The notes beneath the pieces are model-generated. The model did no database searches, was not told the DNA's origin, and saw only the letters and a program-made list of their open reading frames with translations. From the NCBI GenBank assembly GCA_001789695.1, contig MGAI01000057.1:29079-63672 (forward strand): a stretch of DNA of 34,594 bases, read 5' to 3'. The stretch comes from Candidatus Roizmanbacteria bacterium RIFCSPLOWO2_01_FULL_37_16. GTDB lineage: Bacteria > Patescibacteriota > Microgenomatia > UBA1406 > GWC2-37-13. The position numbers and the translations under genes were made by a program. Each line of letters begins with the position of its first letter. Position 1 is the first letter of the stretch. Shown piece by piece: positions 1 through 34,594 of the stretch.

Positions 1-924
1 GATTTTTATTTGATCCATTAAGCTTTCGTCGATTACAGCACCAAAGATGATGTCCGCATCTGGATCAACTGATTTAGCAATGATCGAGGCTGCTTCATCT
101 ATTTCGCTCATCGTCAAGTCAGGACCGCCTACGAAATTAAAAAGAACACCCCGAGCACCTTCAATTGAAGCATCTAAAAGAGGAGATGAAATAGCTTGTT
201 TAATCGCAGCTAAGGCTCTTTTTTCACCGCTCCCCACACCTATTCCCATGAGTGCAGTTCCGGCATTGCTCATAACTGTTCTAACATCGGCAAAGTCTAC
301 ATTGATTAGTCCTGGTGTGGTGATTAATTCGGCTATGCCTTTGACACCTTGGTGAAGAACTGAATCGATTTTTTTAAAGGCATCAAGAATCGGGGTTTTT
401 TTATCGATAACCTGAAGTATTCGTTGATTTGGTACGACGATCAAAGTGTCCACTTTATCTTTGAGTTTTTGAATACCCTCATCGGCCACGAACTTTCTTT
501 TAGTTCCTTCAAATTCGAAAGGCTTTGTCACAACAGCAATAGTCAGAATGCCTATCTCTTTGGCGATTTCGGCAATAATGGGTGAAGCTCCTGTACCGGT
601 CCCACCACCTTGGCCACAGGTAATAAAGATCATATCAGCACCTGACAAATCTTCTTTAAGTCTCTCTCTTGATTCCTCGGCTGCTTGTCTTCCAATCTCA
701 GGATCTCCACCTGATCCCAAACCTTTGGTTAAATTTTCTCCAATTTGGATTTTTATCGTGGCTTTATTATTAAGAAGAGCCTGGGCGTCGGTATTGACAG
801 ATATAAACTCAACACCAGTAATCCCACCCTCAGCGATCATTGAAGCAAGGGCATTGCCTCCACCGCCTCCGACACCGATGACTTTTATTTTTGCTGGCTG
901 TCCGACCTTGGGTTTAATTAACAT
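1..924 (-). CDS. ftsZ: Cell division protein FtsZ (C-terminal part beyond the window)
   Basis: Tubulin-like GTPase that polymerises into the division ring at mid-cell. The 308 codons present are in frame from the ATG at 922-924 to the left edge, so the C-terminal domain end and the FtsA/ZipA-binding tail are missing. A glycine-rich nucleotide-binding stretch lies at residues 17-23. The tubulin signature is at 104-112, written CGQGGGTGTGASP instead of the usual AGMGGGTGTG. The synergy loop GLINVDFADV lies near residues 204-213 and keeps the catalytic aspartates. It is the last gene of the ftsW-murG-ftsQ-ftsA-ftsZ run, 65 bases after ftsA, and that gap holds a 30-bp palindrome. No Shine-Dalgarno sequence is seen. 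Identification is secure. Confidence 0.97.
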   Translation of the reverse strand, partial: MLIKPKVGQPAKIKVIGVGGGGGNALASMIAEGGITGVEFISVNTDAQALLNNKATIKIQIGENLTKGLGSGGDPEIGRQAAEESRERLKEDLSGADMIFITCGQGGGTGTGASPIIAEIAKEIGILTIAVVTKPFEFEGTKRKFVADEGIQKLKDKVDTLIVVPNQRILQVIDKKTPILDAFKKIDSVLHQGVKGIAELITTPGLINVDFADVRTVMSNAGTALMGIGVGSGEKRALAAIKQAISSPLLDASIEGARGVLFNFVGGPDLTMSEIDEAASIIAKSVDPDADIIFGAVIDESLMDQIKI

Positions 925-938
925 ACTTTAGTTGAATT

Positions 939-968
939 AGTTACAACTGGTTTAAACTAGTTGTAACT
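939..968. repeat. 30-bp near-perfect palindrome between ftsA and ftsZ
   Basis: Arms AGTTACAACT and AGTTGTAACT are exact reverse complements and flank a centre that is itself palindromic (GTTTAAAC), with one G/A mismatch pair. It lies 14 bases upstream of the ftsZ start and 21 bases past the ftsA stop. No T-run follows on the minus strand, so it is not a standard terminator. It could be an operator, a processing hairpin or a repeat copy. Confidence 0.75.
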
Positions 969-989
969 AGCTCAGACTATTTATAACTA

Positions 990-2255
990 TTAAGGTATGA
1001 ACTGTTTAAAAAATTCCTTAATTTTATTTATCGAGTTGCCAAGCGACACATCCCTGAGGATTTTATTAAAATTTTTCCAGCCAACTTCTGGTATTATATT
1101 TTTTTGACCATATAAAAGCAATCCTACCGTGGTAGAAAACTGTGGATTCAATATTTCATCAACTAACCCCGTAATTTCAGCAGGCACTCCTATTCTAATT
1201 GGCATTTCCATAAATCTTCTTCCAATCTCAATCATTCCAACCGTCATAGCACCTCCGCCAGTTATAACCAAACCAGAGGGGACGGAATTTGAGAATCCGC
1301 TTTTTTCTATTTCGTCGGAGACGAGTTTATATATTTCTTCAAGTCGAGGAGCGATAATCCCATCAGTTAGACTCTTAAGCGTGACTGAAGAGACATTTTC
1401 AGGCAGATGAAGTGAGATTAGATTAAGTTCAGCGTCTTTTTTTCCTGGCTCCTTTTTATTACTAAAATGATGACTTAAATGAAGTTTTATTTTTTCAGCA
1501 GATTGTAATGAGACTCGAAGTCCCACAGCAATGTCATTGGTGATGTGTTTTGCACCAACGGGAATGGATGAGGAATATGAGAGAGCGCCCTCAACAAATA
1601 GACAGATATCAGTTTTACCACCACCAATGTCCACCAGCACAACGCCGAGTTCCTTTTCTGTTTCGGTTAAAACAGCCTCAGCAGAAGCTAAACCAGCAAA
1701 AATATAGCCAGAATTATTTAATCCCAATTCCGAGAGCGAACGGTTAAGGTTTTTTAAATTAGTTAGAGAGGCTGTAATAATATGTGTATCGACTTCAAGC
1801 CTTACACCTGTCATACCAATTGGGTTTTTTATTCCAGCTTGACCGTCAACAACGTATTCGCGGGGGATCACCTCGATAACTTGTCTGGTATTGGAGATGG
1901 AGATGGCTCTTGCCGCTTCTATGGCTCGATTAACGTCGTCTTCGATTATTTCAGATTGAGGATTCGAGATGGCCACCACACCATGTGAATTGATGGATGA
2001 GATATGCGGACCGCCAACTGAAATAAAGACTTGATTTATCTTGTGACCTGCCATTCTTTCGGTCTTTTCTACACTCTCTTCAACTGCCATGGTGATTTCA
2101 TCGATGTCAACGATCAACCCCTTTTTCACTCCTCTTGAGGGACTGCTGTGAAAGCCGATGATCCGTAGTTCGTTTGACTCGGATGAACTTACACCAACAA
2201 CAGTAGCGACCTTGTAGCTGCCAATGTCGACGGCTGCTATGATTTTATCAGACAT
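990..2255 (-). CDS. ftsA: Cell division protein FtsA
   Basis: Actin-fold ATPase that tethers FtsZ filaments to the membrane and recruits the late divisome. The 421 residues match the usual family length. Phosphate-1 motif VDIGSYKVATVVG is at residues 9-21. The SHS2 (1C) domain follows with the SVGGPHISSINSHG stretch. Phosphate-2 motif VLVDIGGGKTDICLF lies near 206-220 and the adenosine motif VITGGGAMTVG near 330. The C-terminus ends in an amphipathic helix (SINKIKEFFKQFIP) expected for membrane targeting. It sits between ftsQ and ftsZ, as in most bacteria. The 106-bp leader holds a 14-bp palindrome at 2316-2329 and an 8-bp inverted repeat (CAAATAAA/TTTATTTG). Function is confident from motifs and context. 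Confidence 0.96.
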   Translation of the reverse strand: MSDKIIAAVDIGSYKVATVVGVSSSESNELRIIGFHSSPSRGVKKGLIVDIDEITMAVEESVEKTERMAGHKINQVFISVGGPHISSINSHGVVAISNPQSEIIEDDVNRAIEAARAISISNTRQVIEVIPREYVVDGQAGIKNPIGMTGVRLEVDTHIITASLTNLKNLNRSLSELGLNNSGYIFAGLASAEAVLTETEKELGVVLVDIGGGKTDICLFVEGALSYSSSIPVGAKHITNDIAVGLRVSLQSAEKIKLHLSHHFSNKKEPGKKDAELNLISLHLPENVSSVTLKSLTDGIIAPRLEEIYKLVSDEIEKSGFSNSVPSGLVITGGGAMTVGMIEIGRRFMEMPIRIGVPAEITGLVDEILNPQFSTTVGLLLYGQKNIIPEVGWKNFNKILRDVSLGNSINKIKEFFKQFIP

Positions 2256-2315
2256 AATTTTCTAAATTGATCCGACAAATACTGCAAATTGTTCAAATCA
2301 GCAAATAAATGTCAG

Positions 2316-2329
2316 AATGATTAATCATT
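2316..2329. repeat. 14-bp perfect palindrome upstream of ftsA
   Basis: AATGATTAATCATT is a perfect palindrome in the ftsQ-ftsA gap, about 60 bases ahead of the ftsA start. Its GATTAATC core is the same as the core of the palindromes bounding the TrpR-like gene at 18731 and 19212. It may be an operator, but an AT-rich chance palindrome is equally possible. Confidence 0.4.
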
Positions 2330-2361
2330 AATAATTCAAATAATTTGTTTATTTGTAGTAT

Positions 2362-3216
2362 TCAAAATTTGATTATGGGTTTATCAAATCGTAAATCCAG
2401 CTCTTGATAATCTTTTGCCTCAATTTTAAACTGTTTTATAATTGTCTCCAATTCAAACACTTGCTTTTCCAGGCTTTTTTCGGCTGTAAAAAAAATTTTT
2501 TTCTTTGTTTTTGTATCGCCGGATTCTTTTACAGTAAATACTATCATACTTAAACCATTAATATCAATATTGTCAATTTTCAAGCCTAAATCTTGAGATT
2601 TTTGCAAGAGCTTTAAGGTAGTCGCAACTTCCTTATAATCCAATTTATTTCCAACCTTGGTTTGATAATAGTCAAAGGATTGGTAAAAGTTAATAACTGG
2701 CAGATATTTAGCTTTGGATTTTTTGATAATTTTTCCTTCAACGCTCAAAAAAGCATAACCTTGGTTTAATTTTAGGCTAGCCAGTGGTTCGATTGAGATA
2801 AGTTTTAATCTAAGTTTATTGGGAAATTCTTTTATCACTTCCGCAAGCAGAAAGTTAGGATTAGATTCAGTCAAAGTATCCTCGATATGGGCTTCAGTCA
2901 GCAAATAAATATTTTTGCCTTTTAAGTTTTCCAGTCCTTTTAACTCTTTTACCCGGATATCTCCCACAACGACAATTGTTTTGATTTGGAAATACGAATT
3001 TAAATATTTCAAAACAAAAAAACCAATTAAGCTGATTAGTAAAATAAACAGGTATTTTTTGACTTTAGACCACCAATGTGAAATTCGAACTTTGCCCACT
3101 CTTGAATGTCTGGGGATTTTTATCTCGCCAGAACTAATTTTACTGGCGCCATGAATATTTGAGGCTTCAGGACGAATGTTGGCTAAGGATTGTTTGTAGG
3201 ATAATTTCCGCTGCAT
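2362..3216 (-). CDS. ftsQ: FtsQ/DivIB-type division protein with POTRA domain
   Basis: Bitopic divisome protein that links early Fts proteins to septal wall synthesis. A basic cytoplasmic head of about 54 residues is followed by one transmembrane helix (55-72, YLFILLISLIGFFVLKYL). Next comes a POTRA-like region (about 77-145, opening IKTIVVVGDIRV and ending PNKLRLKLISIEPLASL) and then a beta-rich FtsQ domain to residue 284. The start chosen gives a 50-bp overlap with the end of murG. There is no ATG, GTG or TTG in the next 20 codons, and the basic head makes a good cytoplasmic tail, so the overlap is probably real. Assignment rests on topology, POTRA pattern and position before ftsA. The family is divergent in Patescibacteria. 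Confidence 0.88.
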   Translation of the reverse strand: MQRKLSYKQSLANIRPEASNIHGASKISSGEIKIPRHSRVGKVRISHWWSKVKKYLFILLISLIGFFVLKYLNSYFQIKTIVVVGDIRVKELKGLENLKGKNIYLLTEAHIEDTLTESNPNFLLAEVIKEFPNKLRLKLISIEPLASLKLNQGYAFLSVEGKIIKKSKAKYLPVINFYQSFDYYQTKVGNKLDYKEVATTLKLLQKSQDLGLKIDNIDINGLSMIVFTVKESGDTKTKKKIFFTAEKSLEKQVFELETIIKQFKIEAKDYQELDLRFDKPIIKF

Positions 3217-4270
3217 TTTTTCTATCGAGTAATTCTAAATTTTTAAAATTATTTTTATAATATTTTAAATTGCTTAATACTTTCGCAATGATCTCCAATA
3301 ATTTCTCAGCTGCTTGCGACTGCTCAAGAATTTCAGCGGTGCCTTTTTTTTGGAAAAGTTGCGCATGCATCAGTTGTTCTTTACCAGCTGACCAGGGAAG
3401 GGGAATAAAGATTGCCGGAATTTTAGCAGCCAAAAGTTCAAAGGCAGTATTTGCACCAGATCTTCCAACCAGAAGATCGCAGATGGAATAAATATAGCCA
3501 AGCTCATCTGTAAAAAAGTGGGTTTTTAAAAAATAATTCTTTTTTAATTCATTGGTTAATTTATCTCTTATTTGAGAAAGAGTCTTAAAGTCATTGTATT
3601 TGGAAACATTGCCTGTCTGGTGGATGACTATATATTTTTCCAAAAGTTTAGGCAAGATTTTGGCGACCAAAAGATTGATACTATGCGACCCTAACGATCC
3701 TCCAGCGATATAAATAACCGGTCGGTTTTTTTTTAGATCAAATGGTTTTTTGTTAACTTGGAATATATTTTTTCTTACTGGATTGCCGCTTAAGACGACT
3801 TTTGCTGGAGTGAAATATTTTTTGGCTTCGGGAAAGGCAAGGAAAATTTTTTTAGCCATAAGTCCGACCAATCGATTGCTAAGTCCAGGTTTAATTGTCT
3901 GCTCGTGAATAAAAATGGGTTTTTTTAAGATAAAAGCCGCAAAACAGACTGGGAATCCCAGATAACCCCCGAAAGATAAAACCAAGTCAGGCTTAACTTT
4001 TAGAAAAATTTTAAACGCTCGGTATAACCCAAAAGGAATTTTAATTAAATTAAGAAGAGATTTTAGATTCAATAGACGGGTTAATCTGCCACTTTGAAGA
4101 TGATAAAACGGTATCTGCCTTTTTTTGATTTCCAAATACTCAAGAGAAAAATTTTTTTCTTGGTCGAGTGCGTATTTGCGACCGACAAAGACTACTGAAG
4201 CTCTACTGCCGAGTTCTTCAATTACAGCTAGAGCTGGTGAAAGATGACCTCCGGTGATTAATATTTTCAT
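3167..4270 (-). CDS. murG: UDP-GlcNAc:lipid I GlcNAc-transferase MurG
   Basis: GT28 transferase that adds GlcNAc to lipid I on the inner membrane face and makes lipid II. At 367 residues it has normal length. The N-terminal glycine loop is ITGGHLSPAL, shorter than the usual GGTGGHxxPAL. Further motifs are the SFGGYLGFPV segment, FIHEQTIKPGLSNRL (acceptor side), AGGSLGSHSIN at the start of the C-terminal Rossmann half, and GRSGANTAFELLA before the UDP-GlcNAc binding loop. The gene overlaps ftsQ by 50 bp, so the two are probably translated from one mRNA. The genes that usually lie between them (murC, murB) are absent here. The AT-rich 178-bp gap towards ftsW holds no other gene. Confidence 0.96.
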   Translation of the reverse strand: MKILITGGHLSPALAVIEELGSRASVVFVGRKYALDQEKNFSLEYLEIKKRQIPFYHLQSGRLTRLLNLKSLLNLIKIPFGLYRAFKIFLKVKPDLVLSFGGYLGFPVCFAAFILKKPIFIHEQTIKPGLSNRLVGLMAKKIFLAFPEAKKYFTPAKVVLSGNPVRKNIFQVNKKPFDLKKNRPVIYIAGGSLGSHSINLLVAKILPKLLEKYIVIHQTGNVSKYNDFKTLSQIRDKLTNELKKNYFLKTHFFTDELGYIYSICDLLVGRSGANTAFELLAAKIPAIFIPLPWSAGKEQLMHAQLFQKKGTAEILEQSQAAEKLLEIIAKVLSNLKYYKNNFKNLELLDRKNAAEIILQTILSQHSS

Positions 4271-4448
4271 AACTTATATTTAAAAAATCATCAATACTAA
4301 ATTTATTCGCAACTTAACTCGCTCTCGTTTTCGGACATTATTTTACTCAAAGTTTCTTCTAAAAGTTAAATCTCTTAATTTACTCCTCAAATTCAACTCA
4401 AACAACAAGTTGCTCATAAATTAAGTATTTTTAATATATTCTTATTTG

Positions 4449-5564
4449 CTATAAAAACCTGATTTTTTTGGAAATATTAATAAGTATCCCGATTAAAATA
4501 AATGATACCAAGAGATTGGATCCTCCATAAGAGATGAAGGGTAAAGGAACTCCGGTTAAGGGAAGAATATTTACCATTCCTCCTAAATTAATGATGGCTT
4601 GGAGATTAAAAAAAGCAAAAGCGCCTCCAGCTAAGAGTTTTCCGAAGCGATCGGGAGCATTGACGGCTATCTGATAGATTCTATACATTAGATAAATATA
4701 GATTAAGATAAGGAGCAACCCTCCAATAAAACCAAATTCTTCACCGATTATAGCAAAGATAGAATCTGTATGTGCCTCAGGTAGGTAGAGATACTTTTGA
4801 CGTGAAGCCGCAAAACCAAGACCCATCAGTCCACCACTTTCTAATGAGATCAATATTTGATTGATGTGATAAGTAATTCCCAAGGGATCGACCTTTGGAT
4901 CAAAAAATGCCAAAATCCTTCTTAATCGATATGGTGAGATCTTAACTAGTAGATAAAAAATTGCGAATGAAATCGGAGCCAGAAATATTAAATACCACAA
5001 TTCAATACCAGCCAGAAAATATATTATTACCCCCAGAGAAAAAACTATAATTGCCGTTCCCATATCCGGCTGAAGGATAATGAGAAAGATAAGTATGGTA
5101 AGGAGGATCATAAAGGAGAAAAATCTTTTCCTTTCTCTATTCATAAACCAGGAAGCGAGATAGATTACGACGCTTAATTTTGCCAACTCGGTTGGTTGCA
5201 GATTAAAAAAACCGAAATCGATCCAGCGACGCGCGCCACCAGCCTGTCGGCCGACGTCTGGTATAAGAACAAGCAAAAGAAGTATAATCGTTCCAACCAT
5301 AAAGAAAATCGACAAATAATATAATTTGTGATAGTCAAAAAAAGAAAAGAATAACATAGCAGCTAAGCCAAGTAATACCCAGATAAGCTGGAGTTTAAAA
5401 AAATGGAAACTGTCATTAAATTCCTGAAAGCTTCGGACTGATGAGGCTTCAAAAACAAAAAAAAGGCCTACAAGTGATAAAATCAAGGGAATAGTGAACA
5501 ACCAACTTAAAAATCGTTTTTTATAGGGTTTAAACTTTTTCACTATTTCTATTTTACCTGACAA
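4449..5564 (-). CDS. ftsW: SEDS glycosyltransferase FtsW
   Basis: Polytopic SEDS peptidoglycan polymerase that makes septal glycan strands with a class B PBP. The 371 residues have about ten membrane helices. Family hallmarks are GGARRWIDFGFFNLQPTEL, the ILQPDMGTA loop, LPEAHTDSIFAIIGEEFGFIGG and a C-terminal PLTGVPLPFISYGGSNL. It heads the division cluster, so FtsW is preferred over RodA; a second SEDS gene lies at 8718. The start used is TTG. A GTG eight codons in (5543) is an alternative, because a TAAAAT hexamer lies 7 bases before it. It is divergent from ileS across only 34 bp, so the two promoters must overlap or abut. Confidence 0.93.
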   Translation of the reverse strand: MSGKIEIVKKFKPYKKRFLSWLFTIPLILSLVGLFFVFEASSVRSFQEFNDSFHFFKLQLIWVLLGLAAMLFFSFFDYHKLYYLSIFFMVGTIILLLLVLIPDVGRQAGGARRWIDFGFFNLQPTELAKLSVVIYLASWFMNRERKRFFSFMILLTILIFLIILQPDMGTAIIVFSLGVIIYFLAGIELWYLIFLAPISFAIFYLLVKISPYRLRRILAFFDPKVDPLGITYHINQILISLESGGLMGLGFAASRQKYLYLPEAHTDSIFAIIGEEFGFIGGLLLILIYIYLMYRIYQIAVNAPDRFGKLLAGGAFAFFNLQAIINLGGMVNILPLTGVPLPFISYGGSNLLVSFILIGILINISKKIRFL

Positions 5565-5580
5565 AACCTGATAAAATCTA

Positions 5581-5589
5581 TGTTAAAAT
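5581..5589 (+). promoter_or_regulatory. Extended -10 of ileS
   Basis: TGTTAAAAT (TGn plus TAAAAT) ends 9 bases before the ileS ATG at 5599. Transcription should begin a base or two ahead of the start codon, giving a leaderless mRNA. No Shine-Dalgarno sequence is present. Confidence 0.55.
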
Positions 5590-5598
5590 AATATTCTT

Positions 5599-8598
5599 AT
5601 GTTTAAACCTGTAGAAAATAATCTAAATTTTCCCGAGATGGAAAAGAGCTGGCTTAAGAGCTGGTATAAAGAAGGGATCGATAAAAAATATCTCCAGAAA
5701 AACCTTGAGTCAGACAAAATTTTTTCTTTTCTTGATGGGCCAATAACCGCCAATAATCCCATGGGTGTTCATCATGCTTGGGGAAGAACTTATAAAGATC
5801 TTTGGCCGAAATTTTATAACCTGTTAGGTTACCGGCAAAGATTTCAAAACGGATTTGATTGTCAGGGACTTTGGGTTGAGGTGGAGGTTGAGAAAGACCT
5901 TGGTTTAAAAAGCAAAAAAGAAATAGAAAACATAGTTCCTCATGACAAAAAAGCTTCAATCGCTAAATTTGTCGAACTTTGCAAGCAAAGAGTTTATAAA
6001 TATGCAAAAGTACAAACCCAGCAGTCGAAGCGACTTGGATATTTTGCCGATTGGGATAATTCCTACTATACGATGAGCGATGAAAACAACTATATGATCT
6101 GGCACTTTTTAAAAAAATGTTTTGAAAACGGCTGGATTTATAAAGGTCGGGAGTCGGTACCTTGGTGTCCAAGATGTGAGACGGCGATATCGGAACATGA
6201 GATATTGACTGAAGACTATAAAGTTGTTACTCATGAATCAATTTACTTTCTTTTACCTCTGATTGATCAAAAAAATGAATACCTGCTGGTTTGGACGACT
6301 ACTCCTTGGACAATTCCAGCCAATATTGCAGTTGCAGTAGATGAGAATCTGGATTATTCATTGCTTAAGACAGAAAAAGGAAAGGTGTGGTTAGCGACTG
6401 AAACAATTTCAAGAGTTATAAAGTCTAAAGATCATAAAGTTATAAAGAAAGTAAAAGGAAAGGAATTGGTCGGTTTAAAATATGAGGGACCCTTTGATCA
6501 GCTTGCTTCTGTTTCGCAAGTAGCCAAAGAAAATCCAAAAACATTCCACCACGTAATTCCAACCGATAATAGAATTTTGCCAATCACAGTTACTGAGGGA
6601 ACGGGCATGGTGCACACAGCAGTTTCCGCAGGCACCGAAGACTTTAGACTGGGTAAAAAACTTGGACTTCCGATGATTCCTGTTATCGATGACAATGCAA
6701 ATTATCTTCCAGGTTTGGGATTTCTAACTGGCAAATCTGCCAAGAAAAATCCTCGGTTGGTACTAGATTATCTTGAGAAAAATGGCTTCGCTTTCAAGAT
6801 TTTTGATTATAAACATCGCTATCCTGCCTGCTGGAGATGTAAGACAGAACTAGTTTGGAAGGTGGAGGATGAGTGGTATATTGCGATGGATAAAGAGAGT
6901 AAGAAGTTGGGAGTTGAAAGTTGGAAGTTGAAGAATAAAAAAATAACCTCGAACCTCCAACCTCAAACCTCTAACTTGACTTTAAGACAGAAGATGATTG
7001 AGGTGGCGAAAAAGATACGCTGGATGCCTGGGTTTGGACTAGATCGGGAGCTTGATTGGTTAAAAAATATGCACGATTGGCTCATCAGCAAGAAAAATCG
7101 TTATTGGGGTTTGGCTCTTCCAATCTACGAATGTAGAAAATGCCGCAGGTTTGAGGTTCTCGGATCTAAGCAGGAATTAAAAGATAGGGCGGTTAAGGGT
7201 TGGGATGAGTTTGCAGGTCACACACCGCATAAGCCCTTTATTGATGAAGTGTTGATTGAGTGTTCAAACTGCGCTGGACTGGTTAAAAGGATAGACGACG
7301 TTGGCAATCCTTGGCTTGACGCAGGCATCGTTGGTTATTCAACTATTACAGAAGACAACAGGGGAAAACCGCTTTATCTTAAGGATAAAGCTGAATGGAG
7401 AAAGTGGTTCCCGGTTGATTTTATTACCGAATCATTTCCTGGACAGTTTAAAAACTGGTTTTATGCTCTGATTGCCGAATCAACGGTTCTTGAGAATACA
7501 CCTCAATTTAAAACGGTTTTGGGATTTGGCACACTTCTTGGTGAGGATGGCCGTCCGATGCACAAAAGTTGGGGAAATGCAATTGAGTTTAACGAAGGAG
7601 CAGATAAAATTGGAGTGGATGTCATGCGCTGGATGTTTGTAAGACAGAATCCGTCAGAAAATATACTTTTTGGCTATAAAAAGGCCGATGAAGTTAGGCG
7701 GTTGTTTTATCTTATGCTTTGGAATGTATATAAGTTTTTTGTGGAATATGCAAATTTAGATAAATTCGTGCCCGGGAACCCTCAGGGTTCCTGGAACCCT
7801 GAGGGTTCAGTCAGTGTGCTTGATCAGTGGATATTGAGTAAGTTTTCTAAGCTAGTCTTATTTGTTGAGAAATCTTTAAAAGCCTATAACAGCAAAGACG
7901 CGGCTTTGGAGATTGAGAATTTTGTCAACGATCTTTCGACTTGGTATATAAGACGAAGCAGAGAAAGGGTTTGGCTAAATTCTAGTAACAAGAGTGATAA
8001 AAAGTATTTTTATCAGAGGCTACATTATGTTTTGGTCAATCTTTCCATTATAATTTCTCCTTTTCTACCTTTTATCTCAGAAGAAATGTATACAAATTTA
8101 ACAGCTGAGAAGTCAGTCCATTTAGCTAAGTGGCCAAAGATAGGTAAATCGGTAATCAGTCAATCGGTTGAGCAGGAAATGGATCTCGCCAGGAAAGTTG
8201 TTGAAACTGGTCACGCCATAAGGAAGGCTTTAAATTATAAAGTAAGAATGCCATTAGCGAAGTTAGACGTTGAAGTCGAGGGAGAGTATGCAAATCTTTC
8301 TGAAGCAATCTGGGATTTAATTTTGGCTGAACTTAATATTAAAAACATAGTTGTGAATAAAAAAATAAAATATCCAAAAAAAGAGGTAAAGGTTTCAGTT
8401 AATAAGCTAAAGCAAGAGGGAGAATTGCGTGAAGTTTTAAGATCAATTCAAGCAAAAAGAAAAGACTTAGGTTTAAGGCCGACTGATAAAATTAATTTAA
8501 CCGTTCCCAGGCAATTTGTATCTGAGCTGGACTTCTTAAGGAATAAAGTTATGACCAAAAAAATAAACATAGGAGATAAACTTAAAGTTGAAATATGA
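5599..8598 (+). CDS. ileS: Isoleucyl-tRNA synthetase
   Basis: Class I synthetase that charges tRNA-Ile, with a CP1 editing domain that removes Val-tRNA-Ile. The HIGH-type site is GVHHAWGRTY (residues 56-65). The KMSKS-type loop is the variant MHKSWGN (654-660). Editing motifs TTPWTIPANIAVAV and GTGMVHTAVSAGTEDFRLG are present. Cysteine pairs CPRC near 190, CWRC near 412, CRKC near 512 and CSNC near 555 suggest zinc knuckles. At 999 residues it lacks the longest C-terminal zinc domain. Two DNA-level insertions interrupt it in frame: a 7-nt-period inverted repeat (residues about 434-461) and a double GGAACCC hairpin (about 726-737). Both fall between conserved blocks. It uses a TGA stop. Confidence 0.98.
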   Translation: MFKPVENNLNFPEMEKSWLKSWYKEGIDKKYLQKNLESDKIFSFLDGPITANNPMGVHHAWGRTYKDLWPKFYNLLGYRQRFQNGFDCQGLWVEVEVEKDLGLKSKKEIENIVPHDKKASIAKFVELCKQRVYKYAKVQTQQSKRLGYFADWDNSYYTMSDENNYMIWHFLKKCFENGWIYKGRESVPWCPRCETAISEHEILTEDYKVVTHESIYFLLPLIDQKNEYLLVWTTTPWTIPANIAVAVDENLDYSLLKTEKGKVWLATETISRVIKSKDHKVIKKVKGKELVGLKYEGPFDQLASVSQVAKENPKTFHHVIPTDNRILPITVTEGTGMVHTAVSAGTEDFRLGKKLGLPMIPVIDDNANYLPGLGFLTGKSAKKNPRLVLDYLEKNGFAFKIFDYKHRYPACWRCKTELVWKVEDEWYIAMDKESKKLGVESWKLKNKKITSNLQPQTSNLTLRQKMIEVAKKIRWMPGFGLDRELDWLKNMHDWLISKKNRYWGLALPIYECRKCRRFEVLGSKQELKDRAVKGWDEFAGHTPHKPFIDEVLIECSNCAGLVKRIDDVGNPWLDAGIVGYSTITEDNRGKPLYLKDKAEWRKWFPVDFITESFPGQFKNWFYALIAESTVLENTPQFKTVLGFGTLLGEDGRPMHKSWGNAIEFNEGADKIGVDVMRWMFVRQNPSENILFGYKKADEVRRLFYLMLWNVYKFFVEYANLDKFVPGNPQGSWNPEGSVSVLDQWILSKFSKLVLFVEKSLKAYNSKDAALEIENFVNDLSTWYIRRSRERVWLNSSNKSDKKYFYQRLHYVLVNLSIIISPFLPFISEEMYTNLTAEKSVHLAKWPKIGKSVISQSVEQEMDLARKVVETGHAIRKALNYKVRMPLAKLDVEVEGEYANLSEAIWDLILAELNIKNIVVNKKIKYPKKEVKVSVNKLKQEGELREVLRSIQAKRKDLGLRPTDKINLTVPRQFVSELDFLRNKVMTKKINIGDKLKVEI
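6906..6979 (+). repeat. Heptanucleotide-period inverted repeat inside ileS
   Basis: Four 7-nt units starting GTTG (6906, 6913, 6920, 6927) are followed, after a short A-rich spacer, by five 7-nt units starting AAC (6945, 6952, 6959, 6966, 6973), four of them AACCTCN. The two arms are roughly complementary, so the array can fold back. It is read through in frame between the conserved blocks DEWYIAMD and LRQKMIEVAKKIRW. Confidence 0.85.
7775..7808 (+). repeat. Double GGAACCC hairpin inside ileS
   Basis: A 7-bp stem GGAACCC/GGGTTCC with loop TCA (7775-7791) is followed at once by the related GAACCC/GGGTTC with loop TGA (7794-7808). The insertion is in frame and encodes a Gly/Pro/Asn-rich stretch just before VSVLDQWILSKF, a conserved block of the anticodon-binding domain. 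Confidence 0.85.
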
Positions 8599-8719
8599 TA
8601 CCACTTCGCTAGCAAATCTAACGATTTGACAGCTACGCGGTATTAATAAATCTTAGACTAAATAAGATAATACCGCGAAGCTTTCAACTAGTATTTTCTA
8701 GTGAAAGTGAAAGTGGTAT
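8598..8719. repeat. Multi-hairpin element filling the ileS-rodA gap
   Basis: Nested inverted repeats occupy the whole 119-bp gap. The outer arms are ATACCACTT (8598-8606) and AAGTGGTAT (8711-8719). An inner pair is CGCGGTATTA (8636-8645) and TAATACCGCG (8668-8677). Small hairpins are CAAATC/GATTTG (8613-8628) and ACTAG/CTAGT near 8687-8702. The left outer arm begins on the last base of the ileS stop, and the right one contains the first two bases of the rodA ATG. No T-run suggests a terminator. Confidence 0.75.
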
Positions 8720-9752
8720 GAAAGAACTTCTCCTTCCCTCATTTTTTCTTTCTCTCATCGGCTTTTTCAATATTTTTGGCATCAGACAGAGTCTGGCCAT
8801 AAATCAGATTTTCAATATTTCTGCCGGTTTTTTGGCTTTTTTCATTAGCAAAAAAATAAAAAGAATTTTTTTTGCTGTGAATGCTCAGTTTTTTTATTGG
8901 CTTTTGGTTATTTTTTTAGTCGTTACCTTCGTTATCGGTTTGGAAATCAAAGGTTCGAAAAGATGGATCGACCTTTACCTTTTTAACTTTCAAGCTTCGG
9001 AAATCTTTAAAGCCTTTTTCATTTTGTCGTTGAGTGAATTTCTGGTCAGAGATTATAGATTTGTCAACAAAATAAAGATTTTTTTATTGAGCCTATTCTA
9101 TTTTTTAATACCGGCATTTATCATCTTCAAACAACCTGATTTGGGTAATGCGGCAGTTTATCTGTTTATCTATCTAATGCTTATAATTTTTTCTGATCTA
9201 CCCAAAAAATATGTGCTCTACTTTTTTTTGTTTTTATTTCTAACGCTTCCTTTAGGCTGGTATTTTATGAAAGATTATCAAAGAGGTAGAATAATAAGTT
9301 TCCTAAATCCCCAGATCGACCAACAGGGGGCCTCTTATAATATGGTCCAAGCGATAATCACGGTTGGCTCGGGACAAGTAACAGGCAGAGGACTTGGGCT
9401 TGGGACGCAGTCGCGGCTTTATTTCCTGCCAGAAAATCATACCGACTTTGCCTACTCTTCGCTGGTTGAGCAGTTCGGTTTTCTCGGTGGACTGGTTGTC
9501 ATCTTTTTATATTTTGTCATAGCTCTTTTCCTAATTAAGAAACTTTTGCTTTTTTATTTTTTAAAAGATCCCAGAGATAAAAAAAATTTCCTCTATCTTG
9601 TTGGTTTTTTATCCTATTTTATCTTTCAGGTCTTAGTTAATATTGGTATGAATCTAGGCATTTTTCCTATTACCGGGATAGCTCTTCCCTTTATTTCCTA
9701 TGGCGGATCTTCCTTGGTGGCGGTGATGATAGGAATTGCTTTAATTCCTTAG
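8718..9752 (+). CDS. rodA: SEDS glycosyltransferase, RodA-type
   Basis: Second SEDS peptidoglycan polymerase of the window, 344 residues with about ten membrane helices. Motifs are GSKRWIDLYLFNFQASEI, FKQPDLGNAA, LPENHTDFAYSSLVEQFGFLGG and the C-terminal PITGIALPFISYGGSSL. The FtsW copy at 4449 is in the division cluster, so this one is taken as the elongation (RodA) enzyme; sequence alone does not fully separate the two. The start codon lies in the right arm of the multi-hairpin element described for 8598-8719, which may affect its translation. The C-terminus ends abruptly (MIGIALIP) compared with FtsW. The 84-bp gap to rplU contains the rplU promoter. Confidence 0.85.
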   Translation: MKELLLPSFFLSLIGFFNIFGIRQSLAINQIFNISAGFLAFFISKKIKRIFFAVNAQFFYWLLVIFLVVTFVIGLEIKGSKRWIDLYLFNFQASEIFKAFFILSLSEFLVRDYRFVNKIKIFLLSLFYFLIPAFIIFKQPDLGNAAVYLFIYLMLIIFSDLPKKYVLYFFLFLFLTLPLGWYFMKDYQRGRIISFLNPQIDQQGASYNMVQAIITVGSGQVTGRGLGLGTQSRLYFLPENHTDFAYSSLVEQFGFLGGLVVIFLYFVIALFLIKKLLLFYFLKDPRDKKNFLYLVGFLSYFIFQVLVNIGMNLGIFPITGIALPFISYGGSSLVAVMIGIALIP

Positions 9753-9824
9753 ATTAGCTTATAAATAGTATAAAAGACGCAGATAAAAGCTATAAATTAG
9801 AATAGAAAAATTAGAATATTTTTG

Positions 9825-9830
9825 TATAAT
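9825..9830 (+). promoter_or_regulatory. -10 box of rplU
   Basis: A perfect TATAAT ends only 6 bases before the rplU ATG at 9837, so the predicted transcription start is at or next to the A of the start codon. No ribosome binding site exists in that space. Confidence 0.65.
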
Positions 9831-9836
9831 ATCTAA

Positions 9837-10148
9837 ATGACAAAATTTGCAGTTGTTAAGGCGGGAGGAAAACAGTATTTGGTAAAGGAAAATGATGAGA
9901 TTATTGTAGATAAAATCGAAGCAAAAGAAAAGGATAAATTAGAGCTTGAGAAACTAGCGGAGTTCAATGACGAACAGGTTAATCTTCAGCTAGGGACACC
10001 TTTATTAAAAGATAAAGTGAATGTTCAAGTGATTACTCAACTAAAAGGCGATAAAATAAGAGTAGCCAAATTTAAGGCAAAGGTGAGGTATAGAAGAGTT
10101 AGGGGATTCAGGGCGAGACTGACGAAGATAAAGATAACCAAAATATAA
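9837..10148 (+). CDS. rplU: 50S ribosomal protein L21
   Basis: Early-assembly protein of the large subunit that binds 23S rRNA. The 103 residues are the standard length. It has the conserved opening FAVVKAGGKQYLVKENDEI and the C-terminal KVRYRRVRGFRARLTKIKI. It precedes rpmA (L27), the usual rplU-rpmA pair, but a 129-bp gap filled by CGGAT/ATCCG inverted repeats separates the two here. The TATAAT six bases upstream predicts leaderless translation. Confidence 0.97.
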   Translation: MTKFAVVKAGGKQYLVKENDEIIVDKIEAKEKDKLELEKLAEFNDEQVNLQLGTPLLKDKVNVQVITQLKGDKIRVAKFKAKVRYRRVRGFRARLTKIKITKI

Positions 10149-10149
10149 T

Positions 10150-10241
10150 ACGGATTACGGATCTAATTCGGATGATGCGGATACTCGGATTTTACAGATA
10201 TATTTTTTATCCGCATATCTGTGGATCCGCATGAAATCCGT
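10150..10241. repeat. CGGAT/ATCCG inverted-repeat element between rplU and rpmA
   Basis: Several CGGAT copies on the left (10151-10190) face ATCCG copies on the right (10209-10241). Exact arm pairs are ATGCGGAT (10175-10182) with ATCCGCAT (10225-10232), and ACAGATAT (10194-10201) with ATATCTGT (10215-10222). The centre is T-rich. It can fold as one long imperfect hairpin. A terminator or processing role is possible, but the shape fits a dispersed repeat better. Confidence 0.7.
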
Positions 10242-10277
10242 TGATCAGCATTACGTTAAAAATTGTAAATTTTTGAA

Positions 10278-10526
10278 ATGGCTCATACAAAAGCACAAAA
10301 AGCGGTTTCAGGCAATCGAGACTCTAGGTCAAAACGACTGGGTGTAAAAATATACGGCGGTCAAAAAGTAAAACCCGGATATGTAATAGTCAGACAGCGC
10401 GGAAGCAAGTTTAATGCAGGAGTCGGCACTCAACTAAGTCGAGATTTTACGATTATAGCCCTTAGAGCAGGGGTAGTAAGATTTGGTCAAAAAAGAGGCG
10501 AAAAGTATGTCTATGTCAGCCAGTAA
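10278..10526 (+). CDS. rpmA: 50S ribosomal protein L27
   Basis: Large-subunit protein whose N-terminal tail reaches the peptidyl-transferase centre. The 82 residues open directly with MAHTKAQKAVSGNRDS, without the cleavable N-terminal extension found in Firmicutes. The core GGQKVKPGYVIVRQRGSKFNAGVG is well conserved. It lies downstream of rplU in the usual pair. A short 42-bp gap leads to the HTH gene at 10569. Confidence 0.97.
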   Translation: MAHTKAQKAVSGNRDSRSKRLGVKIYGGQKVKPGYVIVRQRGSKFNAGVGTQLSRDFTIIALRAGVVRFGQKRGEKYVYVSQ

Positions 10527-10568
10527 AATCGATGCCTTTAGGTGTGATAGATTTACACGGATTAAAAA

Positions 10569-11120
10569 ATGCAAGATTTCAGCGAAGAAGACAAGTTGAT
10601 TGAGTCTATAAAAAACGAGAAAGACATAATGAATAAAGTAAGATTGTTGACTCAATTAACCAAAACGAGAGAGGTGAAGGTGAAAGACATTGCCCAAAAG
10701 CTGGGAGTAAAATCTTCCTACGTTTGCCATCTGCTCCGCCTAAATCGCCTACCTGAAGCAATCATAGACGGTTATTACTCCGGCAATATCACACTTAGTC
10801 ATTTATTTGTGATTTCACGCTTGAAAGATGCCAATCAGATGATAGGAGCCTACGAAAAGGTCTTAGCCGATTCTCTGACTGTAAAGTCCACAGAAGAAGT
10901 GGTAAGGGATATTTTGTATGGTATAAAAACTGAGGGAGATTATATCAGTCCGCAAGAAAAGGAAAATTTCATTCAACAAATAACCTCATTGAAAAAAAAT
11001 CTTAATCTCAAAATAATCCAGACCAGAATTAAAAGCAAAATAATCTTAGAAATAAGAGGAAATCTAGAAAAGACCAGCAAGGAAGTTAGAGACCTGATGA
11101 AGAGATTTGAAATGTGGTAG
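10569..11120 (+). CDS. HTH protein with ParB/KorB-type DNA-binding domain only
   Basis: Predicted DNA-binding protein of 183 residues. Residues about 20-85 match the ParB central HTH region: VKDIAQKLGVKSSYVCHLLRLNRLP, then a recognition-like segment and SGNITLSHLFVISRL (compare the family pattern LLRLxxLP...G.I..GHA..L). The N-terminal CTPase/nuclease domain with the GERRxRA motif is absent, so it cannot act as a full ParB clamp. The C-terminal half (about 115-183) is charged and probably helical. It lies downstream of rpmA, probably in one transcript. The last 57 bp overlap tail-to-tail with lepB. It could be a regulator or a nucleoid protein; its target cannot be read from the sequence. Confidence 0.7.
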   Translation: MQDFSEEDKLIESIKNEKDIMNKVRLLTQLTKTREVKVKDIAQKLGVKSSYVCHLLRLNRLPEAIIDGYYSGNITLSHLFVISRLKDANQMIGAYEKVLADSLTVKSTEEVVRDILYGIKTEGDYISPQEKENFIQQITSLKKNLNLKIIQTRIKSKIILEIRGNLEKTSKEVRDLMKRFEMW

Positions 11121-11696
11121 AAGATAGGTTTGGAGTGATTCGGGATGCGGATTTTTGATAAAGCCCAATTTGCTAGCTGGAAAATAGCGAAAGAAAACTT
11201 CACCAATCACAGCTTCAATCGGTACAGGGCCAAACTCGCGGGAATCTGAGGAACGAGGTCTATTGTCTCCCATGACAAAGACCATGTTATCAGGAACATT
11301 GACAGGCTGACCTTCTTTGCTAAATCCTGACTCCCATAAATTCGTCGCAGCTGATATGTAAGGTTCAGTAAGTAGCTCATCGTTTAAATATAATTTGCCC
11401 TCCAAGATGACAACTTTATCGCCAGGCAGCCCGACGATTCTTTTTATGTAGTCGATGTCAGGATTTTTTGGCGATTTGAAGATAACCACATCACCCCGAT
11501 GAGGAGAGCGAAATTTATAAGTAATTTTGCTGGTTAAGATATATTCGCCGGAATAGAAGGTAGGTTCCATTGAGGCGCCTTTTACCTGGTTTGGCTGCAT
11601 GATAAAAAAGTAGACGACGATAAAAAGAGAACCAATGAAGACAATCGTCTCCAAGATATCCATGACAAAATCGATGAGCGCTTTTATAATCCCCAT
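11064..11696 (-). CDS. lepB: Signal peptidase I
   Basis: Membrane serine protease that removes signal peptides from exported proteins. One N-terminal helix (about 17-33) is followed by box B QVKGASMEPT with nucleophile Ser42. Box D, DYIKRIVGLPGD, holds the general base Lys85. Box E is GDNRPRSSDSREFGPV. The catalytic fold should finish near VFFRYFPASKLG. The 30 or so residues after that are read from sequence antisense to the HTH gene and include a CGGAT-like repeat, so they may be a recent stop-loss extension. Substrates in this window would include the secreted lipase-like protein. Length is 210 residues. Confidence 0.95.
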   Translation of the reverse strand: MGIIKALIDFVMDILETIVFIGSLFIVVYFFIMQPNQVKGASMEPTFYSGEYILTSKITYKFRSPHRGDVVIFKSPKNPDIDYIKRIVGLPGDKVVILEGKLYLNDELLTEPYISAATNLWESGFSKEGQPVNVPDNMVFVMGDNRPRSSDSREFGPVPIEAVIGEVFFRYFPASKLGFIKNPHPESLQTYLLPHFKSLHQVSNFLAGLF

Positions 11697-11740
11697 AAAT
11701 TAAGATTGTAATGAAAATAAGCCTGGAAAACAAGAGATGA

Positions 11741-11746
11741 TATAAT
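11741..11746 (+). promoter_or_regulatory. Promoter of tRNA-Val and the following gene
   Basis: TATAAT preceded by TGA (extended -10, TGn) ends 10 bases before the tRNA 5' end. No convincing -35 is seen. Transcription should start a few bases ahead of the tRNA. Confidence 0.6.
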
Positions 11747-11756
11747 AGATTTAAAT

Positions 11757-11828
11757 GAGCTCGTAGCTCAGCGGTAGAGTGTTCGGTTCACATCCGAAAG
11801 GTCGATGGTTCAAATCCATCCGAGCTCA
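11757..11828 (+). tRNA. tRNA-Val (anticodon CAC)
   Basis: Full cloverleaf. Acceptor GAGCTCG/CGAGCTC, D-arm with AGCGGTA loop, anticodon stem TTCGG/CCGAA around loop TTCACAT (anticodon CAC at 34-36), and T-arm GATGG/CCATC with loop TTCAAAT. The discriminator is A and CCA is not encoded. The next gene begins four bases downstream. Confidence 0.93.
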
Positions 11829-11832
11829 CAGT

Positions 11833-12600
11833 ATGTTAAACCAACAGCTACTTGATTACATCAAGCAACAGTTTGAGCAAGGCGCAACTAGAGAGCAAAT
11901 AGAAAGCTCGCTTTTGGCAAGCGGTTGGCAGGCGCAAGATATCGAGGAAGGTTTTAATGCTCTTGCTATTCCTGCGATACCGTCTCAACTTTCTAATTTT
12001 TTGGCTAGAGTACCAAAGCTGATATGGATAGCTTCTGCTTTCTTAATCGGAGCAATGACATTAACAGGTGTAATTTATCTTTCGAAACAAACTTCACAAT
12101 CAGCAAGGGAAAAAGTTTCGACTAATACCGCACGAGGAACTCGCGCAGTTAGCGAAGTTTTGGACTGCCGTGAGGATTTTCCATGTTTAATCCAGGCGGC
12201 AACTGATTGCAAAAAAGCCAAGGGTTCTTATTCGGCTACAGTAAATATCGCAGATATCAAACAGACGACCACTTCCTACTATGAGATTAAAGGCAGTGAA
12301 GCAGACAGATGCAGTTTTTACCTGCGGATTGAAAAGACCGATCTAGTATTCCCAACCAGCACTCCCCAAGAAGTGGTTGGTCAGCTAAATATGATTTACA
12401 AAAAACTTGAGGGAAGGGATGGAATCTGCAAATATAGCGTGGGTGATTTGACTTCGATGCTGATGAGGTGGGAGAAAGGTAATTTTGAAAGCGGTAATAT
12501 CTCTTGCCGACTAACTCCCGAGGGAAATATCTGCAAAAGAGAGGGAGGCGATTTCGCAGTAGCCGAGTGTCAAGGAACTTATTTCGACCAACCATCGTAA
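11833..12600 (+). CDS. Membrane-anchored protein with N-terminal UBA-like helix bundle
   Basis: Unknown function, 255 residues. The start is the ATG at 11833; an upstream in-frame ATG (11779) lies inside the tRNA gene and is discarded. Residues 1-45 (LLDYIKQQFEQGATREQIESSLLASGWQ...) resemble the short three-helix UBA/CUE-like head that is common on small Patescibacteria membrane proteins. A transmembrane helix follows at about 56-76, then an extracytoplasmic domain with about seven cysteines that could form disulfides. The family is not recognised. The gene is almost certainly co-transcribed with tRNA-Val: after tRNA 3' processing the mRNA would keep only a 4-base leader. Confidence 0.7.
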   Translation: MLNQQLLDYIKQQFEQGATREQIESSLLASGWQAQDIEEGFNALAIPAIPSQLSNFLARVPKLIWIASAFLIGAMTLTGVIYLSKQTSQSAREKVSTNTARGTRAVSEVLDCREDFPCLIQAATDCKKAKGSYSATVNIADIKQTTTSYYEIKGSEADRCSFYLRIEKTDLVFPTSTPQEVVGQLNMIYKKLEGRDGICKYSVGDLTSMLMRWEKGNFESGNISCRLTPEGNICKREGGDFAVAECQGTYFDQPS

Positions 12601-12638
12601 TAAATAATGCGAGAGATGAACGATAATTCAGTTGTTAC

Positions 12639-13292
12639 TTAATGTTGACTAGTGAATAGGTATTGCATGGCTTGTCCTAAACCCCCTGATACTGATTCTG
12701 CCACCCAGCCAAATTGATCAAATTTAGTTGCAACAAAAAATTCTCCACCAGAAGGAAATTTAGTACTAATTCCATTTATTGGAAAACTTGGTGGAAATAT
12801 ATCTGTACGAGGAACTAGTTTTCTAACTTCACTAATAATATCTTTTGGATTAGGAGGACTACTTGATACAACAAAAATGTTACCTTCAAAATCCAGTATC
12901 CTCAAAAGTATAGCTAAGTGGGTACTATTAGGATCATAAAGTTTGCCAGGAATTTCATATGCAACAGGGATAAGATTTATATTTGCCCTTTCTGCTAATT
13001 TCAAAATATCTGTAGGCTGGATTTTCCAAGGCTGCAAATTTACGTTATAATCGTCATCTAATATAACTACATCAGCTTGTTTTCCTTTTTTACCAAATAA
13101 AGCCAGTTGAAACAAATCTGCAGCACTACCTGCCTGATAAATATCCCCGTGGATTAAAGAACCCGAAGAAAAACCATCTATTAATGCTTGAGTTGTAGCT
13201 TGAGCGTGATTTTCTTGGTCGTCGGCTATGACGGCGCAAAAATTTGTTGGGATCGATCTAATCTCTAATGATTTGGTCAATGCTTCATTCAT
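12639..13292 (-). CDS. Orphan protein with a receiver-like N-terminal half
   Basis: 217 residues with no secure family. The first part resembles a response-regulator receiver fold: AVIADDQENHAQATTQAL places an acidic pair at 24-25, and ADVVILDDDYN places acidic residues at 79-81 where the phospho-Asp would lie. A helix-strand pair ILKLAERANINLIPVAYE follows. The conserved T/S and K switch residues are not clear, so it may be a degenerate receiver or only a Rossmann-like fold. No output domain is recognised; the C-terminal 80 residues are glycine/proline rich. It is the first gene of the orphan island, convergent with the 11833 gene. Confidence 0.5.
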   Translation of the reverse strand: MNEALTKSLEIRSIPTNFCAVIADDQENHAQATTQALIDGFSSGSLIHGDIYQAGSAADLFQLALFGKKGKQADVVILDDDYNVNLQPWKIQPTDILKLAERANINLIPVAYEIPGKLYDPNSTHLAILLRILDFEGNIFVVSSSPPNPKDIISEVRKLVPRTDIFPPSFPINGISTKFPSGGEFFVATKFDQFGWVAESVSGGLGQAMQYLFTSQH

Positions 13293-13509
13293 TTGTAGAC
13301 GGTTTTAAAACAACTAAAAACTGAGTCTAACTTTGATATGCGTGAAAACGGTCAGGTGGATTTATTATTTCTGACAGCATTATAGTAATTATAGCATACA
13401 GATAAGTAATTTAAATCATTACTTTAGTTAATAATAGATTGATAATGAGTTTTTAACTTGAATAGCAATTGAATAACCACAACAGTTCTTTTAATATTAT
13501 TTCGATAAT

Positions 13510-14091
13510 ATGGAGGAAGCAAAAGACTGGTTGACTAAAATATTGCATCGAAAGGCTAAAGATAAATTAGGAACTGTTAGAGAGTTAGATGCCTTTAAAA
13601 GACTACAGGTCAAATTTGCTCAGGGCAATCCTAATGTAAGAGCTGGTTTAGGTCAATCTGATTTAACAGTAGGGGACTTGGTTGACATAGTGCATTTGTA
13701 TGCGGTTAGTTCAGGATCCCAAACACAGGGAAGATATCGCGAGATAGTACAAATGCTGGGAGGTCTTTCTGCTAATCAAAATTTGGAAGAGACAGTAAAT
13801 TCAGAATTAGCAAAATTAAATAGCGTAAGCGCGGATCCTAAAGATTTAGATAGAGAAAATCCTTTGTATTCAATAGCTGTGGATTTAAGCTTAATTGCAA
13901 GTGACAATCCTTTTGAATTAACTCATTATCCCGGTGGATTAAAGATTGCAGAACTAATTGAGCAAAATAAACAACCTAAAGGTATGTATACCTTAGTAGT
14001 ACACGATAGACAACAGAAGACAGAAAAAGCTAAACCCATAAAGCAAGCGTTTGAAGAAGTCGGCCTTCCTGTTAGAAGCAATATTGGGTGA
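13510..14091 (+). CDS. Orphan soluble protein
   Basis: 193 residues, no recognised domain. The N-terminus is basic and probably helical, the middle contains TVGDLVDIVHLYAVSSGSQTQGRYREIVQ, and there are no membrane segments. A TATTAT hexamer ends 9 bases before the ATG, consistent with the leaderless pattern of neighbouring genes. The 217-bp region before it, divergent from the 12639 gene, holds a 7-bp inverted repeat (AAGTAAT/ATTACTT) and no gene. It is followed in the same direction by two further orphan genes at 14168 and 14542. Confidence 0.55.
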   Translation: MEEAKDWLTKILHRKAKDKLGTVRELDAFKRLQVKFAQGNPNVRAGLGQSDLTVGDLVDIVHLYAVSSGSQTQGRYREIVQMLGGLSANQNLEETVNSELAKLNSVSADPKDLDRENPLYSIAVDLSLIASDNPFELTHYPGGLKIAELIEQNKQPKGMYTLVVHDRQQKTEKAKPIKQAFEEVGLPVRSNIG

Positions 14092-14167
14092 TTTGACTAC
14101 TTAAGGATAAGACTATTCTTAATCTAGACTAATTGCATTTTTAGATTATAATATCAATTAAATTTAA

Positions 14168-14512
14168 ATGTTCTTATGTATGGAAAATAAAATTAGTCAC
14201 AGGATGGAATATTTGAAGAAATGGCAACGCATTTGTGCAGCTTTAGCAATTGGTTTTACTACTTTTGGATCGGTAAGGACAATTGAGCATCTTTTATCAC
14301 CTGAAAAAGAGACTCTGGCTGACTACTTTCCGGTTATATTATTGTTTGGAACTGGGCTATTTGATCTTGCCAACTATTTTATTTTTGCGGGACAGAGAAA
14401 GAATTTGGAAAAATTGATAGAGGAATTTAAGAAAGAAAGCTTGTTCTTAGATCATCTTGGCCCAACGCATATAATCTATAGTCGGCCACTTGAAGAAAAA
14501 AAGGAAATGTAA
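14168..14512 (+). CDS. Small two-helix membrane protein, unknown
   Basis: 114 residues (or 110 from the second ATG at 14180). Two hydrophobic segments (about 24-44 and 56-75) suggest an alpha-hairpin in the membrane, followed by a charged helix NLEKLIEEFKKES and a short tail. A TATAAT lies 15 bases before the first ATG, which leaves a leader of a few bases. The family is not recognised. It lies between two orphan soluble proteins and is probably transcribed with or near 14542. Confidence 0.5.
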   Translation: MFLCMENKISHRMEYLKKWQRICAALAIGFTTFGSVRTIEHLLSPEKETLADYFPVILLFGTGLFDLANYFIFAGQRKNLEKLIEEFKKESLFLDHLGPTHIIYSRPLEEKKEM

Positions 14513-14541
14513 AATAGTTGTTAAAGTAGGTTAATCTATCA

Positions 14542-15339
14542 ATGTCAGATTATTTAACGCCAATTCCTCGTAATGAACTACTTAAAACAGGTGGCTCGTT
14601 TACTTTGGAGCAACTAATTGATTTAAGTTATGGTCCAGCTGATATTGAAGGAAAAAGTCCAATTTTATTAGTCAGCGAAACTGCGCTCGTCAGACCTTTA
14701 CCTCTCAAGTTATTAACTACAGCCCAAGCGTATTTTAAACGAACTCCTAATTATCTAGATTATTTAAGTCTTTTGTATGCGGGTTTTGAAATTTATAGAG
14801 TACCGGCTAGCCGAGATCCGTTTATAGCACCACTTGTTAAAGTAGACGGCGTATGTGAAATTCCAGAACCAGCCTATGCAGCGTGGGATAGTCGGGAACA
14901 AATTTTGAGTTTAGCTTGGTTAGTAAGCGATTTTGATATCCAACGCGACAGTGTGGTGACTATCATTGAGGAAAATAAAAAAACTGAGATAGACTTCGCA
15001 AGCGGTCAAACAAGAGAAGAGGAAATCAACCGATTTAGGGCATTTCCGAATCAATATATAAAATTTAATATTCCTTCATTAGACGATGTTAGATTAATTA
15101 GTATGCGCGGTTGGCAAAGTTGGGTAATTGAGGGATTTGCGAGAAACCTAGAAAGGGCAATAAGAGATTTAAGAAGAAGTGCTAGAGAGGACGATATTAA
15201 AAGGCTGGTTGGGTATTTAAATCGTTATACAGGTCTTGGCTATCGACTTCCAGTTCTTCGCTATGCAAAGGAGGACGAGAGGCCAAATGCGAGTAATTTA
15301 TTTTATTCGAAATTTGACAACTACACAGCAGAAATCTAG
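14542..15339 (+). CDS. Orphan soluble protein
   Basis: 265 residues without signal peptide, membrane helix or a domain I can name. The C-terminal third is arginine-rich and helical (ARNLERAIRDLRRSAREDD) and ends with a tyrosine/asparagine-rich tail. Good length and an intact frame support a real gene. It is the last of three plus-strand orphans and is followed by a convergent membrane protein at 15392. Confidence 0.55.
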   Translation: MSDYLTPIPRNELLKTGGSFTLEQLIDLSYGPADIEGKSPILLVSETALVRPLPLKLLTTAQAYFKRTPNYLDYLSLLYAGFEIYRVPASRDPFIAPLVKVDGVCEIPEPAYAAWDSREQILSLAWLVSDFDIQRDSVVTIIEENKKTEIDFASGQTREEEINRFRAFPNQYIKFNIPSLDDVRLISMRGWQSWVIEGFARNLERAIRDLRRSAREDDIKRLVGYLNRYTGLGYRLPVLRYAKEDERPNASNLFYSKFDNYTAEI

Positions 15340-15391
15340 TCTTCAATTTGCTTTTTTGGTATTCTAACACAAGCTATCATACGGAACCTGT

Positions 15392-15985
15392 TTACGAAGT
15401 GATCTTATTTAAAGATTTTCCTAGTTTAAATTGAACAGGAATATAAACAAGTAGACTAATTATAAGGAAAAAAAGAGGAAAGCCAAAATTGGCAAAATTC
15501 CAGGTTGTGATGGTTAGCAAAGTCAACAATCCATTTATTGAATCTGCCAGCCAAGGCCAAGCGCTTTCGGTTTCGGGGAATTTATAGGCTTTTGCGATTG
15601 TTGGGACATAAGCTAAACCGTCTGAAATGATACTAAAAAATATAGCAATGTTTCCTACTTTAGTCACCTGCCAGAGTACCAGTCCAATTAGAGAAAGTGC
15701 CCCACAAGTTAAATCAAATCTATTTAATTTCCAGTAAGCTTTCCTATTTAAATATGAGGCAAAAAATATTGCCAGAGGAAATATTCCTACACTTAGGGTC
15801 ATGAGTGATTGCAGTCCTACACCTTGTTTGATTTCGGCTGCAAATGCGATTATAGGAGCCAAGGACCATAAAAAGTATGAAACCTTGTTTGGTTTTATTT
15901 TGCCTCTGATCACATTAATAAGATAACTTAAGGCCCCAATTGCGGAAAGAGTCACGCCAACATAAACCAGATTTTGATTCAGCAT
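15392..15985 (-). CDS. Multi-spanning membrane protein with PQ-loop-like repeats
   Basis: 197 residues with about six or seven membrane helices. Two internal halves look related: the first contains INVIRGKIKPNKVSYFLW, and the second contains PTIAKAYKFPETESAWPW followed by another Trp/Leu-rich helix. This resembles the PQ-loop (SWEET/SemiSWEET) arrangement, where a Pro-X motif ends a helix, but the match is weak. Substrate is unknown. The gene has an extended -10 (TGCTATACT) 6 bases before its ATG. A copy of its promoter and first codons survives at 17879-17944, as part of the segmental duplication. Confidence 0.55.
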   Translation of the reverse strand: MLNQNLVYVGVTLSAIGALSYLINVIRGKIKPNKVSYFLWSLAPIIAFAAEIKQGVGLQSLMTLSVGIFPLAIFFASYLNRKAYWKLNRFDLTCGALSLIGLVLWQVTKVGNIAIFFSIISDGLAYVPTIAKAYKFPETESAWPWLADSINGLLTLLTITTWNFANFGFPLFFLIISLLVYIPVQFKLGKSLNKITS

Positions 15986-15991
15986 ATCTCG

Positions 15992-16000
15992 AGTATAGCA
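15992..16000 (-). promoter_or_regulatory. Extended -10 of the 15392 membrane-protein gene
   Basis: TGCTATACT on the minus strand ends 6 bases before the ATG. The same element (TGTTATACT) is kept in the duplicate at 17939-17947. Confidence 0.6.
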
Positions 16001-16056
16001 AACGACGTAATAATATAAGCGGAGGTTTACTTGAGGCTAGAAGTAATGATAATTAT

Positions 16057-16596
16057 TTACTGGCCTTTTTGTCCCAGTTGGGATACGAAGTCACGCAATT
16101 TTTCAAGACCTGAACGGAATTTTGATTTTCTGAAATAGGAATAATATTTTTTTCGAGATATAGGACTAGCTGTACTTATCAACTGAGCGATTTGCAATAA
16201 CTGTTCAGGTGTAAATCTTGAAAGCAAGTCAACTTCTCGTTCGCCAACTGCTTCAGGCATTTTCGTCGTTTCTAAAAATATGAGATTTTTTATTCCAGAG
16301 TCATCTCTATAATTTATAGAAATGAATAATCCATCAGGATCAGGAGATTCTGGTAATCCTATAGAAGCTAAATTGATTACACCTAGACCCGGAGCGGAAA
16401 AAAATGCTTCATATGTTCGTGCTTTATCCGCTATCTTTAGGACAGCAGTTGTCTCAGTCTGGTTTGCCACCAAGCTGACTTGAGCTACTCTAACAAGATC
16501 ACTTATTGCAGCAGTTCGCGTTTGAATTTCCAATTGAGAGAAGCTCTGAGCCATTTCATTTCTTGCTGATAAAGTTTCAAGAGCAGCGTGAGGCAT
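16057..16596 (-). CDS. Orphan protein, copy A of a duplicated gene
   Basis: 179 residues, family not recognised, no membrane helix. The middle block (SDLVRVAQ..., EAFFSAPGLGVINLASIGLP, DPDGLFISINYRDDSG) looks like a small alpha/beta domain. A helical C-terminus follows: FTPEQLLQIAQLISTASPIS, then a basic tail ending SQLGQKGQ. Its paralogue at 18004 shares all of these blocks, with the C-terminal half better conserved than the loops, so the protein has been under selection. It is transcribed from a TTGACT-16-TATAAT promoter lying directly before the start codon. Confidence 0.65.
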   Translation of the reverse strand: MPHAALETLSARNEMAQSFSQLEIQTRTAAISDLVRVAQVSLVANQTETTAVLKIADKARTYEAFFSAPGLGVINLASIGLPESPDPDGLFISINYRDDSGIKNLIFLETTKMPEAVGEREVDLLSRFTPEQLLQIAQLISTASPISRKKYYSYFRKSKFRSGLEKLRDFVSQLGQKGQ

Positions 16597-16605
16597 TTTG
16601 GAGAT

Positions 16606-16633
16606 ATTATAATAGTATATATTTAAAAGTCAA
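16606..16633 (-). promoter_or_regulatory. Consensus promoter of the 16057 gene
   Basis: TTGACT (16628-16633), a 16-bp spacer and TATAAT (16606-16611) on the minus strand. The -10 ends 9 bases before the ATG, so the transcript should be leaderless. The same promoter is preserved in copy B. Confidence 0.8.
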
Positions 16634-16656
16634 GCTAAATGGGTTTATACGATAGG

Positions 16657-16790
16657 CTATTTTGCTTCTATACCCAGTCTCTCAGCTGATATTAGAATTA
16701 TTTCAGCGAGGGGGAGATTGTTTTTTGAGAGTTCGTCTTGAGCTTTTTGGAGTTATCCTGCATTTGAGAAAGAGACATTGCTTTGGATTT
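16657..16790 (-). pseudogene. Degraded 3' fragment of a lipase-like gene
   Basis: On the minus strand this stretch encodes SKAMSLSQMQ and then, one frame over, AQDELSKNNLPLAEIILIS and AERLGIEAK followed by TAG. This is the C-terminus of the 19271 protein (SKAVSLSQMQ, KNNLPLAEILLYSAERLGKE). A one-base deletion lies between the two parts. The upstream portion of the gene is gone, and the orphan gene at 16789 begins where the homology stops. It is a relic of an earlier lipase copy next to copy A. Confidence 0.8.
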
Positions 16791-17079
16791 AAGGGGTAGG
16801 TATTACAGCAAGAGCTTGCGCCATTATTGGACAAGTAGAGCAGGCTTTTGCTAGCAATTCTCCCTCAGGAATCTGTATATCTTCGAGAGATAATGTAGAT
16901 GGTTGAATAGGAAAATTGTAGCGGGCCATTGTGCAGGCGCCTGAATTAGGTTGTATAGGGCTTCCTGTATCATTTAAATCTTGCTGAACAGTCCAGCAAA
17001 GAAGAACTTTTTTTCCTGCATCTGATATTAAATAAGCAAACTGTTGAGGTGTTAGTTGATTGCTGACTTTCTCTACCAC
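16789..17079 (-). CDS. Small cysteine-containing orphan protein
   Basis: 96 residues, no signal peptide. Four cysteines stand out: one in VLLCWTV, one in GACTMARYNF and a CxxC pair in ACSTCPIMAQAL. They could bind a metal or an iron-sulfur cluster, but no known family is recognised. The start is GTG at 17077-17079, 11 bases after the stop of the 17091 gene, so the two form an operon. The stop codon falls at the boundary of the lipase-gene relic. Confidence 0.5.
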   Translation of the reverse strand: MVEKVSNQLTPQQFAYLISDAGKKVLLCWTVQQDLNDTGSPIQPNSGACTMARYNFPIQPSTLSLEDIQIPEGELLAKACSTCPIMAQALAVIPTP

Positions 17080-17090
17080 TATAAGACTTA

Positions 17091-17846
17091 TTAACTTACA
17101 ACCACAGGGAAAATATAAGGATTATCAGGTTTGGTACCAGTCAAGGCTCGCCAGATCATATCCGGATCTAAAGAATTAGGGCTAACATGACGAAGATTAA
17201 ATGAAATCCTACCAATTCTTCCTGTTGTTTGCCCATTTGGTAGATCGATATCATAGTCAAGACCAGATTCTACGCAAATTCGTCTTAATTGATCATCATT
17301 CGCCAAATAATAAAGCCCCTGATCTTGTCTATCGATAGCTGCTTTGATAGTTCCGTCTTTGCTCTCTACCCATAACCGCCTCAAAGCATCAATTGGTATT
17401 AAACCTTCCGACTTTAACTTATTTAAATAATCAAAATTAAGTAACATGAAAACAAGTTGAGTATGAGTCCATTTACGCCCAAGATATAAAGCTTTACTTG
17501 ATATACTAGTCTCATCTATTTGACCCGATCTAACAGGAATTGTAAGCCCAGATTCTAAGAAAATATCATTCAAGAAAATCTTGGTAGTAGCACCCGAGGG
17601 CTTATCATGATAGTTTTGAGTTATGAATTGGGGTTTCCAAGCAACCGAATATGGTGATTCAGTATTGAAATATGTTACGGCATTCAATACACCAGCTGTT
17701 GTTATAAAAGTTGCTGTAAAACGTTTTTGTAAACGATCAGTTGGATCTGGTAGACTTACTGGACGATGGGATTCTTGTTGAAGAAAAGCACTCAACTTTT
17801 CAAAAGAAGGGAAGAGATTCGCGGTATTAAGGACTTTTTCTGACAT
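17091..17846 (-). CDS. Orphan soluble protein
   Basis: 251 residues, no recognised domain. It has scattered aromatic and charged residues and no membrane segment. Intact length, a strong extended -10 and tight linkage to the 96-residue gene support a real operon. The two genes lie between the copies of the segmental duplication and are not themselves duplicated. Confidence 0.55.
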   Translation of the reverse strand: MSEKVLNTANLFPSFEKLSAFLQQESHRPVSLPDPTDRLQKRFTATFITTAGVLNAVTYFNTESPYSVAWKPQFITQNYHDKPSGATTKIFLNDIFLESGLTIPVRSGQIDETSISSKALYLGRKWTHTQLVFMLLNFDYLNKLKSEGLIPIDALRRLWVESKDGTIKAAIDRQDQGLYYLANDDQLRRICVESGLDYDIDLPNGQTTGRIGRISFNLRHVSPNSLDPDMIWRALTGTKPDNPYIFPVVVS

Positions 17847-17854
17847 GTTAACGA

Positions 17855-17863
17855 ATTATAGCA
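17855..17863 (-). promoter_or_regulatory. Extended -10 of the 17091-16789 operon
   Basis: TGCTATAAT on the minus strand ends 8 bases before the ATG at 17846. No good -35 is seen, as expected when TGn extends the -10. Confidence 0.65.
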
Positions 17864-17878
17864 TAATGATAATCAAAA

Positions 17879-17932
17879 TTAAACTTTTTCAGAAAGAGTC
17901 ACGTTAACATAAACCAGATTTTGATTTAGCAT
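17879..17932 (-). pseudogene. 5' remnant of the PQ-loop-like membrane-protein gene
   Basis: A 17-codon reading frame whose first residues MLNQNLVYVNVTLS match the start of the 15392 protein (MLNQNLVYVGVTLS), then diverges and stops. Its extended -10 (17939-17947) is intact, so it may still be transcribed. It marks the left boundary of duplication copy B. Confidence 0.75.
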
Positions 17933-18003
17933 ATCTCGAGTATAACAAAAGACGTAATAGGATAAGCGGAGGATTATTTGAGGCTAGAAGTAATGATAAT
18001 AAT

Positions 18004-18556
18004 TTACTCGCCTTTTTGTTCTAGTTGGGATACGAAGACGCCTAATTTTTCAAGACCTGACCGGATTTTTGATTTTTTGAAAAAAGAGTTATACCTTCTT
18101 CGAGAAATAGGATTAGCTATTCTAATTAGTTCACCGATTTGCTGTAGCTGTTCAGGTTCAAATTCCCAGTTATCTAGAACATCCTGTAGACTAATTACTT
18201 GAGGCGACTTCGGTAAATCTAAAAAAATCTACAAGACTTATAATTTCTCCAGTATCAGCTTTATAATGCAGGGAAATAAATAGTCCATCAGCATTAGGAG
18301 TTTCTGGCAATCCTACACAACCTATTTTGATTACACAAAAGTACTGAAGGGAAAAATATGCGTCAAATATCCGAGACTGATCCGGTAGTCTTTTTATCTT
18401 AGCAGTTAGCTCGGTTGGATTTTCCACCAACCGACCATGAGCTACCCTAACAAGATCGCTTAGTCCTTCAAATCGCGCTTCAATTTCCGAAGTAGGAAAT
18501 GTCTCGGGTTTTATGCTTCTTCTTGATAAAGATTCAATATCTACCTGGTGAGTCAT
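18004..18556 (-). pseudogene. Orphan gene, copy B, with a one-base frameshift
   Basis: Paralogue of the 16057 protein. The first 121 residues read from the ATG at 18556 (with LSDLVRVAHGRLVEN and NADGLFISLHYKADTG) and then stop early at 18191. In the next frame homology resumes with FEPEQLQQIGELIRIANPIS and KSKIRSGLEKL, and runs to a TAA at 18004-18006. The shift falls at a run of seven A (18221-18227; T7 on the coding strand). Removing one T would restore a protein of about 183 residues. Both halves remain well conserved, so this could be a recent mutation, a sequencing indel or a slippage site. Confidence 0.8.
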
Positions 18557-18565
18557 TTTAGGGCT

Positions 18566-18593
18566 ATTATAATAGTATATATTTAAAAGTCAA
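18566..18593 (-). promoter_or_regulatory. Consensus promoter of copy B gene
   Basis: TTGACT (18588-18593), 16-bp spacer and TATAAT (18566-18571), 9 bases before the ATG at 18556. It is identical in layout to the promoter of copy A. Confidence 0.8.
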
Positions 18594-18730
18594 GCAACAA
18601 TGGGTTTATACGATAGGCTATTTTGCTTCTTTACCGTTCATTTAGCAGGTTAGAAGATAATTTTTTGCGATAAAATTCTTAGTTTTAGTTATAGAAACTT
18701 TACTAATGATAAATTTGATCTTGACAATTT

Positions 18731-18756
18731 AGTCCAATCGATTAATCGATTGGACT
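18731..18756. repeat. 26-bp perfect palindrome, distal end of the TrpR-like cassette
   Basis: Half-site AGTCCAATCGATT followed by its exact reverse complement. One further base pair each side also matches (18730, 18757). It starts one base beyond the stop codon of the TrpR-like gene and is identical to the palindrome at 19212-19237. As RNA it would form a 13-bp stem. No T-run follows it in the direction of transcription. Confidence 0.95.
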
Positions 18757-18757
18757 A

Positions 18758-19201
18758 TTAAACATCAAGAGCTTTTCTTTCTTCTTTCCTTCTTTTATGC
18801 TCGTGTTTTAGCTGCCAGTGACCGATTTTTACTCCTGGCTGGATAAGAAGATCGCTAAATATATCGTCAATGAATCCTAATATTTTTCCTTTTGAGATTA
18901 TTCGTCTTATAATTTGAATAGATTCCGTTTCTTTTTCATAAAAAAGTAGGGAATATTTAGAAACAGTGGATTTAGATACTTTTAGATAATCTGCAATTAC
19001 ACTACTAGTTAAGCCTTTGGTCAAAAGATATATTATGGCAATTCTTTTAGAGATCATTATTTGCTCAGGAGGAGAAATGAAATCGGTGATAATTAACAAA
19101 AAATTGTCTTTGTTGGCTGAGCGTGAGAGTAATTCAAAGAATAATTGATACAACTTTCTTAATTTTTCCTTATCTAAGTATTGTTTCGATAAATGTACCA
19201 T
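18758..19201 (-). CDS. TrpR/YerC-like HTH regulator bounded by palindromes
   Basis: 147 residues. An N-terminal helical region leads into SPPEQIMISKRIAIIYLLTKG and a helix-turn-helix (about 64-83, LTSSVIADYLKVSKSTVSK). This order is that of the Trp repressor/YerC superfamily. The C-terminal 65 residues are extra compared with TrpR and end in a strongly basic tail (KHEHKRRKEERK) that could contact DNA or RNA. The start is 10 bases from one 26-bp palindrome and the stop 1 base from an identical one, so the gene fills the cassette. A TATAAT at 19251-19256 would place transcription start just before the upstream palindrome, a layout suited to autorepression. The ligand is unknown. Confidence 0.8.
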   Translation of the reverse strand: MVHLSKQYLDKEKLRKLYQLFFELLSRSANKDNFLLIITDFISPPEQIMISKRIAIIYLLTKGLTSSVIADYLKVSKSTVSKYSLLFYEKETESIQIIRRIISKGKILGFIDDIFSDLLIQPGVKIGHWQLKHEHKRRKEERKALDV

Positions 19202-19211
19202 AATTGTGAAA

Positions 19212-19237
19212 AGTCCAATCGATTAATCGATTGGACT
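19212..19237. repeat. 26-bp perfect palindrome, promoter end of the TrpR-like cassette
   Basis: Identical to 18731-18756. Symmetry continues three bases further on each side here (AAA and TTT; 19209-19240, 32 bp in all). It lies between the presumed transcription start and the ATG, so it is a likely operator for the protein it precedes. The hairpin could also shield the start codon. Confidence 0.95.
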
Positions 19238-19250
19238 TTTGAACTGTAAA

Positions 19251-19256
19251 ATTATA
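19251..19256 (-). promoter_or_regulatory. Probable -10 of the TrpR-like gene
   Basis: TATAAT on the minus strand, preceded by TGATAAT. The predicted start near 19244 puts the palindrome at about +5 to +35 and the ATG near +44. This gene is unlike its neighbours, which have the -10 next to the ATG. Confidence 0.5.
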
Positions 19257-19270
19257 ATTATCATATTAGA

Positions 19271-21937
19271 TTATCTAATTTCTTTACCTAATCTTTCGGC
19301 GGAATAAAGGAGAATTTCTGCCAAAGGTAAATTGTTCTTAGATAATTCTTCTTCGGCTTTTTGCAGTTTTTCTTGCATTTGAGAGAGGGAAACTGCTTTT
19401 GACAAAACATTTACACCTTTACTTTGTTGGCTGATTAGGTAAGTTTCTAGCTCTTTATACTGGTTTTGCGAGCTAGAGAGTTTCTTTTCCAGATCTTGAC
19501 GTTTGGGTAAATATCTTTCCTGAATAGAGGCTTTTTCGTAAAGGTTTTCGAACTGTGTTAACGCACTATATAACTTATTTTTACAGATTAGGGAGGCCCT
19601 TTTTCTCAGGTTGAAGATATCGCTATGAGACTGCAAAAGAGGCGATCTAAGATAAGAAAATATTTTTTTGAGGATAGTTTCAATTGAACTACCACAGTCT
19701 TTTTTAAGATTTGTTAACCTTTTGATTAGCAGTCTAAAAAGTAATGGAAGATTTTTTTGATTGACAGGAAAGTCCTGAAGATTTTCCGGATCAAAAGCAA
19801 TAGTATAGCTGTCTGTCTGAAGCATTGGAAAAATTTTATTTATTTCTCCATCGATCTCAAACCACCTGTCATCGTTATCTGCAATTTGTCCAACTATTAC
19901 AGTGTATTGGCCGCCAGGATATTTTCCCCTGACTTTTAGTTCATAGTCGCCGGCTGGGGCATTTTCAATAAAGATCAGTCCGTCTTGTTCTTCGTATCGT
20001 TGGCCAAGAAAATTAACTTCCATTATAGCTGGAGAAAGGAGTGCAAAAATAAGAGCAGGCGAGATTTTAGTGGAAGCACCTTCTCTGATCTGGCTTTGGC
20101 TATAGGGGATAGTTAATTTATCTAAAATTGTGCTGATGGATTGATTTTTATAGATTATTTCTCCGTGGTCTAGTGAAAGCGTAACCTGATCATTGCCTGC
20201 CAGAGCGCTATTTAAGCTAATAACATTGTCACCCAAAGAATTACGCTTCTCGATGGGTCTTCCATCTGGATAGTTGCCTAATAGGATGTCTAAAAAAGTC
20301 CTTGGGATAACTTTGTAGCCAAAGAGCGTATTGTTGCCTTTGTCTCCGGCTAGCGTGGACAACTGCGGAAAAAGCTGCGGAAATCCAGATGAATAATTTA
20401 ATAGTGTATCGTTTTTAATTTTCATATATTGTAGGGGGATTGAGTTTTCCTGCTTGTCGAGCAAAAAATCATAGATAGGAAAAAGATCTTTAGCAACCGG
20501 GATGACACTGTTTGCTGTTTGTCTATCGGTTTGGAAGCCACTTCTGTTTATCTGAAGGATAAGTTTTTGCATAAGCCAGATGACTGTATTGTCTTTATCT
20601 AGTTCGCCAGCTTCGACCAGTTTATAGGTTTTTGCCGTACCAAGATGGGGCGAACCTGCCGTGACTATTTTGTCGACCAAATCCGTTTCGTATTTTTGTA
20701 TATATATTCTTGATACCAGCCCACCCAGTGAGTGACCGACCAGATCAATTTGGGTATTTGCCAGGTTGTGATTGATTCGAAAATTCTTGAGATCTTCGGT
20801 AATTTTTTCGAGGTTTTTTCTCCAGTCGTAAGCAAAGATGAAGAAGTCTTGATTTTTAACATAACCTAAGTTTTCTAGAGTATGGATAAGGCCATTGTAT
20901 TCTTTGACGAAAGGCAACAGTTTCCACTCGTTCTGTGAGACTTTTTTATTATGGAGCATTGCTTCTTTATTCCAGGAAGCCATATGGCCATGGACGATTA
21001 TTATTTTTCTTTTGCGAGGATTGGGGGTAGGCGTAAGCGATGGAGTTGGAGTTGAGGTGGGTTGGTTGTTTGAGGTTGCCAGGCTTAATTTTATACCGTC
21101 CTGATAGAAACCAGAATAATAAAGGTAGAGCATATCTTGTTTGTCGAAGACAGAGGGGCCAAGTATCGGCTCGGGAAGAACCGTCTGAAGATTTAACCAG
21201 GTCATAGAACAAGATAGATTGTTGGAAGATTCTGCCTGTCTTACTCCAAGGGGGGATTGGAAAAAAAGATAATATTTTCCGTCTTTTGTTAATATGTGCG
21301 GCCCGTCGCTTACCTCCGATGTTATCGGATTATTTGAGCAGCGCTGCCAGGTATTTCCATCGGATGAGGTAGCCATACAGATTCTAAAACCTTGACTCCC
21401 CCAACAGAGATAAAAAAGGTAATACGAACCATTCTCATAGATAACCGAAGGTGAAGACACGGCGCTTGATTCCAAACTACCAGATGGTTGTAAGACTAAT
21501 TGACGTGAGTTTGGATCAAAGTTTACTCCGTCGGATGAATCTATACTGTAGATTTTAAAATTTTGGCTGCCGACGTTCGTTGTGGCTACGAAAAATAAAG
21601 TATAACCGCTTTGGGTTTTTAAAATTGCTGGATCGTGATTGTCAAAACTCGGATAGACGTCAAGTAGATTTTGTCTAATCCAGTTTATCCCATCATTAGA
21701 GGTCGCGTAGACGATTTTGTACTGAGAACCGGTTGCGCTGGCATACCACATTTTAAATATTCCATTATCAAATATAACCGAAGGTTGATATTGGGCGGCT
21801 TCGTTCCAGTTGGGAAAGTTGTTTGTGAGGGGAAGAGGATTGTTAAGTGATTTTATAAAAGGCGCAAAAGCATGTGTTGGAGAGACGAAAATTAGAATAA
21901 TGAAAAAAAATAACAAGAAGAGAATTTTTCTAAACAT
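19271..21937 (-). CDS. Secreted beta-propeller / alpha-beta hydrolase (lipase-like) fusion
   Basis: 888 residues, exported. Signal peptide 1-24 (FLLFFFIILIFVSPTHA). Residues about 45-290 repeat blade motifs such as PSVIFDNGIFKMWYASA and SPSVIYENGSYYLFYLC with SxDGxxW turns, a five-bladed propeller like glycoside hydrolase clans 43/32/68. A Thr-Pro linker spans 291-308. Next is an alpha/beta hydrolase: IIIVHGHMASW, then DLVGHSLGGLVSR with nucleophile Ser403, AGSPHLGTA, and GDNVIS with a later LDHGEI as probable Asp and His. This arrangement resembles LCAT/PGAP1-type lipases. The C-terminal 170 residues are helical and coiled-coil-like. The TATAAA 9 bases before the ATG predicts leaderless translation. 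Substrate, ester lipid or glycolipid, is unknown. Confidence 0.8.
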   Translation of the reverse strand: MFRKILFLLFFFIILIFVSPTHAFAPFIKSLNNPLPLTNNFPNWNEAAQYQPSVIFDNGIFKMWYASATGSQYKIVYATSNDGINWIRQNLLDVYPSFDNHDPAILKTQSGYTLFFVATTNVGSQNFKIYSIDSSDGVNFDPNSRQLVLQPSGSLESSAVSSPSVIYENGSYYLFYLCWGSQGFRICMATSSDGNTWQRCSNNPITSEVSDGPHILTKDGKYYLFFQSPLGVRQAESSNNLSCSMTWLNLQTVLPEPILGPSVFDKQDMLYLYYSGFYQDGIKLSLATSNNQPTSTPTPSLTPTPNPRKRKIIIVHGHMASWNKEAMLHNKKVSQNEWKLLPFVKEYNGLIHTLENLGYVKNQDFFIFAYDWRKNLEKITEDLKNFRINHNLANTQIDLVGHSLGGLVSRIYIQKYETDLVDKIVTAGSPHLGTAKTYKLVEAGELDKDNTVIWLMQKLILQINRSGFQTDRQTANSVIPVAKDLFPIYDFLLDKQENSIPLQYMKIKNDTLLNYSSGFPQLFPQLSTLAGDKGNNTLFGYKVIPRTFLDILLGNYPDGRPIEKRNSLGDNVISLNSALAGNDQVTLSLDHGEIIYKNQSISTILDKLTIPYSQSQIREGASTKISPALIFALLSPAIMEVNFLGQRYEEQDGLIFIENAPAGDYELKVRGKYPGGQYTVIVGQIADNDDRWFEIDGEINKIFPMLQTDSYTIAFDPENLQDFPVNQKNLPLLFRLLIKRLTNLKKDCGSSIETILKKIFSYLRSPLLQSHSDIFNLRKRASLICKNKLYSALTQFENLYEKASIQERYLPKRQDLEKKLSSSQNQYKELETYLISQQSKGVNVLSKAVSLSQMQEKLQKAEEELSKNNLPLAEILLYSAERLGKEIR

Positions 21938-21995
21938 TAAGATCTGTTTATAATCTATCCGAGACTAGATCAATGGATTATATGCTACAAACAGG

Positions 21996-22946
21996 CTATT
22001 TTTTCTTTATATAAAGCTCCAAGATGCTGCCTTTGTTACCCAGGTTTAAAAGGGGAGTAAAAAGAGGAGAGAGGAATTTGTCAAAAAGCATATATTTAAA
22101 ATCCGAAACACCTCCCTTTTTATTCCCCTCCTTAATAAGAAGAGGATTTGAAGAGTGGTCTTTATTTGAATTTTGGTAATTTGTTATTGTTCCGGATTTC
22201 ATGCTCAAAATTTTGAATTTCTTTTTTATTATTCCCATTAAATGTTCTGGATAGCTATAAGTGGAGAATTTTTCGATTTTAAAATCAGGGATATTCTTTA
22301 AAATTTTTTGAAAAGATTTTAGAGAAAAAATCCATATATGATCGGGAGGAGTTAAAAAAGTATATTCATATTTCTCGGTGTTGAAAAGGTGGCTGTCTAG
22401 ATTTGGAGTCTCGATATATAAAATTCCCCCAGGGTTTAAGAGTTTTATCGCTTTATAAATGGTTTCGTGGGGATTTAAAATATGTTCTGTGGTGTGAATT
22501 AAGGTAATAAAATCAAATTTTTTATTTTTATTAAGTTCGTAGTATTTTTCAAAAGTTAAATTTTTTATGATAATTTCGATTAAGTGTTTAATCGAAATAG
22601 TAAAAAGAGTTTTCGACGGTTCTATTCCAAAAGCACTTATTCCAAGCTTGATTGCTTCGTCTAAGAAGTATCCATAGCCTGAACCAATATCAAATAAAGT
22701 TTTTCCTTTGAGATTTAGGTTCATAAGATTTTTTAAGATGACTTTTGCTCTTTTACGGATTAATTTTTCGTTTAACTCACCGGCTTTATAATTAAAATAC
22801 TTTTTATAGTAATGGTTTATTTGTTTTTGAGTTGGTTTTGGATGAAGAAAAAGAGTATAACAACTAAAGCATAAATAGTAACTATATTTACTTAATTTGT
22901 GAAAGTATTCGGTTCTTACATAATTGCAAATTTCACATATAGGCAT
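21996..22946 (-). CDS. SAM-dependent methyltransferase with N-terminal zinc knuckle
   Basis: 316 residues. Cys4, Cys7, Cys26 and Cys29 form a rubredoxin-like zinc knuckle, as in C-methyltransferases acting on nucleotide sugars and related SAM enzymes. The class I motif LFDIGSGYGYFLDEA starts at residue 84, followed by GIEP and an LIHTTEHILNP block (motif II/post-I), then GGILYIETPN. The C-terminus contains a repeat-derived insertion (about 267-284, NPLLIKEGNKKGG) that is not part of the fold. The GATAAT 6 bases before the ATG fits the leaderless pattern. It is close to the glycan locus, so a sugar or lipid substrate is likely. Confidence 0.8.
   Translation of the reverse strand: MPICEICNYVRTEYFHKLSKYSYYLCFSCYTLFLHPKPTQKQINHYYKKYFNYKAGELNEKLIRKRAKVILKNLMNLNLKGKTLFDIGSGYGYFLDEAIKLGISAFGIEPSKTLFTISIKHLIEIIIKNLTFEKYYELNKNKKFDFITLIHTTEHILNPHETIYKAIKLLNPGGILYIETPNLDSHLFNTEKYEYTFLTPPDHIWIFSLKSFQKILKNIPDFKIEKFSTYSYPEHLMGIIKKKFKILSMKSGTITNYQNSNKDHSSNPLLIKEGNKKGGVSDFKYMLFDKFLSPLFTPLLNLGNKGSILELYIKKK
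22099..22149. repeat. Purine/pyrimidine-biased inverted-repeat insertion in the methyltransferase gene
   Basis: AAATCC (22099-22104) and GGATTT (22144-22149) bound a block rich in CCTCC on the plus strand. It is read in frame as NPLLIKEGNKKGGVSDF. A second similar CT/GA block follows at the 3' end of the gene. It fits the class of dispersed palindromic insertions seen elsewhere in the window. Confidence 0.55.
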
Positions 22947-23253
22947 GGAGGAATTATCTTAAGTGGAATGCTATTTGTCTGTGGATTATAATCTACAAAA
23001 TAAGCTTATTGGATTGATTTGACGAGATAAATATTACGATATACTCATTTAAAGATCAGAAGGATTTAAAAAGAATCTGGATGGGAATTTCAGCAATATA
23101 AAAAACGACTTACATAGAAAAATTTTAAAAGCGATATTTTTCACCTTTTTTATTCCGATTTATTTTATTTTCAGGAAAATTATTTGGAAGTTGAATTATG
23201 GGTGATTGATTTTTGCGATTTTAAGAAGGAGTGAAATGGTATAATAGATTGTT
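22947..23253. other. AT-rich intergenic region, divergent promoters only
   Basis: 307 bp between the divergent methyltransferase and 23254 genes. It holds the two start-proximal -10 boxes (22953-22958 minus, 23240-23245 plus), a further TATAAT near 22984 in either orientation, and a 12-bp palindrome AATAAGCTTATT (22999-23010). I see no gene, RNA or long repeat in the rest. Confidence 0.6.
23237..23245 (+). promoter_or_regulatory. Extended -10 of the 23254 gene
   Basis: TGGTATAAT ends 8 bases before the ATG at 23254, which predicts a leaderless mRNA. Confidence 0.65.
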
Positions 23254-23598
23254 ATGGCAGAAGAATCTGTTGGAAGACCCTTAAGAGAAATGGAACCGGG
23301 AAGCTATCTGGTTAGCGGTCGTCTTAGTTGCTCGGCAAATAGCGGTGTAACTATCGGTAGTATTGGAAGATTTAGGGTGAGGTGTCATCCTGATCAAGAA
23401 CTTCAGGAGGCTGTGGGAGGATTACTAGATATGGAATATTGGCGGAATGTAGTACATGCAAAACACTACTTTTTATGTAAAGAACCTGATCCAGAAAGAC
23501 ACGCTGTTTATATAACAATTGATCTTTTAGGCAGGGAAATTCCTTCTGGATTTTTCTCAACCTTTCAAGTACTAACTCCCAGGAGAATGTCTTTTTAA
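23254..23598 (+). CDS. Small orphan soluble protein
   Basis: 114 residues, no recognised domain, signal peptide or membrane helix. The first half has a glycine/serine-rich, probably beta-rich stretch (GSYLVSGRLSCSANSGVTIGS). The second half ends with ITIDLLGREIPSGFF. A strong extended -10 immediately upstream argues that it is a real, expressed gene. It converges on the glycosidase gene at 23614 with a 15-bp gap, and no terminator hairpin is seen between them. Confidence 0.5.
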   Translation: MAEESVGRPLREMEPGSYLVSGRLSCSANSGVTIGSIGRFRVRCHPDQELQEAVGGLLDMEYWRNVVHAKHYFLCKEPDPERHAVYITIDLLGREIPSGFFSTFQVLTPRRMSF

Positions 23599-23613
23599 AA
23601 GTATTAGTGACTC

Positions 23614-24816
23614 TTATTTTCCGACAAATAAAACTACATTGGGAAGATCGCGGCCGGGGCCGACTTTGTAGCCGCCTGCCCAAAGTGCGGTGGAGCCGCC
23701 GTCGTCTAAGTTAAGAGCACTTTGGATCCCCATGGTGGCTAGGACTTTGGCAGATTCGCCAACCGTGGCATTGTGGACAACTCCAATATAGGCGGTTGAG
23801 CCTGATGCGCCGACGAAACTTCTGCCGCCTTTGGCGCCTTCTTTTGCTTGATCGCTACCTCCGAAGACACTTTGTCCGCCTGAGACTAGAAGCGGTCTAT
23901 TGGCTATCACAGCATCAACGCCGGTATCCCGGCCCCACTCAAGGGACTGGCCAACAAAACGGGCTGAAGAACCGGAAAAAATAACCGCAGGTACCGAGCT
24001 ATAGACATTATTGCCAGAATTAAAGTAAACCTTATTTTTGTTCATCAGCAGGGTATCGAAGGTATTGGTTTTCCCCGCACAGCTTGGATAGGAGGCAGGA
24101 CAAAAGTAGCTTCCGTTTATGCCGGCGAAGGCGCCATTCTTGGATACATAAGCTGCCAATGGTAAGACAGGGCAGTTGTCAGCGCAATCCCCGTCTGAAG
24201 CGGTGTCGACGATCACTCTGGTTGAATTTAGATCAGCTGTGACAATGTCGACTAAAAATTCACCCAGGTCTGTTGCGACTACCTGACGGCTGTAGCCAGA
24301 TGAGGGAGGAGTATTTTGGGTTGGGACATTTTGGGGAATGACAAAAGAGGCGATAACTTTATTTTTTTCCTCAACAATTTGAGTTGTAAAGCTTTTGAGA
24401 TCAGCTTCCGCCGAGGAATAGTTTCTTTGAGAAAGAAGAGTCAGGATATTGGCAAAAGTTTTATCAAAATCCTGAGTTTTTTTGCTGACTGCTTTGAGGT
24501 CCAAAAGTTTTTCGTAAGCGCCAACTGCCTGGTCATAGGTTGTTTCGATGGCTTTAATGTCAGCTTCGAGATTCTGATTGATCAAATACTGGTCCTGGCT
24601 TTTGAGGTCTTGGAGCTCTTGATTGATCTTGGCTAATCTGTCTTTACTGGATTTATTTTCCCGGCTGGCTGCCTGAATCTTTGTTGTCAGGCGCCTATTG
24701 TTGGTATCAAGACTATTATATAGCCGGTAGCTTAAAATAAAGCCCGAGGAAGCCAAAATTAGAAGTAAACCTACGGTTAGGCGTAAATGACGGAAAAGAA
24801 AATTTTTTGAACCCAT
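23614..24816 (-). CDS. Membrane-anchored coiled-coil protein with phosphodiester glycosidase domain
   Basis: 400 residues. One transmembrane helix (about 12-31), a long coiled coil (about 38-155), a Pro/Thr linker (160-172) and a C-terminal NAGPA-type phosphodiester glycosidase domain (about 175-400). The domain is recognised by NGAFAGINGSYFCP, NRPLLVSGG and the C-terminal ALNLDDGGSTALW, GG and NVVLFVGK. In other bacteria this domain removes sugars from phosphodiester-linked glycans in the envelope. Cysteines in DGDCADNCP and CPASYPSC suggest disulfides outside the membrane. The reach of the coiled coil suggests that it works at the wall or surface glycan made by the neighbouring locus. Confidence 0.85.
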   Translation of the reverse strand: MGSKNFLFRHLRLTVGLLLILASSGFILSYRLYNSLDTNNRRLTTKIQAASRENKSSKDRLAKINQELQDLKSQDQYLINQNLEADIKAIETTYDQAVGAYEKLLDLKAVSKKTQDFDKTFANILTLLSQRNYSSAEADLKSFTTQIVEEKNKVIASFVIPQNVPTQNTPPSSGYSRQVVATDLGEFLVDIVTADLNSTRVIVDTASDGDCADNCPVLPLAAYVSKNGAFAGINGSYFCPASYPSCAGKTNTFDTLLMNKNKVYFNSGNNVYSSVPAVIFSGSSARFVGQSLEWGRDTGVDAVIANRPLLVSGGQSVFGGSDQAKEGAKGGRSFVGASGSTAYIGVVHNATVGESAKVLATMGIQSALNLDDGGSTALWAGGYKVGPGRDLPNVVLFVGK

Positions 24817-24822
24817 AGTCTT

Positions 24823-24831
24823 AGTTTAGCA
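24823..24831 (-). promoter_or_regulatory. Extended -10 of the 23614 gene
   Basis: TGCTAAACT on the minus strand ends 6 bases before the ATG at 24816. It faces the -10 of the divergent gene at 24867, with the two promoters back to back. Confidence 0.55.
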
Positions 24832-24851
24832 AAAAAATAGAGATGTCAAGG

Positions 24852-24857
24852 TATAAT
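24852..24857 (+). promoter_or_regulatory. -10 box that fixes the start of the 24867 gene
   Basis: TATAAT ends 9 bases before the ATG at 24867. An in-frame ATG at 24843 lies upstream of this box and would not be transcribed, so 24867 is the start. Confidence 0.65.
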
Positions 24858-24866
24858 AGTTTGATA

Positions 24867-25682
24867 ATGAAATCTAAATTATCACTTCTGATGATCACAA
24901 AAAACGCAGAAGAGCTTTTGGCTAAAAGCTTAGAATCTTGTCGGGGACTGGTTGATGAAGTTATTCTGGTTGACAATCGTTCGACAGATTCAACTTGCGA
25001 TATAGCTAAAAAATATGGAGCCAAAATATATCTGAATAGCGAGCAGGATTTGGGGAAACAGAGGGCATTTGGATTAAAAAAAGTAACTAATGAGTGGGTA
25101 CTGGTTTTGGATGCGGATGAAGTTATCTTAGAAGGATTAAGGAGAGAGATTCTACACTTAAAAATTTCCAATTTCCAATTTCCAATTTCCAAACAAGTTT
25201 CAAATTCCAATTCTCAAACTTCAAATTATTCTGGATTTTATATCCCATTTCAAAATCACTTTCTTGGCAGACCGGTCAATTACGGCGGAGAAAATTACAA
25301 GAAGCTTTGGTTGTTTAGAAAAGATGCTGTAGCAATTGAACCGGCCCAAGTTCATGAAGAATTTAAGCTGAAGAAGGGAAGGCCGGGCGTATTAAAGCAC
25401 AAGATTTTCCATTATTCCTACCGTTCGCTTAGACAGACTTTAGGGAAATTTAGCGATTATGCTATCAGGGAAGCCAGACAGAAAAGCAAAAAGGGAGAGA
25501 AAACAAGTCTAAAAAAAATAATTCTCTATCCAATGCATATGTTTTGGGCGAGATTTGTTGAGGATAAGGGATATAAAGACGGAATCTTTAGAATCCCATT
25601 GGATTTGGGATTTGCCTATATGGAGTTTTTAACTTATTTTCTAATGTTATTTATTAAAAATAAAAAAGAGTCATCTTTTTAA
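24867..25682 (+). CDS. Family 2 glycosyltransferase (WaaE-like)
   Basis: 271 residues, cytoplasmic or membrane-associated. GT-A fold: LLMITKNAEELLAKSLES, nucleotide-binding VDNRSTDST (Asp36) and the metal-binding D-A-D at 82-84 (VLVLDADEVI). It then has YIPFQNHFLGRPVNYGG and QVHEEF, typical of the WaaE/KdtX group. Residues about 99-122 are an insertion encoded by a 7-nt-period array (25163-25229) between the metal site and the acceptor region. A C-terminal amphipathic/hydrophobic segment may touch the membrane. It opens the polysaccharide locus and is separated from the next gene by a 43-bp gap with a hairpin. Donor and acceptor sugars are unknown. Confidence 0.88.
   Translation: MKSKLSLLMITKNAEELLAKSLESCRGLVDEVILVDNRSTDSTCDIAKKYGAKIYLNSEQDLGKQRAFGLKKVTNEWVLVLDADEVILEGLRREILHLKISNFQFPISKQVSNSNSQTSNYSGFYIPFQNHFLGRPVNYGGENYKKLWLFRKDAVAIEPAQVHEEFKLKKGRPGVLKHKIFHYSYRSLRQTLGKFSDYAIREARQKSKKGEKTSLKKIILYPMHMFWARFVEDKGYKDGIFRIPLDLGFAYMEFLTYFLMLFIKNKKESSF
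25163..25229 (+). repeat. Heptanucleotide array inside a glycosyltransferase gene
   Basis: Four exact AATTTCC units (25163, 25170, 25177, 25184), then degenerate 7-mers in a shifted register (25202, 25209, 25216, 25223; AAATTCC, AATTCTC, AAACTTC). It is read through in frame as an Asn/Ser/Gln-rich stretch. Confidence 0.9.
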
Positions 25683-25687
25683 ATCAG

Positions 25688-25708
25688 ATGCTGAAACGAG
25701 TTCAGCAT
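25688..25708. repeat. Intergenic hairpin between two glycosyltransferase genes
   Basis: ATGCTGAA (25688-25695), loop ACGAG, TTCAGCAT (25701-25708): an 8-bp perfect stem 6 bases after a stop codon. It is not followed by a T-run, so it is more like the dispersed palindromes than a terminator. Confidence 0.75.
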
Positions 25709-25725
25709 GACAAATAAAAGCAAAT

Positions 25726-27684
25726 ATGAAAATCGGATTTATCGTAGTTTTATATAAAACCCCAGACAGCGAGATAGCCAGATTAGAGAATGAGATTATT
25801 TCTTTGCGATTTAAAGATTTTAAGATTTATTTTATCGATAATACAAAAAATAACCATGGTTATGGTGAAGGGGTAAATAAAGGAATTAAAAAAGCATTAA
25901 TTGATAAATGTGGCTTGCTAATTGTAGCTAATCCTGATATCTCTTTAAAAAACCTAAAAGCAAAAGATATGCTTGAAGCCGGGAAATATTTCGACCTTTG
26001 GGGATTGTCGATGAAAATGCATAACAGATTATATTATGGTGGAGAGATTGACAAAATAAAGTTGAGCGGGGGACTAATCGAGGTAAAACCTAGGCAGAGA
26101 CTGGTTGAGTCAGACTTTGTTTCAGGATCTTTAATCTGCCTTAAAAAAGAGGTGATCGATGCGATTGGCTATTTTGACGAGAGCTATTTTATGTATTATG
26201 AAGACGTCGACTATTGTCTTCGAGCCAGGCAAGCGGGACTGCGGGTTGGTATAGATAGTAAAACTAGTTACAGCCATTTTGAGCTATCTAGAAATAATCC
26301 TAAAAAAGAACTCCTGCTTTCGCAGGCTAAAGAGAAATTTTTTAATAAATATGCAAAATTTTGGCAAAAAATCTACGTATTTGTCGTTGACAGGCTGCTG
26401 AAACCCATTCGACAAGCTCAGGGTAAACGCACTCAGGAAGGGGGAAAACCCCAAGCGAGGTTTTTTGTCAATTTCTTAAGCCTTAACGCCTCATCCTGGC
26501 TAAACAAATTTCTGAATTTTATCCTGTTTATTTTTTTAGTTAGATACTTAAAGCCAAACGACTATGGAATATACGCCCTTGTTTGGGCTCAAGTATCGAT
26601 CTTTTCTTCGGTAGTGGATTTGGGAACCACTTCCTACGGTATTGTCTATCTTCCCAGCGAAAAAAAAGAAAAGTTTGTTTCGATGTTTAATCTTAGACTG
26701 ATTATTGCTATTATTATTTTTTTTCTGACTATTTTGGCAGGATTCATTATGTTTAAGAAAAATTACCGGATAGTAGAATATATCTTTCTTACCTCTTTTG
26801 TAATTTTTTCCAACATGGCATCGGGAAGTTATTTGATTAAAAATGCACTACAGGGATCTATTTACAAGTCTTCTATCGTTTCGAATGTTTTTAACCTGAT
26901 TCTTATACTTTTTTTAAGTCTTTCGCTTTTGACTTTTAAGTCGTTGCCGACTCTTTTTATTTTAATCTTCTTTTTTTACAACCTCTATGCCTATATAAAT
27001 TATCTTCTGATCAAAAAGGATTTTAAACAATTTTCTTTTAAAATAGACTTGAGGAGCTGGAAGGAGTTTATCAGAAAATCGTACATCTTTGTCTTGATCG
27101 GATTCTTAGCCGGATTGTATTTTAAAATCGATATTTTTTTGCTGCAGATTTTGAAAAACAACACAGATGTTGGCATTTACTCGGCTGGATATAAGTTTTT
27201 TGAAGCTACGCTTATTTTTGCGGCTAGTTACAATATCACAAGAACTCCGATATTTGCCAAACTGGCCAAAAAAAATTTTAATTTACTGGTTGCGACATTA
27301 AAAAAAGACTTGCTATTTCTCACAATTTTGGGATTGGCTGCCTCTTTAGCTATATTTTGGCTTTCACCTTTACTTTTACCTTATTTTTTACAAGGAAATT
27401 ATCTGCCAGCTATCAAAGTATTACGTATCGTAGTTTTTGCTCTGCCCCTTATTTTGATCAGTTCTGTATTTCTTAACGCGATGTATGTTTTAAAAAAGGC
27501 GCATCTTATAGTCCTAATTTTTCTTTTTCAAGTTTTATTGAATTTTTTACTCAATCTTATTTTTATCCCAAGCTATTCTTATACTGCCTCAGCCTATATT
27601 ACGATTCTTTCCGAGATTTTTAACGTGGTATTGTTGTCTGTTGGTTTTTATTTTATAGGTAGGAACTATGAAAATATCAGTTGA
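25726..27684 (+). CDS. Fusion of family 2 glycosyltransferase and Wzx-type flippase
   Basis: 652 residues. The N-terminal 220 form a GT2 rhamnosyltransferase-like domain: GFIVVLYKTPD, FIDNTKNNHGYGEGVNKGI, VANPDIS, DFVSGSLICLKKEVIDAIG and YFMYYEDVDYCLRARQAG. Residues about 245-650 are a polytopic polysaccharide flippase (about 12 helices) opening FVNFLSLNASSWLNKFLNFI, VRYLKPNDYGIYALVWA. Such proteins flip lipid-linked glycan units to the outer face. The two parts normally come from separate genes. The junction (about 222-246) is encoded by a palindromic repeat, so the insertion may have destroyed a stop codon and created the fusion. It overlaps the next gene by 17 bp. Confidence 0.85.
   Translation: MKIGFIVVLYKTPDSEIARLENEIISLRFKDFKIYFIDNTKNNHGYGEGVNKGIKKALIDKCGLLIVANPDISLKNLKAKDMLEAGKYFDLWGLSMKMHNRLYYGGEIDKIKLSGGLIEVKPRQRLVESDFVSGSLICLKKEVIDAIGYFDESYFMYYEDVDYCLRARQAGLRVGIDSKTSYSHFELSRNNPKKELLLSQAKEKFFNKYAKFWQKIYVFVVDRLLKPIRQAQGKRTQEGGKPQARFFVNFLSLNASSWLNKFLNFILFIFLVRYLKPNDYGIYALVWAQVSIFSSVVDLGTTSYGIVYLPSEKKEKFVSMFNLRLIIAIIIFFLTILAGFIMFKKNYRIVEYIFLTSFVIFSNMASGSYLIKNALQGSIYKSSIVSNVFNLILILFLSLSLLTFKSLPTLFILIFFFYNLYAYINYLLIKKDFKQFSFKIDLRSWKEFIRKSYIFVLIGFLAGLYFKIDIFLLQILKNNTDVGIYSAGYKFFEATLIFAASYNITRTPIFAKLAKKNFNLLVATLKKDLLFLTILGLAASLAIFWLSPLLLPYFLQGNYLPAIKVLRIVVFALPLILISSVFLNAMYVLKKAHLIVLIFLFQVLLNFLLNLIFIPSYSYTASAYITILSEIFNVVLLSVGFYFIGRNYENIS
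26403..26452 (+). repeat. Palindromic insertion at the glycosyltransferase-flippase junction
   Basis: ACCC/GGGT arms (26403-26406, 26421-26424) enclose TTCGACAAGCTCA, followed by hairpin GGGG-AAAA-CCCC (26441-26452). It is translated in frame as RQAQGKRTQEGGKPQ, a composition foreign to both flanking domains. Confidence 0.7.
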
Positions 27685-28687
27685 TGCTGGAGCGCTTTGT
27701 GTCAAAAAAATATTGAGGTTTGGCAATTATTCCTTCACCAGGTTCTTGCTGGAGGCTATGCAAAAATATGACCGGCAAAATGAGTATTTTGTCTATTCTT
27801 TTTGTCAAAAGCCCCTCTGGCTTAAGTCAAATAAAAAAATGCAGTTTAAAATACTGCGACCTAAAACGCTCTGGCTTTCGACACGCGTAAGCTTCGAGGA
27901 GATAAAGCAGAAAAAGGACATTTTTTTAGCCTTGAATCAGGCAATACCTTTAAAAACTCCAAGCCAGGTTATTGCTTTTTCACACGGCTTATCTTTCTTA
28001 TTCTTTCCGCGATTTTATCCTGACTCTTATTACTCGCTTAAGGATCTCTTAAGGCCAATGGTTAAGAAGTCTCGCTATGTGGTTGTATCTTCCTGGCGAG
28101 TAAGAAAGGAGCTAAAGAAGCTCTTCCCCAACTTTAAAGATTTTGAAGTAATAAGCTATGGTGTGCCTTTTGATATGCTGAAACATCAGGCATCGACTAA
28201 GAAAAATTATTTTTTGTTTGTAGGCATGAATCATCCGATAAAAAATATTGAATTTTTATTAAAAGGCTTCAAACAGTTTAGACAAAAAAAGCGGTTTGCC
28301 AACTTTAAGCTGTTTTTGATTGGGAATCTGGAGGGTTTGGAGGATAAGGATAATAATATTTATGCCTACTCAAATATCGCAAGGGAGAGTCTTCGAAAGC
28401 TGTATGCCCAGGCTACGGGGTATTTGACGACATCTCATTACGAAAGTTTTAATTTCCCGGTGCTTGAGGCGTTGTCGCAGAATTGTCCAGTGATTGGAGT
28501 AACTTCCGCCATTATTCCTGAATTTAAAGAATATGTACACGAGGTTGATAATTTAGACGAATTTGTGGAAGAGATGGAAAAAACTGCTCAGGGAAAGATA
28601 ACTAAAGAAGTAAGAGACGAAGTTATAAAAAGATTTAGCTGGGAAAAATATATAACTAAATTAAAAAAGTTATATGAAAGTATATAG
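27668..28687 (+). CDS. GT4-type glycosyltransferase
   Basis: 339 residues, GT-B fold. The N-terminal half has a short DAGALCVKKILRFGNYSFTRFL opening, and the HG in IAFSHGLSFLFFP matches the acceptor-side loop. The C-terminal half carries FLFVGMNHPIKNIEFLLKGF, NLEGLEDKDNN and the donor-binding region SHYESFNFPVLEALSQNCPVIG with the family E-x7-E spacing. It overlaps the preceding gene by 17 bp. A GGTAGGAA stretch 3 bases before the ATG is one of the few possible ribosome binding sites in the window, as expected for an internal operon gene. Sugar specificity is unknown. Confidence 0.85.
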   Translation: MKISVDAGALCVKKILRFGNYSFTRFLLEAMQKYDRQNEYFVYSFCQKPLWLKSNKKMQFKILRPKTLWLSTRVSFEEIKQKKDIFLALNQAIPLKTPSQVIAFSHGLSFLFFPRFYPDSYYSLKDLLRPMVKKSRYVVVSSWRVRKELKKLFPNFKDFEVISYGVPFDMLKHQASTKKNYFLFVGMNHPIKNIEFLLKGFKQFRQKKRFANFKLFLIGNLEGLEDKDNNIYAYSNIARESLRKLYAQATGYLTTSHYESFNFPVLEALSQNCPVIGVTSAIIPEFKEYVHEVDNLDEFVEEMEKTAQGKITKEVRDEVIKRFSWEKYITKLKKLYESI

Positions 28688-28742
28688 AAGTTGTTTCTAA
28701 AAGAAATTCGATACCTTTTTTTGTTATGAAGTTATCGATTTA

Positions 28743-28853
28743 GCAAAGTAGATTCTGTCAGATTTTTCCTTCCCACAAGTGCTCGAACCAGCGTCAGGCT
28801 GGAAAAATTCTGCGCGCTTGCGGGACCCCTTCCAAATCTGTCACCTACTTTGC
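28743..28853. repeat. Branched multi-hairpin element between two glycosyltransferase genes
   Basis: Outer arms GCAAAGTAG (28743-28751) and CTACTTTGC (28845-28853). Next pair CAGATTT (28759-28765) and AAATCTG (28834-28840). An inner TTTTTCC (28763-28769) pairs with GGAAAAA (28801-28807), and CCAGC/GCTGG form a small hairpin (28788-28802). An ATG at 28779 inside it is in frame with the next gene but is not a credible start. The 55 bases before the element hold nothing recognisable. Confidence 0.8.
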
Positions 28854-28877
28854 TTCATCTTATTTGAAATTAGTTTT

Positions 28878-30023
28878 ATGATTAAAGTCTGCTTGGTTCG
28901 AGGCAAATATCTTAATAATTTTGAAGGGCAAAATTATCTATTTAATCCTAAAGAGATTAAACTGACGGCTGCATCTACTTACTTTCCCATTCATCGTCGG
29001 TATCTTTTTCCAGTCAGGAAGTTTTTGAGTCCTGCGGACTTTCCCTGGTTTAGTCGAGGAGTGAAATATCTTGGCAACAGACTCTTGGGGGATGCGCAGG
29101 CTCTTTTAGGTTTAGAAAAAGTAGCTAATCAGTTTGATATTTTTCACAGCGCCGACCCGCATTATTACTATAGCTATCAACTGGCAAAATTACGTAAAAA
29201 AAACCTGATCAAAAACTTAATTGTAACCTCTTGGGAAACAATTCCATTCAACAACGAATCTTTAGAAAGAAAAAAAGAGATAAAATATTTTACCATCACC
29301 TGGACGGATCATTTTATCTGCTATACGGAAAAAGCAAAAAGCGTTTTAATAAAAGAAGGAGTAAGACCAGATAAGATATCGGTAGTTCACCTAGGAGTTG
29401 ATTTAAATAAATTCTACCCGGCAGTTAAAGATAAAAAATCAAAAAGTAAAAAAATTACCTTGCTTTTTGTGGGCAGATTAGTTAAAGAGAAAGGGATTGT
29501 GGATTTATATGAAGCATTTAAAAATCTCAAATCTCAAATCTCAAATCTCAAAAGCAAAACTAAAATCTTAAAACTTAAAATAGTAGGTGATGGATCATTG
29601 CGAGATTACTTACAAAATCAGATTAGACTTGATAATTTTATCAATGAGATAACAATTGAAAAACAAAATTATGAAGATATTCCAGAAGTTTATCAGGAGT
29701 CGGATATACTTGTTTTACCTTCCAAAAGAAGCAAGTCGTGGGAAGAACAGTACGCAATGGTTTTGGTTGAGGCGATGGCGTCTGGTTTGCCTATAGTTGC
29801 TTATGATACAGGTGCAATTTCAGAAGTTGCCGGAGAGGCAGGTATTTTAATTCCTGAAGGAAATATTGAAAAATTAGCAACTACAATTAAGCAATTAATT
29901 GAGGTGGACAGTTTGAGAGCCAAACTTGGTAAAATGGGAAGAAAGAGGGCTGAAATGATGTTTGACGCGAGCAAGTCAGCTAAGAAAATAACTGAAATTT
30001 ATCGAAGAATTGTTAATAGTTAA
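28878..30023 (+). CDS. GT4 family glycosyltransferase
   Basis: 381 residues from the ATG at 28878. An in-frame ATG at 28779 lies inside a structured repeat and would add 33 residues foreign to the family, so it is rejected. GT-B fold: N-terminal VCLVRGKYLNNFEGQ, HSADPHYYYSY, then TLLFVGRLVKEKGIVDLYEAF at the start of the donor domain. SWEEQYAMVLVEAMASGLPIV and GAISEVAGEAGILIPEGN follow, with the conserved E-x7-E. Residues about 215-235 come from a 7-nt-period array (29522-29577), placed between the first strand-helix of the donor domain and KIVGDGSLRDYL. The stop codon lies within another 7-nt array. Confidence 0.9.
   Translation: MIKVCLVRGKYLNNFEGQNYLFNPKEIKLTAASTYFPIHRRYLFPVRKFLSPADFPWFSRGVKYLGNRLLGDAQALLGLEKVANQFDIFHSADPHYYYSYQLAKLRKKNLIKNLIVTSWETIPFNNESLERKKEIKYFTITWTDHFICYTEKAKSVLIKEGVRPDKISVVHLGVDLNKFYPAVKDKKSKSKKITLLFVGRLVKEKGIVDLYEAFKNLKSQISNLKSKTKILKLKIVGDGSLRDYLQNQIRLDNFINEITIEKQNYEDIPEVYQESDILVLPSKRSKSWEEQYAMVLVEAMASGLPIVAYDTGAISEVAGEAGILIPEGNIEKLATTIKQLIEVDSLRAKLGKMGRKRAEMMFDASKSAKKITEIYRRIVNS
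29522..29577 (+). repeat. Heptanucleotide array inside a GT4 gene
   Basis: Four exact AAATCTC units (29522, 29529, 29536, 29543) followed by four degenerate 7-mers in the same register up to 29577 (the last is AAACTTA). It is in frame and gives an Ile/Leu/Lys/Ser repeat in the protein. Confidence 0.9.
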
Positions 30024-30032
30024 TTGTTAATT
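30012..30032 (+). repeat. Heptanucleotide array spanning a gene junction
   Basis: GTTAATA then two GTTAATT units in exact 7-nt register. The array carries the stop codon of the upstream GT4 gene (30021-30023) and ends 3 bases before the probable GTG start of the next gene. Confidence 0.8.
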
Positions 30033-30035
30033 GTT

Positions 30036-30881
30036 GTGAAGTTAACTGCAATAATTTTGACAAAAAATGAGGAGAAAAATATCGAAAGATGCTTAAAATC
30101 GGTAGATTTTTGCGATGAAGTTATTGTTGTAGATGATTTTTCAGAAGATAAAACAGTAGAACTTGTTAATAAAGTTTTTAAAGTTCATAAAGTTGATAAA
30201 GATTATAAAGTTTTTCAGAGAAAATTAAATAATGATTTTGCTATGCAGAGAAATTTTGCCATGGAGAAAGCGTCGGGAGAGTGGGTGTTGTTTATCGACG
30301 CAGATGAAGAAGTGACGCAGGAATTGAAGAATGAAATCTCTCGAGTCATCCTGAATTCATTCCTTCGAGCTCAGGACTATAGCTTGATTCAGGATCTGAA
30401 TCAGATTCCGAACCAAGTTCGGAATGACATAGGCGCCTACTATCTTAAACGACGTGATTTCTGGTGGGGGAGAGAACTTAACTATGGAGAGACAAGTAAA
30501 GTTAGACAGGTTGGACTAATCAGGCTGATAAGAAAAAATTCCGGAAAATGGGAAGGAAAAGTGCATGAAGAATTCAGAATTAAAAATTCAGAATTAAAAA
30601 TTAAGTTACTAAATAATTTTATTAATCATTATCCACACCAAAATGTGAAAGAATTTTTAGAAGAGATTAACTTTTATAGCACGTTGAGGGCAAGAGAAAT
30701 GCGGGGTCAAGGGAAAAACTCTAATATTTTTGAGATTATTTTCTATCCTCTTTTGAAGTTTTTGCTTACCTATATTGTCAAGTTGGGTTTTCTGGATGGG
30801 TCAGCTGGTTTTGCTTACGCTTTTTTTATGAGTTTCCACTCTTTTTTGGTTAGAGCGAAACTGTATCGACATAAAACATGA
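30036..30881 (+). CDS. Family 2 glycosyltransferase (WaaE-like)
   Basis: 281 residues from the GTG at 30036. A TTG four codons upstream (30024) is possible but lies in the 7-nt array. GT-A fold: LTAIILTKNEEKNIERCLKS, VVDDFSEDKT and metal-binding D-A-D at 87-89 (VLFIDADEEV), then DFWWGRELNYGE and KVHEEFRI. It is related to the 24867 protein. Three DNA-level insertions are visible: a 9-nt tandem repeat (residues 44-61), a palindromic multi-hairpin block (about 104-131) and a 7-nt array (about 179-189). None disrupts a motif. Its ATGA stop-start overlap with the next gene implies translational coupling. Confidence 0.88.
   Translation: MKLTAIILTKNEEKNIERCLKSVDFCDEVIVVDDFSEDKTVELVNKVFKVHKVDKDYKVFQRKLNNDFAMQRNFAMEKASGEWVLFIDADEEVTQELKNEISRVILNSFLRAQDYSLIQDLNQIPNQVRNDIGAYYLKRRDFWWGRELNYGETSKVRQVGLIRLIRKNSGKWEGKVHEEFRIKNSELKIKLLNNFINHYPHQNVKEFLEEINFYSTLRAREMRGQGKNSNIFEIIFYPLLKFLLTYIVKLGFLDGSAGFAYAFFMSFHSFLVRAKLYRHKT
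30165..30218 (+). repeat. 9-nt tandem repeat in a GT2 gene
   Basis: Six 9-nt units (GTTAATAAA, GTTTTTAAA, then four variants) starting at 30165, 30174, 30183, 30192, 30201 and 30210. Each encodes three residues of the pattern V-x-K. It falls where the second beta-strand region of the GT-A fold meets a loop. Confidence 0.85.
30345..30428 (+). repeat. Multi-hairpin palindromic insertion in a GT2 gene
   Basis: TGATTCAG/CTGAATCA with loop GAT (30385-30403) and TTCCGAAC/GTTCGGAA with loop CAA (30406-30424) are two perfect 8-bp hairpins. The outer pair is GTCAT/ATGAC (30345-30349, 30424-30428). It is translated in frame, with the last part reading DLNQIPNQVRNDIG. Confidence 0.85.
30569..30603 (+). 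repeat. Heptanucleotide array near the end of a GT2 gene
   Basis: Five 7-mers in register from 30569 (AGAATTC, AGAATTA, AAAATTC and two more). It is in frame, encoding a Lys/Ile/Ser/Glu/Leu-rich stretch between KVHEEF and the C-terminal NHYPHQN block. Confidence 0.85.
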
Positions 30882-32044
30882 AATTTCTTTTTTATTTGAG
30901 TTTTTCTCTTTTATCCTTAGGACAGCTGACAAGAATTTCCTTTTTTGGACAGCAGATAAATATTTATCTATATGAGATATTGGCCATATTTATCTTATTG
31001 AACTTTTTAATTAAATATGGTTTAGGCCCACTTAGCGAATACTTTAAAAAATTTAAATTTGTTTATTTTTTGTTCTTATATTTACCTTTTTCCTTTTTGC
31101 TTCTTTTTGGGGATTTTAAAGCTTTAGAAAATTTTATTTCGTTGCTGTACTACTTAAGACTGGTTTTGTATTTTCTATATTTTTTTTACCTCACCTATCA
31201 CTTGAAAAAACAACTTGATTTTAAAAACGTACTACTTAGGTCATTAAACATTTTTATTTTTCTAACCATAATCTCTTCCCTGGCGCAGTACTTTTGGTAC
31301 CCGGAGTTAAGAAATCTTTTGTATGCTGGCTGGGATCCGCATCTTTATAGGTTATTTGGCACATTTTTAGACACTTCGGTTGCCGGAGCTGTGTACGGCA
31401 TAATTTTATTAACGCTTTTTTTAAAAGGCAGCGAGTTTATAAAAACCAAATGGTTATTTATTGGTTTGTTGGTCATTTACTTCCTTTTTACCGTCTTTAC
31501 CTACTCAAGAAGCTTATACCTCACGCTTTTCCTGCTTGGCCTTTTATATGCGGCTACGAAAAAACGCTTGAGAGAGTTTATAATTTTCGCGGTTATATTT
31601 TTAATACTTCTTATAGTGGCGCCAAAACCGTTTGGCGAAGGTGTAAACCTAATGCGCACATTTTCAATTGAGTCTCGTTTAGACGATTACAAAACCGCTA
31701 TAAATATTTGGCAGAAGAGACCTTTTTTTGGCTATGGCTACAATAGAATCCGCTATGTAAAACGGCAGATGAACATCAGCGATGAAGTGGGATCAGATAT
31801 TACCCATTCTGGAGCATCTTTTCATTCAAGCTTTTTAGTAATACTGGTTAGTGGAGGAATTATTGGCTTGATATTATTTATCGGTGTTTTATATCAGTTG
31901 TATAATTTGAGTGAGATGAGCAAGTATTTGCTGCTTTTTCTTGGACTGCTTTCCCTGACAGACAATATTTTTCTTCACCCGTTTATTCTTTTTTTGTTTT
32001 TGAATTCGGTTACATTAGCAAAACTCACTCCTTCTCGTAAATAA
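30878..32044 (+). CDS. O-antigen polymerase/ligase-like membrane protein
   Basis: 388 residues with about ten to twelve membrane helices. It has a large periplasmic loop near residues 255-315 containing RPFFGYGYNRIRYV, and then THSGASFHSSFLVILVSGGIIGLILF, the pattern of the Wzy/WaaL ligase domain. Such enzymes polymerise lipid-linked repeat units or transfer glycan to an acceptor outside the membrane. Patescibacteria with a single membrane lack lipid A-core, so polymerisation or transfer to wall or protein is more likely than classical LPS ligation. It overlaps the preceding GT2 by four bases and, convergently, the Ig-like gene by 20 bases. Confidence 0.75.
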   Translation: MKFLFYLSFSLLSLGQLTRISFFGQQINIYLYEILAIFILLNFLIKYGLGPLSEYFKKFKFVYFLFLYLPFSFLLLFGDFKALENFISLLYYLRLVLYFLYFFYLTYHLKKQLDFKNVLLRSLNIFIFLTIISSLAQYFWYPELRNLLYAGWDPHLYRLFGTFLDTSVAGAVYGIILLTLFLKGSEFIKTKWLFIGLLVIYFLFTVFTYSRSLYLTLFLLGLLYAATKKRLREFIIFAVIFLILLIVAPKPFGEGVNLMRTFSIESRLDDYKTAINIWQKRPFFGYGYNRIRYVKRQMNISDEVGSDITHSGASFHSSFLVILVSGGIIGLILFIGVLYQLYNLSEMSKYLLLFLGLLSLTDNIFLHPFILFLFLNSVTLAKLTPSRK

Positions 32045-32732
32045 CGGTGAGTGTTTTTTCCTCTGAATTACCGGCTACATCTTGGGCTTTGATAAATATT
32101 TTGTTCTCTCCCTCGTTAAGCTTGACTGTGGTTTGAAATGTGCCTTGCGCATCGACTACTACTGGAAGATCATTGACTTTTATATACGTTTCTTTATCTG
32201 TTAGGCCTTTTATTTCCAGTTCTTGTTTAACGGTTTTTAGACCGTCTTGCGGTTCGGAAACCTCAAGCCTGGGCTTTTCGCTTTTATAAAAAACTGTGTA
32301 GACTTTGGATTTTTTTTCTTCATTTTCTTCTTTAGACTTGCCGATGATGTATACCTCGTTTTCACCTATGGCTAAGTCTCCGATCTCCTCGCTAAAGTTA
32401 TCAGAGGTTAAGAGAGAAGTTTCTTTTACCAAATCGCCGTTTAGATAGAATTCAATTTGGTTAAAATTAACTACTCCTCCTTCAACTATAATTCTTGAGC
32501 TATTGGTCGCCGTGGGAATATTGACGATATCCACATCACCGATGAAATTTTGATTTTTATTTAAAAGTGGAGATTGTGATTTTTCAGACAACTTGGCAAC
32601 AAAGACAGATGTATTTAATAGAATTTTTAAGCCAACAGTAAAAATAAGGATTACAACTGCAACAAGGACTAAAATGACAATTATAATTTTGGTCGTGAAT
32701 TGTTTTTTTTGTTGTTCAGCCAGTCGGGACAT
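32025..32732 (-). CDS. Membrane-anchored protein with Ig-like (glucodextranase B-type) domains
   Basis: 235 residues, N-in. Basic head, one transmembrane helix (about 15-38, KIIIVILVLVAVVILIFTVGL), then two beta-sandwich repeats of about 85 residues. The first is roughly 65-145 (IIVEGGVVNFNQIEFYLNGDLV...) and the second roughly 150-235 (PRLEVSEPQDGLKTV..., KVNDLPVVVDAQGTFQTTVKLNEGENKIFIKAQDVAGN). The second fits the glucodextranase-B-like fold well. The protein probably displays these domains outside the cell for adhesion or wall contact; no enzyme motif is present. Its start is preceded within 17 bases by the branched repeat at 32749. Confidence 0.8.
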   Translation of the reverse strand: MSRLAEQQKKQFTTKIIIVILVLVAVVILIFTVGLKILLNTSVFVAKLSEKSQSPLLNKNQNFIGDVDIVNIPTATNSSRIIVEGGVVNFNQIEFYLNGDLVKETSLLTSDNFSEEIGDLAIGENEVYIIGKSKEENEEKKSKVYTVFYKSEKPRLEVSEPQDGLKTVKQELEIKGLTDKETYIKVNDLPVVVDAQGTFQTTVKLNEGENKIFIKAQDVAGNSEEKTLTVIYEKE

Positions 32733-32748
32733 AGATTGTGTGGATAGA

Positions 32749-32879
32749 CCGCCTAATCTTACCTCAAGACTTAACTCTTCGCCGAGTCAAACTCGGCTGG
32801 AGCAATTCGCTCGACGTCTTGAGGAGCGATTTATGGCGGACATAAGAATCTGTAAGCTTATACTTCGCTAACAGATTCT
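32749..32879. repeat. Branched multi-hairpin element next to tRNA-Thr
   Basis: Outer stem CCGCC (32749-32753) with GGCGG (32835-32839). Next stem CCTCAAGAC (32762-32770) with GTCTTGAGG (32816-32824). Two internal hairpins are GCCGAGT/ACTCGGC (32781-32797, loop CAA) and GAGC/GCTC (32800-32812). A separate hairpin AGAATCTGT/ACAGATTCT follows (32845-32879), ending 4 bases from the tRNA 3' end. It makes a multi-branch junction and is not protein coding. Confidence 0.85.
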
Positions 32880-32883
32880 AATG

Positions 32884-32956
32884 AGCCGATGGTCGGAATC
32901 GAACCGACGACCTACTGTTTACGATACAGCCGCTCTGCCAGCTGAGCTACATCGGC
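32884..32956 (-). tRNA. tRNA-Thr (anticodon CGT)
   Basis: Acceptor GCCGATG/CATCGGC, D-stem GCTC/GAGC, anticodon arm GCTGT/ACAGT around loop ATCGTAA (anticodon CGT), T-arm GTCGG/CCGAC with loop TTCGATT. The discriminator is T. CCA is not encoded. Confidence 0.92.
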
Positions 32957-33050
32957 AAATTTTATAGCCTTATTTTAACACATTTATTATGGGAAGATTT
33001 TACAAAATTCGTGCCTGTGCACCCTGCGGGTGGAACTCTGTGGGCGGAAG

Positions 33051-33326
33051 TTATTGTTCTGCTTGTAGAAGCAAGTCTTTGTATTTTAAAGAGCGGCGGT
33101 CTTGGTAGGTGACGACTTTGGCAATTCCCTTTTTGACAAGTAACCAATTGACCATTCTTTGACCGTTGTTACAACCTAATTGTGAAGTACAGTTTTCCCA
33201 AACGTAAGCCAGAATCCTTCCGAATTTATCATCTTGATAATAATCATATTCTAAAAAAGACAAGTTAGTGCATTGTAGCTGGCAGAAACCATGGGCGGCA
33301 CTTTGTGCCGCCCCGACAAGTCGCAA
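33051..33326 (-). pseudogene. Truncated staphylococcal-nuclease-like remnant
   Basis: 91 codons. Residues about 24-91 (FLEYDYYQDDKFGRILAYVW..., NGQRMVNWLLVKKGIAKVV, KYKDLLLQAEQ) match the C-terminal half of SNase/thermonuclease: the D.xGRxLAYVW strand, the VN..LV..G.A.V helix and Y...L..AE. The N-terminal half with the catalytic Arg and Ca-binding Asp is missing, and the final helix is cut short. The first 20 codons read through a perfect hairpin (33293-33313), and tRNA-Gly begins 6 bases upstream. It is probably a broken gene, although a short product cannot be excluded. The rest of the tRNA-Thr to tRNA-Gly interval holds only a small CACCC/GGGTG hairpin (33020-33032). Confidence 0.65.
33293..33313. 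repeat. Perfect GC-rich hairpin in the nuclease remnant
   Basis: GGGCGGCAC, loop TTT, GTGCCGCCC: a 9-bp stem of composition unlike the AT-rich surroundings. It replaces the missing N-terminal half of the nuclease. Confidence 0.85.
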
Positions 33327-33331
33327 AAGGG

Positions 33332-33403
33332 AGCGGGCGGCCGGATTTGAACCGGTGACCTTCTCCTTGGGAAGGAGACATTCTACCGCTGAACTACGCC
33401 CGC
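33332..33403 (-). tRNA. tRNA-Gly (anticodon CCC)
   Basis: Acceptor GCGGGCG/CGCCCGC, anticodon stem TCTCC/GGAGA around TTCCCAA (anticodon CCC), T-loop TTCAAAT. The outermost T-stem pair is a mismatch (A opposite C). The discriminator is T. CCA is not encoded. Confidence 0.9.
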
Positions 33404-33510
33404 AAATTTACGGGATAAAGTCCGGTGGCATTTTACTATTGAACTAATCTCGCTTGCTCGAGTTTGGGAACTTCAACTTCTTATTAATATTCTAACAGCG
33501 TGAGATTTAA

Positions 33511-34452
33511 TTATCTAACCTCGGTCATTGCTTTAAGTGAACCAACGCCTTCAAGTGAGGTAAGTAGGGCAGCATAGCCTGGATTAATTTTATTATAGTC
33601 TGAGTCTATAGGTAAAGACAGAATAATTAAAGCCAGCTCGTCAAGTGTGATTTGAAATTTACCCGGCTCGATGGGATTTTGGGTAAGCTCCAGATTCATT
33701 TTAGCCAAGAGATCATACATTTTCGCTAATTTTAAAGTTAGAAATACGATTTTATATACCATGCCAAGATTATATTTTTGGTAGATTTTACCGAAATCAA
33801 CCTTAGATGTTGGAATCATAGACATGAACAAAAATGCCAATTTGTCATGCTCTTGGGTTCGATTTAAGGCCAAGAGATATTCAACTGCTTTGACTTCTGC
33901 TTGGGATAACTCTAGACTCTGGCGTCGGCCGGCTTGGGGGGCTATACCGGCTATTCCGCCTTGACTAGTTGCCCGATTCACCAATCTGGCATAATGGCGA
34001 GCACCTTCGCCTTTTTCTGGGGATCTTCCCAGTTTTGCTTCAATCAGAAGTCTATTTTCCTCTCTCATAACATCATCGTTGACAACAGGCAAGATAGTGA
34101 CTGCGGTAATACGAGAAAGCAGATCTACGGATATTTGATTTTCAAAATATTGATGAAGAGAAATCGGTAGGACAATAGGTCGTCTTGTCAATCCCGCAAT
34201 ATATTGAGCAGGCCGAACAGCTAGTTCCGGTCCCTCTCGCTTGGAAAAATGTGTACCAAGAATCCATAATTTATAACCATTACGTAATAAGTCTGAAGCT
34301 TGCTGTAGAGAATAATCGACATTGTAAACCTCAGCAGGAGCGATAGGCAAAGTATTTAATAATCCCACGACTAATCTACGTGCCAGCGCATTAGGCAGTG
34401 ACGGCTGTCTTAATTTGGGTTTGGGAAAGAGGCTAAATTTCTCTTTCGGCAT
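33511..34452 (-). CDS. Putative lysophospholipid-type acyltransferase
   Basis: 313 residues from the ATG at 34452. An in-frame ATG at 34482 lies upstream of the promoter and is rejected. Residues 62-76 (LWILGTHFSKREGPE) contain an H-x4-E that resembles acyltransferase motif I (H-x4-D/E). GGIAGIAPQAGRRQS (about 165-179) resembles motif III (the FPEGTRS block), with RPIVLPIS between them as expected for motif II. The C-terminal 130 residues are helical and not recognised. If correct it would act on glycerophospholipids or another acyl acceptor at the membrane. Motif I keeps the His, but motif III lacks the usual Glu, so the call is tentative. Confidence 0.45.
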   Translation of the reverse strand: MPKEKFSLFPKPKLRQPSLPNALARRLVVGLLNTLPIAPAEVYNVDYSLQQASDLLRNGYKLWILGTHFSKREGPELAVRPAQYIAGLTRRPIVLPISLHQYFENQISVDLLSRITAVTILPVVNDDVMREENRLLIEAKLGRSPEKGEGARHYARLVNRATSQGGIAGIAPQAGRRQSLELSQAEVKAVEYLLALNRTQEHDKLAFLFMSMIPTSKVDFGKIYQKYNLGMVYKIVFLTLKLAKMYDLLAKMNLELTQNPIEPGKFQITLDELALIILSLPIDSDYNKINPGYAALLTSLEGVGSLKAMTEVR

Positions 34453-34462
34453 AGCAACGCGA

Positions 34463-34468
34463 ATTATA
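34463..34468 (-). promoter_or_regulatory. -10 box that fixes the start of the 33511 gene
   Basis: TATAAT on the minus strand, 10 bases before the ATG at 34452 and downstream of the alternative ATG at 34482. Confidence 0.65.
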
Positions 34469-34501
34469 CAAAAAAAGAGCAAAAGAAGATTGAGTGAGTA
34501 T

Positions 34502-34594
34502 TTATCTTGGGATGATTAGAGTTTTTCCCACTTCTAGATTGTCGGGATCATTGATATTATTGGCAGTGGCAATTTTTTTCCAGGCATAGCTGTC
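34502..34594 (-). CDS. C-terminal end of a LysM-domain protein (partial)
   Basis: The last 30 codons of a gene entering from the right edge. They read DSYAWKKIATANNINDPDNL and EVGKTLIIPR, then TAA. This matches the second half of a LysM domain (D.Y..IA..N.I.DP..L..G..L.IP), which binds peptidoglycan. The stop is 49 bases ahead of the acyltransferase-like start, so the two may be transcribed in series. The rest of the protein cannot be seen. Confidence 0.8.
   Translation of the reverse strand, partial: DSYAWKKIATANNINDPDNLEVGKTLIIPR

Follow-up and report, generated by a model that had tools for sequence, protein, structure and literature searches.

SlmA, Noc, MatP and ParB are site-specific DNA-binding proteins with tens of palindromic sites, also within genes. 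There is one site type per protein and chromosome, and the gene is, as a rule, not bracketed by two sites. The E. coli trp operator is a palindrome with a TTAA centre. In-gene palindromes that preserve the reading frame include the Rickettsia palindromic elements (RPEs), which are insertions, as well as PARCELs and HIP1. PARCELs, tandem repeats of 25 residues, encode amphipathic segments (PMC2996958), and the HIP1 octamer is linked to methyltransferases (PMC4390886); none of the three is known to accompany an HTH gene with that palindrome on either side. In REP/RAYT systems, the gene encodes an HUH tyrosine transposase and is flanked by palindromes (REPs), which carry a GTAG or GGAG tag and mostly occur as doublets (REPINs); the abundance of the cognate repeat depends on the gene, and repeats may differ between orthologous genes ("orthoswitch") (PMC3686654).

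Here we describe a TrpR-like gene in a Roizmanbacteria-type genome of 1.14 Mb (60 contigs). It is bracketed by two copies of one palindrome that recurs elsewhere in this genome, and relatives have different palindromes at the same positions; together, this suggests an unrecognised system of protein and site and not an ordinary jumping gene. It resembles REP/RAYT in all three respects: flanking palindromes, dependence of their abundance on the gene and different repeats at orthologs. The predicted fold, however, is that of TrpR, the palindromes are single, untagged and often within genes, and sites are replaced without change in length. With SlmA, Noc, MatP and ParB it shares dispersed palindromic sites in and between genes, whereas the fold is unrelated to theirs, and up to seven paralogs per genome and switching of site type set it further apart. 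The likeness to Trp repressor/YerC-like proteins (PF01371) consists of the fold, the HTH and a palindromic site that is centred on TTAA in many of the types found here, as in the trp operator; the family differs from them by extra C-terminal helices, a gene bracketed by two sites and remote sites within unrelated genes. Searches of the open-access literature gave no description of a transposable TrpR system or of TrpR together with palindromes in Patescibacteria; judged by title and abstract, the papers matching Microgenomates and palindromes were off topic. The genomes of Patescibacteria are tiny and dense in genes, yet a family of ~147-aa proteins is tied there to long, exact palindromes within genes.

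The Palindrome-Bracketed Locus

The window, i.e., the whole analysed stretch of 34,594 nt, contains two identical 26-bp copies of AGTCCAATCGATTAATCGATTGGACT (18731-18756 and 19212-19237), which delimit a span of 507 bp. As the original prediction had it, the distal copy lies 1 base from the stop codon and the start-side copy 10 bases from the ATG of the TrpR-like gene (18758..19201, minus strand; 147 aa), with nothing but this gene between the two. The symmetry is longer than noted at first: the distal palindrome, immediately 3' of the stop codon, is perfect over 28 bp (18730..18757) and the start-side palindrome, in the gap that separates the ATG from the stop codon of the lipase gene, over 32 bp (19209..19240), neither being assigned a strand. 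Exact half-sites occur in the window only at these two flanking palindromes. That a chance pair is negligible was borne out genome-wide: the 26-mer is matched 11 times with at most three mismatches and the reversed control pattern not once, which excludes a chance origin of the palindrome.

The palindrome had been taken for the likely site of the HTH protein itself, and its start-side copy for one suitably positioned for autorepression; both proposals are supported. A protein dimer would bind the long palindrome as its own recognition site and, from the start-side copy (a putative operator that lies over the promoter or between it and the ATG), would shut down transcription of its own gene.

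The gene next upstream, which shares its strand, encodes an 888-aa lipase/esterase-like protein whose N-terminal part is glycosidase-like (19271..21937, minus strand), and the order from lipase to TrpR-like gene recurs at another locus, L020. A promoter-like motif, GTTTGTAGCATATAATCCATTGA, is found upstream of the lipase gene (21970..21992, minus strand) and also precedes many family genes; in many homologs, the motif TTTTGTAGnnTATARnC is closely followed by the start-side palindrome, a position in which binding would block transcription. Genome-wide, it has ~15 matches against none for the reversed control. The form TTTTGTNGNNTATARTCCATTGA occurs upstream of two window genes (21970-21992 and 22978-23000, minus strand), and is possibly a common promoter form of the lineage. 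The TrpR-like gene of the window lacks its own copy of the motif and may depend on readthrough from the lipase gene or its promoter. A TTGACA that follows the conserved TATAAT was considered as a -35 box, but this was dropped as uncertain, because TTTTGTNGNNTATARTCCATTGA is also present upstream of other genes and is better understood as the -10/start region of a promoter.

A Predicted TrpR Fold with a C-Terminal Extension

The assignment to TrpR-like HTH proteins withstood a profile search: residues 18-84 of the 147-aa protein match Pfam Trp_repressor (PF01371) with 31.7 bits against a cut-off of 27, and the same profile matches 86 of 87 family members in a Pfam scan. The cut-off of the TrpR equivalog profile TIGR01321 was not reached (17.7 against 67.25 bits). 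An AlphaFold2 model built from 87 homologs is all helical, with a mean pLDDT of 79. Its top Foldseek matches in the PDB are E. coli TrpR and TrpR-like structures (probability 1.00; TM 0.7-0.8 on the target), none of them with an E-value below 0.001. Judged by this model, the encoded protein is of the TrpR fold, and it is probably dimeric, the dimer being the form that would bind DNA. Beyond residue ~85, extra helices of low model confidence extend past the TrpR profile; this C-terminal extension, ~63 residues long (65 according to the original prediction), is partly conserved within the family, and P122 is near-invariant.

No HUH/tyrosine transposase or nuclease domain was present among the Pfam matches of the 87 members, and PADLOC gave no match to an anti-phage defence family. 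A phage origin was rejected, no relative having been confirmed among viral contigs.

The In-Window Duplication and Its Junction

The gene adjoins a segmental duplication (15945-16674 / 17892-18635; 75.5% identity), to which an additional 123-bp match in the 3' end of the lipase gene belongs (16666-16787 / 19280-19402). Copy A (15945..16787, plus strand) joins both sides without gene or palindrome: the 644-653 bp that carry the gene are absent from it, and its junction corresponds to a 22-bp imperfect direct repeat, with the left copy at 18614..18635 and the right copy at 19267..19288 (both plus strand). Homology of copy B ends at 18635, near the bracketed gene as had been noted, albeit 95 bp from the palindrome and not within the 90 bp claimed.

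The original prediction had read the locus as a 507-bp mobile cassette, a minimal insertion element ending at the palindromes. The gene is bracketed exactly, and some similar members are found in different neighbourhoods, where DNA homology comprises the gene and ~30-100 bp per side, implying that relocation or duplication of members is occasional. The in-window duplicate, however, does not offer the clean 507-bp empty site foreseen: it differs by ~645 bp, and the ends are not at the palindromes. Moreover, only the TrpR-like gene lies inside, without any transposase or recombinase (for want of a transposase, a transposon with terminal repeats was rejected too), many orthologs are syntenic, and the remote single palindromes mostly show no change in length (see below). 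The locus is also shared with a relative (MGAN01000002.1, Candidatus Roizmanbacteria RIFCSPLOWO2_01_FULL_40_13; taken as G001), in which the orthologous gene is truncated; it must be old, because the same lipase gene precedes the truncated ortholog. The junction of copy A, the old shared locus and the length-neutral remote sites speak against palindromes that serve as ends, and we deem a mobile cassette extremely unlikely. Loss of the gene from copy A is the simpler reading, since the lipase-TrpR order is common to the Roizmanbacteria relative.

Matching Palindromes at Both Gene Ends across the Family

Two paralogs, 46% and 41% identical, are located on contigs C4 and C6 of the source genome. 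The C6 paralog is bordered by ACTCCAATTATTTAAATAATTGGAGT and AATTCCAATTATTCAAATATTCGAATAATTGGAATT, the C4 paralog by an imperfect upstream copy and ATGTATCGATTAATCAATTAATCGATACAT. More copies or near-copies of the C4 type are found on C27, C31 and C4, while copies of the C6 type are, at the mismatch level applied, confined to the gene that it brackets. A Nudix-like gene elsewhere in the source genome (L017:919-1490) lies between two near-copies of the C4 palindrome.

When 185 relatives were searched with the three paralogs, homologs were identified in 80 genomes, with 0-7 per genome; a survey of the phylum gave a match at 1e-12 in 38 of 287 genomes, many of these matches being partial or distant. 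Homologs and sites were taken from draft genomes. Palindromes with a score of at least 10 within 60 bp of the gene end are present upstream at 40% and downstream at 58% of the 90 loci read, as compared to 0.0% and 0.4% for dinucleotide shuffles and 3% for other ORF ends. The upstream and downstream palindromes of one gene match each other with a median score of 17 (7 for non-cognate pairs), and a score of at least 12 is attained by 69% of own pairs and 6% of non-cognate ones. Several more distant members of the class are bracketed likewise. Palindromes of unrelated sequence in relatives had been named as evidence against the original prediction; the types do differ among relatives, but each matches the one at the other end of its own gene. 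In our reading, each family member has a private palindrome type at both gene ends. The type CTTCGATGTATCGATACATCGAAG, present with small variations in genes of G068, G069 and G071, was forecast, before the flanks were viewed, to border a family group not inspected until then, and in these three genomes it does so.

In three genomes (L097, L101 and L081), the palindrome of the TrpR-like gene has a third copy, so that it brackets an adjoining thermonuclease-like gene as well; this copy is situated at 2410, 2409 and 2439, respectively (gene orientation). In the fourth (L092), the equivalent place carries a different palindrome, GTGAGACAAGGCATGCCTTGTCTCTAC.

The site types have a common architecture. 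Complementarity amounts to 78% at the innermost pair and 89-96% further out; no unpaired loop is kept, since the central pairs are complementary too. Counted outward from the centre, positions 1-3, 6 and 11 are common to the types (mostly A A T .. A .... A), and positions 4, 5 and 7-9 vary among them, as expected of related dimeric proteins with diverging specificity. Once overall relatedness was allowed for, the recognition helix showed no significant covariation with the palindrome; of the residual correlations with site type, that of the N-terminal arm (residues 1-22) was the strongest, though uncalibrated for significance. For the TrpR fold, the family is a source of many natural pairs of protein and site.

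Dispersed Copies and Their Dependence on the Cognate Gene

Ten of the 11 copies of the 26-mer in the source genome retain a perfect 20-bp core and one has a single mismatch there, no copy having two or three core mismatches, while their flanks look mutually unrelated. Five of the nine remote copies are intergenic and four within ORFs. In a second genome, G045, the pattern CAATCGATTAATCGATTG has 16 matches (one mismatch allowed), and 12 of the 13 remote loci read are inside ORFs. Nearly all of these in-ORF sites encode QSIxRL or QSFNRL in the sole open frame, in genes that were named by eye, without a profile search, as those for transketolase, QueA, a MiaB-like radical SAM enzyme, PyrD, MurD and several glycosyltransferases. 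Through these in-gene palindromes, unrelated enzymes acquire a similar stretch of sequence (..LQSIKRLK..). They are single and untagged, with neither a GTAG/GGAG tag nor inverted doublets.

If the protein were an ordinary autorepressor and the palindromes beside its gene worked chiefly as RNA hairpins that protect or terminate the message, this would account for perfect palindromes near both transcript ends, which could fold, and for the promoter-like motif before many homologs. It leaves the in-gene remote copies at conserved positions unexplained; the sites are, moreover, A/T-rich and without a loop. Given that the central pairs are complementary as well and that no T-run follows the distal palindrome, we rejected hairpins or terminators as the main reading, and regard an RNA function of this kind as very unlikely.

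The number of copies follows the presence of the gene. In one genus, the L092 type occurs in 18, 6, 4 and 9 copies in the genomes with the cognate gene and in 4, 1 and 2 copies, with six zeros, in those without (rank-sum p 0.003; counts include the gene's own flanking copies). In the relative with the truncated ortholog, a single near-copy of the palindrome is left in the genome, at the truncated gene itself. G011, which has no family member, contains 15 long palindromes in 400 kb and none of the family types tested, as compared to 41 in 367 kb of G000 and 50 in 374 kb of G045; the count for G000 is biased upwards because the stretches were partly picked for holding sites. Counting against gene dependence, G002, in which no family member was detected, still has a few palindromes. 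Overall, copies are common where the cognate gene is present and rare elsewhere.

In G002, a perfect palindrome, GGTATATCGTTATATCGATATAACGATATACC, stands at the position (L301) orthologous to the L008 site of the source genome.

Length-Neutral Replacement and Switching of Site Type

The in-frame, gene-lengthening insertion typical of RPEs is not the pattern encountered here: 40 of the 46 ortholog alignments that span the remote sites of G045 have no core gap. The six exceptions comprise gaps of 3 bp at L142 and 1 bp at L145 and, at L143, neighbourhoods that vary. The relative is palindromic, too, at 20 of the 46 orthologous positions (43%; score of at least 8), against 0.34% of 1,470 control windows from the same alignments. 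Some of these palindromes are the same by descent and many are of different sequence; at the L138 site, for instance, four relatives carry ACTTCAATCGATTAAACGATTGAAGT, CTCCAATTAATTAATCAATTGGAG, CACTACAATTAATTAATCAATTGGAGTG and TGTACAATCGATTAATCGATTGTACA. G068, whose own family gene at L034 is flanked by TGTATCAATCTATCAATAGATTGATACA, carries this type at the MurD-like site. The expectation that every orthologous palindrome strictly matches a paralog in the same genome was only partly borne out, the 20 orthologous sites agreeing moderately with members of the same genome (p 175/5000). The L006 site of the source genome aligns without any gap to TGTTCAATCGATTAATCGATTGAACA in G005, at the same codons, while an insertion of 24 bp is present there in G004 and a 3-bp gap nearby in G001. 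By these alignments, the dispersed copies are mostly length-neutral replacements and not insertions. This poses a sharp question, namely how a 26-bp sequence can repeatedly take the place of as many bases of a housekeeping gene without inserting, and offers a setting in which gain, loss and switching of sites can be followed across species.

We lean, with some reserve, towards an autoregulated TrpR-fold DNA-binding protein that has its own chromosomal network of sites. The anatomy of the locus, its matching ends, the dispersal, the mostly length-neutral replacement and the co-occurrence with the gene are read from the DNA itself, and we infer from them dimer binding, autorepression, an effect of remote binding and the spread of sites. 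The same palindrome, at ~2-16 other chromosomal places, intergenic or in frame within genes, would provide remote binding sites, set up by changing existing bases and not by inserting DNA. Such sites would persist while the cognate gene is alive, fade after its loss and be able to switch palindrome type at the same codons. In coding sequences, they could arise via selection on near-matching helix-coding stretches or by conversion-like copying. Remote binding may organise the chromosome, in the manner of SlmA, Noc or MatP, or act as a road-block to transcription; against a site network, we know of no reason for regulator sites amid housekeeping genes. If the sites are functional, they make up an uncharacterised chromosome-wide binding system in ultra-small uncultured bacteria.

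The palindromes could also be selfish, the protein and host enzymes copying them by conversion-like replacement without benefit to the cell; they would then constitute a REP-like element without a transposase. Much of the pattern is that of REP/RAYT, with own repeats flanking the gene, copies that need the cognate gene and orthologs with different repeats, and there are, in addition, several private types per genome, a patchy gene distribution, types that switch in place and sites lost where the gene is truncated. The copy numbers are low, however, the Pfam scan of the 87 members showed neither a nuclease nor a tyrosine transposase domain, and there is no known mechanism for length-neutral replacement of 26 bp at only partial similarity; we judge selfish copying possible but rather unlikely. 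With the site network as the preferred reading, we put forward only tentatively, as a doubtful proposition, that the family forms a new protein-palindrome class, in which a TrpR-fold protein with no recognised nuclease would drive copies of its operator into unrelated, even essential, coding sequences in a length-neutral manner, with rival paralogs overwriting sites at the same codons.

Other Palindromic and Repeated Sequences

The window holds further repeats. A 33-bp palindrome, GAACCCTCAGGGTTCCTGGAACCCTGAGGGTTC (7775-7808), lies in frame within an isoleucyl-tRNA-synthetase-like gene; it has a near-copy in another gene on C40 (L260:4490) and represents a repeat family distinct from the TrpR-linked ones. 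In the same ileS-like gene, a stretch encoding GVESWKLKNKKITSNLQPQTSNL (6910-6978) looks like an in-frame inserted repeat peptide. A long intergenic inverted repeat with TAGTTACAACTGGTTTAAACTAGTTGTAACTA (929-979) may be a terminator or the site of another family member. Furthermore, G045 harbours a second palindromic repeat family, GTAGAGACAAGGCATGCCTTGTCTCTAC, in frame within genes (L207:18321 and L217:5040), which begins with GTAG, as tagged REPs do.
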